Of a DNA stretch of 64,000 nucleotides, positions 1 through 64,000 are shown in pieces (position 1 is the stretch's first letter; the number at the start of each line of letters is the position of its first letter). A program made the translations under genes and the position numbers. The stretch is from positions 558,001 to 622,000 of the forward strand of contig NZ_QOKZ01000001.1 in NCBI RefSeq assembly GCF_003697785.1, read 5' to 3'. This stretch comes from Paracoccus alkanivorans. Lineage in GTDB: Bacteria > Pseudomonadota > Alphaproteobacteria > Rhodobacterales > Rhodobacteraceae. A model generated the notes under the pieces. That model worked only from the letters and a program-made list of their open reading frames with translations, was not told where the DNA came from and ran no database searches.

Positions 1-1259
1 TGCTCCATCGTTTCCGAGATTTCATAGGGCGTCTGGCCGATCTCCAGCGCGAAATCCCGCGCCGAATGGCCGATCAGATAGGCCTTGGTCACATGTTCCA
101 GCCAGGGGCTCAGCGCCGCGATCCCGCCATCCTTGCCAAGCCCCCCGGCGATCCAGCGGATACGCTGGAAAGCCTGCAACGCCTTGGCGGCGGCATCGAC
201 ATTCGTCGCCTTGGAATCATTGACGTAACGGACGCCCCCGATCTCGGCCACCAATTGGCTGCGATGCGGCAGCCCGGCGAAACTGTGGAAAGCCGCCTCG
301 ATCTCGCGCGGGGCCAGCCCCACCGCCCGGCAGGCCGCATAGGCGGCACAGGCGTTCTGGTGATTATGCGCGCCCGGCAATCCGGAAATCCCACGCAAAT
401 CGATCGAGGCCACCTGCCGCCCCTTGCGATATTCGGCCAGAAACCCCTTGCGGGCAAAGACCGACCAGGCCGCGCGGTCCAGCTTCTGCCCCGCCGAGAT
501 CCGGATCACCCGGTCATCCGAAGGCGCCGTCGCCAGTTGTCCGGCAAGATACAGCCCCTCGGGTTCGTCGATGCCGATGACCGCGCGGTCAGGCCCGCCT
601 TCGGCGAACAGGCGGCGTTTCGCCGCGAAATATCCGCCCGTCCCGCCATGCCGGTCAAGGTGATCCGGCGTCAGATTGGTGAACACGGCGACATCCGGCG
701 TCAGCGCCCGCGCCAGTTCGGTCTGGTAGCTGGACAGTTCCAGCACCACCACCTCGCCATCCCGCGCGGGTTCCAGCGACAAGACGCCGGTGCCGATATT
801 GCCGCCCATCTGGCTGGGCCGGCCGCTTTCTTTCAGGATATGGTGGATCAGTGCCGTGGTGGTGGATTTGCCATTCGAGCCGGTCACCGCGATCACCTTG
901 GGCGCACGGTCGAAACCGTCCCAGTCAGCGCTCGCATAGCTGCGGAAGAACAGGCCGATATCGTTATCCACCGGCACGCCAAGCGCATAGGCCCTGGCGA
1001 TCACCGGGTGCGGGTTGGGATAAAGATGCGGAATGCCCGGAGAAGTGACCAGCATAGTGACGCCATGCCATGCCTCGTCCCGGTTCAGATCGGCGATATG
1101 CAACCCCTCGGCTTCGGCTGCCTCGCGGGTGTCCACGCCGTCATCCCACGCGACGACATGCGCCCCGCCGGCCTGCAGGGCGGCGGCGGTCGCCTTGCCC
1201 GAACGGCCAAGGCCGAGGACGGCGACGGTCTGATCTTCAACGCCTTGGACAGGGATCAT
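1..1259 (-). CDS. murD: UDP-N-acetylmuramoyl-L-alanine:D-glutamate ligase, C-terminus cut by window edge
   Basis: This Mur ligase adds D-glutamate to UDP-MurNAc-L-alanine in the cytoplasm. Reading the minus strand from an ATG at 1257-1259 gives an open frame of 419 codons that runs off the window. It begins [20 protein letters not shown], an N-terminal UDP-binding Rossmann motif. It carries the Mur-ligase P-loop GSNGKSTTT at about residue 125 and ELSSYQ and LTPDHLDRH motifs further on. The family is usually about 450-470 residues, so only a short C-terminal piece is missing. It follows mraY in the dcw operon after a 79-bp gap, the widest internal gap of the cluster. That gap holds a repeat element and a G-rich hairpin (1284-1302). 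Confidence 0.95.
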
Positions 1260-1311
1260 CACTTGCACCTTTTCAGCCTCGGCCGGGGGTTTCACACCCC
1301 CGAACCCCCGT

Positions 1312-1334
1312 GAGGTATTTGCACAAAGAAGAAG
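1312..1334 (-). repeat. 3'-end repeat element, copy 1 (after mraY)
   Basis: On the minus strand this reads CTTCTTCTTTG followed by TGCAAATACCTC, one base different from the consensus core CTTTGTCCAAATACCTC. It starts four bases past the mraY stop codon. It is followed on the same strand by a G-rich hairpin with stem 1284-1290/1296-1302, CGGGGGT/ACCCCCG. It is one of six copies in the window and the only one inside a cell-wall operon. Confidence 0.75.
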
Positions 1335-1338
1335 AGTA

Positions 1339-2421
1339 TCAGCGCAGCTTGAGCGTCGCCAGCCCGATCAGGCCGAGAACCAGCGCGATGATCCAGAAGC
1401 GGATCACGATCTGCGCCTCTCCCCAGCCCTTCTTCTCGAAATGGTGGTGGATCGGGGCCATCAGGAAGACACGTTTGCCGGTGCGCTTGAAATAGAGCAC
1501 CTGGATGATGACACTGAGCGCCTCGACCACGAAGAGCCCGCCGACGATGGCCAGCACGATCTCGTGCTTGGTGACCACGGCGATGGCGCCGAGCGAGCCG
1601 CCCAGGGCCAGCGAGCCGGTATCGCCCATGAAGACCGCGGCGGGAGGCGCATTATACCACAGGAAGCCCAGCCCGCCCCCGATCAGGGCCGCGACGAAGA
1701 TCAGGATCTCGCCCGTTCCCGGCACCTGGTGCACGCCAAGATATTCGGTGAAATCAACCCGGCCGACCGTGTAGGCGATCACGCCCAGGGTTCCGGCGGC
1801 GATCATCACCGGCATGATCGCCAGCCCGTCCAGCCCGTCGGTCAGGTTCACCGCATTCGCGGCCCCGACGATCACGATCATGCCGAAGGGAACGAACAGC
1901 AGGCCGAGATTGAGCAATGCGTCCTTGAATACCGGCATCGCCAGTTGCCCGCTCAGATCCGCCGGATGCAGCCACATCGCCCAGGCCGAGGCGATGAAGG
2001 CCAGTGCCAGCCCCAGGCCCATCCGGATCCGCCCGGACACGCCCTTGGTATTGTTCTTGCTGACCTTGGCGTAATCATCGGCGAAACCGATTGCCGCGTA
2101 ACCTGCCGTGACCAACAGCACGATCCAGACATAGCCATTGTCCAGCCGTGCCCATAACAGGGTCGAGATGAACAGCGCCGAGAGGATCAGGATGCCACCC
2201 ATGGTCGGCGTGCCGGCCTTGAGCAGATGCCCCTCGGGACCGTCATCACGGATCGGCTGGCCGGTTTTCTGAACCTTCCGCAGATAGCTGATCAGCGGGC
2301 TGCCGAAGATGAAGCCGAATATCAGCGCGGTGAAAAAAGCGGCGCCTGCACGAAAAGTAATGTATCTAAACAAGTTGAAGAGGTCGCCCCCCTCGGAAAA
2401 ACTGCTCAGCCAATAGAGCAT
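1339..2421 (-). CDS. mraY: Phospho-N-acetylmuramoyl-pentapeptide transferase
   Basis: MraY transfers phospho-MurNAc-pentapeptide to undecaprenyl phosphate in the inner membrane, forming lipid I. The 360-residue protein has the normal family length and about ten hydrophobic segments. Family landmarks are visible: GFADDYAK near residue 110 (the Asp-Asp pair), NLTDGLDG near residue 190, and the HHHFEKKGW motif near residue 325. It starts three bases downstream of the murF stop and is translated as part of the dcw operon. The next gene, murD, follows after a gap carrying a repeat element. Confidence 0.97.
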
Positions 2422-2424
2422 TAT

Positions 2425-3807
2425 TTACCCCTTCTGTTGCGGAGCGGGCCCTTGCCCTGATTGCCGGAGCGCGTCAACCACCGCCGACACTTTCGAGGAT
2501 TTCGACCCCTTGACCAGCACGATATCGCCGGGCGCCACCAGTTCCGCCGCCTTCGCAGCCAACTCGGCAGAGGTCTTGGCCCAGGCCCCGCGCTTCTCCT
2601 CTGGCAGGGCGTCGTAAAGATGCCGCATCAGCGGGCCCGCGGCATGAACCATGTCGATCGCCTCCATGGCCGGGTCACCGGCGACGGCGCGATGCAGCGC
2701 AATCTCGTCGGGGCCAAGCTCCAGCATGTCGCCAAGAATCACCACACGGCGCCCTCCTTGCAGCCCGGCAAGCATGGCCAGCCCTGCCGCCAGAGAGGTC
2801 GGGTTGGCGTTGAACGCATCGTCGATCAGGCGGATGCCACCCAGTTCCTCGACTGCGCCGCGGCCTTTGGGCGGCTGCCAGTCGCCAAGATGCCGGGCCG
2901 CCTCTTTCACATCGGCCCCGGCGGCGGCAAGCGCGGCAAGCACCCCGACCGCATTCAGCGCGAAATGGGTGCCGGTCGTCTGCAAGGTGAAATCAACTAT
3001 CTCTCCGGATACTTTCGCCCGGCAGCTCAACATGCCGCCCTCGGCCTGGGCCCGTATAAGCCGCGCCATGCCATCGCGGCCGAACCCCACCAGGATGGCG
3101 CCAGCCGCGTCCGCGTGATCTCGCAGGATCGGAGTTACGGAGAGTTCCTCGGGAATGATCGCGGTGCCGATCGCCTCCAGCCCCTCGAAGATCGCGCCCT
3201 TCTCATGCGCTATGCCCTCGATGGCGCCAAAGGCCTCAAGATGGGCGGCGGCGACCGTGGTGATCATGGCGACATGCGGGCGGGCCATGCGGGCTAGCGG
3301 CGCGATCTCGCCGGGCTGGTTCATGCCGATCTCGATAATGGCGAAATCGCTGTCGCACGGCATCCGCGCCAGGGTTAGCGGCACGCCCCAGTGATTGTTG
3401 TAGCTGGCCTCGGCGGCGTGGATCCGCCCCTGCCCGGCCAGCGCCGCCCGTGCCATGTCCTTGGTCGAGGTCTTGCCGACCGAGCCGGTGATGGCGATGA
3501 CCTTGCCCGTCATGCGCGCCCGCCCGGCACGGCCCAGATCCTCCAGCGCCGGCAGAACCTCGGGCACGATCAGCAGCGGTGCGTTATCCGGCACACCCTC
3601 GGGAATGCGGCTGACCAGGGCGGCGGAGGCCCCCTTCTCCAGCGCCTGCGCCACGAATTCATGACCATCCCGGATATCCCTGAGCGCAACGAAAAGATCG
3701 CCCGGCCGGATCGTCCGCGTGTCGATGGAGACGCCGGAAGCCACCCAGTCCCCTTGTGTTCGCCCGCCGGTCGCGGCGGCGGCGTCTGCCGCGGTCCACA
3801 GGCTCAT
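2425..3807 (-). CDS. murF: UDP-MurNAc-tripeptide--D-alanyl-D-alanine ligase
   Basis: MurF adds D-Ala-D-Ala to the UDP-MurNAc-tripeptide, completing the cytoplasmic peptidoglycan precursor. The 460-residue protein shows the Mur-ligase order: an N-terminal UDP-binding domain (SIDTRTIRPGDLFVAL near 27-42), the P-loop GSVGKTSTKD at 108-117, the central ATPase domain with YNNHWGVPLTL, and a C-terminal Rossmann domain with ILGDMLELG. Its start overlaps the murE stop by four bases, which indicates translational coupling. It is followed after three bases by mraY. Confidence 0.97.
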   Translation of the reverse strand: MSLWTAADAAAATGGRTQGDWVASGVSIDTRTIRPGDLFVALRDIRDGHEFVAQALEKGASAALVSRIPEGVPDNAPLLIVPEVLPALEDLGRAGRARMTGKVIAITGSVGKTSTKDMARAALAGQGRIHAAEASYNNHWGVPLTLARMPCDSDFAIIEIGMNQPGEIAPLARMARPHVAMITTVAAAHLEAFGAIEGIAHEKGAIFEGLEAIGTAIIPEELSVTPILRDHADAAGAILVGFGRDGMARLIRAQAEGGMLSCRAKVSGEIVDFTLQTTGTHFALNAVGVLAALAAAGADVKEAARHLGDWQPPKGRGAVEELGGIRLIDDAFNANPTSLAAGLAMLAGLQGGRRVVILGDMLELGPDEIALHRAVAGDPAMEAIDMVHAAGPLMRHLYDALPEEKRGAWAKTSAELAAKAAELVAPGDIVLVKGSKSSKVSAVVDALRQSGQGPAPQQKG

Positions 3808-5303
3808 ATGCGGCCATCCAGCGCGGCGACGGCGACGGAGGCCTGCTCGGCATCGTCGAAAGGATAGATATCCTGCCCCACGACCTGCCCCGTCTCGTGC
3901 CCCTTGCCCGCGATCAGCAGGGCGTCGCCGGGTTGCAGCGCGTCCACGCCGCGCAGGATCGCCTCGGCCCGGTCCCCGATCTCGGTGGCCTCGGGGCCCG
4001 CGCCCTCCATGATCGCGGCGCGGATGGAGGCCGGATCCTCGCTGCGCGGATTGTCATCGGTGACAATGACCACATCGGCATGTTGGCGCGCGGCCTCGCC
4101 CATGAGCTTGCGCTTGCCCCGGTCGCGGTCTCCGCCCGCACCGAATACCACGATGATACGGCCCATCACATGCGGGCGCAGCGATTGCAGGGCGGCGATC
4201 AGCGCGCCCGGCTTGTGGGCGTAATCCACGAAGACCGCCGCACCATTGTCGCGTTGCGCCGCCAATTGCATCCGGCCCCGGACGGTCTGCAGTTCAGGCA
4301 GCGCCGCGATAATCGCTTCGGCGGCATCGCCGGATGCCATGGCAAGTCCCATCGCGGCCAGCACATTCTCGGCCTGGAAGCCGCCGATCAGGTGAAGGCG
4401 CACCATATGCGCCTGCCCCATCACGGAAAAACGCAGATCCTGCCCGGTGGCGTCGTATCGCTGGCCGAGGATTCGCAGCATCGCGTCCCCGCCCGTGCCT
4501 ACGGTGGTCAGCGCCAGCCCGCGATCCTTCGCGATATCGGCCATCCGGCGGCCATGTTCGCTGTCGATATTGATGACCGCCGCCTCGCCCTCTTCAAGAA
4601 TGTGGTTGAACAGCAGCGCCTTGGCCGCGAAATATTCATCGAACCCGGCATGGTAATCCAGGTGATCCTGGCTGAAATTGGTGAAGGCGCCCGCCTCGAC
4701 CCGGACACCGTCCAGCCGCCGTTGGTCCAGCCCGTGGCTGGAGGCCTCCATAGCGGCATGGGTCACGCCGGTCCTTGCCGCCTCGGACAGAACGCGGTGC
4801 AGTGTGACAGGCTCGGGCGTCGTATGGGTCAGCTTGGCGTGGTAGTCGCCCTCGACCCCCATGGTTCCAAGGCTGATTGCCCGATGGCCCAGTGCCTGCC
4901 AGATCTGGCGGGTGAATGTCGCCACGCTGGTCTTGCCCGAAGTGCCGGTGACGGCGACCACATGTTCGGGCTGGGTCTCGAACCACAGCGCAGCCGCCCC
5001 GGCCAACGCCGCACGCGGGTCCTCGGCCACGATTACCGCACCGTCCCAACCCCGGAAGGCACCGGCTGCCATCTCGGCACCGGCGCGGTCGGTCAGCACG
5101 GCAGCGGCATCCATCCGCAGCGCATAGGGGATGAACTCGGCGCCATGCATGCTCGAACCCGGCAAGGCGGCAAAAAGATGCCCCGGCTTCACCGTCCGGC
5201 TATCGACCGAGATTCCGGAAATCACGGGATCGCGCCCGTCTCTGCCCCGCAGCCCGAGCTGCGACAGTTTCTTCGACGCCTGACTCACCGCTTCACCCGT
5301 CAT
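3804..5303 (-). CDS. murE: UDP-MurNAc-L-Ala-D-Glu:meso-diaminopimelate ligase
   Basis: MurE adds the third residue of the stem peptide. The 499-residue protein has the N-terminal motif ISVDSRTVKPGHLFAALPG (31-49), the P-loop GTSGKT at 120-125, and the signature DNPR at 417-420 followed by SEDP. In this family DNPR marks meso-diaminopimelate specificity rather than lysine, which agrees with a Gram-negative wall. It overlaps ftsI upstream and murF downstream by four bases each, so the three genes are likely translated as a coupled set. Confidence 0.97.
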   Translation of the reverse strand: MTGEAVSQASKKLSQLGLRGRDGRDPVISGISVDSRTVKPGHLFAALPGSSMHGAEFIPYALRMDAAAVLTDRAGAEMAAGAFRGWDGAVIVAEDPRAALAGAAALWFETQPEHVVAVTGTSGKTSVATFTRQIWQALGHRAISLGTMGVEGDYHAKLTHTTPEPVTLHRVLSEAARTGVTHAAMEASSHGLDQRRLDGVRVEAGAFTNFSQDHLDYHAGFDEYFAAKALLFNHILEEGEAAVINIDSEHGRRMADIAKDRGLALTTVGTGGDAMLRILGQRYDATGQDLRFSVMGQAHMVRLHLIGGFQAENVLAAMGLAMASGDAAEAIIAALPELQTVRGRMQLAAQRDNGAAVFVDYAHKPGALIAALQSLRPHVMGRIIVVFGAGGDRDRGKRKLMGEAARQHADVVIVTDDNPRSEDPASIRAAIMEGAGPEATEIGDRAEAILRGVDALQPGDALLIAGKGHETGQVVGQDIYPFDDAEQASVAVAALDGRI

Positions 5304-7129
5304 TTGTTCGAAACGAGCTTTACCGCATCCGTCGAGGCAGGTTCAACATCCGCAACGACCCGGGGGGAGATCTCGGGCAGTTCCACATCGGTTCTGGCTT
5401 TCAGCCCGAGAAGCGGTGCAAGACGGCGGACCAATTCGGCCGCAACCGGCACCGCAGTCATCCCGGCAGTGCGGCTTTCGCCGCCTCCGGTAGAAACCGA
5501 CGGTTCGTCGAGCGAGACCACCAGCGCATATTTGGGGTCGCTGGCCGGAAAGACCGAGGCGAATGTCGCCACCACCTTGTTCTCGTAATATCCGCCGCTT
5601 GGGCGCGGCTTGTCGGCCGTGCCGGTCTTGCCGGCTATTTCATAGCCCTCGACCTCGGCGCGCCGCGCCGTTCCACGCGTTACCACCTGCCGCAACATGC
5701 TGACGGCCATTTCCGCGGCGCGCGGGGACAGGACCTGCTCACCCTCGGGCCGCTTGCGGCCATGCACCAGTGTCGGAGTCACCTTCCTGCCGCCATTGGC
5801 GACGGTGGCATAGGCGGTAGCCAGATGCAGCGGACTGGCCGCCAGGCCGTGACCAAATGAAACGGTTGCCGAGGTGATCGCGGGCCAGCGGCCTGGCACC
5901 AGCGGCTGACCCGTGGGTGCCTCGACCATCTCGACCGGGCTCGGTTCGAACAGCCCCAGATCCTCCAGAAATTCTTTCTGACGCTCGGCACCGATCATCT
6001 GGGCAATTCTCACCGTGCCCACATTCGACGACTTCACGATCACATCGGTAGCGCTCAGCTGAGGGCCGTAATTATGAAAATCATGGATCAGGTATTTGCC
6101 GATCTTCATCGGGCTTTGCGAATTGATGCCGCTATTGGGATTGATCAGCTTGAGATCGAGCGCCTGAGCGACGGGAAAGATCTTGAAAGTCGAACCAAGC
6201 TCATACTGACCCTGCACAGCCCGGTTGAACAGCGGGCTGTCCGAAGGATCGCCCTTCAGCAGCGGACGGGGCCGGTCGTTGGGGTCGAAGTCGGGCAGGC
6301 TCGCCATCGCCACGATCTCGCCGGTTTCGACCTCCATCAGAACACCTGCCGCCCCCTTGGCGCTCATCAGCTTCATGCCCGATGCCAGCACGCGCTCCAT
6401 CGCGGACTGGGCACTAAGATCGATGGACAGCGCCAGCGGCGCGCCCTCGTTCGCCGGGTCGCGCAGCCAGCCGTCGAATGCCTTTTCGACCCCCGCAACA
6501 CCCAGCACCTCGGCGCTGCTGACGCCCTCGTTGCCGAAACCCGAACCGCCGAGGATATGGCTGGCAATGCGACCATTGGGATAGACCCGCATCTCGCGCG
6601 GGCCGAACAGCAGTCCCGGCTCGCCCAGATCGTGGACGGCCTGCATCTGCTCGGGGCTGATCTTGCGCTTGATCCACATGAATTTGCGGTCAGAGGTAAA
6701 ATCCTCGGCCAGTTCCGCAGCATCAAGATCGGGAAAAATATTCGCCAGCCCCTGCGCCGCCCGGACCGGATCGACCATCTGATGCGGATGGGCATAAAGC
6801 GAATGGGTCAGCAGGTTCATTGCAAGAACCCGTCCCCTACGGTCGGTGATGTCGGCGCGCTGAGACATGATCTGCGCGCTCATGACCTGGGCGCGCGGCT
6901 CGCTCGGCTCGCTCGATGCCAGCGCCCCCATCCGTATGCCGACGGTGACGAATGCCAGTATGAAACAGCTTGCCATCAGGATCAGCCGCCCCTCGGCGCG
7001 GCGGCGCGCCCGGTCCTGGATCCGCTCGTGACGCAGTCGCCGGTTCTCAGCCTCGATTTCGTCGGGATCCTCGCCGCGTTCGCGGGCGCGAAGAATGCGG
7101 GCCAGAGGGCGCAAAGGGGTGCGGGTCAT
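5300..7129 (-). CDS. ftsI: Division-specific peptidoglycan transpeptidase PBP3
   Basis: FtsI crosslinks septal peptidoglycan in the periplasm. The 609-residue protein has a basic, charged cytoplasmic N-terminus (about 1-48), one membrane anchor (about 49-70), and a PBP dimerisation domain with the conserved DITDRRGRVLA stretch near residue 93. Its transpeptidase domain carries the three active-site motifs STFK at 313-316, SSN at 367-369 and KTGT at 501-504. The N-terminal cytoplasmic tail is longer than in E. coli FtsI. It overlaps ftsL and murE by four bases at either end. Confidence 0.97.
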   Translation of the reverse strand: MTRTPLRPLARILRARERGEDPDEIEAENRRLRHERIQDRARRRAEGRLILMASCFILAFVTVGIRMGALASSEPSEPRAQVMSAQIMSQRADITDRRGRVLAMNLLTHSLYAHPHQMVDPVRAAQGLANIFPDLDAAELAEDFTSDRKFMWIKRKISPEQMQAVHDLGEPGLLFGPREMRVYPNGRIASHILGGSGFGNEGVSSAEVLGVAGVEKAFDGWLRDPANEGAPLALSIDLSAQSAMERVLASGMKLMSAKGAAGVLMEVETGEIVAMASLPDFDPNDRPRPLLKGDPSDSPLFNRAVQGQYELGSTFKIFPVAQALDLKLINPNSGINSQSPMKIGKYLIHDFHNYGPQLSATDVIVKSSNVGTVRIAQMIGAERQKEFLEDLGLFEPSPVEMVEAPTGQPLVPGRWPAITSATVSFGHGLAASPLHLATAYATVANGGRKVTPTLVHGRKRPEGEQVLSPRAAEMAVSMLRQVVTRGTARRAEVEGYEIAGKTGTADKPRPSGGYYENKVVATFASVFPASDPKYALVVSLDEPSVSTGGGESRTAGMTAVPVAAELVRRLAPLLGLKARTDVELPEISPRVVADVEPASTDAVKLVSNK

Positions 7130-7491
7130 GGCTGTTCCTCGTTGGATACGGCGTCGGGAGCGGTGTTGCTTTCACCCGGACGGGACGGGGGGCGGACAGG
7201 GGGCGGTTTCGGATAATCGACATGGCCCAGATCGACGAAATGGTCCGGTTCCAGCGGCACAAGCTGCAAGCGGTCGAAATTCAGGTCGACCAGATCGCGC
7301 AGACGGGCGGGACGGTTCAGATAGGCCCATTCGGCACGCAGGACGCCCAGCTCTTCGCGCAGGCCCGCGATCTCGCGCTGGATATTGCTCATCTCGCTCA
7401 TCGCGGCCTGCGTGCGGTAATTCTCGCGATAAGCCCAGAAGGCGAGGCCCATCACCGCCAGAACACAGGCCAGGTAGATAACTGATTTCAT
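7126..7491 (-). CDS. ftsL: Cell division protein FtsL
   Basis: This is a 121-residue bitopic membrane protein: a very short N-terminus, one hydrophobic segment at about residues 4-22 ([20 protein letters not shown]), then a periplasmic heptad-rich stretch (about 23-60). The C-terminal part is proline-rich. FtsL sequences are poorly conserved, so the assignment rests on topology, size and the invariant position between rsmH and ftsI, with four-base overlaps on both sides. In the divisome it pairs with FtsB, whose gene lies at 12651 in this window, and with FtsQ. Confidence 0.85.
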
Positions 7492-8459
7492 CGGGCACCC
7501 CCTTTTCCCGGCAGGCGTGGCATGGCCAGCCCCGCCTCGTCCGGTGCGGCGGCGGGGGCATCGGTCCGGATGGCCACACGCAGCAGGGCGGAACGGGCGC
7601 GCGGGTTGGCCTGCATCTCTTCGGCATCCGGTCCGACCGCCCGGCGGAACGGCAGGGTGAACGCGGCCGGGGCAGCCTCGGCGGCCGGAGCATAACGGCT
7701 GCCTCCGCCACTACTGCCCGAACGCGCCTGCATGAAGCGCTTGACGATCCGGTCCTCCAGCGAATGGAAACTGACTACGGCCAGCTTGCCGCCGGGCTGC
7801 AATGCGCGTTCGGCAGCGGCAAGCCCATCGACCAATTGCCGGAACTCGTCATTCACCCAGATCCGGATCGCCTGGAAACTGCGGGTCGCGGGATGGCTCT
7901 GCCCCGGTTTGGCGCGCGGCAGGCAGGAGGCCACGACCTCGGCAAGCTGCGCGGTCCGGGTCAACGGGCGGGCGGCAACGATCGCACGGGCGATACGGCG
8001 GGAGGCGCGTTCTTCGCCGTAATGGTAAAGGACATCCGCGATCACCGCCTCGTCCGCCTCGTTCAACAGATCGGCGGCGGAAGGGCCGTCCTTCCCCATC
8101 CGCATATCCAGCGGCCCGTCGCGCAGAAAGGAAAAGCCGCGCTCGGCCTGGTCGAGCTGCATCGAACTCACGCCCAGATCCAGGACCACGCCGTCAAGCG
8201 GCTCTCCGGCCAGCCTGTCGAGATCGGAAAATTCCCCTTCGACGAGGTGCAGCCGGTCGCCATATTGCCCGGCCCATTCCTGTGCCATGGCGAAAACCGC
8301 CGGATCCCGATCGATGCCGATCACCTTCGCCGCCCCGGCCTCCAGCAACCCGCGCGCATACCCGCCCGCGCCGAACGTGCCGTCCAGCCAGATGCCTGAA
8401 ACAGGAGAAACCGCCTTGAGAAGCGGTTTCAGCAGGACCGGGACATGCGGAGCCGCCAT
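7488..8459 (-). CDS. rsmH: 16S rRNA m4C1402 N4-methyltransferase
   Basis: RsmH (MraW) methylates C1402 in the decoding centre of 16S rRNA using S-adenosylmethionine. The 323-residue protein has the SAM-binding motif [14 protein letters not shown] near residues 26-39, the IDRDP acidic motif near residue 50, [12 protein letters not shown] near residue 95, and the C-terminal [11 protein letters not shown] family signature near residue 229. It starts three bases after the mraZ stop and overlaps ftsL by four bases. Confidence 0.96.
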
Positions 8460-8462
8460 CGA

Positions 8463-8981
8463 CTATTCCTCGTCCGAATCGACTTCGCTGAGAAATTCGC
8501 GCGGATCGAACCCCGGCCCCTTCGAAGCCGTGAACTCCTCGAGTTCCTCGATATCCTTCGGCGGCGAATCCGGGTGATAGACCTTGATATAGTCGCCATG
8601 CGAGGCAAAGACCGTCTCGACCCCCTCGGTCAATCCCAGCCTTTCCCGCAGGCGCAGCGGCAGGACCAGCCGGCCTTCCCGGTCGATCTCGAGATCGGTG
8701 GATTGACCATTCATCAGTTGCTCGAGCCAGCGGCGCTCCTTGCTGCCGCGGGTCAGCCTGTCGATCTGCTCGTCGATCTCGTCGGCCGCTTCGATTGTGT
8801 AAAGCTCGATCCAGTTCCACCAATCGGGGCCATAGACGGCGACGATCTGGGTGCGTCCGGTGTTCGAGGTCGCAAAGGAGGGGTCGCCGGCATCGAATAC
8901 ACGCCGCATCTTGGCCGGAATCGACATGCGACCCTTGCCATCCAGCTTGACGCTTTCGGTGCCTCTGAACTTGCGCGCCAC
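8463..8981 (-). CDS. mraZ: MraZ, transcriptional regulator of the dcw cluster
   Basis: MraZ is a DNA-binding protein that regulates its own dcw operon in the bacteria studied. The 172-residue product starts at a GTG (8979-8981) as MARKFRGTESVKLDGKGRMS. It contains two AbrB/MraZ beta-domains, the first around residues 5-50 and the second around 90-135 (DREGRLVLPLRLRERLG, the repeat of KGRMSIPAKMRR). The C-terminus is acidic. It heads the operon and is preceded by a long leader with a strong terminator-like hairpin, so expression probably depends on readthrough of that hairpin. Confidence 0.94.
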   Translation of the reverse strand: MARKFRGTESVKLDGKGRMSIPAKMRRVFDAGDPSFATSNTGRTQIVAVYGPDWWNWIELYTIEAADEIDEQIDRLTRGSKERRWLEQLMNGQSTDLEIDREGRLVLPLRLRERLGLTEGVETVFASHGDYIKVYHPDSPPKDIEELEEFTASKGPGFDPREFLSEVDSDEE

Positions 8982-9020
8982 CTGCTTGCCGTCCTCACTG
9001 CCCGTCCCTTTCGCCCGCCC

Positions 9021-9064
9021 GAAAGAGAAAGGCGGATCGGGCCGCTGCCACTGCCCGATCCGCC
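9021..9064 (-). terminator. Intrinsic terminator inside the mraZ leader
   Basis: GGCGGATCGGGC at 9031-9042 pairs perfectly with GCCCGATCCGCC at 9053-9064: a 12-bp stem with a 10-base loop. On the minus strand it is followed by TTTCTCTTTC (9030-9021). It sits about 40 bases upstream of the mraZ start codon, in the orientation of the dcw operon. That is where R. sphaeroides has the terminator that ends the UpsM sRNA. Confidence 0.8.
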
Positions 9065-9250
9065 GCCCTCGTTCCCATTACCTGGGCCCCTTTGCGGGGA
9101 TGCCTGCCCTTGTCACGCGCCACCTTGGGGGTTGGTGCTGCTCGCACGCGTGGGCAGATCGATTTGGAAAACGGGTGCCTGTATGAAGCCTGCTTCGCCT
9201 TCGCGGGGTCTTGACGCCCCTTCACTGCCCGTCTTCGTGATTACGTTGTG
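9021..9250 (-). ncRNA. UpsM-like leader sRNA upstream of mraZ (5' end not resolved)
   Basis: The 660 bases between apbC and mraZ hold no supportable ORF. They end in an intrinsic terminator ahead of mraZ, so most transcripts should stop before the operon as a short RNA. In R. sphaeroides the dcw leader yields UpsM, about 200 nt, by premature termination just upstream of mraZ. The terminator here is direct evidence; the 5' end is set only by analogy. Weak upstream promoter-like candidates on the minus strand are TACAAT at 9357-9352 and TTGACC at 9453-9448, either of which would give a longer RNA. Confidence 0.45.
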
Positions 9251-9471
9251 ACATGGGAATTCATGGGAGGCAACGGAATTTTGCCGTTCATTAACGAATT
9301 TTCTTTGAACTTTTCGGTTCAAATTCGTAACAATCTGGCGTTTTCGCGCCGATTGTATCTACAAATGGATAAAAAGAAAAATCTAGCCACAAGATATAGA
9401 TATTTACAGGTGTGGCAGAAAATCCCAATTTTTTGCGCCTTCCCAAAGGTCAAGGGGGCGAAGATCACCTC

Positions 9472-9499
9472 AATCACGGTGATTCCCGTGAATTTCACG
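9472..9499. promoter_or_regulatory. Two adjacent palindromes in the mraZ upstream region
   Basis: AATCAC-G-GTGATT (9472-9484) and CGTGAA-T-TTCACG (9487-9499) are perfect 6+1+6 palindromes whose centres lie 15 bp apart. A related half-site GAATCACG follows at 9502-9509, and a third perfect palindrome GTCACGTGAC lies at 9594-9603. Three GANTC sites, potential CcrM methylation targets in alphaproteobacteria, fall at 9481, 9502 and 9535. They are probably binding sites for a dimeric regulator of the dcw leader; which one is unknown. Confidence 0.4.
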
Positions 9500-9536
9500 C
9501 CGAATCACGAGAGTGGGAGCGCAGCCTGAAAGGAGA

Positions 9537-9589
9537 TTCCATAAATTCCCAGCATTCCCATGCAATCCCGGAAGTGACGGGAAATCCCA
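9537..9589 (-). promoter_or_regulatory. Helically phased TGGGA boxes, candidate MraZ operator
   Basis: On the minus strand, TGGGA-type boxes lie at 9589-9585, 9570-9566 (CGGGA), 9560-9556, 9551-9547 and 9541-9537 (TGGAA). Their spacing is close to 10 bp with one empty slot. E. coli MraZ binds direct repeats of TGGGN separated by five bases, so spacing, sequence and orientation agree. The boxes are about 560 bp upstream of mraZ, farther than in E. coli. A second pair in the opposite orientation lies at 9254-9258 and 9264-9268, also with a 10-bp period. Confidence 0.5.
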
Positions 9590-9641
9590 TGCAGTCACGT
9601 GACGGCCGGGATCGCCTCCCCCTGTTGGGCGGGCGTCCGCC

Positions 9642-10724
9642 TCAGCCTATGCCGCCTTTCACCAACCGGTCGGCCAATCGCGCATAGGCTTGCGCCGTCA
9701 CGCCCTCGCCAAGCGCCACCGGCCGCCCCGAATCCCCGGCCAGCCTGACATCCAGTTCCAACGGCAACTCGCCCAGGAACGGCAGGCCGAGCGCCTCGGC
9801 CTCGGTCGCGACGCCCCCATGGCCGAAAAGATGCGCCTCGTGGCCGCAGCGGGGACAGACATAGCTCGACATGTTCTCGATCAACCCCAGGACCGGGGCC
9901 TTCAGCTTGCGGAACATGTCGATCGCACGCCGCGCATCCAGCAGCGCCACGTCCTGCGGAGTGGACACGATGATCGCACCGGTCACTGCCGCTTTCTGGC
10001 ACAGGCTGAGCTGCACATCGCCGGTGCCGGGCGGCAGGTCGATCAGCAGCACGTCCAGCTTGCCCCAGTTCACCTGTTGCAGCATCTGCTGGATGGCGCC
10101 CATGAGCATCGGGCCGCGCCAGACCACGGCCTCACCCTCTTTCAGCATCAGCCCGATGGACATGACAGTGACGCCATGAGCATGCAGCGGCTCGATCCGC
10201 TGACCGTCGGGGCTGGCGGGGCGGCCCGACACGCCCATCATCCGGGGCTGCGACGGACCATAGATATCGGCATCCAGCAGCCCGACCTTGCGACCGGCCT
10301 TCGCCATCGCGACAGCAAGATTCGAGGTGACGGTGGATTTGCCCACGCCTCCCTTGCCCGAACCGATGGCGATGATATGGCGCACGCCGGGAATGGGCTG
10401 CGGACCGGCCTGCGCGGTCGGATGCCCACCGATCTTCAGCGAGGGCGCCGCCTTGCCCGCCGGGGCAGCGGGCCTGGCCGCCGGAGCGGTGGTCACGATA
10501 TGGACATGGGCAATTCCAGGCAGCGCCAGCAGGCGGCGCCTGGCCTCTGCCTCTACCGGGGCCAGTTCGCGGGCAGCCTCGGCGCTGCCGACTTCCAGCA
10601 CGAATCGGATGGTGTCATCCTCGACCGCAAGCGCGCGGACCAGGTCGGCCTGACCCAATGTTTCACCCCCCGGCAGGGCGATCTTTGAGATTTCCCTAAG
10701 GACAACTTCGCGGTCAACGGTCAT
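9642..10724 (-). CDS. apbC: Fe-S cluster carrier ATPase (Mrp/ApbC/NBP35 family)
   Basis: This family holds and transfers Fe-S clusters to apoproteins in an ATP-dependent way. I place the start at the ATG of [14 protein letters not shown] (10722-10724), giving 360 residues; an upstream in-frame ATG would add 21 unrelated residues. The protein has an N-terminal MIP18/DUF59 domain (about 1-80), a Pro/Ala-rich linker, the deviant Walker A motif [11 protein letters not shown] at 121-131, [10 protein letters not shown] after it, [10 protein letters not shown] near residue 228, and the cluster-binding CPRC at 290-293. It is a single gene facing away from the DUF1127 gene. Confidence 0.93.
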
Positions 10725-11047
10725 GTTATCTGCCTTGTATCTGAGACGTTGGACAACATGGGGTATAAGAGGCATCACAGCAACCACCCGGCCCGCTGAC
10801 GCGCTACGCCTGCGGAAACTTCGCTTTGCAAGCGCGGCATTAACGCTAACGAACCATTCAAATGAGTTTTTTAATCACGTTTCCATGAGGTTGAACTGGC
10901 GTGAATTTGCTTCAGTCATGCATCCGCTGCATGGCAGCATTGGCGAAACGGAGGATTGTGCAACTGCAGCATAAAGTCCATCTTAATCCCAACGAAGCGC
11001 CGGGCCATCCGGGCCGGGCGCCGGACGAGACGATGAAAGGAAATACC
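10725..11047. other. Divergent promoter region between apbC and the DUF1127-sRNA unit
   Basis: This 323-bp gap must hold the promoters of apbC (minus) and of the DUF1127 gene with its sRNAs (plus). A possible -35-like TTGAAC lies at 10891-10896, but I see no convincing -10 partner. In R. sphaeroides the equivalent unit is driven by the heat-shock sigma factors RpoHI/RpoHII. The frame can be extended upstream from the chosen DUF1127 start, but those residues look non-coding. Confidence 0.4.
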
Positions 11048-11275
11048 ATGGCTGTTATCGCTCAAGCACAGAACGCCGCCGTCGAGACTGGCCTGCGTGG
11101 CCGCCTGCTGAACGCGATTCAGCGGATGCAGGAAAACCGCGCCCGCCGTGCGGTCTACCGTCAGACCCTGCGTGAACTCAACGCGCTGACCGCCCGCGAT
11201 CTGGACGATCTGGGCATCAACCGTTCGATGATCACCCGCCTGGCCCATGAAGCGGCCTACGGCGAAGGCAAGTAA
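11048..11275 (+). CDS. DUF1127 small protein (CcaF1-like), leader gene of the sRNA array
   Basis: This is a 75-residue basic protein starting MAVIAQAQNAAVETG with a good ribosome site (AAAGGA, six bases before the ATG). The C-terminal half, RELNALTARDLDDLGINRS, is the DUF1127 signature of arginine-rich small alphaproteobacterial proteins. In R. sphaeroides a DUF1127 protein (CcaF1) is co-transcribed with the CcsR sRNAs, binds RNA and affects their maturation. Here too it is followed directly by such hairpins, eleven bases after the stop codon, with no terminator between. I infer the same arrangement and role. The Ala-rich N-terminus is not a recognisable signal peptide. Confidence 0.88.
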   Translation: MAVIAQAQNAAVETGLRGRLLNAIQRMQENRARRAVYRQTLRELNALTARDLDDLGINRSMITRLAHEAAYGEGK

Positions 11276-11286
11276 GAATTCGCTTT

Positions 11287-11361
11287 CCCGACCCATCTCC
11301 TCCTCCCTTGGGTTCGGGATATGGCGATGCCCTCCTCTCCTCCTCCCCGGAGGGCATCGCC
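11287..11361 (+). ncRNA. Cuckoo/CcsR-type sRNA 1 (two anti-SD-like hairpins)
   Basis: Two consecutive hairpins present CCTCCTCCC in their loops. The first has stem 11287-11294 with 11310-11318 (CCCGACCC/GGGTTCGGG, one bulge) and motif 11299-11307. The second has a perfect 13-bp stem, 11323-11335 with 11349-11361, and motif 11339-11347. This weak-then-strong pair of loops is the defining architecture of cuckoo RNAs. The pyrimidine loop resembles the anti-Shine-Dalgarno end of 16S rRNA and could pair with purine-rich ribosome sites. Confidence 0.85.
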
Positions 11362-11371
11362 CAAAGTTAGC

Positions 11372-11449
11372 TCCGCAGCCCCTCCCCTCCTCCCGGGGCC
11401 TACGGATGCCAGCGGCGGCTCCTCTCTCCTCCTCCCAGGGAGCCGCCGC
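11372..11449 (+). ncRNA. Cuckoo/CcsR-type sRNA 2
   Basis: The first hairpin has an inner stem 11378-11382/11395-11399 (GCCCC/GGGGC), an outer stem TCCG/CGGA (11372-11375/11403-11406) and the loop motif CCTCCTCCC at 11386-11394. The second has a perfect 11-bp stem GCGGCGGCTCC/GGAGCCGCCGC (11412-11422/11439-11449) with the motif at 11428-11436. The order and strengths match sRNA 1. Confidence 0.83.
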
Positions 11450-11457
11450 ACAAGATA

Positions 11458-11558
11458 GCCGCCTCACTTGCGGCACGACCATACGACGGGCCATCTCCTC
11501 CTCCCTCCCGGCCTGTCGTTCGCGGTGACGCCCTCTCCTCCTCCCGGGCAGCCACCGC
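11458..11558 (+). ncRNA. Cuckoo/CcsR-type sRNA 3 (repeat unit A)
   Basis: A small leading hairpin GCCGC/GCGGC (11458-11462/11470-11474) precedes two cuckoo hairpins. The first has stem ACGAC-GGCC/GGCC-GTCGT (11483-11492/11510-11519) with motif 11497-11505. The second has outer stem GCGGTG/CACCGC (11522-11527/11553-11558), inner stem GCCC/GGGC (11530-11533/11546-11549) and motif 11537-11545. The leading hairpin and both stems recur 109 bp downstream in sRNA 4. Confidence 0.82.
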
Positions 11559-11566
11559 ACCCCATA

Positions 11567-11665
11567 GCCGCCTCATTTGCGGCAAAGCGACGCGACGGGC
11601 ATTCTCCTCCCCTCCCAGCCTGTCGCCTGCGGTGTCGGCCTCTCCTCCTCCCGGGCCTCCACCGC
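11567..11665 (+). ncRNA. Cuckoo/CcsR-type sRNA 4 (repeat unit B, one variant loop)
   Basis: The same leading hairpin GCCGC/GCGGC (11567-11571/11579-11583) is followed by a first hairpin with stem GCGAC-GGC/GCC-GTCGC (11592-11600/11618-11626). Its loop reads CCTCCCCTCCC (11606-11616), the only loop of the ten without an exact CCTCCTCCC. The second hairpin has stem GCGGTG/CACCGC (11629-11634/11660-11665) with inner GGCC/GGCC and the motif at 11644-11652. Stem changes relative to unit A are compensatory (ACGAC/GTCGT against GCGAC/GTCGC), which argues that the folds are selected. Confidence 0.82.
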
Positions 11666-11672
11666 AACCCAT

Positions 11673-11753
11673 ACGCGGCCCCTCCTCCTCCCTGGGCCAG
11701 CGTTGAGCGGCGGCGCCCTCTCCTCCTCCCTGGGCGCCGCCGCGTTTCTTTTT
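11673..11753 (+). ncRNA. Cuckoo/CcsR-type sRNA 5, ending in the array terminator
   Basis: The first hairpin pairs ACGC-GGCCC (11673-11681) with GGGCC-a-GCGT (11694-11703) and has the motif at 11684-11692 with an extra CCT before it. The second pairs GCGGCGGCGCCC (11707-11718) with its exact complement (11732-11743), with the motif at 11722-11730, and continues into GTTTCTTTTT. The last sRNA therefore doubles as the transcription terminator, as expected if upstream members are released by processing. Confidence 0.85.
11705..11753 (+). terminator. Intrinsic terminator of the DUF1127-sRNA operon
   Basis: This is a perfect 12-bp GC-rich stem (11707-11718/11732-11743) followed by GTTTCTTTTT at 11744-11753. 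It is the only hairpin of the array followed by a T-run, so one transcript probably covers the DUF1127 gene and all five sRNAs. Confidence 0.9.
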
Positions 11754-11801
11754 GCGCAACAGCCCCTTTCCGACCGCGCCCGACAGGGCTATTGCGATTC
11801 C

Positions 11802-12581
11802 ATGCTCAGCTATCAGCACGCCTATCACGCCGGAAACCTGGCCGACCTGCACAAGCACGCAATACTTGCGGCGGCGCTGGCCTATCTGACGCGCAAGGAC
11901 AAGCCGCTGACCTATCTGGAAACGCATGCGGGGCGCGGCCTATACCATCTGGACAGCCCCGAAGCGGTCAGGACAGGCGAGGCGCAAGCAGGCATTTCCC
12001 GCGCCGAAGCCGAGGGATGGCTGCCTGCGGATCATCCGCTTTTGCAAGCCCTGCACGGCATACGCGCCAAACATGGCGAAACCGCCTATCCCGGCTCCCC
12101 GCTCATCGCCGCGCATTTCCTGCGCCGGAGCGACCGCGCGCATCTTGCGGAACTGCACCCGGCGGAACACACCGCCCTGACATCTGTCGCCGATTTTGCG
12201 ACAATCCATCACCAGGACGGCTTCAGGATGGCGCAGGCAATCTGTCCACCGACGCCACGGCGCGGCATACTGCTGATCGATCCAAGCTATGAGGTCAAGG
12301 CCGACTATACTGCCCTGCCCCGCTTCATCGGCCAGATCGCCAGGAAATGGAATGTCGGGGTGATCGCCCTCTGGTATCCGCTGCTGACCGACTCTCGGCA
12401 CCGGGATATGACCGGGGCATTGCGGAACGCATATCCTGATGCGCTGATCTCGGAGGTAGGCTTTCCGCCCGCGCGTCCGGGACATTCGATGATCGGTTCG
12501 GGAATATTTGTGCTCAACCCTCCCTGGGGGCTGGCCGAGGAAGCTTCGCGGCTTGAGAGAATTTTCCGGACCATCCGCTGA
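11802..12581 (+). CDS. rlmJ: 23S rRNA m6A2030 N6-methyltransferase
   Basis: RlmJ methylates A2030 of 23S rRNA using S-adenosylmethionine. The start is the ATG of MLSYQHAYHAGNLADLHKH (11802), a conserved family N-terminus, giving 259 residues; the frame is open further upstream only because it crosses the sRNA array. The SAM-binding ETHAGRG lies near residues 40-46 and the catalytic motif, here DPSY, at 160-163 (DPPY in E. coli). It stands alone about 50 bp after the sRNA terminator. A CCCCGCGGGG palindrome follows its stop but has no T-run. Confidence 0.93.
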   Translation: MLSYQHAYHAGNLADLHKHAILAAALAYLTRKDKPLTYLETHAGRGLYHLDSPEAVRTGEAQAGISRAEAEGWLPADHPLLQALHGIRAKHGETAYPGSPLIAAHFLRRSDRAHLAELHPAEHTALTSVADFATIHHQDGFRMAQAICPPTPRRGILLIDPSYEVKADYTALPRFIGQIARKWNVGVIALWYPLLTDSRHRDMTGALRNAYPDALISEVGFPPARPGHSMIGSGIFVLNPPWGLAEEASRLERIFRTIR

Positions 12582-12650
12582 AACCCCGCGGGGGATTCCC
12601 CTGCCCGCCCGCATATGGCATGATCGGCGAAAACATAACGGGCAGTCTTC

Positions 12651-12944
12651 ATGTCGCAGCGTCTATCGATCAGTGCCAGTATTTTTTTCGTACTGATTTT
12701 TGCATTGGGCCTTTATTTCGCCTTTGCCGCCGTGCAGGGGCCGTCGGGAATCCTGCGCCGGGTGCAGGTCGAGGCGGAAACCCAGGAGCTGGTGGCGGAA
12801 CGCGACCGGCTGCGCGAAGAGGTCAGCCGGATGCAGAATCTTACCCATCGCCTGTCGGATGAATATCTCGACCTCGACCTGCTGGACGAGCGCGCCCGCG
12901 AGGTTCTGGGCCTGATCCGCGCCGACGAAATCATCATCCAGTAA
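12651..12944 (+). CDS. ftsB: FtsB-family septum formation initiator
   Basis: This is a 97-residue bitopic protein with a short N-terminus, one membrane segment at about residues 8-28 (ISASIFFVLIFALGLYFAFA) and a coiled-coil stretch at about 38-70 (ETQELVAERDRLREEVSRM). A C-terminal DLDLLDERAREVLGLI follows, the family signature. FtsB joins FtsL and FtsQ in the divisome. Its position just upstream of pdhA is typical of alphaproteobacteria. Confidence 0.88.
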   Translation: MSQRLSISASIFFVLIFALGLYFAFAAVQGPSGILRRVQVEAETQELVAERDRLREEVSRMQNLTHRLSDEYLDLDLLDERAREVLGLIRADEIIIQ

Positions 12945-13001
12945 CCCCTCCGGCGCCTGCGCGCTTTCCCGCATTGCACCCCTCCACATGATGCGCTACG
13001 G

Positions 13002-13021
13002 ATAGTTTAACGCTGAACTAT
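13002..13021. promoter_or_regulatory. Inverted repeat upstream of pdhA
   Basis: ATAGTT (13002-13007) and AACTAT (13016-13021) form a perfect inverted repeat with an 8-base spacer, about 30 bp upstream of the pdhA start. It could be an operator or part of a promoter for the pdh operon. I cannot assign a regulator. Confidence 0.35.
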
Positions 13022-13052
13022 TCCGAACCAGCACCCAGGAGGAAAGCCCCGC

Positions 13053-14087
13053 ATGGCCAGGAAACCCGCTGCCAGCAAGCCGGCGCCGTCCAATACTTCC
13101 AAGGACGAATTGCTGAAATTCTATCGTGACATGTTGCTGATCCGCCGATTCGAGGAAAAGGCAGGACAGCTTTACGGCATGGGCCTGATCGGTGGCTTCT
13201 GTCACCTCTATATCGGGCAGGAGGCCGTCGTCGTCGGCCTCGAGGCCTGCGCGAAAGAGGGCGACAAGCGCATCACCTCCTACCGCGACCACGGCCATAT
13301 GCTGGCCTGCGGCATGGATCCACGCGGCGTGATGGCCGAACTGACCGGGCGCGAGGGCGGCTACTCCAAGGGCAAGGGCGGCTCGATGCACATGTTCAGC
13401 CGCGAAAAGCATTTCTACGGCGGCCACGGCATCGTCGCGGCCCAAGTGCCCCTAGGCGCGGGGCTGGCATTCGCCGACAAATACCTGGGCAATGACAATG
13501 TCACCTTCACCTATTTCGGTGACGGCGCAGCCAACCAGGGCCAGGTCTATGAATCCTACAACATGGCCGAGCTGTGGGATCTGCCGGTGATCTTCGTCAT
13601 CGAGAACAACCAATATGCCATGGGCACCTCGGTCAAGCGCTCGACCAAATCGACGACGCTGTTCGGTCGTGGCGAGGCATTCGGCATCCCCGGCGAACAG
13701 GTCGACGGCATGGATGTTCTGGCCGTGAAAGCCGCCGGTGAAAAGGCCGTCGCTCACTGCCGCGCAGGCAAGGGTCCCTATATCCTTGAAATCATGACCT
13801 ATCGCTATCGCGGTCACTCCATGTCGGACCCGGCGAAATACCGGACCCGCGAGGAGGTGCAGAAGATGCGCGACGAACGCGACGCCATCGAAAATGTCCG
13901 CGAACTGCTGTTGCAGGGCAAGCATGCCACCGAAGACGAGCTCAAGGCCGTCGACAAGGAGATCAAGGATATCGTGAACGACGCCGCGGAATTCTCCAAG
14001 GAGAGCCCCGAGCCCGCAGCGGAAGAGCTGTGGACCGACATCTATGCCGAAGAGCTGCCGCAAGGCTCGGCCGAAGAGCGCGCGTAA
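13053..14087 (+). CDS. pdhA: Pyruvate dehydrogenase E1 component, alpha subunit
   Basis: This subunit binds thiamine diphosphate and, with PdhB, decarboxylates pyruvate. The 344-residue protein carries the TPP motif GDGAANQGQ near residue 160, followed after the usual interval by ENNQYAMGT. The regulatory-loop region [19 protein letters not shown] near residue 250 is also present. A strong ribosome site (AGGAGG) lies just upstream. The N-terminal 20 residues are Lys/Ala-rich. It is first in a tight pdhA-pdhB-pdhC operon. Confidence 0.97.
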
Positions 14088-14103
14088 GGGAGGGACGAAG
14101 AAC

Positions 14104-15489
14104 ATGGCAACCGAGATCCTGATGCCCGCCCTGTCGCCGACCATGGAGGAAGGCACGCTGGCGAAATGGCTCAAGAAGGAAGGCGACGAGGTCAAGGCCG
14201 GCGACATCATCGCCGAGATCGAGACCGATAAGGCCACGATGGAGTTCGAGGCCGTAGATGAGGGAATTCTGGGCAAGATCCTGATCGACGAGGGCTCCGA
14301 GGGCGTGAAGGTCAACACTCCGATCGCCGTGCTGATCGAGGAAGGCGAAAGCGCCGACGACATCAAGGCCCCCGCCCCTGTCGCTGCTGCACCAGAGGAT
14401 GACAAGGGTGGTCACCCCAACGATACCGGCCAGACGATCCAGCGTGCCGAGGCCGCGCCTGCCGCTCCACAGGCCGACCGCAGCCCCGACTGGCCGGAAG
14501 GCACTCCGATGAAGACCATGACCGTGCGCGAGGCATTGCGCGAGGCCATGGAAGAAGAGATGGACCGCGACGAGACCGTCTTCCTGATGGGTGAAGAGGT
14601 CGGCGAATACCAAGGCGCCTACAAGATCAGCCAGGGATTGCTGGACAAGTTCGGCCCGCGCCGCGTGGTCGACACCCCGATCTCGGAAATCGGCTTTACC
14701 GGCATCGGCACCGGCGCGGCGCTTGCCGGGCTGCGTCCGATCGTCGAGTTCATGACCTTCAACTTCGCGATGCAGGCAATCGACCATATCATCAACTCGG
14801 CGGCCAAGACGCTGTATATGTCGGGCGGCCAGATGGGCGCGCCCATGGTCTTCCGTGGTCCGAACGGCGCCGCCGCCCGCGTCGGCGCCCAGCACAGCCA
14901 GGATTACGCCGCATGGTATGCCGCCATCCCCGGCCTCAAGGTGGTGATGCCCTATACCGCCGCCGATGCGAAGGGCTTGCTGAAACAGGCGATCCGCGAT
15001 CCGAACCCGGTAATCTTCCTTGAAAACGAGATCCTCTATGGCCGCAGCTTCGAGGTGCCGGACCTGGATGATTTCACCATTCCCTTCGGCAAGGCCCGCA
15101 TCGCCCGCGAAGGCAGCGATGTGACCATCGTCAGCTTTGGCATCGGCATGAGCCATGCGCTGGAGGCCGCCGAAAAGTTGGCCGAAGAAGGAATCGAGGC
15201 CGAGGTGATCGACCTGCGCACCCTGCGCCCGATCGACTATGCCACGGTCATCGAGTCGGTCCAGAAGACCAACCGCTGCGTGACCGTCGAGGAAGGCTTC
15301 CCGGTGGGCTCCATCGGCAACCACATCTCGGCCCATATCATGGAGAACGCCTTCGACTGGCTGGACGCCCCGGTGATCAACTGCACCGGCAAGGACGTGC
15401 CCATGCCCTATGCCGCCAATCTTGAAAAGCACGCTCTCATCACCCCGGCAGAGGTTGTCGAGGCGGTGAAGAAAGTCACCTACAAGTAA
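14104..15489 (+). CDS. pdhB: Pyruvate dehydrogenase E1 beta subunit with N-terminal lipoyl domain
   Basis: The start is taken at the ATG of [17 protein letters not shown] (14104), 16 bases after the pdhA stop, giving 461 residues. Residues 2-78 form a complete lipoyl domain with the lipoylated lysine in TDKAT (Lys43). A Pro/Ala-rich linker (about 85-135) leads to the E1-beta body, which starts near [15 protein letters not shown]1-beta of most organisms lacks a lipoyl domain; the fusion is known from rhizobia and Rhodobacterales. It is nearly identical to the lipoyl domain of PdhC next door. Confidence 0.96.
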
Positions 15490-15501
15490 GGAGCAAGCGA
15501 G

Positions 15502-16797
15502 ATGCCGACAGAAATCCTGATGCCCGCGCTTTCTCCGACCATGGAAGAAGGCACGCTGGCCAAATGGCTGGTCAAGGAGGGCGACGAGGTCAAGTCCGGC
15601 GATATCATCGCCGAGATCGAGACCGACAAGGCGACGATGGAATTCGAGGCCGTCGATGAGGGGACCGTAGGCAGAATCCTCGTCGAAGAGGGCGCAGCCG
15701 GCGTCAGGGTGAACACCCCCATCGCCGTGCTGCTGGAAGAGGGCGAGAGCGCCGACGATATCGGCGCCGCCAGCGCCCCGGCACCGGCCAAGGCCGAAGC
15801 CGCCCCTGCTGCCGAAACCCCGAAGGCAGAGGCCAAACCTGCCCCCGCCCCGGCGCCTGCGGCCCCGCAATCCGCCTCGGGCGACCGTATATTCGCCTCG
15901 CCGCTGGCACGGCGGATCGCCGCCGAAAAAGGCATTGACCTGACCTCGATCAAGGGATCCGGCCCACGCGGCCGGATCGTCAAGGCCGATGTCGAAAGCG
16001 CGAAACCCGGAGCCGCCCCGGCCAAGGCCGAAGCGGCCTCGGCACCCGCCGCTGCAGCCGCCCCGCAAGGCCCCTCGGCGGATGCGATCGCCAGGATCTA
16101 TGCCGACCGTGAAACCGAAGAGGTCGCGCTGGACGGCATGCGCCGCACCATCGCCCAACGTCTTGGCGAAGCGAAGCAGACCATCCCGCATTTCTACCTG
16201 CGCCGCTCGGCCAAGCTGGACGCGCTGATGAAATTCCGTGGCGATCTGAACAAGCAGCTCGAAGCGCGTGGCGTGAAGCTGTCCGTCAACGATTTCATCA
16301 TCAAGGCCTGTGCGCTGGCCCTGCAAGAGGTGCCGGACGCCAATGCGGTCTGGGCGGGCGACCGGATCATCAAGCTGAAACCCTCGGATGTCGCGGTCGC
16401 CGTGGCCGTCGAAGGCGGGCTTTTTACCCCGGTCCTGAAGGACGCACAGCAAAAGACGCTGTCGGCCCTGTCATCCGAGATGAAGGATCTCGCCAACCGC
16501 GCCAAGAACAAGAAGCTCGCCCCGCATGAATACCAGGGCGGCAGTTTCGCGATCTCCAACCTAGGCATGTTCGGCATCGAGAATTTCGACGCCGTCATCA
16601 ACCCGCCCCATGGCGCGATCCTCGCCGTGGGCGCAGGTATCCAGACCCCGGTGGTCGAGAATGGCGAGGTGGTGGTCCGCAACGTCATGTCAATGACCCT
16701 TTCGGTCGATCATCGTGTCATCGACGGCGCGCTTGGTGCCCAGCTTCTGGAAGCCATAGTCAAGCATCTGGAAAACCCGATGGGCATGCTGGCCTGA
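15502..16797 (+). CDS. pdhC: Dihydrolipoamide acetyltransferase, pyruvate dehydrogenase E2
   Basis: E2 forms the core of the complex and transfers the acetyl group to CoA. The 431-residue protein has one lipoyl domain (2-78, Lys43 in TDKAT) and an Ala/Pro/Lys-rich linker. A peripheral-subunit-binding domain follows near 130-168 ([26 protein letters not shown]). After a second linker comes the catalytic domain, with DHRVIDG near residue 400. No E3 gene follows in this window. A terminator lies 28 bases after the stop. Confidence 0.96.
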
Positions 16798-16824
16798 TCG
16801 AACCGAACAACCCGAAAATGATCA

Positions 16825-16851
16825 AAGGGGCCTCGCGGCCCCTTCTTCTTT
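16825..16851 (+). terminator. Terminator after pdhC, merging with a repeat element
   Basis: AAGGGGCC (16825-16832) pairs with GGCCCCTT (16837-16844) across a TCGC loop and runs straight into CTTCTTT. The pyrimidine run acting as the U-tract is the 5' part of repeat copy 2. Confidence 0.75.
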
Positions 16852-16864
16852 GTCCAAATACCTC
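16842..16864 (+). repeat. 3'-end repeat element, copy 2 (after pdhC)
   Basis: This is an exact consensus copy with core CTTTGTCCAAATACCTC, sense relative to pdhC. Its first bases form the pyrimidine tail of the pdhC terminator. It is followed by a small GAGGC/GCCTC hairpin near 16880-16895. Confidence 0.8.
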
Positions 16865-16904
16865 TCTTCGGGGTTGCACGAGGCGCAAAGCCTCCTGCCC
16901 GCGC

Positions 16905-19900
16905 CTATTCCGCCGGAAGCTCGCGCGCCTTGTTCAATCCTATCCGCCGCCCGATCCAGCCGAATATCCGCCCCTGCCCGCCATGGATGACCGAAAACAG
17001 CGACGGCACGAATAGCAGCGACAGCAGCGTGGACAGCAACAGCCCCCCGATCACCGCGATCGCCATCGGCGCGCGGAACTCGCCGCCCTCGCCGGTCGCA
17101 AGCGCCGAGGGCACCATCCCCGCCGTCATTGCGATGGTCGTCATGACGATGGGACGCGCACGTTTGTGCACCGCGTCCAGGATCGCCTCGCGCTTGGGCG
17201 TGCCCGCGGCCATCGAAGTCAGCGCGAATTCGACCAGCATGATCGAATTCTTGGTGACGATGCCCATCAGCATCAGGAAACCGATCACCACCGCCATGCT
17301 GATCGAATTGCCGGTCACGAACAGCGCAAGGATCGCCCCGCCAATGGCCAGGGGCAGCGACAGAAGGATGGTGACCGGGGTGACGAAATTGTGGAACAGC
17401 AGCACCAGCACGACATAGACCAGCATGATCCCGGCGCCCATGGCGGTGCCGAAGGCGGAAAACACCTCGGCCATGATCTCGGCATCGCCGGCTGGTTGAA
17501 TCGAAGTGCCGGGCGGAAGTTCGACCTTCTGCTGCAATTCAGTGACCTCTGCGCTTACCGGCCCCAGCAATGCGCCATCCGCCAGGTTTGCGCTGACCGT
17601 CGTGCGGAACTGGCGGTCGTAACGCCCGATCTCGGTCGCGCCTGCGGACAGGGTTACATCCGCCACCGCGGATAAAGGAATCTGCCCCGCCGAACTGGAT
17701 ACCCGCAGGTTGCGCACCTGCATCAGGTCGTTGCGCGATGCCTCGTTCAGCCGCACCACGATCGGCACCTGCTCGTCACCGGCATTGAACTTGGCCAGGT
17801 TCGCCTCGGTATCGCCAAGCGTCGCGATGCGCAATGTCGTCGCCATGGCGCTGGCCGTCACCCCAAGCTGCGCGGCGATATCCGGTTTCGGGGTGATCTG
17901 GATCTCGGGCCGCTGCAGGCTCGCCGATGAGGTTACGCCCTCCAGCGTCGGCAATTTCCGCATGGCGGAGGCAAGACGCTCTGCCGCAAGAGCCGATGCC
18001 TCCTCCGTTTCGCCCAGCACGCTTATCGACAGGTCGTTCTGCCCGGCCTCGTTCTGAAAGTTGATGCGCATGTCCGGAATCGCGAACAACCTTTCCTTCA
18101 GCTCTTCCTCCAGTTCGAACTGGGTCCGTTCGCGTTCGTCCTTCTTGCCGTAATTGATCATCAGCCGCGCCGTGGTCACGTCCGAACCATCGCTATAGGC
18201 AAAGACCGATGTCACCTCCGAGGTCTCCCCGATGCGGGCGTTCAGGCGCCGGGCGGCGTCCTCGGTCTCGTCCATGGTCGAGCCGGGCGGCATCTCGATC
18301 TCGATCTGGCTGCGGCCGATATCCGAGGCGGGGACAAACTCGGTCGGCAGCAGGGTCGAGGAGAAAATCGACAAGGCAAAGATGCCCAACCCCGCCAACA
18401 GGGTCAGCCCGCGATGCCGCATCGTCCAGCGCAGAACCGACATCAGCACGCGCATGACCGGACCGTCGGGACGATCCGCCTCATGCGACGTGCCACGGAT
18501 GAAATAGGCCGCCAGCATCGGCGTGATGATCCGCGCAACCAGAAGCGAGAACAGCACCGAGACCGCCACGGTCAGGCCGAACTGCTTGAAATACTGCCCC
18601 GCAATTCCGCCCATGAAACTGACCGGAGCGAAAACCGCGACGATGGAAAAGCTGATCGCGATGACCGTCAGGCCGATCTCGTTCGCGGCCTCCTCGCTGG
18701 CCTCGTATGGGGGTGAGCCCATGCCGATATGACGGACGATATTCTCGATCTCCACGATGGCGTCATCGACCAGGATGCCGGTGACCAGCGTGATCCCCAG
18801 AAGGCTGATCCCGTTCAGCGTGAAACCCATCCATTGCATCACGAAGAAGGTCGGGATGATCGACAGCGGCAGTGCCACTGCGGCGATCAGGGTCGCCCGC
18901 CAGTTGCGCAGGAACAGGAACACCACCACCACGGCCAGCGCCGCCCCCTCATAAAGCGTCTCCATCGCGCTGTGGTAGCTGGAGGCGGTATAGGTCGTCG
19001 CGTCATCGATCAGGGTGATCCGCGTATTCGGATAGCGCTCGCGCAACTCATCCAGCCGCGCCTTGACCCCGTCCCCTGCCGAAAGGTCGGACTTGCCGGT
19101 GGCGCGGTAAACTCCGAAAGCCACCACCGGCTGGCCATCCAGCAGGGCAAAGCTGCGCTCTTCGCTGGCGCCGTCGATGACCTCGCCCAACTGGTCCAGC
19201 CGGATGGTCCGGCCATCGGCGATGGCGACCGGCGTGGCGGCAAGCTGCGTGACTGTGTCGGCGCCTCCCAGGGCCCGGATCGAGTATTCGGTGCCCTCCA
19301 GATCGCCGCGTCCGCCGCCCATGTCGATATTCCTGGCACGAAGCTGGCCCGAGACATCTTCTGCCGTCAGCCCGTGGGCAAGCAGCCGGTCGGGGTCCAG
19401 TTCCACCTTGATCTCGCGCTCCGCCCCGCCGATGCGGGTGGTCTTGCCGACGCCGTCCACGGTGGAAAGTTCGCGTCCGATCACGTCATCGACGAATTTC
19501 GACAGCCCCTCGATGGTCTGGGCCGGATCGCTGACCGCATAGGTCAGGATCGGATAACCCGTTACATCCACCCGTTGCACGATGGGCTCGTTGATGCTTT
19601 CGGGCAATTCGGCCCGGACATTGGAAACCGCGTCCTTGACGTCATTCACCGCCCGGTCGCTGTTGGTTTCCAGTTCGAATTCCACGGTGATCTCTGCCGC
19701 GCTGTCCGTCGCGGTCGAGCTGATATGCCGGACCCCCGTGACGGAGGCGATGCTGTCCTCGACCGGCTGGATGACCTGCGTTGTCAACTCGGAGGGCGCG
19801 GCGCCCGGCTGAGCGATGCTGACGCTGACGATGGGCAGGTCGATATTCGGCATCGCCGTGACCGGCAGCCGAGAAAAACTGAACAGCCCGACGATCAGCA

Positions 19901-19961
19901 GCACCAGAAAGACCGCGATCGGTGGAACCGGGTGCCGGATCGACAGGGTGGACAAATTCAT
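16905..19961 (-). CDS. RND-family multidrug efflux transporter, inner-membrane pump
   Basis: This is a proton-driven AcrB-type exporter of 1018 residues, the normal length for the hydrophobe/amphiphile efflux group. The N-terminal FSRLPVTAMPNIDLPIVSVS is characteristic. Two large periplasmic loops alternate with two six-helix bundles, and GILVDDAIVEIENI near residue 400 carries the paired aspartates of the proton relay. It overlaps its adaptor gene (19958-21106) by four bases, so the two are coupled. No outer-membrane channel gene follows here. Substrate cannot be read from sequence. Confidence 0.93.
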   Translation of the reverse strand: MNLSTLSIRHPVPPIAVFLVLLIVGLFSFSRLPVTAMPNIDLPIVSVSIAQPGAAPSELTTQVIQPVEDSIASVTGVRHISSTATDSAAEITVEFELETNSDRAVNDVKDAVSNVRAELPESINEPIVQRVDVTGYPILTYAVSDPAQTIEGLSKFVDDVIGRELSTVDGVGKTTRIGGAEREIKVELDPDRLLAHGLTAEDVSGQLRARNIDMGGGRGDLEGTEYSIRALGGADTVTQLAATPVAIADGRTIRLDQLGEVIDGASEERSFALLDGQPVVAFGVYRATGKSDLSAGDGVKARLDELRERYPNTRITLIDDATTYTASSYHSAMETLYEGAALAVVVVFLFLRNWRATLIAAVALPLSIIPTFFVMQWMGFTLNGISLLGITLVTGILVDDAIVEIENIVRHIGMGSPPYEASEEAANEIGLTVIAISFSIVAVFAPVSFMGGIAGQYFKQFGLTVAVSVLFSLLVARIITPMLAAYFIRGTSHEADRPDGPVMRVLMSVLRWTMRHRGLTLLAGLGIFALSIFSSTLLPTEFVPASDIGRSQIEIEMPPGSTMDETEDAARRLNARIGETSEVTSVFAYSDGSDVTTARLMINYGKKDERERTQFELEEELKERLFAIPDMRINFQNEAGQNDLSISVLGETEEASALAAERLASAMRKLPTLEGVTSSASLQRPEIQITPKPDIAAQLGVTASAMATTLRIATLGDTEANLAKFNAGDEQVPIVVRLNEASRNDLMQVRNLRVSSSAGQIPLSAVADVTLSAGATEIGRYDRQFRTTVSANLADGALLGPVSAEVTELQQKVELPPGTSIQPAGDAEIMAEVFSAFGTAMGAGIMLVYVVLVLLFHNFVTPVTILLSLPLAIGGAILALFVTGNSISMAVVIGFLMLMGIVTKNSIMLVEFALTSMAAGTPKREAILDAVHKRARPIVMTTIAMTAGMVPSALATGEGGEFRAPMAIAVIGGLLLSTLLSLLFVPSLFSVIHGGQGRIFGWIGRRIGLNKARELPAE

Positions 19962-21106
19962 GGCCGGCGCGTCCCTTCGGCGGCAGCACTGGCGGTTTCG
20001 TCCTCGGTTTCCTCGCCGGACCGGGCCGCGCTAACCGCCTTGACCATGTCGCCATCACGGAAGAAGGCGCCCGAGCGGGCGATCACCTGCTCACCTTCCG
20101 CGACACCTTCGAGGATCTCGCGCCGCCCCTCCCATAGCAGCCCCGCCCTGACCTCGCGGGAGCGCACTACGCCATCCTCGACGACCTGCACGCGCTCGCC
20201 CTGATCGTCCGACAGGACAGCGGTCGCGGGAACCGTCACGGCATCGCGTTTCGCAGCGATCACCGAGCCGCTCGCGAAAAGTCCCGTCCGCAATCCCGGC
20301 GCGGCCTTGAGCGAGATGCGCATCTTTCCAAGACGGGTCACCGGATCGACCGAGGCGGGAACCAGCCGCACCTGCCCATCGATCTTGCCCAGACCGGCAA
20401 CTTCTATCTCGGCCGGGGCCCCGATGGAAAGACGCGGCAGGGCGGTCTCGATCACCTCGGCCGACATCTCGACCTCGCCACCGGCCAGCAGGATGAACAG
20501 CGGCCCGCTGCTGCCTCCGGACAAGGCCCCCAGCATCGCGTTACGCTCGACCACGAGACCGGATACCGGTGCAATGATCGCTGCCCGGTTCAGGTCGAGC
20601 CGCGCGATCCGCCGCGCCGCCTCCGCCTGCGCAAGCCCCGCCTGCGCATTCGCCTGTGCCGCGATCGCGTCGTCCAGCGCTGCCTGCGAGGCATTATTGG
20701 TATCGCGCAGACGCTGTGCTCGCCTTAACGCGGTATCGGCCTGTTTCAGCGCGGCCTCGGCCTGCTGATACCCGGCCTCGGCCTGCGCGAGCTGCGCGGC
20801 CAGCGTATCCGTGGACAGCCGCGCCAGCACCTGCCCCTTTTCGACGCTATCCCCGGCCTCGACCAGAAGCTCGGTGATCTCGTGGCCCGAGACCTGGGGG
20901 TAAATCTGCACTTCCTGCCGGGCGACAAGCGTGCCGACAACCGGCACCCTCGCCTGCACTTCGGCGATCTCGGCAGTTGTCACGGTGACCGAGGGAACCG
21001 CGCGTTCAACCGCGTTTTCTTCGGTAGTTCCGCTGGAAGAGGTGTCCTCTGCTACGGCAGGAATGGCCAAGCTGGCCACGAGTAGAGCAATGGACGGAAT
21101 GCGCAT
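19958..21106 (-). CDS. RND efflux periplasmic adaptor (membrane fusion protein)
   Basis: I choose the ATG of MRIPSIALLVASLAIPAVAE (21104-21106), which begins a clear signal peptide and gives 382 residues; the longer frame adds 38 unlikely residues. The order is typical: a lipoyl/biotinyl half-motif near residue 65 (GTLVARQEVQIYPQVSG), an alpha-helical hairpin rich in Ala/Gln (about 100-165), the second lipoyl half (IIAPVSGLVVERNAMLG), a beta-barrel and a membrane-proximal domain. It is translated just before the pump. Confidence 0.92.
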   Translation of the reverse strand: MRIPSIALLVASLAIPAVAEDTSSSGTTEENAVERAVPSVTVTTAEIAEVQARVPVVGTLVARQEVQIYPQVSGHEITELLVEAGDSVEKGQVLARLSTDTLAAQLAQAEAGYQQAEAALKQADTALRRAQRLRDTNNASQAALDDAIAAQANAQAGLAQAEAARRIARLDLNRAAIIAPVSGLVVERNAMLGALSGGSSGPLFILLAGGEVEMSAEVIETALPRLSIGAPAEIEVAGLGKIDGQVRLVPASVDPVTRLGKMRISLKAAPGLRTGLFASGSVIAAKRDAVTVPATAVLSDDQGERVQVVEDGVVRSREVRAGLLWEGRREILEGVAEGEQVIARSGAFFRDGDMVKAVSAARSGEETEDETASAAAEGTRRP

Positions 21107-21230
21107 CGCGACCGCCTGTAACTTCGGAGTTCGATCCGCCGACCATAAACGTTCATACATCCCGCAACAATCCTGCCCTTGGGTCAAGAAACCGTTAAAA
21201 GAGCAAAGGCCGGTAAACACGAAAGCCGCG

Positions 21231-22001
21231 TCAGAAACTGACGCTCACACCCGGCAGGTTCAGCGTGGTGATCAGGTCGCGCAGTTCCTGCCGCGCGGCG
21301 ATGTTCGACATGCTCAGGTTTTCAGTGCCGATCTCTTTCAGATCCAGCAGGGTCAGTCCGCGCGGGAACAGTTCACGGAAGATCACCCGTTCCGAGAAAC
21401 CGGCGGTGACGCGAAAGCCGATCCGCTTGGACAGGGTCGTCAGCGCCCCGCCGACCTTGCGCTTGTTATGCATCGCCTGCGTGCCGAGGCGGTTGCGCAG
21501 CACCAGCCAGTCGATCGGCCCGGCCCCGGCCTCGGCCCGCATCTGCCGGGCGGACCAGACCATCTCTGCATAGATCGAAGGGCCCAGCACCTTGCCCTCG
21601 GGCGACATCCGTGCCAGCAGGTCGAAATCGACGAAACTGTCATTCATCGGCGTGATCAGCGAATCGGCGAGCGTATGCGCCATTTGGCTGAGCTTCGTAT
21701 GCGATCCCGGGCAATCCAGCAGGATGAAGTCGCATTCCGCCTCGAGCGCGTGAAGCGCCGGGGTCAGCGGATCGCTTCCCTCGCCCAGCTCTCCCAGCAT
21801 GGGAGTGGGAAGATCCAGCCCCTCGCGCTTGGTGAAAGCCGCCCGGTTCTCCAGATAGCGGCCGAAGCTGCGCTGCCTCACGTCCAGGTCCAGCCCCCCG
21901 ACCTTGTGGCCCATCCGCGCCAAGGCAGTCGCCACATGCATCGAGGTCGTCGATTTCCCGGAACCTCCCTTTTCGTTGCCTACAACGATGATATGCGCCA
22001 C
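21231..22001 (-). CDS. mipZ: Division-plane positioning ATPase MipZ
   Basis: MipZ is a ParA-like ATPase that forms a polar gradient and inhibits FtsZ assembly away from midcell in alphaproteobacteria. The 256-residue protein has the deviant Walker A motif NEKGGSGKSTT near residues 9-19, a LDLDVRQRSFGRYLENR stretch near 38-54 and LLDCPG as the switch II region near residue 94. The DVRQRSF and DSFVDFDLLA segments match MipZ better than chromosome-partitioning ParA, and no parB or parS lies beside it. Confidence 0.9.
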   Translation of the reverse strand: MAHIIVVGNEKGGSGKSTTSMHVATALARMGHKVGGLDLDVRQRSFGRYLENRAAFTKREGLDLPTPMLGELGEGSDPLTPALHALEAECDFILLDCPGSHTKLSQMAHTLADSLITPMNDSFVDFDLLARMSPEGKVLGPSIYAEMVWSARQMRAEAGAGPIDWLVLRNRLGTQAMHNKRKVGGALTTLSKRIGFRVTAGFSERVIFRELFPRGLTLLDLKEIGTENLSMSNIAARQELRDLITTLNLPGVSVSF

Positions 22002-22076
22002 CGGCTGCCCCTCTGACTCGCTTATCCGCGCGGAACCTAGCGGCTGCGTGAAGGGATGAAAAGCTGCCTCATCGGA

Positions 22077-22979
22077 TCAGCCATCATCGTCTTCCAGCAA
22101 CAGCCACAGGGCCAGCATCGTCACAGCCACGCCGGGCAGCACGATGCCTCCCGGCAGGCCCTGCCCCAGCATGGCCTCAAGCGCGATCACCCATGCGGGC
22201 GTCAGGTAGGTATAGGCCATGACCTTGGCGGCGGGCAGCCGCAGCGAGGCGAACTGGACCAGCACGAATGTCGTGGCACTCGCAAAGAGAGAGACGTAGA
22301 ACAGCGTGATCCACACGATCAGCGGCAATTCCGACCAGATCGTCGCTCCGATCGCCTGCCATCCCCAGACAAGCAGCAGGGCCGCACCCGCGACCAGCGT
22401 GCCCAGGGTGAAGACGACCGGGCTTTCGCCCCGGTTCAGCCTGCGCACCAGCGGAATATAAAGCGCATGCGCCACGCATCCCGACAGGTAGATCAGCTCA
22501 CCCCGCCCCAGGTCCAGCCGCAGCATCGCCATCAGATCACCGCGGAAAATCACCCATAGCGCCCCCACGGCGCCAAGCGTCATCGCCGCCGCCATACGGC
22601 CCGTGAGCCGTTGCCGCATGACCAGCCAGCCGAAACCGGCGGCCATTAGCGGCGTCAGCGTGAAAACCGCACTGGCAGAGATCGGGCTGGCGGTCTTGAG
22701 CCCCTCGAACATCAGCACGAAATAGCTGGAAAAGATACCGCCCAGCAGCAGGTATCTCCATGGCGCATGCAGCGCCTTGCGCGGGATGCCGGGACCGGCT
22801 AGCGCCACCGCTCCGATGACTCCGGCGGCGATGACGAAACGCATCGCGGTTATCGCAGCCGGATCGATCAGGTTGGCCGCCCGCGCCCCGAGCGAGAACG
22901 ACCCCGCTACCAGCGCCGAAAAGAGCAGCATCGCCGCATGCCCGCGCAGGGCCTCCTGCCGCGGAACAGCGACGCTCAT
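22077..22979 (-). CDS. EamA-family (DMT) transporter 1
   Basis: This 300-residue inner-membrane protein has about ten hydrophobic segments arranged as two EamA repeats, the drug/metabolite transporter fold. Such proteins export amino acids, nucleobases or other small metabolites; substrate cannot be inferred. Its ATG overlaps the stop of a second EamA gene by four bases, and a third overlapping gene lies upstream, forming a three-gene unit. Confidence 0.85.
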   Translation of the reverse strand: MSVAVPRQEALRGHAAMLLFSALVAGSFSLGARAANLIDPAAITAMRFVIAAGVIGAVALAGPGIPRKALHAPWRYLLLGGIFSSYFVLMFEGLKTASPISASAVFTLTPLMAAGFGWLVMRQRLTGRMAAAMTLGAVGALWVIFRGDLMAMLRLDLGRGELIYLSGCVAHALYIPLVRRLNRGESPVVFTLGTLVAGAALLLVWGWQAIGATIWSELPLIVWITLFYVSLFASATTFVLVQFASLRLPAAKVMAYTYLTPAWVIALEAMLGQGLPGGIVLPGVAVTMLALWLLLEDDDG

Positions 22980-23920
22980 TTGCGCCCTCTGAACAGCCGC
23001 CCGTCAATCAGCGCCAGCCCCAGGGCGATCAGGACGACGCCCAGCAGATGCGCCTGCCCCAGGGTCTCAGCAAGGAACAGCCATCCCAGAAGGATCGCGG
23101 AAACCGGCACAAGGAATGTCACCAGCGAGATATTTGTTGCCCCCGCTCGCGCCAGCACGCGGAAATACAGCACATAGGCGAGGCCGGTGCTGACCACGCC
23201 CAGAACGATGGCGGCGAGCCAGACCTGTCCGGGCACATCCACACCGGGCCAGCCATCGACCGACAGCGCCAGAGGGATCAGCAGCGCACTCGATCCGGTG
23301 ACCATGCCCGCCGCCGTGACCACCGGGTCCAGCTCCATCGAGCGGAACCGCCGCCCGAAGACATTGGCGAAGGCATAGGACAGTGCCGCCCCGAGAATGG
23401 CCAGTTGCGCCCAGATCGCATGCCCCAGCCCCGCCAGCGTATCCAGCCCGATCATGACGGCCACTCCGCCAAGTCCCAGCACCACGCCTGCCAGCTTGCG
23501 GGCGCTGAAAGCCTCGTCGCTCAGCAGCAATCCCGAGACGATCACCGTCCACAAAGGTGTGGTCGCGTTCAGGATCGAGGCCAGTCCCGAGGGAATCGAG
23601 GTCTGTCCCCAGACAATCAATCCGAAGGGAATGGCGTTGTTCAGGATACCCATGACAAGGAACGCCGCCCATATCCCCGGTGCGCGCGGCAACCTGCGCC
23701 CGGTCGCCAGCACGATCAGCCACAGCACCATCGCCGCGACGCCCAACCGGATCGCGACGATGCTCAGCACCGGCAGCCCGGTCACCGAGATGGCAATCAG
23801 GAAGAACGAGCCGCCCCACAGCAGGGACAGCAACAGGAGTTGCGCCCAATCGGCGGCCTCCATCTGCGGGTTGATCCCGGGCCGGGTCAGCCGCGGCTCG
23901 GGCGCAAGCGGCGCCCTCAT
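22976..23920 (-). CDS. EamA-family (DMT) transporter 2
   Basis: This 314-residue protein has ten predicted membrane helices in two EamA repeats (LLLLSLLWGGSFFLIAI near residue 30 and LGAALSYAFANVFGRRF near residue 175). It overlaps the AhpD-like gene upstream and EamA transporter 1 downstream by four bases each. Two EamA proteins in tandem may act separately or as a heterodimer. Confidence 0.86.
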   Translation of the reverse strand: MRAPLAPEPRLTRPGINPQMEAADWAQLLLLSLLWGGSFFLIAISVTGLPVLSIVAIRLGVAAMVLWLIVLATGRRLPRAPGIWAAFLVMGILNNAIPFGLIVWGQTSIPSGLASILNATTPLWTVIVSGLLLSDEAFSARKLAGVVLGLGGVAVMIGLDTLAGLGHAIWAQLAILGAALSYAFANVFGRRFRSMELDPVVTAAGMVTGSSALLIPLALSVDGWPGVDVPGQVWLAAIVLGVVSTGLAYVLYFRVLARAGATNISLVTFLVPVSAILLGWLFLAETLGQAHLLGVVLIALGLALIDGRLFRGRK

Positions 23921-24495
23921 TCCCGCCCCAGCATGTAGAACTCGTCATTGGGCCGGATATCGCCTGCATTCACCAGCCGATTCGACATGCCGAAAAATGC
24001 GGCGATCGCGCCGATATCCCAGATTTCATCCTCGCTGAAACCGGCCTCGGTCAGCGCCCGGTGATCCTCGTCACCGATCTCCTGCGCGTTCAGCGCCACC
24101 TTCTCGGCATAGGTCAGCATCGCCCGCTGCCGGTCGCTCAGATCCGCCTTGCGCCAGTTGACCGCCACCTGATCGGCGATGAACGGATCCTTTGCCCGGA
24201 TGCGCAGGATCGCCCCATGCGCCACCACGCAATACTGGCAGCGGTTGAGCCCGCTTGTCGCGACCACGATCAATTCACGCTCGGCCTTGCTGAGCCCCTC
24301 GTCACTATCCATCAACGCGTCGTGATAGGCGAAGAAAGCGCGGAACTCGGCCGGGCGATGGGCCAATGCCAGGAAGACATTGGGAATAAAGCCCAATTTT
24401 TCGGCCACCTTCTCAATGGCTTGCCGAATGTCGTCGGGCAGATCGTTCAGATCGGGAACGGGAAAGCGGCTGATCGGCGGGGTTGGCTGGGTCAT
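23917..24495 (-). CDS. Peroxidase-related AhpD-like protein
   Basis: This is a 192-residue carboxymuconolactone decarboxylase/AhpD-fold protein. The redox pair CQYC lies near residue 87 within ATSGLNRCQYCVVAHG, followed by the helical segment typical of the 'uncharacterised peroxidase-related enzyme' subgroup. It probably reduces a peroxide or acts as a small thiol oxidoreductase. It leads a coupled unit with the two EamA transporters, which may export a product connected with it. Confidence 0.85.
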   Translation of the reverse strand: MTQPTPPISRFPVPDLNDLPDDIRQAIEKVAEKLGFIPNVFLALAHRPAEFRAFFAYHDALMDSDEGLSKAERELIVVATSGLNRCQYCVVAHGAILRIRAKDPFIADQVAVNWRKADLSDRQRAMLTYAEKVALNAQEIGDEDHRALTEAGFSEDEIWDIGAIAAFFGMSNRLVNAGDIRPNDEFYMLGRE

Positions 24496-24660
24496 GTCTC
24501 GGCTCCTCTTCCGGCGCAGTCTGCGTCATGGTGACCGCGGATGGAAGGGAGGTGCACAATTCGGGCAGATGAATTTCCGCGTCTCCTCCTCGCATTACGG
24601 TCCACGGAACCGGTATAACCGCCACGGATCACGCAGGGGCGCGAAAAACGGGCGTCGCAT

Positions 24661-25551
24661 TCATTCCCGTTCTCCGGCCCCGTCCCGTCCCCCGCCTTGT
24701 CCGCCACCGCGCAAGGCCTCCAGCGCGGCCTGCACCTTCGGCGTGCGGTGCAGGTCGACATGGGTGACCAGCCAAAGTTCCGAATCCCATTCCGGCAGGG
24801 CCATGATCTCGGCCAGCCCCTCCGCGCGCTCCTTCTTCAGGACGCCAAGCGCCTCTCCGCCACGCACCACGGCCTCGACCGCATCGAAATCATTGCTGAG
24901 GAAAACCATGTTGTTCGCCGGCACCCGCTCTTCCAGCCAGCGCATATAGGGCGCCCGCTCGCCCGCCGCCCCGGGCAGCGGCATGGCAAAGCGATGCCGC
25001 GCCAAGTCCTCGACCGGACCATGCGCCTCCAGGTAGGCCGGGGCGGCATAAAGCCGGGACGGCAACACCGCCAGCCGACGGACGACATAATCCGGCTCGG
25101 TCGGCCGCGCCCCGGCCCGGATGGCGATATGCGCCTCGCCCGTCGAAAGCCGATAGAGCCGCGCATCAGTGACATAACGCAGCCGCAAACCCGGATGCCG
25201 TCGCAGCAACGCCAGCAGGCGCGGCATGACCAGATCGGCAAGTTCGGGCAGCGACGTCACGACCAGATCGCCCTCGATCCGATCACCTGCCCCGGCGATC
25301 CTTGACGCCATTTGCGCGAAACGTTCATCCGCCTCACCCGCGCTGCGCAACAGGACCTGCCCCGCCTCCGTCAGGGCATATCCGCGTGTATGCCGCTGGA
25401 AAAGCCTGACTCCCAACTGCCTCTCCAACGCATCCACGCGCCGGATCACGGTCGCATGATGCACCCCCAATGCCTCGGCCGCGGCGCTGACCGTTCCCGT
25501 GCGCGCCACAGCGAGAGCGGTGCGGATATCATCCCAACTTTCGATATTCAT
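24661..25551 (-). CDS. LysR-family transcriptional regulator
   Basis: This 296-residue protein starts at the ATG of MNIESWDDIRTAL (25549-25551), which has GGAG six bases upstream; an upstream in-frame start is less well placed. An N-terminal winged helix-turn-helix (about 5-62, including AAEALGVHHATVIRRVDALE) is followed by the periplasmic-binding-like effector domain. It diverges from azoR with a 98-bp shared region containing the near-palindrome GCGCATATATCGC. It probably controls azoR. The C-terminus is unusually Gly/Arg-rich. Confidence 0.87.
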   Translation of the reverse strand: MNIESWDDIRTALAVARTGTVSAAAEALGVHHATVIRRVDALERQLGVRLFQRHTRGYALTEAGQVLLRSAGEADERFAQMASRIAGAGDRIEGDLVVTSLPELADLVMPRLLALLRRHPGLRLRYVTDARLYRLSTGEAHIAIRAGARPTEPDYVVRRLAVLPSRLYAAPAYLEAHGPVEDLARHRFAMPLPGAAGERAPYMRWLEERVPANNMVFLSNDFDAVEAVVRGGEALGVLKKERAEGLAEIMALPEWDSELWLVTHVDLHRTPKVQAALEALRGGGQGGGRDGAGERE

Positions 25552-25649
25552 GTGCATCTCCGCACAGACATTGCGCATATATCGCTATTCCGTTCGTCCA
25601 TGCAAAGGTTTAAATCTCGCTCAACGCCAAACCCAGAGGATTCACAGAC

Positions 25650-26237
25650 ATGCATATTCTTCATCTCGACAGTGCCGTGACCGGCGAGGATTCCGTCTCG
25701 CGCAAGCTGACCGCCGATATCGTGGCGAAGCTGAAAGGCGACAATCCGGCTGCGACAGTCACCTATCGCGACCTGAACGAGGGCGTTCCCGCGATCGATA
25801 CCGATTGGTACAAGGCCGTCCGCCTCGCCCCCGAGAACCCGACGGCTGAACAGCAGAAGCTGGTCGCGATCTCGGACGCCTATCTGAAAGAGGTGCAGGA
25901 CGCGGATGTGCTGGTGATCGGCTCTCCCGTCTACAATTTCACCCTGACCGCGCAACTGAAGAACTGGATCGACCAGATCGCCCGCGCCGGGATCAGTTTC
26001 CGCTATACCGAGGCTGGCCCCGAAGGGCTGCTGAAGGGCAAGCGCGCCATCATCGCCTATAGCTCGGCCGGCACGCCGATCGGCTCGGATATCGACTTCG
26101 CCTCGGATTACCTGCGGCACATGCTGGGCTTCCTCGGCATCACCGATGTCACTTTCGTCGCTGCCGACCGCCTGGCCATGGATCGCGATGCGGGCCTGGC
26201 CCGCGCGCAAGAGGCGGTGAGTGCATTGGCGGCCTGA
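25650..26237 (+). CDS. azoR: FMN-dependent NADH-azoreductase / quinone reductase
   Basis: AzoR is a flavodoxin-fold enzyme that reduces quinones and azo compounds with NADH. The 195-residue protein has the FMN phosphate motif DSAVTGEDSVSRKLT near residues 7-21, SPVYNFTLTAQLKNWIDQI near residue 93 and YSSAGTP near residue 135, all family landmarks. It diverges from a LysR regulator, consistent with induction by electrophiles. A GC-rich inverted repeat without a T-run lies after the stop. Confidence 0.9.
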   Translation: MHILHLDSAVTGEDSVSRKLTADIVAKLKGDNPAATVTYRDLNEGVPAIDTDWYKAVRLAPENPTAEQQKLVAISDAYLKEVQDADVLVIGSPVYNFTLTAQLKNWIDQIARAGISFRYTEAGPEGLLKGKRAIIAYSSAGTPIGSDIDFASDYLRHMLGFLGITDVTFVAADRLAMDRDAGLARAQEAVSALAA

Positions 26238-26375
26238 TTTCGATCGGGGCCGGCGTGGCAGAGGTCGCGCCGGCCTGGCAAATTCGACCTGACGCGGATG
26301 CATCGACTTGGCGGCGGGCTGACCTTATAATGACGACCTTGAATTCATTCGATACTATACGACAAAAGGTCATTC

Positions 26376-26792
26376 ATGCTACAAAATACTTTGCCCGCCA
26401 TCGCCCTGTTTCTGTCGATCTGCGCTGTTCCCTCCCTCATTCCGACCGCTGAAGCCCAGACCTCTTTCGGCGGCAGCGCAGATGCTGCGCCGACCAATTC
26501 TCGCGAATGGGCGGATATGCTGAACAACGAGCTAATGCGGAACATCCGCACAGCCGATTCCTCCCTGGCTGTCCATGGCATAGCAAGCAAGGTGTCGCCG
26601 GCCCTTGGGATTACCGTCGCCCGAAACGGACAGATCACGGACATCCGCCTTGTGAAGACCTCCGGCAACGCGGCTCTGGACAAGGCCATCATCCGGGCCG
26701 CCTCGCGCACGAAGCAGGTCGCACCCTTTACCGCCGACATGCAGGGACAGGCGATCAGTTTTACGCTGCAACTGGACACGGTTCGGCGCTGA
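26376..26792 (+). CDS. Exported TonB C-terminal-domain protein
   Basis: This 138-residue protein has a signal peptide (about 1-27, ending PTAEAQ) and then a TonB C-terminal fold: GITVARNGQITDIRLVKTSGN near 80-100 and LDKAIIRAASRTKQVAPF near 102-119. There is no membrane anchor or proline-rich spacer like that of true TonB, and no exbB/exbD nearby, so it is a free periplasmic TonB-C protein of unknown partner. It stands alone. Confidence 0.75.
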   Translation: MLQNTLPAIALFLSICAVPSLIPTAEAQTSFGGSADAAPTNSREWADMLNNELMRNIRTADSSLAVHGIASKVSPALGITVARNGQITDIRLVKTSGNAALDKAIIRAASRTKQVAPFTADMQGQAISFTLQLDTVRR

Positions 26793-26866
26793 CTTCGACC
26801 AACTGCCCAAAGTTCGGCCCCCTCATTGACTCGGGTGCCGTTTTTGCATATCTCCGTCTCGAATTC

Positions 26867-26939
26867 CCGGAAGGACCACCCTTCCGGTCCCCGTGAATTG
26901 CGGGGATCGCCCCCCGTCAGCGCGTTGCGCCCACGGGGG
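26867..26939 (+). other. Three consecutive hairpins in the region upstream of ffh
   Basis: The stems are CCGGAAGG/CCTTCCGG (26867-26874/26880-26887), CCCCG/CGGGG (26889-26893/26901-26905) and CCCCCGT/ACGGGGG (26911-26917/26933-26939). They lie between the TonB-C gene and ffh. None has a good T-run, so they may be an ffh leader structure or a weak terminator of the upstream gene. Confidence 0.4.
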
Positions 26940-26997
26940 CATTCGTGTTTTGCACCGGCCCGTCGGGCCATCCATCGGACCGCAGGAGGCGTGGCCC

Positions 26998-28494
26998 ATG
27001 TTCGAGAACCTTTCCGACCGGCTTGGCGGAGTCTTCGACCGGCTGACCAAGCAGGGCGCATTGTCCGAGGACGACGTTACCGCCGCCATGCGCGAGGTGC
27101 GGGTGGCTCTGCTCGAAGCGGATGTTTCGCTGCCGGTCGCCCGTAGCTTCGTGAAGTCGGTGACGCAGAAGGCCACCGGCGCGGCGGTCACCAAATCCGT
27201 CACTCCCGGCCAGCAGGTCGTCAAGATCGTCCATGACGAACTGATCAAGGTCCTGCAGGGCGAGGACGAACCCGAAGCCCTGCGCATCGACAATCCGCCC
27301 GCCCCGATCCTGATGGTCGGCCTGCAGGGCTCGGGCAAGACGACCACCACCGCGAAGCTCGCCAAGCGCCTGAAGGAGCGCGAGAAGAAGCGCGTGCTGA
27401 TGGCGAGTCTCGATACCAACCGCCCGGCGGCGATGGAGCAGCTTGCGATCCTCGGCCAGCAGATCGGCGTCGATACCCTGCCCATCGTGCCGGGCGAGAC
27501 CGCCACCCAGATCGCCAAACGCGCCAAGCAGCAGGCGGCCTTGGGCGGCTATGACGTCTTCATGCTGGACACCGCTGGCCGGCTGCATATCGACCAGGTG
27601 CTGATGGACGAGGTGCAAGCCGTCCGCGACATCGCGCAGCCGCGCGAGACCCTGCTGGTCGTCGATGGCCTGACCGGGCAGGACGCGGTCAATGTCGCCA
27701 CCGAGTTCGACGGCAAGATCGGCGTGTCGGGCGTGGTGCTGACCCGGATGGACGGCGACGGTCGCGGCGGCGCGGCCCTGTCCATGCGCGCCGTCACCGG
27801 CAAGCCGATCCGCTTCGTGGGCCTGGGCGAAAAGATGGACGCGCTGGAAGGCTTCGATGCGCAGCGCGTCGCTGGCCGCATCCTCGGCATGGGCGATATC
27901 GTCGCGCTGGTCGAGAAAGCGCAGGAAGTGCTGGAGGTCGAGCAGGCCGAGCGCATGATGAAGCGCTTCCAGAAGGGCCTGTTCAACATGAACGACTTGC
28001 GCGGCCAGCTTGAGCAGATGCAGAAGATGGGTGGCATGCAATCAATCATGGGCATGATGCCAGGCATGCAGAAAATGGCCAAGCAGGCCGAGCAGGCAGG
28101 CATGGACGACAGTGCCATCCGCCGCCAGATCGCGCTCATCAACTCGATGACCAGGAAAGAGCGAGCCAATCCCGCGATCCTGCAGGCCAGCCGCAAGAAA
28201 CGCATTGCCTCGGGCGCCGGCCTGGATGTGGCCGAGTTGAACCGGCTTCTGAAGATGCAGCGCCAAATGGCTGATACGATGAAGAAGCTCGGCAAGATGG
28301 GCAAGGGCGGCATGCTGAAACAGGCGATGCGCGCGATGACCGGCAAGGGCGGCGGCTTGCCCGACATGGAGAATGTCGATCCGGCAAAAATGGCCGAGGC
28401 AACCAAGATGCTGCAGGATCCCAAGGGTCTGGGCGGCGATCTCGGCAAGGCCGGGCTGCCCGGCGGTCTTTCGGGACTGTTCGGCAAGAAATGA
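26998..28494 (+). CDS. ffh: Signal recognition particle GTPase
   Basis: Ffh binds 4.5S RNA and hydrophobic signal sequences and docks with FtsY for co-translational membrane insertion. The start is the ATG of MFENLSDRLGGVFDRL with AGGAGG eight bases upstream, giving 498 residues. It has the N domain (1-about 95), the G domain with GLQGSGKTTTTAKLA near 105, DTAGR near 190 and TRMDGDGRGGAAL near 245, and a methionine-rich M domain (about 330-460). A glycine-rich tail follows. A GNAT gene overlaps its stop by four bases. Confidence 0.97.
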   Translation: MFENLSDRLGGVFDRLTKQGALSEDDVTAAMREVRVALLEADVSLPVARSFVKSVTQKATGAAVTKSVTPGQQVVKIVHDELIKVLQGEDEPEALRIDNPPAPILMVGLQGSGKTTTTAKLAKRLKEREKKRVLMASLDTNRPAAMEQLAILGQQIGVDTLPIVPGETATQIAKRAKQQAALGGYDVFMLDTAGRLHIDQVLMDEVQAVRDIAQPRETLLVVDGLTGQDAVNVATEFDGKIGVSGVVLTRMDGDGRGGAALSMRAVTGKPIRFVGLGEKMDALEGFDAQRVAGRILGMGDIVALVEKAQEVLEVEQAERMMKRFQKGLFNMNDLRGQLEQMQKMGGMQSIMGMMPGMQKMAKQAEQAGMDDSAIRRQIALINSMTRKERANPAILQASRKKRIASGAGLDVAELNRLLKMQRQMADTMKKLGKMGKGGMLKQAMRAMTGKGGGLPDMENVDPAKMAEATKMLQDPKGLGGDLGKAGLPGGLSGLFGKK

Positions 28495-29012
28495 CCACGC
28501 TTTCCGTCGATATCCCGGTTCTCGAAACCGAACGCCTGATCCTGCGCGAACCGCGCATGTCGGATTTCGAGGCGCATGCGAAATTCGCCGCCTCCGAGCG
28601 TGCCCGCTTCGTCGGCGGTCCGTTCGACCGATGGGGGGCATGGCGCAGCTTTTCCTCGGCCGTCGGCCATTGGATGCTGTTCGGTCATGGCTTCTGGGTC
28701 GTCGAGGACAAGGCCACCGGCGCGACTGCTGGTCGTGTTGGCGTGATCAAACCCGAGGGCTGGTCCGAACCCGAACTCGGCTGGCATATCTATGAAGGTT
28801 TCGAGGGCCGTGGCCTCGCCCATGAGGCCGCGCTCAGGGCCCGCGACCATGCCCAGGGCCCGATGGGCTTCGCGCCGCTGATTTCGCATATCGACCCTCA
28901 GAACACCCGCTCGCGCGCGCTCGCCGAACGCCTCGGTGCAACGATCGAGCGCGAAGGCGAATTGCTGGGGCACCCGGTGCTGATCTATCGCCATGTGAAG
29001 GACGCGGCATGA
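28491..29012 (+). CDS. GNAT acetyltransferase 1 (RimJ/RimL-like)
   Basis: This 173-residue acetyl-CoA-dependent N-acetyltransferase has LETERLILREPRMSDFEAH at the N-terminus and the acetyl-CoA loop FEGRGLAHEAA near residue 103. It overlaps ffh and the next GNAT gene by four bases each. Substrate is unknown; relatives acetylate ribosomal proteins or small amines. Confidence 0.85.
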   Translation: MTTLSVDIPVLETERLILREPRMSDFEAHAKFAASERARFVGGPFDRWGAWRSFSSAVGHWMLFGHGFWVVEDKATGATAGRVGVIKPEGWSEPELGWHIYEGFEGRGLAHEAALRARDHAQGPMGFAPLISHIDPQNTRSRALAERLGATIEREGELLGHPVLIYRHVKDAA

Positions 29013-29518
29013 CCCCGGTCCTGACAACAGGTCGCCTGATCTTGCGCGCACCCAACGCCGAGGATCTCGACGCCTATGCCCGCTTTTTCGCGGATGCCGA
29101 GGCATCGCATTTCTATGGCGGCCCACTGCGCCGCGACCAGGCGTATGGCGTGCTTTGCCGCGATATCGGCCATTGGGTGCTGAAGGGTTTCGGCAAATTC
29201 ACTATTACCTGCAATAGCGAGGCGCTCGGCGGCTGTGGCATCGTCCACCCCGAGGGCTGGCCAGGCCATGAACTCACATGGTGGCTTCTGCCCGAAGCGC
29301 GCGGCACCGGCATCGCACAGGAAGCCTCCCGCGCGGTTCTCGCATGGGCGCGGGACAGGCTTGGCCGGAAGGTGGTCGAGACCCATTTCCGCGACGAGAA
29401 CATCGCCGCGCGCCGCCTGACCGAGGCTCTGGGCGGTGCAAAGACACGCCGCGAGACCTTCCCCGACGGCATCGCCCGGGACATCTACGCCATCCCCACG
29501 GCAGAGGTCCCGGCATGA
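29009..29518 (+). CDS. GNAT acetyltransferase 2 (RimJ/RimL-like)
   Basis: This is a 169-residue paralogue of the preceding gene. It shares TGRLILRAPNAEDLDAYAR at the N-terminus, the DIGHWVLKGFG block and the acetyl-CoA loop ARGTGIAQEAS near residue 99. It overlaps its neighbours by four bases on both sides, so the three acetyltransferases are translationally coupled to ffh. Confidence 0.85.
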   Translation: MTPVLTTGRLILRAPNAEDLDAYARFFADAEASHFYGGPLRRDQAYGVLCRDIGHWVLKGFGKFTITCNSEALGGCGIVHPEGWPGHELTWWLLPEARGTGIAQEASRAVLAWARDRLGRKVVETHFRDENIAARRLTEALGGAKTRRETFPDGIARDIYAIPTAEVPA

Positions 29519-30066
29519 TCCTGCTGTCCCCCGCCCCGTCCCTGTCCACCGAGCGGCTCTGCCTGCGCGCGCCCTGTGCCGGCGATTGGCCGCATTGGCG
29601 CGAATTCCACCTGTCGGAACGCGCGCGTTTCATCGGTGGCGGACCACAAATCAAACCCTCGGACAGTTGGCGCGCCTTTGGCCATATCATCGGTCATTGG
29701 GTCATGCGTGGCTGGGGCATGTTCGTCTTTACCCTGAAAGGGGATGATACTCCGCTCGGCATGACCGGCCCCTGGTTCCCCGAAGGCTGGCCCGAGCGCG
29801 AGATCGGCTGGACGATCTGGTCTCCCGCCGCTGAGGGCAAGGGTTATGCTTGCGAGGCCGCCTTGGCCGCCCGCGACCATGCCTATCAGGCGCTCGGCTG
29901 GAACGGCACGGTCAGCTATATCCATCCGGACAACGCCCGCTCCATCGCGTTGGTCGAACGCCTCGGCGCGGCCCGGGACGGCAACGCCCCGGTTCCCGAA
30001 TTCGACGAACCCTGCCTTGTCTATCGTCACCCGGCGCCCGACCGGATCAGGGAAACCGCGACATGA
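29515..30066 (+). CDS. GNAT acetyltransferase 3 (RimJ/RimL-like)
   Basis: I start this at the ATG overlapping the stop of GNAT 2 (29515), giving 183 residues; the frame is open further upstream. It shares the STERLCLRAP N-terminus, the GHIIGHWVMRGWG block and the acetyl-CoA segment AEGKGYACEAA near residue 105 with the two preceding paralogues. A repeat element follows seven bases after its stop. Confidence 0.84.
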   Translation: MILLSPAPSLSTERLCLRAPCAGDWPHWREFHLSERARFIGGGPQIKPSDSWRAFGHIIGHWVMRGWGMFVFTLKGDDTPLGMTGPWFPEGWPEREIGWTIWSPAAEGKGYACEAALAARDHAYQALGWNGTVSYIHPDNARSIALVERLGAARDGNAPVPEFDEPCLVYRHPAPDRIRETAT

Positions 30067-30073
30067 ATCCCGC

Positions 30074-30096
30074 CTTCTTCTTTGTCCAAATACCTT
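30074..30096 (+). repeat. 3'-end repeat element, copy 3 (after GNAT 3)
   Basis: This is a consensus copy except for the last base (core CTTTGTCCAAATACCTT). It starts seven bases after the GNAT 3 stop, in sense. It is followed by a G-run/C-run hairpin (GGGGGC ... GCCCCC, about 30105-30123), like copies 1 and 6. Confidence 0.78.
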
Positions 30097-30151
30097 CGGG
30101 GGCGCGGGGGCAGACAGCCCCCGCCGCCAAGCTTGCCACAGGAGTCAGCGC

Positions 30152-30457
30152 ATGACCGATCCCGTCACCCGTGCCGCCGAACTGCTTAAAGAGCATCGCG
30201 CCAGCATCGACCGGCTGGACGCGATCCTGGTCTATACGCTGGCCGAACGGTTCAAGCACACCCAATCCGTCGGCCGTCTCAAGGCCGCCCACGATCTTCC
30301 TCCCTCCGATCCGACGCGCGAAGCGCAGCAGATCGAACGGTTGGAACGCCTCGCGCGCGAGGCCGATCTCGACCCGGAATTCGCGCGCAAATTCCTGAAT
30401 TTCGTGATCGCCGAAGTGATCCGGCATCACGAAGGACTGCAACCAGAGGGCAAATGA
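30152..30457 (+). CDS. Chorismate mutase (AroQ class)
   Basis: This enzyme converts chorismate to prephenate for phenylalanine and tyrosine synthesis. The start is the ATG of [15 protein letters not shown] with AGGAG seven bases upstream, giving 101 residues, the normal size of a free-standing AroQ domain. The all-helical pattern with [19 protein letters not shown] (about 16-34), SVGRLKA and [11 protein letters not shown] at the C-terminus fits AroQ. It precedes rpsP by 37 bases. Confidence 0.87.
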
Positions 30458-30494
30458 AAACGCCCTCTCCCCGCCATTTCAAAGGAGAAAACCA

Positions 30495-30866
30495 ATGGCA
30501 ATGAAAATCCGTCTGGCCCGTGGCGGCAGCAAGAAGCGCCCCCATTACGCCATCGTCGCAACCGACTCGCGCATGCCCCGCGACGGCCGCTTCCTGGAAA
30601 AGCTGGGTACCTATAACCCGCTTCTGCCGAAAGACAGCGAAGACCGCGTCAAGATGGACATGGAGCGCGTCCAGCACTGGCTGGATCAGGGCGCACAGCC
30701 GACCGACCGCATCGCCCGCTTTCTCGAAGCGGCCGGCGTCAAGGAAAAGGCCGAGCGCAAGAACATGAAAAAGGCCGAGCCCGGCGACAAGGCCAAGAAG
30801 CGCGCCGAGGAAAAGGCCGCGAAGGCCGCACCCGCCGAAGCTCCGGCAGACGAAGCCGCCGAGTAA
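30495..30866 (+). CDS. rpsP: 30S ribosomal protein S16
   Basis: The N-terminal 80 residues ([20 protein letters not shown] at 3-22, [10 protein letters not shown] near residue 35) are a full S16 domain. The 123-residue protein is about 40 residues longer than E. coli S16, with a charged Lys/Glu/Ala tail of the kind common in alphaproteobacteria. A good ribosome site (AAAGGAGAAA) precedes it. It begins the ribosomal/tRNA-modification operon. Confidence 0.96.
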
Positions 30867-30877
30867 TCACCAGCGCA

Positions 30878-30898
30878 GGCCCGCATCGGATGCGGGCC
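30878..30898 (+). terminator. Hairpin after rpsP, possible attenuator
   Basis: GGCCCGCAT (30878-30886) pairs perfectly with ATGCGGGCC (30890-30898) across a 3-base loop, 11 bases after the rpsP stop. Only CTTCC follows, so it is a weak terminator at best. It may lower expression of rimM-trmD relative to rpsP. Confidence 0.45.
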
Positions 30899-30917
30899 CT
30901 TCCGCCGGGGGATACCC

Positions 30918-31058
30918 ATGCTACGGCTGTTCAGAATCATGATGTTTGCGGTAATGGCCTTCATCGCCGGGATACTGACCGAAAGGTCGCTGCAAAAGGA
31001 CCGCTGCCTGGATCTCGGCGGCAGTTGGGACAAGACCGGCATCTGCGACAGGGGATAA
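30918..31058 (+). CDS. 46-residue small membrane protein between rpsP and rimM
   Basis: This short ORF starts MLRLFRIMMFAVMAFIAGIL and has one hydrophobic helix (about 4-20). A short exposed tail follows with two cysteines spaced ten residues apart in RCLDLGGSWDKTGICDRG. The helix plus Cys-Gly-Trp-Cys tail looks like a real, secreted or membrane-anchored micropeptide. It ends three bases before the rimM start, with rpsP 51 bases upstream, so it is probably part of the operon. Function unknown. Confidence 0.65.
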   Translation: MLRLFRIMMFAVMAFIAGILTERSLQKDRCLDLGGSWDKTGICDRG

Positions 31059-31061
31059 CCC

Positions 31062-31556
31062 ATGACGGACAAGACCTGTGTCGGAGCAATCGCCGGAGCC
31101 TTCGGCGTCAAGGGCGAGGTGCGGCTCAAAAGCTTTTGCACCGAGCCCCGCGACATCGCCAGCTATGGCCCCCTGACGACCGAGGGCGGGGACCGATCCT
31201 TTACCGTCAAGCTGACCCGCCCAGTGACCGGCGGGTTCGGCGCGCGGTTGTCGGGTGTTTCGACCCGTGAACAGGCCGAGGCCCTGCGCGGCACGACCCT
31301 CTGGGCCCCGCGCGAAGCCCTGCCCTCGCTGCCGGACGATGAATACTACCATACAGATCTGATCGGGCTGGAGGTCTTCGATACCGGGGGACAGCCCCTC
31401 GGGCGGGTTCGCGCGATCTATGATCACGGCGCGGGCGACATCCTGGAAGTCACCGGCCGCGAATTGCTGTTGCTGCCCTTTACCCGCGCCATCGTTCCCA
31501 CCGTCGATCTCAAGGCGGGCCGGATCATCGCGGACCCGCCCGGCTCGGACGAATGA
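31062..31556 (+). CDS. rimM: Ribosome maturation factor RimM
   Basis: RimM assists 30S head assembly and binds S19. The 164-residue protein has the N-terminal [22 protein letters not shown] motif (4-25) and the C-terminal PRC-barrel with [14 protein letters not shown] (near 91) and [18 protein letters not shown] (about 141-158). It overlaps the sulfotransferase-like gene by four bases. Confidence 0.94.
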
Positions 31557-32347
31557 CCCGGGTTCTGCTGCATCTGGGACTGCACAAGACCGGCACGACC
31601 AGCGTGCAGAAATTCCTTGAAGACAACCGCGCCGCGATCGAACCGGCTGCGGCGGTGCTGTTGCCTGCCCAAACGCGCGAGATCTCTCGTTGGGTCTGGC
31701 GCTTTCATCAATTGGGCGACCGCGATGTGCTGCAGGTGATCCGCGAGGATTTGCAACAACTTCTCACCGCCCTGCCGCTTGGCGACCGCGACCTGATCAT
31801 CAGCGACGAGAACCTGCTGGGTCCGATGCCGCGCGCGCAGGATCCCTATCCCTATCCCTTTGCCGCCGCACTTATCACCACCTATCGGGAGGCGATGCAG
31901 GCCCTGCCGCAACCGCTGCAATTGAGCGTCTGCCTGACGACACGCCGCACGCATCACTGGGCCGTCAGCATCCATGCCCATCTGGCCCGAAAAATCAGGG
32001 CGGTCCGATTGACCGAGGATCGGGACAGTTTTGTCGCCCGCCTGACCCGGAACGGTTTCGAGCACACATTGGCAGCGATTCGTGCCGCTCTGCCCGATCT
32101 TGATCTGCAGGTGAACGGGATGGAGACATTGGCCGATCAGCCCTTCGGCCTTGCGCAGGTTTTCGTCGATTTCCTGAGCCTGCCGGACAACCGGATGCTT
32201 CACCCCCTCACACATCGGCACCGCAGCCCCGCGCCCGACCTGATCGAACGCCTGATCGAGCTGAATCGCGGCGACCTGGACGAGGACGCCCTGGCGGCAG
32301 CCAAGCAGGCACTGCTGGCCGCGCCGGACAAGGACAAGCAACGATGA
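31553..32347 (+). CDS. Sulfotransferase-like P-loop protein inserted in the rimM-trmD operon
   Basis: This 264-residue protein begins with [19 protein letters not shown] (6-24), the phosphosulfate-binding loop pattern (KTGTTS) of PAPS-dependent sulfotransferases. The rest has weak similarity only: SDENLLGP near residue 83 and a Leu-rich middle. It overlaps rimM at its start and trmD at its end by four bases each, so it is coupled to both. The canonical order has no gene here. A related protein lies at 59041-59985. Substrate unknown; I cannot exclude a non-catalytic relative. Confidence 0.72.
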
Positions 32348-33228
32348 AATCCCATGGCCGCCTGAAGGCGAAGCCCAGCCTTCGCCCGCGCGAATTGATG
32401 GCCGAACCGCAGGTCGAGGGCGTCTGGACCGCAAGGATCGTGACGCTCTTCCCCAAGGCATTCCCCGGCATTCTCGGCCTGTCGCTGACCGGCAAGGCCC
32501 TGGCGCAGGGATTGTGGAACCTGCAGACCATCCCGCTGCGCGAATTCGGAGTGGGCAAGCACCGCAATGTCGATGACACCCCGGCGGGCGGCGGTGCGGG
32601 CATGGTGATCCGCGCCGATGTCATGGATGCGGCGCTGCGCGAGGCGAAGCAGGGCGGCCCCGCCGGTCCGGTCATCTACATGTCCCCCCGCGGCCGCCCC
32701 CTGACGCAGGCCCGCGCCCGCACCCTGGCGGAAGGTCCCGGCGTCACGCTGATATGCGGGCGTTTCGAGGGCGTTGACCAGCGCGTTCTCGACGCCCATG
32801 ATGTCGAGGAAGTCAGTATCGGCGATTATGTCCTGACCGGCGGAGAGATCGCGGCACAGGTCTTGATCGACGCAACCGTTCGGCTTATACCGCGCGTGCT
32901 GGGGAATCAGGATTCGCTGGCCGAGGAGTCCTTTTCCATCGGCAACCGGGGTCTTCTGGAACATCCTCAGTATACGAAGCCCGCCCAATGGGAAGGCCGC
33001 GAGATACCGGAGGTTCTGCTGTCCGGAAATCACGCGGCTGTTGCCGCTTGGAGGGAAGCAGAGGCCGAAAGGCTGACCAAGGAACGCCGCCCCGACCTGT
33101 GGCGGGCATGGGCCGACGCCGCGGGGCATCACCCCGGACAGGCGGCGGACATGGACCCGGCAAAGGACCGACAGCTCTCGGGCGCATCAGACCAATCGCG
33201 GGGCCACCGCGAGCCAGAAAAGGAATAA
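32344..33228 (+). CDS. trmD: tRNA (guanine37-N1)-methyltransferase
   Basis: TrmD makes m1G37 next to the anticodon, preventing frameshifts. The 294-residue protein has an extra N-terminal segment of about 28 residues before [13 protein letters not shown], the point where E. coli TrmD starts. The trefoil-knot SAM site is visible as [30 protein letters not shown] (from about residue 139). The Arg/Glu-rich C-terminus is longer than usual. It overlaps the sulfotransferase-like gene by four bases. Confidence 0.95.
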
Positions 33229-33232
33229 AGCG

Positions 33233-33622
33233 ATGAATCTGATCGCAGAACTCGAAGCCGAGCAAATCGCCGAGCTTGGCAAGACCATCCCGGACTTCAA
33301 GGCCGGCGACACAATCCGCGTCGGCTACAAGGTGACCGAGGGCACCCGGACCCGCGTGCAGAACTATGAAGGCGTCTGCATCTCGCGCAAGGGCGGCAGC
33401 GGCATCGGCGCCAGCTTCACCGTCCGCAAGATCAGCTTTGGCGAGGGCGTGGAGCGTGTGTTCCCCCTCTATTCGACCAATATCGACGCGATCACGGTCG
33501 TCCGCCGCGGCAAGGTCCGCCGCGCCAAACTGTATTACCTGCGCGATCGTCGCGGCAAATCCGCCCGTATCGTCGAGAAAACCAACTACAAGCCCAAGTC
33601 GGGCGCTGAAGCAAACGCGTGA
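33233..33622 (+). CDS. rplS: 50S ribosomal protein L19
   Basis: This 129-residue protein has the L19 signature [20 protein letters not shown] near residue 22 and the [20 protein letters not shown] block near residue 64. The family is typically about 115 residues; the extra residues lie at the C-terminus (after the [15 protein letters not shown] motif). It follows trmD by four bases. Confidence 0.96.
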
Positions 33623-33635
33623 ACGGAGGCCCCCG

Positions 33636-33857
33636 ATGAAAAAGGATATCCATCCCGACTACCACATGATCGAGGTCAAGATGACCGACGGCACCACCTA
33701 CCAGACCCGCTCCAGCTGGGGTTCGGAAGGCGACACGATGACGCTCGACATCGATCCGACCTCGCATCCCGCATGGACCGGCGGCTCTTCGCGCCTGATG
33801 GACACCGGCGGCCGCGTGTCGAAATTCAAGTCGAAATACGCGGGCCTGGGCTTCTGA
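33636..33857 (+). CDS. rpmE: 50S ribosomal protein L31, zinc-free type
   Basis: The start is the ATG of [20 protein letters not shown] (33636), with GGAGG eight bases upstream, giving 73 residues. The conserved [10 protein letters not shown] start and SHPAWTGG near residue 43 identify L31. The Cys pairs of zinc-binding L31 are absent, so this is a C-minus variant. It is the last gene before the operon terminator. Confidence 0.95.
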
Positions 33858-33881
33858 TCCAGCCACGCTGTCGCGATGCGA

Positions 33882-33910
33882 AACGCCGTCCCAAGGGGCG
33901 GCGTTTTTCG
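33882..33910 (+). terminator. Terminator of the rpsP-rpmE operon
   Basis: AACGCCG-T-CCC (33882-33892) pairs with GGG-G-CGGCGTT (33895-33905), followed by TTT and CG. It lies 24 bases after the rpmE stop. Confidence 0.88.
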
Positions 33911-34038
33911 TTGCGCTCCCCCGGAAAACAGCTCGGAGAACAGCATCGAGTGAATCATCGGGGACGGAACCGGGATTGACTTGCCGCCATCCCATCCCGA
34001 CAAATTCCCGCGATGGCCACGAACGAAAGAGATCGGCA

Positions 34039-34467
34039 ATGCCCATGCCCTTCACCTATCGGCACGCAACGGATGAATGGCGCCGCTTCCTCGAAACGAT
34101 GCGCAAGCGAACGCTGATCGACAGCGACAACGTCATATACACGGCGCTGGATGGACTTTTCCGGGCATTTCGCAGCCGTGTCCCGCCTCGGCTGGTGCTG
34201 GAATTCGGGGACGAACTGCCAGCGGTCATGAGGGCAGTTCTGGTCTCGCGTTGGGATATCACCGCGCCGCTGAAACCCTGGGTTTCCCGCAATGAGCTGG
34301 AACTGGAAATCAGGACGCTCAGGCGGGACCACAATTTCGCGCCAGAGGGCATTCTGGATGATCTGGTCTGGGGAATACGAACCGAGGTCAGGGAAATCGA
34401 TTTCGACAGGGTATTGTCCAGAATGGAGCCGGAGGCGCAGGCACTTTGGGCAAGGATACCCGGTTGA
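34039..34467 (+). CDS. DUF2267 family protein
   Basis: The start at MPMPFTYRHATDEWRRFL gives 142 residues; an upstream in-frame extension runs into the intergenic region. ALDGLFRAFRSRVPPRLVLEFGDELPAVMRAVL (from about residue 38) is the DUF2267 pattern of amphipathic helices. The function of the family is unknown. It shares a four-base overlap with a membrane-protein gene that seems to start at TTG, so the two are probably one unit. Confidence 0.72.
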   Translation: MPMPFTYRHATDEWRRFLETMRKRTLIDSDNVIYTALDGLFRAFRSRVPPRLVLEFGDELPAVMRAVLVSRWDITAPLKPWVSRNELELEIRTLRRDHNFAPEGILDDLVWGIRTEVREIDFDRVLSRMEPEAQALWARIPG

Positions 34468-34997
34468 AACTGCTTCTTGCCCCTTTCCTGATCGCCGCCG
34501 CCTGTATCCTCGCGGGTCTCTACGGCATGGTTCACAACCAGATTTCCTATTCAGTCTCGCCGGGTTATTTCCACGAGTTCAAGTTCATCCAGTTCGGGAT
34601 CCAGCCTGAACTGCAGAGCCGCCTTGGCGCGGCGATCGTCGGCTGGCAGGCGTCGTGGTGGATGGGGATCGTCATCGGCCTGCCAATCTGCCTGCTTTCG
34701 CTTGCCATGCGCGGAACCGGAGCCTTCGTCCGGACCTTTCTGCTCGCCGCCCTGATGGTGGTCGCGATAGCCTTGCTGACCGGACTCGGTGCGCTTGCTG
34801 CCGGATATCTTGCGATCCAAGAAGGTCACCTGCCCGGCTGGATGGCGGGGTGGGAGGTTTCCGACCCCACCGCCTTCGCACGGGCAGGACTGATGCATGA
34901 TTTCAGCTATATGGGCGGGCTGTTCGGGTTGTTGGCAGGCGGGGTCATGGTGATCGGAAAGATCCGGGCATCGCGCCAGAGGTCGCGCCGCCCCTAA
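34464..34997 (+). CDS. Uncharacterised membrane protein
   Basis: A TTG at 34464 overlapping the DUF2267 stop gives 177 residues (MKLLLAPFLIAAACILAGL). Hydrophobic segments lie at about 4-22, 66-84, 92-115 and 147-165, so it is a four-helix inner-membrane protein with a periplasmic loop after helix 1 (HNQISYSVSPGYFHEFKF). I do not recognise a family. Confidence 0.62.
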   Translation: MKLLLAPFLIAAACILAGLYGMVHNQISYSVSPGYFHEFKFIQFGIQPELQSRLGAAIVGWQASWWMGIVIGLPICLLSLAMRGTGAFVRTFLLAALMVVAIALLTGLGALAAGYLAIQEGHLPGWMAGWEVSDPTAFARAGLMHDFSYMGGLFGLLAGGVMVIGKIRASRQRSRRP

Positions 34998-35015
34998 TAC
35001 CCGCAGCTTCGGGCG

Positions 35016-35549
35016 TCACGCGCCCTCGAACTCGCACAGCGCATGGACCGGCATTCCCATCTCCTCAAGCCGCTTGCGTCCACCCAGTTCCGGCAGGTCG
35101 ATCACGAAGGCGCAGCCGATCACCTCGGCGCCAAGGCGGCGGCATAGCTTGATCCCAGCCTCGGCCGTGCCGCCGGTGGCCAGCAGGTCATCGACGATCA
35201 GCACCCGTTCGCCCGGCTGCAGGGCATCGTCATGGATCTCCATTACCGCCTCGCCATATTCAAGCTGATAGGCTTCGGAAATTACGGTGCCGGGCAGCTT
35301 GCCCTTCTTGCGGATCGGCACGAAGCCTGTCGAAAGCTGATGCGCAAGCGCGCCGCCAAGGATGAACCCCCGCGCCTCCAGCCCCGCCACCCGGTCGATT
35401 CGCACGCCCGCATAAGGGTGCAGAAGCTGGTCGATGGCCATGCGGAAACCGCGCGCATCGGCGAAAAGCGTGGTGACGTCGCGGAAAACGATCCCCTCAT
35501 GCGGAAAATCGGCGATGCTGCGGATGTAATCCTTGACGGTCCTGCTCAT
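35016..35549 (-). CDS. apt: Adenine phosphoribosyltransferase
   Basis: Apt converts adenine and PRPP to AMP. The start [20 protein letters not shown] gives 177 residues, the usual length; the frame extends upstream only by overlap with the neighbouring gene. The PRPP motif [16 protein letters not shown] lies near residues 118-133 and [16 protein letters not shown] near residue 57 is the Apt-specific segment. It overlaps the flavin-reductase gene by four bases. Confidence 0.95.
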
Positions 35550-36148
35550 CCGGGGCGTTCCATTTCGAAAAGCTCCTGCACGGCGGTATAGTCCTTGTAG
35601 CCGAGACGGGCGATCCAGCCGCCCGCCGCACGCGGATCGAACCGGCCCTCGACGATGCAATCGTCACGGATATGCACCCCTGTCACCACGCCGAGCACGA
35701 CGAAATTCGCCTTGCCCGCCAGCGGCAGAACCCGCGTCATGCGGCATTCCAGCGCCGCCGCGGCCCCGGCAACACGCGGGCAGTCGATGCTTTCGCATTC
35801 AGCGGCCTCTATCCCGGCGGCCTCGAATTCGTTGACGCCGGCGGTAAGCGGCGCGGAACTGGCATTCACCTGCTCGCGCAGATCCCCGGTGGCGATATTC
35901 ACGCAGAATACGCCGGTTTCGATGATCTGCGCGACGCTGTCCTTAGTGCCCTTGCGGTCGGGCTTGGCCCCGGTCGAGGCGAACATCACCTGTGGCGGCA
36001 CATAGGCCACCGCGTTGAAAAAGGAATAGGGCGCAAGATTATCGCCCTGCCCGCCTCGTGACGAAATCCAGCCGATGGGACGGGGTGCGACAAGTGCGTT
36101 GAAAGGGTTATGCGGGAGGCCATGGCCAGCCTCGGGTCGGTAGAACAT
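35546..36148 (-). CDS. Flavin reductase family protein
   Basis: This FMN-binding split-barrel protein of 200 residues starts [22 protein letters not shown]. The motif [26 protein letters not shown] (from about residue 23) is typical of flavin reductase-like proteins that bind FMN and reduce it with NAD(P)H. The frame continues upstream but loses similarity. No oxygenase partner lies nearby; it is coupled to apt. Confidence 0.82.
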
Positions 36149-36594
36149 TGATTTTCGCCTTTGGCTGAACCTGCCGCTCAACCTGCCACCGCTTTTCGGT
36201 CTGTGCAATGTCCCCTGTGCCGGCCCCTCGTGATATGGCCGGACAACCGGACAACGAATCTGCCCTGACGGGAATGCGGCTCGTTCCCGACATGGCCGGG
36301 CAGCGCCTGACCGCGGGTGGGCGCTCAGACGGCTGTGCTTCACGGTTTATGCCGCAATCCCGGACAAAGCTGAAATGGCAATACAAGTTGCACCAAAGCG
36401 CCCGCCCATGGGGGCGGTCGGGCGCTGCCCGGCGGGCCTGCGGTCCTTGATTCCGGGCGGAGGGAAAGCCTTGCCGGTGGCATGATCGTTTCAGGGTGAT
36501 CCCGCTACATCACATCTGCATTTGCGCATTTTCGAACGGAAAACCGGTGTCCCGCTATCCTGAAAATGCTAAAGCCCCGAAAAACGGAGCCGCC
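36149..36594. other. 446-bp intergenic region without a supportable gene
   Basis: This region contains the promoter of the flavin reductase-apt unit (minus) and of the GNAT-EcsC pair (plus). An 8-bp hairpin AGCGCCCG/CGGGCGCT (36397-36404/36419-36426) with an inner CCC/GGG lacks a T-run. A smaller CGGGA/TTCCCG pair lies near 36270-36290. I find no tRNA, no ORF with sensible composition and no known repeat. Confidence 0.5.
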
Positions 36595-37227
36595 ATGTTC
36601 GAAATCCGCCCCGAAACGCCTGCAGATGAATACGAGGTCGAGACACTTTACGATCTGTGCTTTGCGCCGGGGCGCACGGCGCTTTCGTCCTATCGTCTGC
36701 GAGAGGGTGTGGACCGGGTTGCGAATCTATGCCTGCTGCTGCGCGATCAGGGCGGCTTCCTGCAGGCCGCGATCCGTTATTGGCCGGTGCGCGTGGGTGG
36801 ACACCCTGCCCTGCTGCTGGGTCCGATCGCCGTTCACCCGACCGCGCAGGGCGAGGGGCTGGGCGGGCTGCTGATGCGCGACAGCCTTGCCCGCGCCCGC
36901 GACATGGGCTGGGCGCGGGTGCTGCTGGTCGGCGATGCGCCCTATTATTCGCGCTTCGGCTTCACCCGCCTCGAGGGCGTCGAGATGCCGCCGCCCACCA
37001 ACCCGGACCGGGTCCTGGGGCTGGAGCTCCAGGATGGAGCCTGGGCCGGAATCGCCGGACAGGTCACGCGCGAAGCGGAAGCCGAAAACACGCCCGCACT
37101 GGCAGAAGATGCCGAGCCTCCCCATATCGATGCGACATGTCACGAAACAAGGCGGCCGAGAGACAGGCAAGATGATGACCAAACAGCAGCAGGTGCTGCC
37201 TCCGATCAACGACCCGAGCGTTCATGA
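36595..37227 (+). CDS. GNAT N-acetyltransferase (YhbS-like)
   Basis: This 210-residue acetyltransferase starts MFEIRPETPADEYEVETLYD. It has GPIAVHPTAQGEGLGGLLMRDSLARARDMG (acetyl-CoA loop, about 80-109) and VGDAPYYSRFGFTRLEGV near residue 116, the pattern of the YhbS subgroup. Its last 56 bases overlap the EcsC gene in another frame. The resulting tail (RRPRDRQDDDQTAAGA) is polar and unlike the domain, so the end may be relaxed. Confidence 0.85.
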   Translation: MFEIRPETPADEYEVETLYDLCFAPGRTALSSYRLREGVDRVANLCLLLRDQGGFLQAAIRYWPVRVGGHPALLLGPIAVHPTAQGEGLGGLLMRDSLARARDMGWARVLLVGDAPYYSRFGFTRLEGVEMPPPTNPDRVLGLELQDGAWAGIAGQVTREAEAENTPALAEDAEPPHIDATCHETRRPRDRQDDDQTAAGAASDQRPERS

Positions 37228-37966
37228 GCAGATCGACCGGCTGGCGCGGCGTTACACCGATGCCGGGGGGCTGGGCATGGAGCTTCTCAACCTTGTCGGC
37301 AACAGCGCCGAGGGGCTGATTGGGCGATTGCCGGAATTCGTCCGCAAGCGCTTGGACCGGCTGACCCGGATGGCCCTGATGCGGGCGTTTACGGCGGCAT
37401 CGGGATCACGTCGGGTCCTGCGCGACCGTGGCGACTGGTTCAACCGGCTCACCACCACCTTCAGCGGCGCGGCGGGCGGCGCCGGTGGCTTTGCCGGGGC
37501 CATGGTGGAACTGCCGGTGACGGTAACATTGCTGTTGCGGGCGATGCTGGAAATCGCCGATGAACATGGGCTTGACCCCGACAGCGAAGAGGTGCGGATG
37601 GAATGCTTGCGCGTCTTTGCTGCCGCCGGGCCGATGGAAGATGATGACGGCACCGATTTCGGGCTGCTCGCGGTACGGCTTTCGGTGACCGGGCAGACCG
37701 TGCAGGGGCTGATCAGCAAGGTGGCGCCGAAGCTGTCGATCTCACTGGGGCAGAAACTGGCCGCGCAGGCCGCGCCGGTCCTTGGCGCCTTTGTCGGCGC
37801 CTCGATCAACTACACTTTCGCGCGCTATTACCAGGAGGTGGCGCGGGTGCATTTCGGAATCATGCGGCTGGCGCAGGAATCCGGGATCCCGCAGGAAGCG
37901 CTGGTCGAGGCCCTGCGGCTGTCGATCGAGCGGATCGAGAACGGGCGGGCGGTGCGCCGGGCTTGA
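37172..37966 (+). CDS. EcsC family protein
   Basis: This 264-residue protein starts MMTKQQQVLPPINDPSVH. Its body is an EcsC domain: alpha-helical, Gly/Ala-rich, with FSGAAGGAGGFAGAMVELPVTVTLLLRAM near residue 95 and a second hydrophobic segment AAPVLGAFVGASINYTFAR near residue 205. The family is named after a protein of the Bacillus ecs locus; its biochemical role is unknown. The start lies inside the GNAT gene. Confidence 0.82.
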   Translation: MMTKQQQVLPPINDPSVHEQIDRLARRYTDAGGLGMELLNLVGNSAEGLIGRLPEFVRKRLDRLTRMALMRAFTAASGSRRVLRDRGDWFNRLTTTFSGAAGGAGGFAGAMVELPVTVTLLLRAMLEIADEHGLDPDSEEVRMECLRVFAAAGPMEDDDGTDFGLLAVRLSVTGQTVQGLISKVAPKLSISLGQKLAAQAAPVLGAFVGASINYTFARYYQEVARVHFGIMRLAQESGIPQEALVEALRLSIERIENGRAVRRA

Positions 37967-37973
37967 GCGCCGA

Positions 37974-37996
37974 CAGGTATTTGAGCAAAGAAGAAG
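37974..37996 (-). repeat. 3'-end repeat element, copy 4 (after the helicase gene)
   Basis: On the minus strand the core reads CTTTGCTCAAATACCTG, three changes from the consensus. It begins five bases past the helicase stop, in sense for the helicase, in the gap between convergent ecsC and helicase genes. Confidence 0.7.
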
Positions 37997-38001
37997 GGCG
38001 G

Positions 38002-39546
38002 TCAGGCTTGATCACTTTCGAGCGTGAGGGGTGCCGTCGACACCTCCAGATCCGCGGTGGAAAGCCCGCCTGACGGGCGGGCGAGGCGCGGGCGGGTGAC
38101 CCAGTAAAGCCGTTCCTGCGCGCGGGTGATGGCGACATAGGTCAGACGTTTCCACAACGGGATCCCCGCCTCGCTGCGGTTCGACCATGCGGCGGCGCCG
38201 ATATCGGGGGCAAAGACCTGCACATCGGGCCATTGCGAACCCTGCGCCTTGTGGATCGTGACCGCCGCGCCATGCAGGAAGGCCGCGCCCATGCGGGCGG
38301 CGAAGGGGATGAAGGGCTCTTCGGCGTCGGGCATCTCGATCTTGACGATGCTGGCGGCGGACAGGCGCGGTTCCTCGGCGCCGATCACGTGCAGACGCGA
38401 AAAGCCGGGCTTGCGTCCCGGTCCCAGATAAACGACCTGCGCGCCCTTGATCAGACCCCGCGCCTCCAGGTCGATGCGCTTCTTGCGGTGTTTCAGCGGC
38501 AATTCGAGCCCGTCGCAGATCAGCGGCTCTCCGGGCAGAAGCGCATCTCCGGGGGCGCCGAAAGCGGTGCGGAAGGCATGGATCAGGCGGATCCGGGTGG
38601 CATTGCGCCAGACCAACACCGGGCTGCGGGCCATCAGGTCGGATTCCACCCGCTCGGCCCAGATCACCCGGGGATCCCTGTCGGCGGCCTCGCGGACCAT
38701 CTGCTCGAAGCCCCTGAAATCGAGGCTGCCGTCGGACAGCGCATGCGCCAGGTCGAGGATCGGGCTGTCATCGGCCTGCCGGTGGACCCGGCTCAGCATC
38801 AGGCGCTGCGATTCGGCAAGGCTGTCGAACACCATCTCGCCCGACTGGCCCACCGGGGCAAGCTGGGCCGGATCCCCGAACAGGACCAGAACCGGGAATA
38901 TCTCGCGCAGATCCTCGAACTGGCGCTCGTCCAGCATCGAGGCCTCGTCGATCAAGCCGATATCCAGCCCGTCCTCGCGCCGTTTCCAGCCCTTGATGAA
39001 ATCCGATCCGCGCAGACCCGCCGCCGCCAGCGCGCCGGGGATCGAGGCATGCTGGTCGTAGAAGGCCTTGGCGCGGTCCAAGGCAAGATCGGTCAGCCCC
39101 TCGACAGTGGGGCGGGTTCCCTCGCCCGTCAGCCATTCCGCGATGCGCTCGTATTCCGGATCATAGACGGGCGTATAAAGGATGCGGTGGATCGTGGTCG
39201 CCGGTACGCCACGGGTGCGTAGCACGAAAGCCGCCTTGTTGGTCGGGGCGAGGATCGCGACGGTGCGGCGGTCCTTGCGGCGCCGGCCCTCGTAATCGGC
39301 GCTGACGATCTCGACCCCGGCTTCGCGCAGGGCCCGGGTGATTTCGGACAGCATCAGCGTCTTGCCCGAACCGGCCTTGCCGATCACCGCCATGACCCGG
39401 CCCTTGCCGGGTTGCGGCGGGCGGAGTTCCTCGGCGGTCAGGTCAATGCCTGCGGCGGCGAAGGTTTCGGCCAGCCGGTCCCAGGCATCGGCCTGGTCGG
39501 AGGACAGCGCGGGTGTCGTGGAAAGGGTCTGGCCGGTCATGCGCAA
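38002..39546 (-). CDS. RecD-like superfamily I ATP-dependent DNA helicase
   Basis: This 514-residue protein has Walker A GKAGSGKTLMLSE (near 55-67), motif Ia APTNKAAFVLR, motif II IGLIDEASML near residue 196 and motif III LFGDPAQLAPVGQ near residue 225. The C-terminal motifs VTIHKAQGSQWPDVQVF and YVAITRAQERLYWVTR complete a RecD2/Pif1-like 1A-1B-2A-2B set. No recB or recC lies nearby. It is a free-standing repair or replication helicase. The start could be six bases further in (MTGQ). Confidence 0.85.
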   Translation of the reverse strand: MRMTGQTLSTTPALSSDQADAWDRLAETFAAAGIDLTAEELRPPQPGKGRVMAVIGKAGSGKTLMLSEITRALREAGVEIVSADYEGRRRKDRRTVAILAPTNKAAFVLRTRGVPATTIHRILYTPVYDPEYERIAEWLTGEGTRPTVEGLTDLALDRAKAFYDQHASIPGALAAAGLRGSDFIKGWKRREDGLDIGLIDEASMLDERQFEDLREIFPVLVLFGDPAQLAPVGQSGEMVFDSLAESQRLMLSRVHRQADDSPILDLAHALSDGSLDFRGFEQMVREAADRDPRVIWAERVESDLMARSPVLVWRNATRIRLIHAFRTAFGAPGDALLPGEPLICDGLELPLKHRKKRIDLEARGLIKGAQVVYLGPGRKPGFSRLHVIGAEEPRLSAASIVKIEMPDAEEPFIPFAARMGAAFLHGAAVTIHKAQGSQWPDVQVFAPDIGAAAWSNRSEAGIPLWKRLTYVAITRAQERLYWVTRPRLARPSGGLSTADLEVSTAPLTLESDQA

Positions 39547-39600
39547 GCTGTAGCCTGTGGCGGCCGGAAAGCGAAGGGGCGTCCGGCACTGTTCTCCAGG

Positions 39601-40806
39601 CTATTGCCCCGGCGTTATCCGTACCAGCGCCCCTTCATCCTGATCGGTCAGCAGCATGATCGAGCCATCCTCCGCCACCTCGACATCACGGATCCGGCCG
39701 ATTCCCTGCAGATGCCGGGCTTCTCCGGTGACGCGGCCATCAGACAATTCGAGCCGGACCAGCGCTCCGGCCTGCAGTCCGCCGATCAGCAGGTCGCCCT
39801 GCCAGTCAGGAAACATCGCGCCATCATAAAAACTCATCCCGCCGGGCGCGATCACCGGGTCCCAGTAATAGGCAGGCTGTTCCGTGCCCTCCATCTGCGT
39901 GACGCCATCGCCAACCGGCTCCCCGCTATATTCGACGCCATAGGTCACGCGCGGCCAGCCGTAATTGCGGCCCGGCTGCGGGCGGTTCAGCTCGTCCCCG
40001 CCCCTTGGTCCATGCTCGACGGTCCACAGCGCCCCGTCCGGCCCCATATCCGCCCCCTGGATGTTGCGATGCCCCCATGACCAGATCTCGGGCAACGCCC
40101 CCTCCACTCCCGGCTGCCCCATCGGAGCGCCGCTTTGCGGATCGATCCGGACGACCTTGCCAAGCGTCGTCGCCACGTTCTGCGCATGCACGCGCGCGTC
40201 ATCGACCGAACGTTCACCGGTTGTCACGAACAGCCCGCCCTGCCCGTCAAATACCAGCCGCGAACCGTAATGCTTGGTCGAATCCCAGGCCGGTTCCTGC
40301 TGCCAGATCACTTCCGCATCCTCGATTGCGGCTCCGTCGGCGGACAAGCTCCCGGTGGCGACCGCGGTGGCGGTCCTGCCCCCCTCTCGCGGTTGCGAGA
40401 AGCTCAGCCAGATCTGCCGCGTCGCGGAAAAATCATCGGCAATGGCCACGTCCAGAAGCCCGCCCTGATCGCGGCCGTCGACCTCTGGCACCCCGGCAAT
40501 CGGGTCAGAAACCGATCCATCGGCGCCAATCAGGCGCAACCGGCCGGGCCGTTCGGTCACCAGCCAGGACCCATCGGGCAACTGCGCCATGCCCCAGGGA
40601 TTCTCCAGCCCCTCGGCAATGACCTCCTGCTGCAGCGCCATGTCCGGCAGCACCGGCGCCCGGGTCTGGTTTTCGAAAGCCGGGCTCTGCCCCTGCGCAT
40701 TGGGGGGAGCGTCATTGAAATCCTGCGCAAAGGCGGGCCCGGCAAGAATCCCGGCTGCGACAATGGCGGTCGATCGGACGGCGGCAAGTGAACAATCATG
40801 CGGCAT
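39601..40806 (-). CDS. PQQ-dependent aldose sugar dehydrogenase-type, secreted
   Basis: The start MPHDCSLAAVRSTAIVAAGI is chosen for its signal peptide (about 1-28, ending AFAQ) and upstream GGAAAGG, giving 401 residues. Family motifs are visible: LENPWGMAQLPDGSWLVTERPGRL near 66-86, RDQGGLLDVAI near residue 113, the calcium/PQQ-region GGDELNRPQPGRNYGWP and IAPGGMSFYDG near residue 325. The fold is a six-bladed beta-propeller. It oxidises aldoses in the periplasm; whether it uses PQQ cannot be shown here. Confidence 0.86.
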   Translation of the reverse strand: MPHDCSLAAVRSTAIVAAGILAGPAFAQDFNDAPPNAQGQSPAFENQTRAPVLPDMALQQEVIAEGLENPWGMAQLPDGSWLVTERPGRLRLIGADGSVSDPIAGVPEVDGRDQGGLLDVAIADDFSATRQIWLSFSQPREGGRTATAVATGSLSADGAAIEDAEVIWQQEPAWDSTKHYGSRLVFDGQGGLFVTTGERSVDDARVHAQNVATTLGKVVRIDPQSGAPMGQPGVEGALPEIWSWGHRNIQGADMGPDGALWTVEHGPRGGDELNRPQPGRNYGWPRVTYGVEYSGEPVGDGVTQMEGTEQPAYYWDPVIAPGGMSFYDGAMFPDWQGDLLIGGLQAGALVRLELSDGRVTGEARHLQGIGRIRDVEVAEDGSIMLLTDQDEGALVRITPGQ

Positions 40807-40887
40807 GCTAGGCCCTTTCCGGTTGAACGGGGTCATGTCTCATCCGAACGCGGGCGGGCGGCCCGCGCTCTTCCCGGGGAGCCTAGC

Positions 40888-42027
40888 CTATCCCCGCAGA
40901 TGATCAAGCTTGGCCATGTGCTGGGCGATCTGGCCGATCTCGACCAGCCAGTCGCCGACCAGATCTGGATCCTCGGGCGCGGCATGCACGCCGGGCGCGA
41001 TGCGGCCATCCGCGACCGCCTGCACTGCCAGCGAGACCGGCACTGAAACAAGCTGCGCCATCGCGCTGCCCTTTTCATTGCCATGCGCGTCCAGCACCCA
41101 TTCCCTGTGCCAGACGGTCTTGCCCTCGCGCTCGGCCTTCAGGGCAACGAACAGCACCACCCGGTCCGGTTCCGTCTCGGCATAGGCATTGTCGCGCCAG
41201 AACTCCTCGGCCATCTCGCGCAGGCGCGCCTCTCCGGCATCGCCCTCCAAGGTCTCGATCTCTTCGAAAACCGGTGTCCAGGCCTGCTGCCACCCCTTCA
41301 GCCGCAAGGTGCCGCGCACGAAATCCCGCACATTCCAATCGGGGTCGAAACCGTATTGCCGGATGAAGGGCAGCGAATCGCGATTGGGATAGACCTCGAA
41401 ACGTTCCGGCGTGGGCAGGGGCGCATCATAGGGTTCGATGGCGTGCCATGGTCGCGCGACATCACGCAACTCCCCGTCGCGCAGCGATCTCGAAGGCGAG
41501 CGCAGCGCCCGCAGTACGCCCAGAGGCGACCAGCTGAACTTGTAGCGGAACGGGTTGGGATATTTCGGCACCCCGCCACAATAAGAGGTGAAGCGCACCG
41601 CATCGCCCGGTTGCTCGGCCAGCCTGTAATCCGTGACCAGATCATGGGCCATCAGGTGATCGATGCCGGGATCCAGCCCGACCTCGTTCACCAGCGCAAC
41701 GCCCGCAGCCTTGGCCCGGTCCTCCAGCGCCGCCATCTCCGGCGCGATATAGCTGGAACTGACGAAATGCGCGCCCTTCGAGATCGCCATCCCGGCCAGT
41801 GCCACATGCTGATCGGCGGGCAGCATCGAAACCACGATATCACCGTGGCCAAGCGCCGCCTCCAGGGCCTCGGGCGCATAGGCGCGGATATCGCCGGTCA
41901 AGTCACCGACCGAGGCCCGGGCCCTGGCCTCGGTCCGGTTCCAGACCACGACCCCGGCCCCTGATTGCAGCAGGCGCCGCAATCCCGGAATGGCGCTCAA
42001 GCCGGTGCCGATCCAATGGACGGTCAT
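40888..42027 (-). CDS. Saccharopine dehydrogenase, L-glutamate-forming type
   Basis: This 379-residue NAD(P)-dependent enzyme has an N-terminal VHWIGTGLSAIPGLRRLL Rossmann motif and the family motif SSSYIAPEMAALEDRAKAAGVALVNEVGLDPGIDHLMAHD near 91-130. In lysine catabolism it cleaves saccharopine to glutamate and aminoadipate semialdehyde. It follows the partner gene after one base, so both steps are in one operon. Nothing for aminoadipate semialdehyde oxidation lies beside it. Confidence 0.85.
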   Translation of the reverse strand: MTVHWIGTGLSAIPGLRRLLQSGAGVVVWNRTEARARASVGDLTGDIRAYAPEALEAALGHGDIVVSMLPADQHVALAGMAISKGAHFVSSSYIAPEMAALEDRAKAAGVALVNEVGLDPGIDHLMAHDLVTDYRLAEQPGDAVRFTSYCGGVPKYPNPFRYKFSWSPLGVLRALRSPSRSLRDGELRDVARPWHAIEPYDAPLPTPERFEVYPNRDSLPFIRQYGFDPDWNVRDFVRGTLRLKGWQQAWTPVFEEIETLEGDAGEARLREMAEEFWRDNAYAETEPDRVVLFVALKAEREGKTVWHREWVLDAHGNEKGSAMAQLVSVPVSLAVQAVADGRIAPGVHAAPEDPDLVGDWLVEIGQIAQHMAKLDHLRG

Positions 42028-42028
42028 G

Positions 42029-43084
42029 TCAAACCTCGTTCAGATATTCGCGAAAGATCGCCTCGGCGCGGCCCCATGGCCCTGCGTCCAGACGATCGAG
42101 CAGTTCCAGCACGGGCAAAAGCTGTGCGGCGTAATCCTCGGATGATTCACGCGGCAGCATCGAGGGCAGGTTGTCTATGGCCATCACGTCCAGTTCAGGG
42201 GTATCGGCCGCGCGCAGCACCGGCTTGTCCCAGCTCGTCGCCCGGTCATAGACCTTGATCGGAGAAAACTCGCTATCCGGATCACAGGCAATATCGCCTA
42301 TCACCCGCAACGCGCGCCCGGAGCCCACTGCTCCCTCGGCCACAAAGACCGGCGCGCCGGGCCGGGCAAGAATCGCGTTGATGAAAATCTCATGCGCGAG
42401 CACCTCGGGGAACGGGCCGCCATGCGCGGTCTCTTCTATATCCCATCTCGTGACGGAAACGCCCATCCCGGTCAGAAGATCCGAGGCACCGGTTCCGACC
42501 CGACCCTTGGCACCGATGACGATCGCGCGGGGGCGCGGCAGCCCGGTGGCATCCAGCCGCGCCCGCAGGTCCCCGATCATCTCGTCTTTCGCGGCATAGG
42601 CATGCACCGGGCCGCAGATCCCGCCCCGCTGCTGCGCCGCCCACGCCATCAGCGACACCGCCGCCCCTGCATAACCCGCCCAATAACCGAATGCCGCCAG
42701 CCTGCGGCCATTCTCGTCCAGCAGATATTCAAGGTCGTAAAGCGCCCTGCCCCCTGCCTTGAACCGCCGCAGCAATACCCGCCCGGCGGACTGGCCCTTG
42801 AAGGCATGTCCGAACATGATGTGCCGGTGGCGCAAGGGCGAACCGTCCTCGGGCAGTTCCTTCAGGCCAAATACGATCGCGTCATCCGGAGCAGCGGGCC
42901 AGCTGCCCTCGGGCGCAATCTCTGCCCCTGCCCCGGCATAGTCCTGTGTCGGGATGACCCGGCGCGGGCTGTCCTCGACCGTGACCCGCATTCCCGCCGC
43001 GATCAGGGCGGCCACACCTTTCGGCGTGATCCCCACCCGATCCTCGTTCTCGCGGCTCTCGGCCCGCACCCATAGATGTGTCAT
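42029..43084 (-). CDS. Saccharopine dehydrogenase, L-lysine-forming type (lysine 2-oxoglutarate reductase)
   Basis: This 351-residue protein begins HLWVRAESRENEDRVGITPKG, the alanine dehydrogenase/PNT N-terminal pattern of LYS1-type saccharopine dehydrogenases. It has FGHAFKGQ near residue 91 and a Rossmann domain with VIGAKGRVGTGASDLL near residue 190. In the catabolic direction it condenses lysine with 2-oxoglutarate. Bacteria with this two-enzyme route are a minority, mainly marine and soil alphaproteobacteria. It lies 78 bases after apnO on the same strand. Confidence 0.85.
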   Translation of the reverse strand: MTHLWVRAESRENEDRVGITPKGVAALIAAGMRVTVEDSPRRVIPTQDYAGAGAEIAPEGSWPAAPDDAIVFGLKELPEDGSPLRHRHIMFGHAFKGQSAGRVLLRRFKAGGRALYDLEYLLDENGRRLAAFGYWAGYAGAAVSLMAWAAQQRGGICGPVHAYAAKDEMIGDLRARLDATGLPRPRAIVIGAKGRVGTGASDLLTGMGVSVTRWDIEETAHGGPFPEVLAHEIFINAILARPGAPVFVAEGAVGSGRALRVIGDIACDPDSEFSPIKVYDRATSWDKPVLRAADTPELDVMAIDNLPSMLPRESSEDYAAQLLPVLELLDRLDAGPWGRAEAIFREYLNEV

Positions 43085-43162
43085 ATCCGTCTCCGCCCAG
43101 GATCAGGCCGTTCTAGAGCAACGGAGCATGGGCAACAAGTTTCCCCGGCCCGCCACGCGGGA

Positions 43163-43993
43163 TCAGGTTATCCGGCGAATGCTGGCAGCAATCTCGTCCC
43201 ATTCGAAGACACGCTTCCAGTCGTCGCGCATCAGCACCGGCTTGCCGAATTCGATGGCCTTGTTGCAGGCGTCGGAAAACGCGCCCTCGCGCTCTTCGAA
43301 GATCACCGCACCAAGGATGTTCATATGCCCCAGCAGGAAATCGCGGGCGCATTCATGACTGACTCCGCTGCGGCGCACGCATTCGTCCAGCGCCTCGCGC
43401 ATGACGCTGAGCAGCGAGGCGCAGACGGTTTCGGACAGGCCCGGCTCCAGCATTGCCATCTGCCTGACGGTGACCTCGTAGGTCCGGGCGACCGGAGCAT
43501 AGATTGCGCGGGCGATACGGTCGCCCAGTTCGTAATGCTCGCGCGGGCCCTGCATCAGCGCATTGACCACGCCTTGCCTGGCTGCGACGCCGCCGAAATG
43601 ATCGCGGCGCCCCTCTTCGGTGGTCTCATTGTTGAAGATCGGCGGATGGCAGGGATGGGTGACGAAATAGGTGATGTCCTCGCGCTCAGGCAGATGGCCG
43701 GCGAAAGGCGCCGCAGCATCCAGCACCACGACCATGGTCCCTGTCGCAACCTCGGGCACGACGCTGGCCGCGACCTTGCCGATCACCGTGTCGGGAACCG
43801 CGAGAACGACCACCTCGGCGCCCTCCAGCGCGGTTTTCTGATCGACGCATTCCAGCCCCAACGCCTCCCGCAATCGGGCGCGCCCCTCTTCGCTGACCTC
43901 GACATGGCATGTCTCGAAATCGGTCTTCGCCAGGTTGGAGGACAGGCGCAGCCCCATCTTCCCGCCCGCACCGAACAGAGCGACCTTGGTCAT
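43163..43993 (-). CDS. apnO: D-apionate oxidoisomerase
   Basis: The 276-residue protein starts MTKVALFGAGGKMGLRLSSN, an NAD-binding Rossmann motif. Its C-terminal part is of the phosphogluconate dehydrogenase-like type (THPCHPPIFNNETTEEG near residue 113). In the described D-apionate pathways ApnO oxidises and isomerises D-apionate to 3-oxo-isoapionate. The assignment rests on the fold plus the neighbours oiaK, apnL, apsD and oiaX. It diverges from oiaK across a region with an inverted repeat. Confidence 0.8.
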   Translation of the reverse strand: MTKVALFGAGGKMGLRLSSNLAKTDFETCHVEVSEEGRARLREALGLECVDQKTALEGAEVVVLAVPDTVIGKVAASVVPEVATGTMVVVLDAAAPFAGHLPEREDITYFVTHPCHPPIFNNETTEEGRRDHFGGVAARQGVVNALMQGPREHYELGDRIARAIYAPVARTYEVTVRQMAMLEPGLSETVCASLLSVMREALDECVRRSGVSHECARDFLLGHMNILGAVIFEEREGAFSDACNKAIEFGKPVLMRDDWKRVFEWDEIAASIRRIT

Positions 43994-44022
43994 TCCTACT
44001 CATCCTCTGATTTGCTTGCTTA

Positions 44023-44057
44023 ACTGGTATGATAAGATAATAATGATACATACAAGT
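44023..44057. promoter_or_regulatory. Candidate GntR operator between apnO and oiaK
   Basis: ACTGGTATG (44023-44031) and CATACAAGT (44049-44057) form an inverted repeat (8 of 9 positions) with a 17-base spacer in the divergent promoter region. The core GGTATGATAAG (44026-44036) recurs as GGTATGATGAG at 53521-53531 in front of oiaX. Confidence 0.5.
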
Positions 44058-44075
44058 CAAGAGAGCGGAGACGAG

Positions 44076-45452
44076 ATGAGCGGAAAAGAGGCGGCGGACG
44101 GGCAACGGCCCTGGGTGACATGGTTCGGAGACGATTTCACCGGCTCGGCGGCGGTGATGGAGGCTCTGGCTTTCGCGGGGCTGCCATCGGTCCTGTTCAC
44201 CGATATTCCCGGCGATCGCCTTGCCGCCCGTTTCGGGAACTGCCTGGGCATCGGCATCGCCTCGACCGCGCGCAGCCACGGGCCGGGCTGGATGGCCAGG
44301 AACCTGCCCGCCCCGCTTGCCTGGCTGCATGGGCTGGGTGCGCCGATCCTGCATTACAAGATCTGCTCGACCTTCGATTCATCGCCCGAAACCGGCTCCA
44401 TCGGCCGGGCGATCGAGATCGGCCTCGGCATCCGCCCCGCCCGCGCCGTGCCCCTGCTGACGGCGGCGCCCCTGATGCGGCGATACCAGGCTTTCGGGCA
44501 TCTCTTCGCCGGAGGGCCGGATGGGGTATCGCGGCTGGACCGGCATCCGGTCATGGCGCATCATCCGGTGACGCCGATGACGGAATCCGATCTTCTGCGG
44601 CACCTGTCCGCGCAGACCGGCCTGCCTGGCGGGTTGATCGATCTGGTGGCGCTGGCATCGGACCCACAGGCCCGGTTGAGCGACCTGCTCCGCGATGGCA
44701 CCCGCATCCTGTCGCTGGACTGTATCGATCCCGCCTCGGAGGCCGCCGCGGGAGAGCTGATCTGGCGCAACCGCGCGGATCTGGGCTTCGTCGCGGGCAG
44801 TCAAGGCGTCGAATATGCGCTGGTCCGGAATTGGCAACGGAACGGGCTTCTGCCGCCCCCGGCAGAAATCGGCTCGGCAGGTGCCGTTGACCGGATCGTG
44901 GCGGTTTCGGGCTCGGTATCGCCTGTCACCGCGCGGCAACTGGATTGGGCGGGGCGGAACGGCTTCACATTGCTGGCTTTCGACGCCGCCGCCGGCTGTG
45001 GACCAGCCGGGCTGCTGGAAGCCGAAGAGAACCGCCTTACCCTCGCCGCCATTGCGGCCGCCCGGCGAGGCAAAAGCCCACTGGTATATTCGGCCAGCGG
45101 TCACGATGGCCCCGAGGTCGCGCGCTTCCGCCATGCGCTGGCGCAAAGCGGGATGGACGCGGCGGCCGCCAACCAGCGCATCGGCGAGGCGCTCGGCCGC
45201 ATCCTCGACCGGGTCCTGCGAGCGACCGGCATCCGGCGCGCGGTCATCTCGGGCGGCGACACCTCGGGGCACGGGATGCGGCAGCTCGGGCTGGCCGCGC
45301 TGGTCGCCAAGGCCCCGACCATCCCCGGCGCGGCACTCTGCACGGCCCATGGGGACGGCCCGCATGACGGGCTGGAGATCGCGCTGAAGGGCGGCCAGAT
45401 GGGAAGCGAGGACTATTTCGGCTGGATTCGCGACGGCGGCGGCCCCCGGTAG
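44076..45452 (+). CDS. oiaK: 3-oxo-isoapionate kinase (DUF1537/four-carbon acid sugar kinase family)
   Basis: The start MSGKEAADGQRPWVTWFGDD has GGAG five bases upstream and gives 458 residues, typical of the DUF1537 family. Residues 14-30 (WVTWFGDDFTGSAAVME) are the N-terminal DUF1537 motif with the DDxTG segment. The C-terminal domain ends with VISGGDTSGHGMRQLG near residue 388 and ALKGGQMGSEDYF, the nucleotide-binding part. In the pathway it would phosphorylate 3-oxo-isoapionate at O4, the substrate of OiaX. Confidence 0.85.
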   Translation: MSGKEAADGQRPWVTWFGDDFTGSAAVMEALAFAGLPSVLFTDIPGDRLAARFGNCLGIGIASTARSHGPGWMARNLPAPLAWLHGLGAPILHYKICSTFDSSPETGSIGRAIEIGLGIRPARAVPLLTAAPLMRRYQAFGHLFAGGPDGVSRLDRHPVMAHHPVTPMTESDLLRHLSAQTGLPGGLIDLVALASDPQARLSDLLRDGTRILSLDCIDPASEAAAGELIWRNRADLGFVAGSQGVEYALVRNWQRNGLLPPPAEIGSAGAVDRIVAVSGSVSPVTARQLDWAGRNGFTLLAFDAAAGCGPAGLLEAEENRLTLAAIAAARRGKSPLVYSASGHDGPEVARFRHALAQSGMDAAAANQRIGEALGRILDRVLRATGIRRAVISGGDTSGHGMRQLGLAALVAKAPTIPGAALCTAHGDGPHDGLEIALKGGQMGSEDYFGWIRDGGGPR

Positions 45453-45481
45453 AACGCAGGATCATCCCACCCGGCATCACC

Positions 45482-45504
45482 CTTCTTCTTTGTCCAAATA
45501 CCTC
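45482..45504 (+). repeat. 3'-end repeat element, copy 5 (after oiaK)
   Basis: This is an exact consensus copy (core CTTTGTCCAAATACCTC) beginning 29 bases past the oiaK stop, in sense. It lies between the convergent oiaK and gntR genes and is followed by GGGGTT without the G-run hairpin of copies 1, 3 and 6. Confidence 0.8.
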
Positions 45505-45589
45505 GGGGTTACCGACGGATCGCGCCACTGGTTCCAGAGACCTGCCAGCGATGGGCGGAGTCCCGGCCATCGCGGGACGCAGCCCGACA

Positions 45590-46312
45590 TCACCCCTGCC
45601 GCTCAAAGGCCACGCGCGAGCGTTCCAGGTGGCGGCGCATCTCCTCGATGGCGGCATCAGTGTCGCGCGCCTCGATATGATCGACGATCTTGGCATGCTC
45701 CAGCAGGGTGATCTCTTCGCTGCCCGAGCGGTGCAGCAGGCTGACGTGGTATTCGAACAGCCAGCCCAGCATCGCGTCCGAGACAGACAGGATAATCGGA
45801 TTGTCGCACAGCGAGGCCAGCTTGCGGTGAAACGCCATGTCGATCGAGATGAAGGCCGTGGCGTTTCCCAACTCTGCCCGCTGCCGTTCGACCAGTTCGC
45901 GGAGTTCTGCGATATCTTCGGCTGTCGCCTTCTCGACGGCGACCCGCACCATTCCCATCTCGAACATCTGCCGGGCATGTTTCAGGTGGTCCAGGTTCCC
46001 CGGCGCAGAACTCAGGACCAGCCGCGCCAGCTCGTCGGACTGGTGCAGGACCGTGGCCGGGTTGATCTCGTTCACACGCGAACGCTCGCCATGGCTGATG
46101 GTGATCAGCCCGCTGTTATGCAGCGATTGCAGCGCCTCGCGCACGGCGGGGCGGCCGACGCCGAAACGGTCCATCAGCGCGCGCTCCGAGGGCATGTAGT
46201 CGCCGGGTTTCAACTCGTGACTGCGGATCATGTCATGCAGGCGCTCCAGGACCTGGTCGGACAGTTTCCTCCTGACGATCTTGTCGTCATTGCTGTCTGG
46301 GGCGCCGATCAT
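45590..46312 (-). CDS. GntR/FCD-family regulator of the apionate locus
   Basis: This 240-residue protein has an N-terminal winged helix (about 12-75, SERALMDRFGVGRPAVREALQSL near 43-65) and a C-terminal FCD effector domain with the metal-site pattern DMAFHRKLASLCDNPI near residue 158. It lies inside the apionate cluster. Its upstream region contains ACTGGTCTG (46334-46342), one base from the motif in the two divergent promoters, so autoregulation is plausible. The ligand is probably a pathway intermediate such as D-apionate. Confidence 0.84.
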   Translation of the reverse strand: MIGAPDSNDDKIVRRKLSDQVLERLHDMIRSHELKPGDYMPSERALMDRFGVGRPAVREALQSLHNSGLITISHGERSRVNEINPATVLHQSDELARLVLSSAPGNLDHLKHARQMFEMGMVRVAVEKATAEDIAELRELVERQRAELGNATAFISIDMAFHRKLASLCDNPIILSVSDAMLGWLFEYHVSLLHRSGSEEITLLEHAKIVDHIEARDTDAAIEEMRRHLERSRVAFERQG

Positions 46313-46333
46313 CCCGATTCCATCTCCGCTGTG

Positions 46334-46342
46334 ACTGGTCTG
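46334..46342. promoter_or_regulatory. Candidate GntR half-site upstream of gntR
   Basis: ACTGGTCTG matches the ACTGGTATG element at 44023 in 8 of 9 positions and lies between the apnL stop (46362) and the gntR start (46312). A second GGTGATAAC-like stretch follows at 46348. Confidence 0.35.
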
Positions 46343-46361
46343 TTGTGGTGATAACTAAACC

Positions 46362-48119
46362 CTATCCGTCCAGTCCACAATTTCCCTCCGTGTCCCAGCC
46401 GAAAGCGGACAGGCCGTTTTGCGCGCGCGGGGTCAGGTTGGCGCGGATAATCCCGCCGCCCAGATGCAATATGGCCATCCCGTCCGCGATCCGCGCCTCG
46501 TGGACGGGTTGCCCGGCCCGTCCGGCCAGAGCGCGCAGGGCATGGGCGATCGGCAGAAAACCATCCGGGCCGGTCAGCCCGCGCGGCCCCAATACAGCCG
46601 CCGGGGTCCAGACATCGGCTGCAAAGGGCGCCAGCGCGGTCGCCAGCCCCACCGCATAGGCGGCTCCGAAGGCGGCGCGATGCCGGGGATCGTCATCGGT
46701 CATGCAGACCCGGCCATGATCGGGATTGGGGATGGTGCGCGAGCCATAGGGGTTCTGGCGCATGGCGATACTGGCCGGGCCGATGCGATACCCGCGCCCC
46801 GCCGCGATGGCGCGAGCCGAGCGGGCAATATGCGGTACCGCCTCCAGCGTCTCCATCACCGAGATATCGTCGGCGGCATGGACGATGGGGCAAAGGCCAT
46901 GCGTGATGAAATCCAGCATCCCCGAAGGCGGACGCTTGCGGTTCAACTCGGGAAAGAAACTGGCCATGCCGCCGCCGCGCGGCAGATCGGGAAAGGCATC
47001 GGCCGCCGCGGCATGGACCCGGTCCAGAGGCGGGCAATCCGGCCATTCCGATCCCGGAGGCGTGGATTGCCGGTCAACCGAAGGACACACGAAGACCGAC
47101 GACAGGGACAGCCCGGCATCGGCGACGGCGCGGGCATGATCGGCCAGTTCCTCCTCGGGCGATTGCATGCCGTCGAAACGGCAGATCAGCTCAAGGTCAA
47201 AGGCTGGCCCGGTCAGCACGGATTGCAGCGCCGCGAAAGCGGCGATTTGCGGCCCGACCGGCCCCGCCGCCGCATCGACATGGCAAAGCAGCCGCTGAGG
47301 GTCGACGAAACGGACAGCCTCGGTCACCTCATCGGCGCGTCGGGCATCCTCGGCAGTCAGGACCAGTGCCACTTGCGGGAATGCGGGATTCGCCGGAGGC
47401 GCCTCCCATACAGCAGCGCCCGCGGCCTCCGCTGCCCGCTCCCATGTGATCACGACCGATTGGGACAAGGCCTCACCATCCTCCAGCCGGTAAGGCCATG
47501 GCAGGGCGAGCGGCCGGTTATAGGTCTTGAACGAGGCATCGCCCCATTGCCGCTGATCCTCCATTTCGAACACATCGCCGGTGAAGGCACAACGGATATG
47601 CAGGCCGTCCGCGACATGCTCCAGCGCGGCGATATCCTTGAAAGGCTGCCATGGCGCGATCAGCAGCGGGAAATGCCCGGACTCCCGCGTTCCATCCGGA
47701 TGGGTGACGGTGGCAGGCGCCCCGGCTACGCCGTCGATCGGGTGCAGGACGGTAAAGCCCGCGCGGTTGGTCTCGAACCCGCCCGTCGCGCGGCCATGCG
47801 CCGAGACCTGCAGGCCCGTCCCGGTGATCTCGACGCTCAGCACAACCTCCAGCCGTCCGGTCGCGGTATCGAAACGCATCGGGATGGTCACGCGCAGCGC
47901 CCCGGCCGTCTCGCGCTCGACCGGCCCCAACCGAGGCGCAATCGTGCCCCAGTCCCGATCCCGCACGAGGAAAGCGACCGAGCGGATCACCTCGATCCCG
48001 TTCACCCGGATATGCCGCAAGGCGCCGCTCTGCAGGGTCAGGCCGACATCGCCATGGGTGATGGTCTCGAAAGCCTCGGGCGGCTTGTCCGTGCCGTATA
48101 GGGCGCGCAGATCGCTCAT
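46362..48119 (-). CDS. apnL: D-apionate lactonase
   Basis: ApnL hydrolyses D-apionolactone to D-apionate. The 585-residue protein is of the length of described ApnL enzymes and starts MSDLRALYGTDKPPEAFETI. An N-terminal beta-rich domain (GDVGLTLQSGALRHIRVNGIEVI near 24-45) and a central TIM-barrel-like region (FVCPSVDRQSTPPGSEWPDC near 345, LNRKRPPSGMLDFITHGLCPIVHAADD near 395) are followed by a beta C-terminus. It overlaps apsD by four bases, which couples the two consecutive steps. Confidence 0.83.
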   Translation of the reverse strand: MSDLRALYGTDKPPEAFETITHGDVGLTLQSGALRHIRVNGIEVIRSVAFLVRDRDWGTIAPRLGPVERETAGALRVTIPMRFDTATGRLEVVLSVEITGTGLQVSAHGRATGGFETNRAGFTVLHPIDGVAGAPATVTHPDGTRESGHFPLLIAPWQPFKDIAALEHVADGLHIRCAFTGDVFEMEDQRQWGDASFKTYNRPLALPWPYRLEDGEALSQSVVITWERAAEAAGAAVWEAPPANPAFPQVALVLTAEDARRADEVTEAVRFVDPQRLLCHVDAAAGPVGPQIAAFAALQSVLTGPAFDLELICRFDGMQSPEEELADHARAVADAGLSLSSVFVCPSVDRQSTPPGSEWPDCPPLDRVHAAAADAFPDLPRGGGMASFFPELNRKRPPSGMLDFITHGLCPIVHAADDISVMETLEAVPHIARSARAIAAGRGYRIGPASIAMRQNPYGSRTIPNPDHGRVCMTDDDPRHRAAFGAAYAVGLATALAPFAADVWTPAAVLGPRGLTGPDGFLPIAHALRALAGRAGQPVHEARIADGMAILHLGGGIIRANLTPRAQNGLSAFGWDTEGNCGLDG

Positions 48120-49138
48120 AGCTCACCCGGATCGACAATGCGCGCCTCTGCCGCCGAGCGATAGGCGGCCTCGACCAAGGCGAGCGTCTGCAAATTGTCG
48201 CGTCCCGAGGTTTCGGGCTGGATTCCAGTGCGCAGGCATTCGGTGAAATGCCGCTGGATGATCGCCACGCTCTCCTGGATATTGTGCCACGGCTTCTCCG
48301 CCCAAGGCAAAAGCGGCGGGCTCACATCGCGGGTTTCAGTGCCGCCGCGCTTCTGGATCGTCAGGCGATAGCCCGCATCCAGCCGCAGCGCCCCCTCGGT
48401 CCCGTCGATCTCGATCAGGGTTTCGGGGAAGGTCTCGGGCATTCGCCGCGTCGCGTAAGAGCAATCGACGACCGACGTCGCCCCGCTCGCATGAGACAGC
48501 AGCATGGTCGCCACATCCTCGCCCCTGATCCGGGGATTGACCCGGCGGGTGGTGGCGGTGATCCGGTCCACATCGCCGAACAGGGCGCGGGAGATGTCGA
48601 GGATATGGATGCCCAGATCCTCGATGATGAAACGCTCGCCCTCGGCAAGGTAGGGCTGGCCCGAGAACACGTCATAGGCCGAGCGGAACGACACCCGCCC
48701 GAAGAAGGGCGTGCCGATAGCCCCGCCCCGCAGCGCCTCGATGACGGCGCGGACCGGCGATTGCCAGCGGAAATTCTCGTGCACCATCAGGGTCTTTCCC
48801 GCCCGCTCCACGGCCTCGACCATGTGGCGGGCATCGGTCAATGTCTGCGCGAAAGGCTTCTGGCAGATCACGTGCAGCCCGGCATCCGCCGCCATCTCGA
48901 CCAGCGCGCGGTGAGAGGAAACCGTCGTGGCGATGTCCACCGCGCCGAACCCGCCCTCGGCGAACATCTCGGCGGCATCGGTATAGCGGCGCGCGATACG
49001 GAACGCGTCCCCTACCGCATCCAGCCTGTTCCGGTCGCGGTCGCACAGCGCAACAACCTCGACGCTTTCGAGGTCTTCCCATCCATGCAGCTGATTCTGT
49101 GCAAAAAACCCGCAACCGATCAGGGCGATTTTCAGCAT
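48116..49138 (-). CDS. apsD: D-apiose dehydrogenase (Gfo/Idh/MocA family)
   Basis: The start MLKIALIGCGFFAQNQLHGW gives 340 residues; an upstream ATG would add three. The N-terminal Rossmann fold (IALIGCGFFA) and the conserved ICQKPFAQTLTDARHMV near 91-107, including the catalytic-region EKP-type lysine (here QKP), fit the family. In this context it oxidises D-apiose to D-apionolactone with NAD. It is directly downstream of the ABC permease gene, 15 bases away. Confidence 0.82.
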   Translation of the reverse strand: MLKIALIGCGFFAQNQLHGWEDLESVEVVALCDRDRNRLDAVGDAFRIARRYTDAAEMFAEGGFGAVDIATTVSSHRALVEMAADAGLHVICQKPFAQTLTDARHMVEAVERAGKTLMVHENFRWQSPVRAVIEALRGGAIGTPFFGRVSFRSAYDVFSGQPYLAEGERFIIEDLGIHILDISRALFGDVDRITATTRRVNPRIRGEDVATMLLSHASGATSVVDCSYATRRMPETFPETLIEIDGTEGALRLDAGYRLTIQKRGGTETRDVSPPLLPWAEKPWHNIQESVAIIQRHFTECLRTGIQPETSGRDNLQTLALVEAAYRSAAEARIVDPGEL

Positions 49139-49153
49139 TCTGCACATCCCGTT

Positions 49154-50221
49154 CTACTTGCCCAATGCCGCCTGTGCCTGCAGCGCCACCCTTGCCTGCA
49201 CGCGCTGCTGCGCCTGGTCTATCACCACGGCGGCGACGATGACGATGCCCTTGATGACCGTCTGCCAGAAGGCCGAGACGCCCATCATCACCAGCCCGTC
49301 CGACAGCACCCCGATGACGAAAGCGCCGACGATGGTGCCCCCGATCCGGCCCCTGCCGCCCGACATCGAGGTGCCGCCCAACACCGCCGCCGCGATGGCG
49401 TTCAGCTCGAACGTGTCGCCGGTGGCCGGATGGGCGGCGACCAGTTGCGAGGCGATGATGATCCCCACCAGCGCCGCGCAGAAACCCGAGAACATGTAGA
49501 CGAAATACTTGATCTGCGTGACCCGGACGCCCGACAGTCCCGCCGCCTTCTCGTTGCCGCCGACGGCGTAGATATAGCGGCCAAGCGGCGTGCGCCGGGC
49601 GATATAGGCCGCGCCCAGCCCCACGATCACCAGCATCCAGATCGAGACCGGGATGCCCAGCATGTCCCCGGCCCCGATCCAGCGGAACGTGTCGGAGCCA
49701 TATTCCGGATTGCCGTTCAGATTGGGAAAGGTCCGCCCGTCCGAGGACAGCATCGCCGATCCCCGCGCGATATAGAGCGTGCCGAGCGTCGCGATGAAGG
49801 GCGCCACATTCAGCTTGGTGATCAGGAAAGCGTTCAGCGCCCCGACCAGCACGCCCACGGCGATGACGATCAGGCAGATCTCGAATGTGTTGAACTGGAT
49901 CGACCAGCCAAACCCCGGATTGATCCCGTGCAGCAGCAGCCAGCCGGCCACCATCCCGCAAAGCCCGACGATCGAGCCGACCGACAGGTCGATCCCGCCC
50001 GAAACGATGACGAAGGTCATACCGATGGCCAGAAACGCGTTCAGCGCGACATGTTTCGACATGATGACCAGGTTGGCCGTGGACAGGAAATTCGGCGCGG
50101 CGATTGAAAAGAACAGCACCACGAGGATCAGCGCGATGAAGGTCCGCGCCTTCAATAGCAACAGCAGCGCATTGCCTGACCCCGGCTGGTTCCCGGGCAT
50201 GGAAACGGTTGAATCGGTCAT
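49154..50221 (-). CDS. Sugar ABC transporter permease (RbsC-type)
   Basis: This 355-residue inner-membrane protein has about ten hydrophobic segments and the BPD_transp_2 family motifs DLSVGSIVGLCGMVAG near residue 79 and VAAHPATGDTFELNAIAAAVLGGTSMSGGRG near residue 262. It would form a homodimeric pore for D-apiose, or a related branched sugar. It overlaps the ATPase gene by four bases. Confidence 0.9.
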   Translation of the reverse strand: MTDSTVSMPGNQPGSGNALLLLLKARTFIALILVVLFFSIAAPNFLSTANLVIMSKHVALNAFLAIGMTFVIVSGGIDLSVGSIVGLCGMVAGWLLLHGINPGFGWSIQFNTFEICLIVIAVGVLVGALNAFLITKLNVAPFIATLGTLYIARGSAMLSSDGRTFPNLNGNPEYGSDTFRWIGAGDMLGIPVSIWMLVIVGLGAAYIARRTPLGRYIYAVGGNEKAAGLSGVRVTQIKYFVYMFSGFCAALVGIIIASQLVAAHPATGDTFELNAIAAAVLGGTSMSGGRGRIGGTIVGAFVIGVLSDGLVMMGVSAFWQTVIKGIVIVAAVVIDQAQQRVQARVALQAQAALGK

Positions 50222-51786
50222 CTGGCGGCATCCTCCGTCACGGGTTCTGCGGAAATATCGGGGGTGTGTCCCTTCGCCGAAGCCTCGACCAGCGCGGTCT
50301 CGGTCGCCTCGTCCCGGTTGAATTCGCCGGTGATCCGGCCATTCGACATCACGATGATACGGTCCGACAGCGACATCACCTCTTCGAGATCCGAGGTGAC
50401 GAAAACGATCCCCAACCCCTCGGCCGCCAGCTTGCGCATGACGCGGAACACCTCGGCCTTGGCGCCGATATCGATCCCGCGCGAAGGTTCGTCCATCAGC
50501 AGGATCTTCGGGTTGGTCATCAGCGCCTTGGAAATGACCACCTTCTGCTGGTTGCCACCCGACAGCGAAGAGACCTCGTGCTCGGGCGAGGCAACCTTGA
50601 CGGTCATCCGCCTGATGAAGTCGCGCACCGTCTCTGCCTCGCGCTTCAGTGACATGTGCACGCCGCGGGTAAAGGCGGACAGGCTCGACAGCGTCATGTT
50701 CTCGCGGATCGACAGGATCTGCACCAGGCCATCGGTCTTGCGGTCCTCGGGGATCAGGGCGATGCCCCTGGCGATGCGCCCGGCAACGCCTTGCGCGGTC
50801 AGCCGCGCGCCTTCCACGAAGAACTCGCCCCGGTAGTCGCGCCGCTCACCGATGATGCATTCCAGCAATTCCGAGCGTCCCGCCCCCATCAGCCCGTAGA
50901 TGCCCAGGATCTCGCCCGCGCGCAGCGAGAAGGACACGTCCCGCACATCGAAACCGCCGTGACGGTTGGGCGCGGTGACATGTTCGGCGCGAAAGATCTC
51001 GGGGCCGAAATCATGTTCGATCTCCTTGGCGAAATCCTTAGAAGCCTGACCGATCATGTGCCGCACGATCCAAGGAATATCGACACCCTCCATCGATTGC
51101 GCCCCGGTGATGACCCCGTCGCGCAGCACGGTGATATAGTCACCAACGCGGATCAGCTCTTCCATCCGGTGCGAGATATAGACGATGCCGACACCCGAGG
51201 CGCGCAGGTCGTCGATCACCCGGAACAGGATCTCCACCTCTGCCGCCGACAGGGCCGAGGTCGGCTCGTCGAGGATCAGGATGCGGGCATCCTGCGCAAG
51301 GCTTTTCGCGATCTCGACGATCTGCTGCTGGCCGACCTTGAGATCGCCAACCAGCGCATCGGGATCGATGTCATGCTCCAGCCGCTTCATCAGCGCACGG
51401 GTCATCTCGCGCTGTTTCGCCTTGTCGATATCGATCCCGAAGCGGGTCTTCTCGCGCGAAATGAAAATATTTTCCGCCACGCTCAGATTGGGAAACAGGT
51501 TCAGTTCCTGGAACACGATCCCGATCCCGTGCCGCGCCGCGTCATCGGTGGAACGAAACTCGACCTCCTGCCCGTCAAGGATCAGCCTGCCGCTGGTCAG
51601 ACGCTCGACCCCCGCGATGACCTTCATCATCGTGGATTTGCCCGCCCCGTTCTCTCCCACGAGGACATTGACCGCGCCCATGCGCAGATCGAAATTCACG
51701 TCCCGCAAGGCGACCGTGCCGGGATAGACCTTGGTGCCATCGCGGATCGACAGGCCGACGGGATGCGCCTCTGCTGGCCGGGTCAT
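50218..51786 (-). CDS. Sugar ABC transporter ATP-binding protein (double domain)
   Basis: This 522-residue protein has two ABC domains in one chain, as in RbsA/XylG. The first has Walker A GENGAGKSTMMKVIAG (43-58) and the divergent signature LKVGQQQIVEIAKSLA near residue 150. The second has a degenerate Walker A region (GLMGAGRSELLE near 298) and LSGGNQQKVVISKAL near residue 410, the true signature. The start lies one base after the DUF2291 stop. Confidence 0.92.
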   Translation of the reverse strand: MTRPAEAHPVGLSIRDGTKVYPGTVALRDVNFDLRMGAVNVLVGENGAGKSTMMKVIAGVERLTSGRLILDGQEVEFRSTDDAARHGIGIVFQELNLFPNLSVAENIFISREKTRFGIDIDKAKQREMTRALMKRLEHDIDPDALVGDLKVGQQQIVEIAKSLAQDARILILDEPTSALSAAEVEILFRVIDDLRASGVGIVYISHRMEELIRVGDYITVLRDGVITGAQSMEGVDIPWIVRHMIGQASKDFAKEIEHDFGPEIFRAEHVTAPNRHGGFDVRDVSFSLRAGEILGIYGLMGAGRSELLECIIGERRDYRGEFFVEGARLTAQGVAGRIARGIALIPEDRKTDGLVQILSIRENMTLSSLSAFTRGVHMSLKREAETVRDFIRRMTVKVASPEHEVSSLSGGNQQKVVISKALMTNPKILLMDEPSRGIDIGAKAEVFRVMRKLAAEGLGIVFVTSDLEEVMSLSDRIIVMSNGRITGEFNRDEATETALVEASAKGHTPDISAEPVTEDAAR

Positions 51787-51787
51787 G

Positions 51788-52432
51788 TCAGCCTCCGACC
51801 TTCAGCATCGTGGGCACCAGTTCGATCTTCGCCGGATCGCGCAGGGTGAAGACACCCTCGAAACGCGCGGTCTGGCCGATCACGTCGCCGCCGGGTTTGG
51901 CGATGGCGGCATGGGCCGCGGCGTTCAACGCATTGGCCAGCTTGGCGAATTCGATCTGGTCGCGGAAATCGGTGAACACGATGAACGGCATCGCGTCCCG
52001 CAGGGCGGTGCCGCGAATGACCGGGCCAAGCTGCACTGTGACATCCGCCGCCCCGTCTCCCGTCGTATCGACCCCCAGCTTGGCCGCCCGGCTGTCCAGC
52101 TTGGCCTCGACGATCCTGCCCTCTCCCGACACGGCGAAATTCCACGGATTCGCCTCGCCTTCGGGGCGCAGGCCGTGTTGTTGCCCCGCCGCATTCGCAT
52201 CCGCCGCCAGCGCGGATCTTAGCTCGGCCAATGGCACCAGGTTCTCCTGGATGACCGGAAGGACCTTGGGCTGCCAGATCTCTTGCGCATAGGCTTCCAT
52301 CCGCGCTTCGTCGGTCTGACCGCTCGCGGCGGAGGCGGCCTCGCCCGGATCCGGATCGGGGACGATCTTGCATCCCGCCATCGCAACGGCGGCGGCAAGG
52401 CAGAGCGCGGAAAGGCGAAAGACGTCTCGCAT
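51788..52432 (-). CDS. DUF2291 lipoprotein of the sugar importer
   Basis: This is a 214-residue lipoprotein with a signal peptide and lipobox (AVAMAGC, Cys at about 21). Then comes the DUF2291 body: AQEIWQPKVLPVIQENLVPLAELRSAL near 49-75, WNFAVSGEGRIVEAKLDSRAAKLGVDTTGDG near 97-127 and a TDFRDQIEFAKLANALNA segment near residue 153. DUF2291 genes are commonly found in sugar ABC operons; their function is unknown. Here it lies between the binding protein and the ATPase. Confidence 0.82.
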   Translation of the reverse strand: MRDVFRLSALCLAAAVAMAGCKIVPDPDPGEAASAASGQTDEARMEAYAQEIWQPKVLPVIQENLVPLAELRSALAADANAAGQQHGLRPEGEANPWNFAVSGEGRIVEAKLDSRAAKLGVDTTGDGAADVTVQLGPVIRGTALRDAMPFIVFTDFRDQIEFAKLANALNAAAHAAIAKPGGDVIGQTARFEGVFTLRDPAKIELVPTMLKVGG

Positions 52433-52476
52433 GATGCGTCACATCCTTTCGGGGAAGGTCTCGGGATGCGGCCTGA

Positions 52477-53445
<969 letters not shown>

Positions 53446-53496
53446 TCAGCGCGGTTCTCTTGGGAACCAGTCCCTCCCTGGACGGTTGCAGATTGT

Positions 53497-53531
53497 GGTA
53501 TGGTTAAATGATTGTCAACAGGTATGATGAG
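53497..53531. promoter_or_regulatory. Candidate GntR operator between the binding protein and oiaX
   Basis: GGTATG occurs at 53497-53502 (in GTGGTATGGTTAAATG) and GGTATGATGAG at 53521-53531, 24 bp apart, in the divergent promoter region. The second matches GGTATGATAAG at 44026-44036 in 10 of 11 positions. Confidence 0.5.
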
Positions 53532-53559
53532 TATTACAGATCACGTCATGGAGGATCGC

Positions 53560-54807
53560 ATGACAAATGAATTCATTCGCGTCACTTACCGGATCGAATG
53601 CGTGGGCGATGTCGAGGCGATGGCGGCCAAGATCGCCTCGGACCAATCGACCGGGACCTTCACCGAGCTTCCGGGCGAAACCGAGGACATTCGCCGCCGC
53701 TTTGCGGCACGGGTCGAGGATATCCGCCACCTGCCCCCGGTGGATGCGCCCTCCTTCCCGCAGGATACCGGCCCCGGCCCGTTCAACCGCGCCGATGTGG
53801 TCATCGCCTACCCGCTGGATGCGGTCGGCACCGATATCGCCGCGCTGATGACGATCACCGTCGGGGGCGTCTTTGCCATTCGTGGGATATCCGGCGTCCG
53901 GGTCATGGATTTCGACCTTCCCCCGGCCTTCGCCTGCCATCCGGGTCCGCAATTCGGCATCGAGGGATCCCGCCGCCTGATCGGGGTGGAGCGCGGCCCG
54001 ATCATCGCCTCGATCATCAAGCCCTCGCTCGGCCTGACGCCGGAAGAGACAGCCGAAATGGTCGCCACGCTCTGCGAAGCGGGCGCAGATTTCATCAAGG
54101 ACGACGAAAAGCTGATGAGCCCGGCCTATTCGCCCTTGCAGGACCGGGTCGCCGCCATCATGCCGGTGATCCGCGATCACGAGCAGCGGACGGGCAAGCG
54201 GGTGATCTATGCGTTCGGGATATCCTCGGCCGATCCTGACATGATGATGCGGAACCATGACATGGTGGCGGATGCCGGGGGCCGTGCGGCGGTCATCAAT
54301 ATCAACTCGATCGGCCATGGCGGGATGAGCTTTCTACGCAAACGCTCGGCCCTGTGCCTGCATGCGCATCGCAATGGCTGGGATATCCTGACCCGGCATC
54401 CGGGGCTGGGGATGGAGTTCCGCGCCTATCAGAAGATCTGGCGGCTGCTGGGCGTGGACCAGTTCCAGATCAACGGGATCGGCGCGAAATACTGGGAGCC
54501 CGACGACAGCTTCGTGCGATCCTTCCACGACTGCATGACGCCGATCTTCTCGGAAGCGGACCGCCCGCTACCGGTGGTCTGCTCGGGCCAATGGGGCGGT
54601 CAGGCGGTCGAGACCTATCGGCGCACCGGCCAGACGCTCGACCTGATGTATCTGGGCGGAGGCGGCATCCATGGCCACCCGATGGGACCCGCCGCCGGGA
54701 TACGCGCGATCCGGCAGGCATGGGAGGCCGCCGAGAAGGGCGCGGAACTGGCGGATTACGCGAAGTCTCACCCGGAACTGGCGGCGTCGCTTACGAAATT
54801 CGGCTGA
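53560..54807 (+). CDS. oiaX: RuBisCO-like protein, 3-oxo-isoapionate-4-phosphate transcarboxylase/hydrolase
   Basis: The start MTNEFIRVTYRIECVGDVEA has GGAGG five bases upstream and gives 415 residues; upstream ATGs add up to 16. RuBisCO-fold motifs are present: IIKPSLGL near residue 150 (first active-site Lys), the carbamylation motif GADFIKDDE near residue 172 (Lys, Asp, Glu), HAHRNGW near residue 269, a loop-6-like GIGAKYWEPDD near residue 308, SGQWGGQ near residue 348 and GGGGIHGHP near residue 370 for phosphate. Loop 6 and flanks differ from true RuBisCO, so it should not fix CO2. In described pathways this class makes 3-phosphoglycerate and glycolate. Confidence 0.88.
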   Translation: MTNEFIRVTYRIECVGDVEAMAAKIASDQSTGTFTELPGETEDIRRRFAARVEDIRHLPPVDAPSFPQDTGPGPFNRADVVIAYPLDAVGTDIAALMTITVGGVFAIRGISGVRVMDFDLPPAFACHPGPQFGIEGSRRLIGVERGPIIASIIKPSLGLTPEETAEMVATLCEAGADFIKDDEKLMSPAYSPLQDRVAAIMPVIRDHEQRTGKRVIYAFGISSADPDMMMRNHDMVADAGGRAAVININSIGHGGMSFLRKRSALCLHAHRNGWDILTRHPGLGMEFRAYQKIWRLLGVDQFQINGIGAKYWEPDDSFVRSFHDCMTPIFSEADRPLPVVCSGQWGGQAVETYRRTGQTLDLMYLGGGGIHGHPMGPAAGIRAIRQAWEAAEKGAELADYAKSHPELAASLTKFG

Positions 54808-54876
54808 GTAGCGCGCGATACAGCGCCGCCCCATTCACCCATGACACACCGTCGGGCTGCATATGGTTGACCAGCC

Positions 54877-54907
54877 GTCACGGGGCGCAATCCATGCGCC
54901 CCGTGAC
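54877..54907. terminator. Perfect 13-bp hairpin between convergent genes
   Basis: GTCACGGGGCGCA (54877-54889) pairs perfectly with TGCGCCCCGTGAC (54895-54907) across a 5-base loop, 69 bases after the oiaX stop and just past the end of the convergent carboxyspermidine gene. No T-run follows on either strand, so it is probably a shared transcript-end or insulating structure. Confidence 0.5.
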
Positions 54908-54914
54908 CAAGTGA

Positions 54915-56153
54915 TCAGATCGGGTGATCGCCCCTGGCGTCGATGACCCGCGTGGGCAGCCCCATCTCACCCAGCAGTTCGAGGAAGGGGCGCGCGGGCA
55001 ATTCCTCGACATTGACCATCTTCTTCACGTCCCATTCGCCCCGGGCGATCAGGATCGCGGCGGCGACCGGGGGCACACCGGCGGTATAGCTGATGCCCTG
55101 GCTGCCAACCTCTTCATAAGCCTGCTTGTGATCGGCGACATTGTAGACGAAAACCTCGCCCTCCTTGCCGTTCAGGCTGCCCTTGACCAGATCGCCGATG
55201 CAGGTGTTACCCTCGTAATCGGGCGCAAGGCTGGCGGGATCAGGCAGCACCGCCTTGACCACCTTGAGCGGCACGACCTCCTGCCCCTCGGCGGTCTTGA
55301 CCGGCTGCTCGGACAGCAGGCCGAGATTCTGCAAGACGGTGAAGACGTTGATATAGTGATCGCCGAAACCCATCCAGAAACGGACATCCGAGTCCTTGTA
55401 GCGGGCAGACAGGCTGTGCACCTCGTCATGTCCCGACAGATAGGCGGTGCGCTTGCCGACCACGGGCAGGTCCCATTCGCGCCCCACCTCGAACATCCTG
55501 TTCTCTTTCCACTCGCCGCCCTGCCATGAATAGACGGTACCGGTGAACTCGCGGAAATTGATCTCGGGATCGAAATTGGTGGCGAACCAACGGCCATGGC
55601 TGCCGGCATTGATATCCACGATATCGATGGAATCGATCTTGTCAAAATACTCATCCTCGGCAAAACGGGCGTAAGCATTCACCACGCCCGGATCGAAACC
55701 GGCGCCAAGGATGGCAGTGATCCCGGCCTTCTCGACATCGCCGCGCCGCTTCCATTCGTAATTGGCGTACCACGGCGGCGTTTCGCAGACCTTCGCCGGA
55801 TCCTCGTGGATGGCAGTGTCGATATAGGCGGCACCCGCGCGGATACAGCCTTCCAGAACGGTCATGTTGATGAAGGCAGTGCCGACATTGATGACGATCC
55901 CGGCGTCGATCTTTTTCAGCAGCGCCTCGACATTGTCGGGGTTCATCGCGTCCAGCGCATGGCTGGTAAAGGGCATCTCGTGGCCCTTCTCGCGCAGGCT
56001 GGCGACGATCGCATCGGCCTTGGCCTTGGTGCGGTTGGCGATATGCAATTCACCGAATTCAGCCGCCCATTGCGCGGCCTTGTGCGCCGATACCTGAGCG
56101 ACGCCTCCGGCGCCGATGATGAGGATATTCTGCTTGGCCAATTCTGTCTCCAT
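54915..56153 (-). CDS. Carboxy(nor)spermidine dehydrogenase
   Basis: This 412-residue saccharopine-dehydrogenase-family enzyme starts METELAKQNILIIGAGGVAQ, a Rossmann motif, and has GAAYIDTAIHEDPAKVCE near residue 107 and GAGFDPGVVNAYARFAEDEYFDKIDSIDIVDI near residue 150, as in carboxynorspermidine synthases. It reductively condenses putrescine with aspartate semialdehyde. It lies 27 bases downstream of the decarboxylase gene, giving an S-adenosylmethionine-independent spermidine route. Confidence 0.88.
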   Translation of the reverse strand: METELAKQNILIIGAGGVAQVSAHKAAQWAAEFGELHIANRTKAKADAIVASLREKGHEMPFTSHALDAMNPDNVEALLKKIDAGIVINVGTAFINMTVLEGCIRAGAAYIDTAIHEDPAKVCETPPWYANYEWKRRGDVEKAGITAILGAGFDPGVVNAYARFAEDEYFDKIDSIDIVDINAGSHGRWFATNFDPEINFREFTGTVYSWQGGEWKENRMFEVGREWDLPVVGKRTAYLSGHDEVHSLSARYKDSDVRFWMGFGDHYINVFTVLQNLGLLSEQPVKTAEGQEVVPLKVVKAVLPDPASLAPDYEGNTCIGDLVKGSLNGKEGEVFVYNVADHKQAYEEVGSQGISYTAGVPPVAAAILIARGEWDVKKMVNVEELPARPFLELLGEMGLPTRVIDARGDHPI

Positions 56154-56180
56154 TTTCCCGGTGGCAGAGGTTGGGTCGCC

Positions 56181-57281
56181 TCAGGAGAGGCTGCCTTTGT
56201 AATCGTCGTAACCGAAACTGCGGACGCTGCGGATGCTGCCATCCTCTTCACGGATGGCGATAGCGGGCATGGCCACGCCGTTGAACCAGTTCTTCTTGAC
56301 CATCGTATAGCCCGCCGCGTCGGCAATGCTGATCCGGTCCCCGATCTTCAACGGTTGCTCGAAACGCGCATCGCCAAAGATATCGCCCGCGAGGCAGGTC
56401 TTGCCCGCGATCTGGTATTCGTGTTCGCCATGCCGCGGCAGCTTGGCCGTCTCTCGATAGATCAGCAGGTCCAGCATATGCGCCTCGATACTGCTGTCCA
56501 CGATGGCCACATCCTTGCCGTTATTGATCAGGTCGAGGACCGAGACCTCCAAGGTCGTTGAGCCGGTGATACTGGCCTCGCCCGGCTCCAGATAGACCTG
56601 CACTCCGAATTTCCGGCTGAACGCCGCCAGCCGGTCGGCCAGGCGATCCAGCGGATAACCTTCACCGGTGAAATGGATCCCGCCGCCAAGGCTGACCCAG
56701 TCCAGCTTGTGCAGGATGTCACCGAATTCCGTCTCGATCCGCGAAAGCTGGTGGTCGAACAGCTCGAAATCGTCATTCTCGCAATTGTAATGGATCATCA
56801 CGCCGCTGATCCGGCCCATCGCGGCCTCCAGCCGGGCGGTATCCCATTCGCCAAGGCGCGAGAAAGGCCGCGCCGGGTCGGCCAGATCGAAGCCGCTGGT
56901 CGAAAAGCGCGGATTAAGCCGCAACCCCGTGGTAATGCCCTTCGCCCGGCCGCCGAAACGATCAAGCTGACCCAGGCTGTTGAAGATGATCTTGTCGGCA
57001 TAGCCGATCGCCTCGTCGATCTCGTGATCGGCCCATGCCACGGAATAAGCATGGGTCTCCTTGCCGAACTCCTCATGCCCAAGGCGCAATTCGAACAGCG
57101 ATGACGAGGTCGTGCCGTCCATGAAGTCGCGCATGAAGTCGAAAACCGACCATGTCGCGAAACATTTCAGCGCCAACAGGGCCTTTGCCCCTGAACGTTC
57201 ACGCAGGCGTGCGACCTTTTCCATATTGCCGCGCAGACGGGCCTTGTCGATCAGGTAATAGGGCGTCTGCAACTCGGCCAT
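56181..57281 (-). CDS. Carboxy(nor)spermidine decarboxylase
   Basis: The start MAELQTPYYLIDKARLRGNM is supported by GAAGG seven bases upstream and gives 366 residues. This PLP enzyme of the ornithine/DAP decarboxylase fold III family shows ALLALKCFATWSVFDFMRDFMDG (from about residue 34) with the PLP-lysine region. Other landmarks are SLGGGIHFTGEGYPLDRL near residue 215, EPGEAS near residue 247 and AGKTCLAGDIFGD near residue 305. It decarboxylates the product of the neighbouring dehydrogenase to spermidine or norspermidine. Confidence 0.9.
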   Translation of the reverse strand: MAELQTPYYLIDKARLRGNMEKVARLRERSGAKALLALKCFATWSVFDFMRDFMDGTTSSSLFELRLGHEEFGKETHAYSVAWADHEIDEAIGYADKIIFNSLGQLDRFGGRAKGITTGLRLNPRFSTSGFDLADPARPFSRLGEWDTARLEAAMGRISGVMIHYNCENDDFELFDHQLSRIETEFGDILHKLDWVSLGGGIHFTGEGYPLDRLADRLAAFSRKFGVQVYLEPGEASITGSTTLEVSVLDLINNGKDVAIVDSSIEAHMLDLLIYRETAKLPRHGEHEYQIAGKTCLAGDIFGDARFEQPLKIGDRISIADAAGYTMVKKNWFNGVAMPAIAIREEDGSIRSVRSFGYDDYKGSLS

Positions 57282-57380
57282 GGCGCAACCTTCGGGCTGA
57301 AAAGCGAAAGCCACCGTATAGCTTCCGCCCCGGCTTTTCGCAAGGAATGCTGACAGTTCGGTGACGGTGGCAGGAACCGC

Positions 57381-57764
57381 TCAATCCACCGTGGCAAGGC
57401 GGCGGATTTCGCGCTTGAGCAACTCCAGTTCGGCGCGCAAGAGTTGCACTTCCGCCGTCAACGTGTGGTCGAGCGGAGTTCCCGCCGCCAGATGCAGCCG
57501 GTCCAGTTGAACCGCATCCGGCAAAGGCGCTTCGCTCCCCTCTCCGCCATCGGCGACCAGGACAAGGCTTTGCACGCCATCGGCAAGCAATGCAGGTGGC
57601 AGATCCACCGAAACCTGCCATCTGCCGGTGCCGGCCTCCGCCAGCCTCGCCACCGACACGACTTCGCCCAGATGGATCAGGGCAACCCGGGCGGGTGCCT
57701 CCCCGGCGGTCAGGACACCCGACCAGGTCCCGGCCTTCAAGCCGTGATTCTCGAATTGCGACAT
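57381..57764 (-). CDS. Hypothetical protein with C-terminal coiled coil
   Basis: This is a 127-residue acidic protein of unknown family. A beta-rich N-terminal part (GLKAGTWSGVLTAGEAPARVALIHLGEVVSVARL) is followed by a C-terminal helix with heptads (LTAEVQLLRAELELLKREIRRL, about 103-124). It lies eight bases after the DUF6478-like gene and may be co-translated with it. No signal peptide or membrane segment. Confidence 0.62.
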   Translation of the reverse strand: MSQFENHGLKAGTWSGVLTAGEAPARVALIHLGEVVSVARLAEAGTGRWQVSVDLPPALLADGVQSLVLVADGGEGSEAPLPDAVQLDRLHLAAGTPLDHTLTAEVQLLRAELELLKREIRRLATVD

Positions 57765-57772
57765 AACCTCTC

Positions 57773-58558
57773 CTAAAGCTCGGCGCGCGGATATCGCGAC
57801 AGGACCATGTCGCTCACCGTGACGGCGTTCATATATGGTTCGGCAAAGATCAGGTCCAGCCAGACCTTCTCGACCGGCCGGTCGGACAGATCCGCATAGG
57901 CAAGGTCGTATTCGACGACATGCCGGCCCATTTCCTTCGACACCGGGTCGCCCAGTTGATGCAGAACCTGTTCGGTATTCGGCCCCTGCACGAGGTTCAA
58001 CCTGCCATAGACGGTGATCGGCGCCTCTGCCCGCAGGCCGATCTCGAAACGCAGGACATGGTCGGAACCAAGACCCTGCAGGATATCCCCGGGCAGATCG
58101 AGCGACAGCGACAGGTAGCTGCCGGAAAAGGCCATTACCTCAAGCCGCAGCTCGAACGGCGCCTTTTCCTCGGGATGCCGGTTCAGCATCTGCCGCAGGA
58201 TCAGCGAACGGTGCCCGCAATCATGCCAGACCGCGACCTCCTCGCCCAGCTTTTCCCCGGCCTCGGGGCCGACCAGCCCGGCGGGAGTGACCGGTCCGCA
58301 TAATATCGACGGTCGCCACCGCCAGTCCGTTCCCGGCTGGACGATCAGTTTACCCAATCCGCCGCGGGCGCGAATCGCGCGCGGATCGGAAAGTTGCAGG
58401 AAGATTCCAAGCTCCCGATAAAGGCCCACGGCTTCCTCACGCAGGCCCCCTGCAGGCAGGCGCCCACCGTTGCGCAGCGATTCGCAGATCGCGGCCCATT
58501 TCTGTGCGGTCTTTTCGTGCGTCGGAGGCTTTCGCCACCCCTTCAGTCCAAATGCCAT
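57773..58558 (-). CDS. Hypothetical protein, probable DUF6478 family
   Basis: This 261-residue protein begins MAFGLKGWRKPPTHEKTAQKW. I recognise a Rhodobacterales-type hypothetical with RPSILCGPVTPAGLVGPEAGEKLGEEVAVWHDC near residue 83 and RFEIGLRAEAPITVYGRLNLVQGPNTEQVLHQL near residue 168. It is soluble and predominantly beta. No catalytic motif is visible. It forms a short unit with the coiled-coil hypothetical gene. Confidence 0.66.
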   Translation of the reverse strand: MAFGLKGWRKPPTHEKTAQKWAAICESLRNGGRLPAGGLREEAVGLYRELGIFLQLSDPRAIRARGGLGKLIVQPGTDWRWRPSILCGPVTPAGLVGPEAGEKLGEEVAVWHDCGHRSLILRQMLNRHPEEKAPFELRLEVMAFSGSYLSLSLDLPGDILQGLGSDHVLRFEIGLRAEAPITVYGRLNLVQGPNTEQVLHQLGDPVSKEMGRHVVEYDLAYADLSDRPVEKVWLDLIFAEPYMNAVTVSDMVLSRYPRAEL

Positions 58559-58622
58559 CGGAAATGCTTCCTCGATCGAAATCTGCTGCCGGAATAAACC
58601 GGCACGCCGCGAGGAACAAGCG

Positions 58623-58961
58623 TCAGGCGACCAAAGCGTTCAGCCGGGCCGCGCAGATGAAGTCATTCTCGGTCAATCCCCCGGCCTCGTGGGTGGTGAA
58701 GGCGATCTCGCAATAGCCCCATCCAAATCTGATATCGGGATGGTGGCCCTGCTTGTTACCCAGCCATGCCCCGAGATTGGCCATCTCGACAGCCTTGGCA
58801 AAGCCCTTGAACTCAAAGCGCCTGCGGATTGTGCTGCCGTCATCCGACAGGTTCCAACCATCCAGTTGCGCTACCATGTTCCGCGCCTCGTCCTCGGGCA
58901 TCGGCGGAACCCCGCCTTTGCAGGGTTCACAATTCCTGCTGGCAAGATCGTGCTCTGTCAT
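58623..58961 (-). CDS. Pterin-4a-carbinolamine dehydratase
   Basis: This 112-residue protein regenerates dihydrobiopterin-type cofactors after aromatic hydroxylation. The family signature NKQGHHPDIRFGWGYCEI near residues 69-86 carries the catalytic His pair. FEFKGFAKAVEMANLGAWL precedes it. No phenylalanine hydroxylase gene is adjacent, so it probably serves other pterin enzymes or acts alone. Confidence 0.9.
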   Translation of the reverse strand: MTEHDLASRNCEPCKGGVPPMPEDEARNMVAQLDGWNLSDDGSTIRRRFEFKGFAKAVEMANLGAWLGNKQGHHPDIRFGWGYCEIAFTTHEAGGLTENDFICAARLNALVA

Positions 58962-59040
58962 GCGCTCCTCCTCGGGCCGCGATCAGGCAGCCGGCCCGCT
59001 CTTCAGATCAGTTTAACACGCGGTGACTGCAAATTGAGCA

Positions 59041-59985
59041 TCAGTCCTTGGACATGGCGGAAAAAAGCCCGTCAAAACGCTCCAGCACCGCATTATCCAC
59101 CGCCGGTCCGGGGATATAGGAAGCGGTATCGGACGGAAACAGCACCGGCCGATCGGGAAACCATTCCCTATGCAGATAGCGATTTGATTCGGCAAAGCGT
59201 TCCAGCAGGGCCCGCGCCGCTTCGGGCGGCAACATGTCGCCCCGCCCCGCGGCGGCCTCGCCAAATTCATCCATTACCTGCCGGCCGGCCCTGCGCAGCG
59301 ATTGCCCGTTGCCGCGGGGAATCCTGTTGTAATGCGCGATCAACTCGCTTCTGGGCGACAGGTTTCTTCGCCATTCCACGCTGCCCTGCGGGATCAGATC
59401 GGACCGCCCGATGGCCGTCAGCAATGCGGCAATACTGTCGGGCTTTTCGCCACAGCTGGCCTCGGCATAGATCTGCGGCATCAGATCTACATCGGGAAAT
59501 GACTCCCTCCACGACTTCAGAAGGGCGGTGTAATCGAGCAACCGCAACTGCCCCGACCTAAGGAAGCACCCGATGCTTCCGATATGCCCGTTCCACTTCA
59601 CCACCTGTTTGTAGAGCGCCTCTGCAAAACGGTCCTGACGGCGCAGCCAGATCAGGACGGAAAGCCGATGCCCCCGCAGGGATTGCACCAGCGGCTCCAG
59701 CGAATGCGGGCCGTGATGGGAAAAGGCCTCGGCGGAGATCAGCACGTCATCGATCTCATCGCCAGCCCTTTCAATCTGGCGCAGCACCTTGGCAAGGAGC
59801 TTTCTGCCCTCGGGAGCCCCGCGGGCCAGCGCATCCGCCAAGGGTCCGCAGGCCGGCAGGTGCTTGCGCACCCGGACGTAAAGCAACCCTTGTCTGCGCA
59901 GTTCGTCCTCATGCGCGGCGCACCATTGCTGCATCGCGGTCGTTCCGGTCTTCAGCATCCCGATATGTAGCCAGATGCGCGGCAC
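59041..59985 (-). CDS. Sulfotransferase-like P-loop protein
   Basis: I choose the GTG at 59983-59985 because GGAGGAG lies five bases upstream; the longer ATG start is unsupported. The product of 314 residues has the phosphosulfate loop WLHIGMLKTGTTAMQQW (4-20), matching that of the gene at 31553. EAFSHHGPHSLEPL near residue 83 and SVLIWLRRQDRFAEALYKQVVKW near residue 105 (the RxxxD 3'-phosphate segment) follow. Its substrate is unknown; it may sulfate a surface polysaccharide. Confidence 0.75.
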   Translation of the reverse strand: MPRIWLHIGMLKTGTTAMQQWCAAHEDELRRQGLLYVRVRKHLPACGPLADALARGAPEGRKLLAKVLRQIERAGDEIDDVLISAEAFSHHGPHSLEPLVQSLRGHRLSVLIWLRRQDRFAEALYKQVVKWNGHIGSIGCFLRSGQLRLLDYTALLKSWRESFPDVDLMPQIYAEASCGEKPDSIAALLTAIGRSDLIPQGSVEWRRNLSPRSELIAHYNRIPRGNGQSLRRAGRQVMDEFGEAAAGRGDMLPPEAARALLERFAESNRYLHREWFPDRPVLFPSDTASYIPGPAVDNAVLERFDGLFSAMSKD

Positions 59986-60058
59986 GGCGCTCCTCCTTGT
60001 TGCGTGACGGCCCCGTTTACGCACCGCCACTGGTCCATCACGCCCGGAGCACCGGTGT

Positions 60059-61486
60059 TCAGAGCAGCGGCGCGGCCAGTGCCAGCAGATTGTTGCGCAA
60101 CCGTCTCAGCCAACTCCAGCCCCGGACCTCCTGCAAGGTGATCTCGCGCGACCGCTCGACATAGCTTTGCTGGCGTTCGTCCAGTTCCGCCACGAAACCA
60201 GGGTCGAACAGCGCCATATTGACCTCGTAGTTCAACTCGAAGCTGCGGCGGTCCAGATTGGCGCTACCCATCATCGCCATACGCCCGTCGACGGTGAGGA
60301 TCTTGGCATGCAGCAGACCGGGCCTGAACAGGAACAGCCTGACTCCGGCGGCCAGAAGCCCATAATAGAACCCCTCGCTGGTCGCCCCCACGACAAGCGA
60401 ATCGTTGCGTTCGGGCAGGATCATCGTCACCTCGACCCCACGCCGCGCCGCCGCACAGATCGCCGAGTCCAGGGCCGTATCCGGCACGTAATAGGGCGTG
60501 GTGATCGTCACCCGTTCCCGTGCGGCGTGGATCATCGCGCTCAGGCAATCCGATACGCTGCCCGCCCGCCGGTCCGGTCCGGTTGCCACGATTTGCGCGG
60601 CCATGCCCGGATCCTCGACCGCCTCGACGATTTCCAGCATGTCGCCCAGATCACGCCCCGTATAGCTCATCCAGTCAGCCAGGAAGGTCGCTTGCAATTG
60701 CCTCACCGCAGGGCCCTCGACCGCGACAAGGATATCGACCCATGGCGCGAAACGCGGCTTGACCGCGAAAGCCATATCCGAACAGTTCCGGCTGCCGGTG
60801 AAGGCGATCCGGTTATCAACGACCACGATCTTGCGGTGATTGCGCAGGTCCAGCCGCTGGAACAGGAAGCTGATGAAGGGCAGCCCCCAGGGAAAGGCCG
60901 TCACGCATTCGGCCCCCGCCTCCTTCATCCGCTGCCACAATTCCGAGCGTACCAGCCCGCGCGAGCCAAGCGCATCCGCGATCACCCGGCATTCGACGCC
61001 CCGCGCCTCGGCCCGGATGATCGCTTCGGCGACCTTTTCGCCGCTGCGGTCGGGCAGCCAGATATAGAACAGCACATGGACGTGATCCCGCGCGGAGTCG
61101 ATGGCATCCACCATGTCGTCGATGGCGGCATCCGATTCCTCCAGCAGGCGCAGCCGGTTCCCGTCCACCGCCGGCATCCCGCCCACGGCGGCATTGGCGG
61201 CGATCACCGGGCGGGCGAGGTTCGGAGGCTCGCGCAGGATCCGGCTGCTGGGCTTGCGCAATCCGGTCAGCCGGTCTCGCACATCCGCCATGCGCTGGAC
61301 TTCGGCGCGGTTCATCCGCACCTCCCCGAACAGCAGATAGGCGATTATCCCGACCAGCGGCACCGCCTCGATCACCATGATCCATGCCAGCCGTGCCGCA
61401 GGTTCCATCCGCGGGCGCAGCAGCACCCGGCCAACCAGCAGCAGGGCAATCGCCGTGTGAGTGAATACGAAAACCGAGGTCCACAT
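60059..61486 (-). CDS. cls: Cardiolipin synthase
   Basis: This phospholipase D-superfamily enzyme condenses phosphatidylglycerols in the inner membrane. The 475-residue protein has two N-terminal membrane segments (about 5-22 and 34-53) and two catalytic HKD motifs. The first is [19 protein letters not shown] near residue 217. The second is [29 protein letters not shown] near residue 393. The normal size is about 480 residues. It faces away from accD. Confidence 0.94.
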
Positions 61487-61572
61487 CCCCGCATCTATCC
61501 AGCACCACGGAAGAATTGCAATTCCCGCCGTCGCCGCCTATCTGGGGACTGCAACAGCAAAGGCCGTCCGCG

Positions 61573-62529
61573 ATGAACTGGATCACCAATTACGTCCGCC
61601 CTCGCATCAACTCGCTGTTCTCGCGCCGCGAGATGCCCGAGAACCTGTGGACGAAATGCCCCGAATGCGGAACCATGCTGTTCCACCGTGAATTGTCGGA
61701 CAACCTGAATGTCTGCACCAATTGCGACCATCACCTCGCGATCACCCCCCGCGCACGCTTCGCCGCTTTGTTCGACGGCGGCGTGTTCTCCGAGGTGAAG
61801 GTCCCCGAACCGCTGGCCGATCCGCTGCAGTTCCGCGACCAGAAGAAATATCCCGACCGGATGAAAGCGGCGCAGAAATCCACCGGCGAGAAAGAGGCGA
61901 TGCTGGTCGCCGAGGGCGAGATGGGCCGCACCCCGATCGTCGCCGCGGCGCAGGATTTCAGCTTCATGGGCGGCTCGATGGGCATGTATGTCGGCAACGC
62001 CATCATCGCCGCCGCCGAACGCGCGGTAAAGCTGCGGCGCCCGCTGGTGCTGTTCTCGGCGGCGGGCGGCGCGCGGATGCAGGAAGGCATCCTCAGCCTG
62101 ATGCAGATGCCCCGCACCACCGTCGCGGTCGAGATGCTGCGCGAGGCCGGCCTGCCCTATATCGTCGTCCTCACCCATCCCACCACCGGCGGCGTCACCG
62201 CCAGCTATGCGATGCTGGGCGATATCCAGATCTCGGAACCCGGCGCGCTGATCTGCTTTGCCGGTCCCCGCGTCATCGAACAGACCATCCGCGAGAAACT
62301 GCCCGAAGGCTTCCAGCGCGCCGAATACCTGCTGGAACATGGCATGCTGGACCGGGTGACGCATCGCATGAAACTCCGCAACGAACTGATCTCGATCCTG
62401 CGCATGCTGGGCGGCATGCCCGCGCCGACAAGAGCGGATCTGCCTCCCCCGGCGGAAACAACCGCCACCGAAGCACCCGCCCCCTCGCCAGAGGACAACG
62501 CCAAATCCGAAGAAAAGCCGGTTTCCTGA
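61573..62529 (+). CDS. accD: Acetyl-CoA carboxylase carboxyltransferase beta subunit
   Basis: The start [16 protein letters not shown] gives 318 residues; the frame extends upstream. Residues 25-50 form a C4 zinc finger (CPECGTM near 28 and CTNCDHH near 50). The carboxyltransferase domain has [18 protein letters not shown] near residue 162 and [17 protein letters not shown] near residue 202. It carries a Pro/Glu-rich tail. It makes malonyl-CoA for fatty acid synthesis and is followed by a repeat and folC. Confidence 0.96.
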
Positions 62530-62574
62530 CTTCTTCTTTGTCCAAATACCTCGGGGTCCGGGGCAGCGCCCCGG
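62530..62574 (+). repeat. 3'-end repeat element, copy 6, with G-rich hairpin (accD-folC gap)
   Basis: The core CTTTGTCCAAATACCTC lies within 62530-62552 and starts on the base after the accD stop. A perfect hairpin CCGGGGC/GCCCCGG follows (62558-62564/62568-62574) with a 3-base loop. It ends eleven bases before the folC start codon, so it may also affect folC translation. Confidence 0.82.
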
Positions 62575-62585
62575 TGAAAGCGACC

Positions 62586-63857
62586 ATGAGCCATTCCGAC
62601 GCCATCCTTGCCCGCCTCATGTCGCTGCACCCCAAGGTCATCGACCTGTCGCTCGACCGGATGCATCGCCTCCTCGCTGCCCTTGGCCATCCCGAACGTG
62701 ACATTCCCCCGGTGATTCATATAGCCGGAACCAATGGCAAGGGCTCCACCCAGGCCATGATCCGCGCCGGGCTCGAGGCGGGCGGCGCGCGCGTCAATGC
62801 CTATACCTCGCCGCATCTTGCCCATTTCCACGAACGCATCCGGCTTGCGGGCGAACTGATCGCGGAATCCGAACTCGCGAGCACCCTCGAGGAATGCGAG
62901 GCCGCCAATGACGGTCATCCGATCACCTTCTTCGAGATCACCACTGCCGCCGCCTTCCTCGCCTTCTCGCGCCGTCCGGCCGATTACACGCTGCTCGAGG
63001 TCGGCCTCGGCGGGCGGCTCGACGCGACCAATGTGATCGATACCCCGCGCCTGACGGTCATCACCCCGATCAGCATCGATCACACCCAGTATCTGGGCGA
63101 AACCCTGCCCGAAATCGCCGGAGAAAAGGCCGGGATCATCAAGCCCCGCGTGCCCTGCATCGTCGGCCCGCAGCCCGACGAGGCGCTGCGGGTGATCGAG
63201 AACCGCGCCTCGGGCCTGACCGCGCCGCTCTTGATCCATGGTCAGCACTGGCAGGTCGCGCCCGACCGCGACGGCATTATCTGGCAGGACGATCACGGGC
63301 TTTGGGACCTGCCCCGCCCCAACCTGATCGGCGATCATCAGATCCAGAATGCCGGTGCCGCGCTGGCCGCACTGCGCGAGCTCGACGCGACCGAGGCGCA
63401 GGCCCGCGCCGCCGTCACCCGCGCCGAGTGGCCCGCCCGGATGCAGCGCCTGACCCGTGGGCCACTGATCGAAGCAGCCGGTCCGCAGGCCGAGCTGTGG
63501 CTCGATGGCGGTCATAATCCAGCGGGAGGAGAGGCGCTCGCCGCCATCCTCGCCACCCTGCCGCCCCGTCCGACCCACCTGATCTGTGGAATGCTGAACA
63601 CCAAGGACGTTACCGGCTACCTGCGCCCGCTGGCCCCGCATGCGGCCAGCCTCACCGCCATCAATATTGAGGGCGAGCCAAACACCTTGCCCGCCTCTGA
63701 CACCGCCGGCTTTGCGAAACAGGTCGGAATGCAGGCAGACACCGCCACAAGCGCGCAAGACGCGGTTCGGCGCATCACCGCCTTCGATCCCCGCGCCCGC
63801 ATCCTAATCTGCGGCTCTCTCTACCTGGCGGGGCGCGTGCTGCGCGAGAACGGCTAG
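62586..63857 (+). CDS. folC: Bifunctional folylpolyglutamate/dihydrofolate synthase
   Basis: FolC adds glutamate to dihydropteroate and tetrahydrofolate. I start at the ATG of MSHSDAILARLMSLHPKVID (62586), giving 423 residues; the frame is open far upstream through accD but that is a shadow. The Mur-ligase-like P-loop IAGTNGKGST lies near residues 46-55, YTSPHLAHFHERIRLAG near residue 74 and EVGLGGRLDATNV near residue 139. The C-terminal domain has LDGGHNPAGGEALA near residue 305. accD-folC adjacency is common in this group. Confidence 0.95.
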   Translation: MSHSDAILARLMSLHPKVIDLSLDRMHRLLAALGHPERDIPPVIHIAGTNGKGSTQAMIRAGLEAGGARVNAYTSPHLAHFHERIRLAGELIAESELASTLEECEAANDGHPITFFEITTAAAFLAFSRRPADYTLLEVGLGGRLDATNVIDTPRLTVITPISIDHTQYLGETLPEIAGEKAGIIKPRVPCIVGPQPDEALRVIENRASGLTAPLLIHGQHWQVAPDRDGIIWQDDHGLWDLPRPNLIGDHQIQNAGAALAALRELDATEAQARAAVTRAEWPARMQRLTRGPLIEAAGPQAELWLDGGHNPAGGEALAAILATLPPRPTHLICGMLNTKDVTGYLRPLAPHAASLTAINIEGEPNTLPASDTAGFAKQVGMQADTATSAQDAVRRITAFDPRARILICGSLYLAGRVLRENG

Positions 63858-64000
63858 AACCTGCCGCGTCCCGGCGGGCGCATCCCTTCCTCGTGACCGC
63901 CCTTGAACGTGCGAAGTTCCGCCGCAATTGCGGTAATCCACAATAGATTGCTGCCCGCTCCTGTCCGAAGCTCTGGTTCCATAGAGGGGGAGACAGGATC

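Follow-up and report, generated by a model that had tools for sequence, protein, structure and literature searches.

A ten-hairpin RNA array of the CcsR/cuckoo type behind a DUF1127 gene in Paracoccus, its conserved promoter block and a candidate LysR-type regulator

Ten RNA hairpins follow a small DUF1127 gene in the 64-kb stretch of Paracoccus alkanivorans DNA that we analysed (hereafter the window; C1:558001-622000 of a genome searched as 4.66 Mb in 39 contigs). Nine of them present the same pyrimidine 9-mer in an unpaired loop, and a promoter block conserved among relatives precedes the gene. We assign the array to the CcsR/cuckoo (CIN1) type and regard it as an additional Paracoccus copy of a known kind of system. 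The account that we favour, and which we consider probable as a whole, is that of a ccaF1-CcsR-type operon whose processed anti-Shine-Dalgarno (anti-SD) RNAs repress the translation of binding proteins. One promoter would give a transcript in which the DUF1127 coding part is followed by ten cuckoo hairpins in a 3' array, and which ends at hairpin 10; RNases, probably RNase E aided by the DUF1127 protein, would cut the single strands around the strong hairpins and the linker hairpins, leaving stable RNAs of two to four hairpins; and each loop would pair with Shine-Dalgarno (SD) sequences of the GGGAGGAGG kind and block translation, the main class of targets being the periplasmic binding proteins of uptake systems.

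The hairpin array and its family

The gene and the elements of the array, placed by the fold unless otherwise given, are as follows.

11048 to 11275, + strand: DUF1127 small-protein gene, 75 aa, ccaF1-like (PF06568, E = 3.5e-11)
11286 to 11319, + strand: cuckoo hairpin 1 (fold and 30 aligned loci)
11323 to 11361, + strand: cuckoo hairpin 2 (fold and 30 aligned loci)
11378 to 11399, + strand: cuckoo hairpin 3
11412 to 11449, + strand: cuckoo hairpin 4
11458 to 11474, + strand: linker hairpin A, motif-free, flanked by ACAAGAUA and ACGACCAU (fold; recurring linker element)
11483 to 11519, + strand: cuckoo hairpin 5
11522 to 11558, + strand: cuckoo hairpin 6
11567 to 11583, + strand: linker hairpin B, motif-free, preceded by ACCCCAUA (fold; recurring linker element)
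11592 to 11626, + strand: cuckoo hairpin 7, with the variant loop
11628 to 11666, + strand: cuckoo hairpin 8
11670 to 11705, + strand: cuckoo hairpin 9
11707 to 11743, + strand: cuckoo hairpin 10, probably also the intrinsic terminator stem (fold and sequence)
11744 to 11753, + strand: GTTTCTTTTT tail (sequence)

The ten pyrimidine-loop hairpins begin 10 nt past the DUF1127 gene, which the earlier note had placed ahead of them and which the Pfam match confirms; a Mrp/NUBPL-type gene on the opposite strand is the upstream neighbour and an rlmJ-type gene the downstream one. The DUF1127 protein is 95% identical to its P. methylarcula homologue, and the array is 90.3% identical to the array of that species. 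Exact copies of CCTCCTCCC numbered nine in the window, all on the + strand and each in the loop where the earlier note had located it, relative to a mean of 1.19 and a maximum of 4 in 100 shuffles; hairpin 7 carries the single variant loop that it had described, AUUCUCCUCCCCUCCCA. The region from 11276 to 11760 had a folding energy of −231.6 kcal/mol compared to a shuffled mean of −169.2 (z = −10.9), and 0 of 100 shuffles folded as well, so that the array is far more stable than shuffled sequence, the comparison by which the earlier note had proposed to judge it. All nine exact 9-mers were unpaired in the ensemble with a probability of about 1.00. Two details of the earlier description stood in part. 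There are ten hairpins between 11286 and 11743, but they are not all consecutive; two motif-free hairpins are interposed, giving twelve in the fold. The proposed weak-then-strong order held for four of the five doublets (−14.8/−27.1, −8.0/−24.8, −15.0/−19.4 and −13.2/−29.3 kcal/mol for the first, second, fourth and fifth) but not for the third (−16.6/−16.2). Hairpin 10 and its GTTTCTTTTT tail are probably the terminator. A terminator scan restricted to loops of 3 to 8 passed over the hairpin 10 stem because its loop exceeds that limit, and marked a shorter overlapping stem that shares the tail; as the scan gave 2 sites relative to a shuffle average of 1.2, it adds no weight.

The pairing is maintained among relatives. 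Thirty of the 39 listed first doublets were aligned, the structure being that of the window's own fold, and for both helices together 89 cells carried two-sided changes, compared to 32.4 when shuffled and 16 to 36 in slid structures. In helix 2, 95.7% of the cells were paired and 11 of the 13 pairs showed two-sided changes; helix 1 was weaker (62.6% paired), partly owing to gaps. Nine columns of the hairpin 1 loop were invariant in the 30 aligned loci, a constancy that, like the pairing, was partly built in because the rows had been selected for the motif, with one mismatch allowed, and for a stem of four or more pairs.

A covariance-model search of the window, as the earlier note had recommended, matched Rfam CcsR1 (RF02791) to three of the doublets (E = 1.8e-8, 8e-8 and 9.5e-7), but all three fell below the gathering score, the best at 41.2 bits against a cut-off of 65.3. 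The best match to ar14 (RF02344), at 47.2 bits (E = 2.5e-7), likewise lay under its cut-off of 58.8. At E <= 0.001, CcsR1 was found in 82 of 100 family genomes relative to 1 of 14 control genomes, and 5 of the 100 passed its gathering cut-off. The cuckoo motif is described as two to four hairpins whose loop is conserved and whose helices are free (PMC4504443). In the array, CCUCCUCCC was presented in the loop in nine exact copies and one variant, the DUF1127 gene adjoined the RNAs, and the first doublets of 30 loci had stems that were paired but free in sequence, clearly for helix 2 and less so for helix 1. Because all of the cuckoo/CIN1 features that could be tested were present, we assign the array to that type despite its sub-cut-off Rfam scores, and the cuckoo/CcsR identity proposed in the earlier note thus holds, on the similarity to CcsR1 and ar14 below their gathering scores and on the DUF1127 partner. 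Other matches at the array (6C RNA, 39.2 bits with a cut-off of 47; Scr3202, 30.2 with a cut-off of 52; and, weaker, ar7, HOTTIP_1 and mir-9223) were set aside as below cut-off, and taken to reflect likeness to a C-rich loop or chance. The sole gathering-level Rfam match within the 64-kb window was the ffh sRNA (RF01793) at 26896 to 26947 (+), with 68.2 bits.

The nearest known system is that of Rhodobacter sphaeroides, in which CcsR1-4 are reported to derive from the ccaF1 3' UTR with involvement of RNase E and CcaF1 (PMC8625941, PMC10253847), and for which the FlhR mRNA is a published target (PMC8307010). CcaF1, whose coding sequence lies on that transcript, is described as binding RNA, and the DUF1127-CcsR association is in print as the CIN1 locus (PMC10253847). 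The array shares with CcsR1-4 the upstream DUF1127 gene, the two-hairpin units, the CCUCCUCCC loop and the 3' terminator; it differs in having ten hairpins rather than eight, in that hairpins 1-4 and 7-10 form blocks without an internal linker hairpin and, unlike Rfam CcsR1 members, in scoring under the RF02791 cut-off. Like the cuckoo family/CIN1 (Reinkensmeier and Giegerich 2015, as rendered in papers citing it), it has a conserved loop, free stems and a DUF1127 neighbour; whereas the motif as quoted there comprises two to four hairpins, here there are ten in a row plus two linkers. Several hairpins with the same loop also characterize alpha-r14/NfeR1 of Sinorhizobium meliloti (RF02344), which is reported to be activated by LsrB and to have mainly ABC transporters as candidate targets (PMC10746234, PMC3927594); the three hairpins of NfeR1 have a promoter of their own, whereas here the hairpins sit behind a DUF1127 gene.

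The promoter block and its candidate regulator

Upstream of the DUF1127 gene lie three short elements.

10928 to 10941, + strand: TGCATGGCAGCATT box, resembling the reported VtlR/LsrB box; candidate activator site (conservation, motif match)
10956 to 10961, + strand: TTGTGC, putative −35-like element (no variation in any of its six columns across the 19 aligned loci)
10979 to 10984, + strand: CATCTT, putative −10-like element, 17 nt downstream of TTGTGC (of its columns in 19 loci, four do not vary and two are at least 90% conserved)

The block read, in the 19 aligned loci, TGCTGCATGGCAGCATT, then TTGTGCA, then CATCTT 17 nt after TTGTGC; within the box GCA and GCAG were invariant in 19 of 19, as was all of TTGTGC, and the remainder varied in some rows. 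Among 53 related loci, which were fetched via the DUF1127 protein and some of which are second copies within one genome, the 14-mer box was identical in 27, differed at one position in 10 and at two to four positions in 16, and the −35/−10 pattern followed it in 46. The strict composite of box and TTGTGCA had 42 occurrences, spread over 41 of the 100 family genomes, and its reversed control had 0; it was absent from the other 59 genomes, including the other one of the same genus (G023), although CcsR1 matched in 82 of the 100. When we read 30 of the 42 composite places, at least two loops lay within 1.4 kb downstream in 30 of 30, compared to 0 or 1 on the upstream side or on the other strand; 23 of the 30 showed a simple DUF1127 motif. 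In this genome TGCATGGCWGCATT had 2 exact and 6 one-mismatch sites, and its reversed control 0. The second exact box (C12:67812; L073 1501-1776) precedes a 53-aa ORF without a Pfam match and may mark another gene under the same control; in the seven other box loci of the genome we found no RNA family of the cuckoo type, and one tRNA only.

The Brucella VtlR motif is reported as CAATGCAGCCATGCA (PMC12595884), the reverse complement of which is TGCATGGCTGCATTG; the window has TGCATGGCAGCATTG, which matches it at 14 of 15 bases. The box departs at one base from the VtlR consensus GCAT-N3-TG-N3-T (PMC7486931). VtlR is reported to be a positive regulator of three DUF1127 genes and AbcR2 in Brucella, and LsrB to activate NfeR1, with the same loops, in S. 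meliloti; the LsrB-NfeR1 link is itself already published (PMC10746234). The VtlR/LsrB regulon of Brucella and Agrobacterium resembles the present locus in having a LysR-type box before a DUF1127 gene; there, DUF1127 genes and sRNAs are described as separate targets, whereas here the DUF1127 gene and the hairpins stand together behind one promoter block. The conserved promoter site thus suggests a VtlR/LsrB-like regulator as a possible activator.

The trxB-vtlR gene order is called well conserved in Alphaproteobacteria (PMC7486931). In this genome we saw no LysR gene closer than 1.5 kb to trxB (C36, L080), unlike in the Rhizobiales locus L083, where one lies behind trxB; in both, trxB adjoins an Lrp-like gene, by eye. 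Because no VtlR was seen beside trxB, we sought the regulator by protein search, with the trxB-adjacent LysR gene of L083 (Bauldia) as the query, taken as VtlR/LsrB by the gene order given in papers. Its best match here was C1:776025-776897 (46% identity, 280 bits; next paralog, 122 bits). In one genome the reverse search led back to the query gene; in the other (L061) its best match was a LysR gene next to a fragment of trxB where the contig ends. These reciprocal best hits point to a putative VtlR/LsrB-like ortholog in the genome. At E <= 1e-60 the regulator had a single match in 57 of 61 family genomes (55 of 56 good assemblies) and no match in 4 of the 61, one of them 97% complete.

We propose, tentatively and at somewhat less than even odds, that this single-copy Rhodobacteraceae VtlR/LsrB-type LysR protein directly activates the operon via TGCATGGCAGCATT...TTGTGCA and that the loops shut down many binding proteins. 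Another factor may read the promoter block instead, either a different LysR protein or, as in R. sphaeroides, a stress sigma factor alone, and to this we give very nearly an even chance. A figure legend of the R. sphaeroides work names RpoHI/RpoHII (PMC10253847), and another gives TTG at −35 and TAT at −12 for their promoters (PMC10673084); TTG is contained in TTGTGC, and CATCTT has no TAT. LsrB is, moreover, called unique to Rhizobiales (PMC11975290), and the one-base break in the consensus, the lack of a LysR gene within 1.5 kb of trxB and the absence of the strict composite from most family genomes all fit another factor. In contrast, the 14-base agreement with the Brucella motif, the reciprocal best hits to a trxB-adjacent LysR gene and the control of DUF1127 genes and NfeR1 by the VtlR/LsrB class elsewhere argue for the LysR regulator that we propose.

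If the proposal holds, that regulator would form with the DUF1127 protein and the anti-SD RNAs one uptake-control circuit predating the split between Rhizobiales and Rhodobacterales. What induces this widespread operon, how its RNA is processed and which genes it targets are known only in part; the circuit is made testable by the promoter block, by the regulator with its single copy and by the start sites listed below, which could join the Rhodobacter CcsR literature with the rhizobial literature on VtlR, AbcR and NfeR1. Within the open-licence literature we found no paper that treats CcsR1 or CcaF1 together with VtlR; CcaF1 and LsrB co-occur in one such paper, LsrB merely within a reference title. 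Nor did we find the linker element, the block structure or the promoter-regulator link described in the open-licence literature searched, and the main text of PMC5107571, on P. denitrificans sRNA, contains none of the terms sought.

Start sites complementary to the loop

The array's loops can base-pair with GGGAGGAGG. For isolated loops the pairing energies ran from −16.3 to −19.9 kcal/mol at target-type sites and from −7.5 to −10.3 at control sites, and the variant loop of hairpin 7 paired with GGGAGGAGG at −17.1 kcal/mol. We defined a target-type site as GGGAGGAG followed after 4 to 10 nt by ATG, the only start codon considered, and found 35 in the genome relative to 8 for the reversed control. 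All 35 were examined; leaving out nine short ORFs and one duplicate, they precede 25 distinct ORFs of at least 100 aa, of which nine are periplasmic binding proteins by Pfam (SBP_bac_5, NMT1-like, two DctP, TctC, three SBP_bac_1 and Peripla_BP_6). The other 16 encode alanine dehydrogenase, TniQ, a short-chain dehydrogenase, PhoU, a LuxR-type response regulator, a succinyl-CoA-ligase-type protein, a molybdopterin oxidoreductase, a DBI_PRT phosphoribosyltransferase, an acyl-CoA dehydrogenase, two AMP-binding enzymes, an aminotransferase, an Nramp transporter, an ABC ATPase, an H-type lectin and a pantoate ligase. Binding proteins numbered 0 of the 23 ORFs kept from 30 of the 42 sites of the first control, AAAGGAGA, and 0 of the 24 ORFs kept and Pfam-scanned from all 30 sites of the second, AAAGGAGG; the second control includes three transporter parts other than binding proteins, and one of the control sites (L135) was judged through the longer ORF of a neighbouring site (L136). 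Fisher's test gave p = 0.0017 against the first control and 2.4e-5 against both (9 of 25 relative to 0 of 47), values that are post hoc because the binding-protein class was noticed before the controls were chosen; target and control sites, moreover, differ in SD type as well as in complementarity. By this post hoc test, start sites that can pair with the loop are biased towards periplasmic binding proteins. NfeR1 carries the same loop and is reported to silence mRNAs via anti-SD motifs, with mostly ABC-transporter candidates (PMC10746234).

The loops could instead act as a general brake on translation, competing as anti-SD-like sequences with 16S rRNA at many SD sites, with low specificity and with copy number setting the dose. 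Their core, CCUCCU, is what we take to be the anti-SD core of the 16S rRNA end, and the number of copies varies widely among relatives (see below). Such a brake appears unlikely, however, since sites of the AAAGGAG type pair about 7 to 10 kcal/mol more weakly than those of the GGGAGGAG type and the best-matching sites form a biased gene set. Less likely still is that the array serves mainly as a platform for the DUF1127 protein or some other RNA-binding protein, the free amount of which it would set, with a secondary role for pairing by the loops. That CcaF1 is an RNA-binding protein encoded on the same transcript (PMC10253847) and that many hairpin copies would suit a sponge agree with such a role; the good fit of the loop sequence to SD sites does not, nor do two Paracoccus DUF1127 loci (L046 and L047) in which our count gave zero cuckoo hairpins.

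Linker hairpins and copy number

Linker hairpins A and B are 5-bp G+C stems that divide the array into four hairpins, a linker, two hairpins, a linker and four hairpins. Such elements recur: in the window and the 53 related loci, 94 long gaps (55 to 100 nt between loops) were found, and 93 of them held an inner hairpin of −4 kcal/mol or better. In 88 distinct linkers the best inner hairpin had a median of −7.6 kcal/mol compared to −2.5 when base-shuffled, and 94.3% of linkers reached −7 kcal/mol relative to 7.8% of shuffles. The stem was GCCGC/GCGGC in 64 of the 94 gaps; others were GCCGG/CCGGC (7), CGGGC/GCCCG (2), GGGCC/GGCCC (2), GCCACG/CGTGGC (2), GGGTC/GACCC, GGGAC/GTCCC and more, in a tally that includes about seven picks equal to other helices (non-core picks in L024, L038, L040, L041, L043 and one gap of L042; L054 and L056 uncertain). 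Stems were compared singly, since an alignment misplaced rows with different stems (L049-L052). As the linker stems vary in sequence but pair, it is the pairing that is kept rather than the sequence. Across the wider family, doublets (about 38 to 44 nt from loop to loop) alternate in many arrays with a longer gap of about 62 to 80 nt (for example L065, L214 and L215), an exception being L216, which has no long gap, and small hairpins folded in the long gaps of eight family arrays.

Single strands that might be cleaved measure 16 nt from hairpin 2 to hairpin 3 and 8 nt to each side of a linker hairpin, but 3 nt from hairpin 8 to hairpin 9. Because the linker hairpins, which lack the motif, separate the array into a 4-2-4 pattern, five equal RNAs, as the earlier note had read them, are not the evident outcome, and from the spacing of the cleavable single strands the array would be expected to yield three or four RNA products rather than five. 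If so, the linker hairpins would determine how the array is cut.

We counted as a hairpin any loop with at most one mismatch on a stem of at least 4 pairs. By this rule 35 of the 53 related loci had at least ten hairpins and 21 had more than ten; 18 had fewer than ten, including two with none and one truncated by a contig end. For the 43 loci with Paracoccus in their title the corresponding numbers were 30 with at least ten and 20 with more. The comparison across relatives thus went against the earlier note, which had read five doublets as an expansion; five are ordinary for the genus, and with P. saliphilus reaching twenty hairpins we rejected the expansion reading. In the 30 promoter-defined family loci, this genome included, 2 to 18 loops lay within 1.4 kb (median 7.5; at least ten in 9 of 30), counts for which no stem was demanded and some of which are inflated by look-alikes (for example L193, with 18 loops, 14 of them exact). 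That locus (L062/L193, genome G051) has its 18 loop-like sites past the promoter at a period of about 114 nt (gaps of 39, 47 and 28), and its repeated linkers carry a one-mismatch look-alike of the loop motif.

Arrays can grow through tandem duplication, as seen from the near-identical units of P. saliphilus. Its twenty cuckoo hairpins (L020, downstream of position 2725) include four 188-nt units, two of them identical and the others 97.9% and 89.6% similar, and the array has the look of a recent amplification. Units D3 and D4 of the window's array are 79.8% alike, a likeness that might suggest meaningless G+C-rich inverted repeats of the REP kind, but with compensated stems, a fixed position behind DUF1127 and 30 of 30 promoter-defined loci leading into loops we regard that reading as having next to no probability. 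Five Paracoccus DUF1127 loci (L037, L038, L041, L043 and L045) had only four or five hairpins, and some sparse DUF1127 loci share a genome with a full array, as in P. beibuensis, P. benzoatiresistens and P. hibiscisoli.
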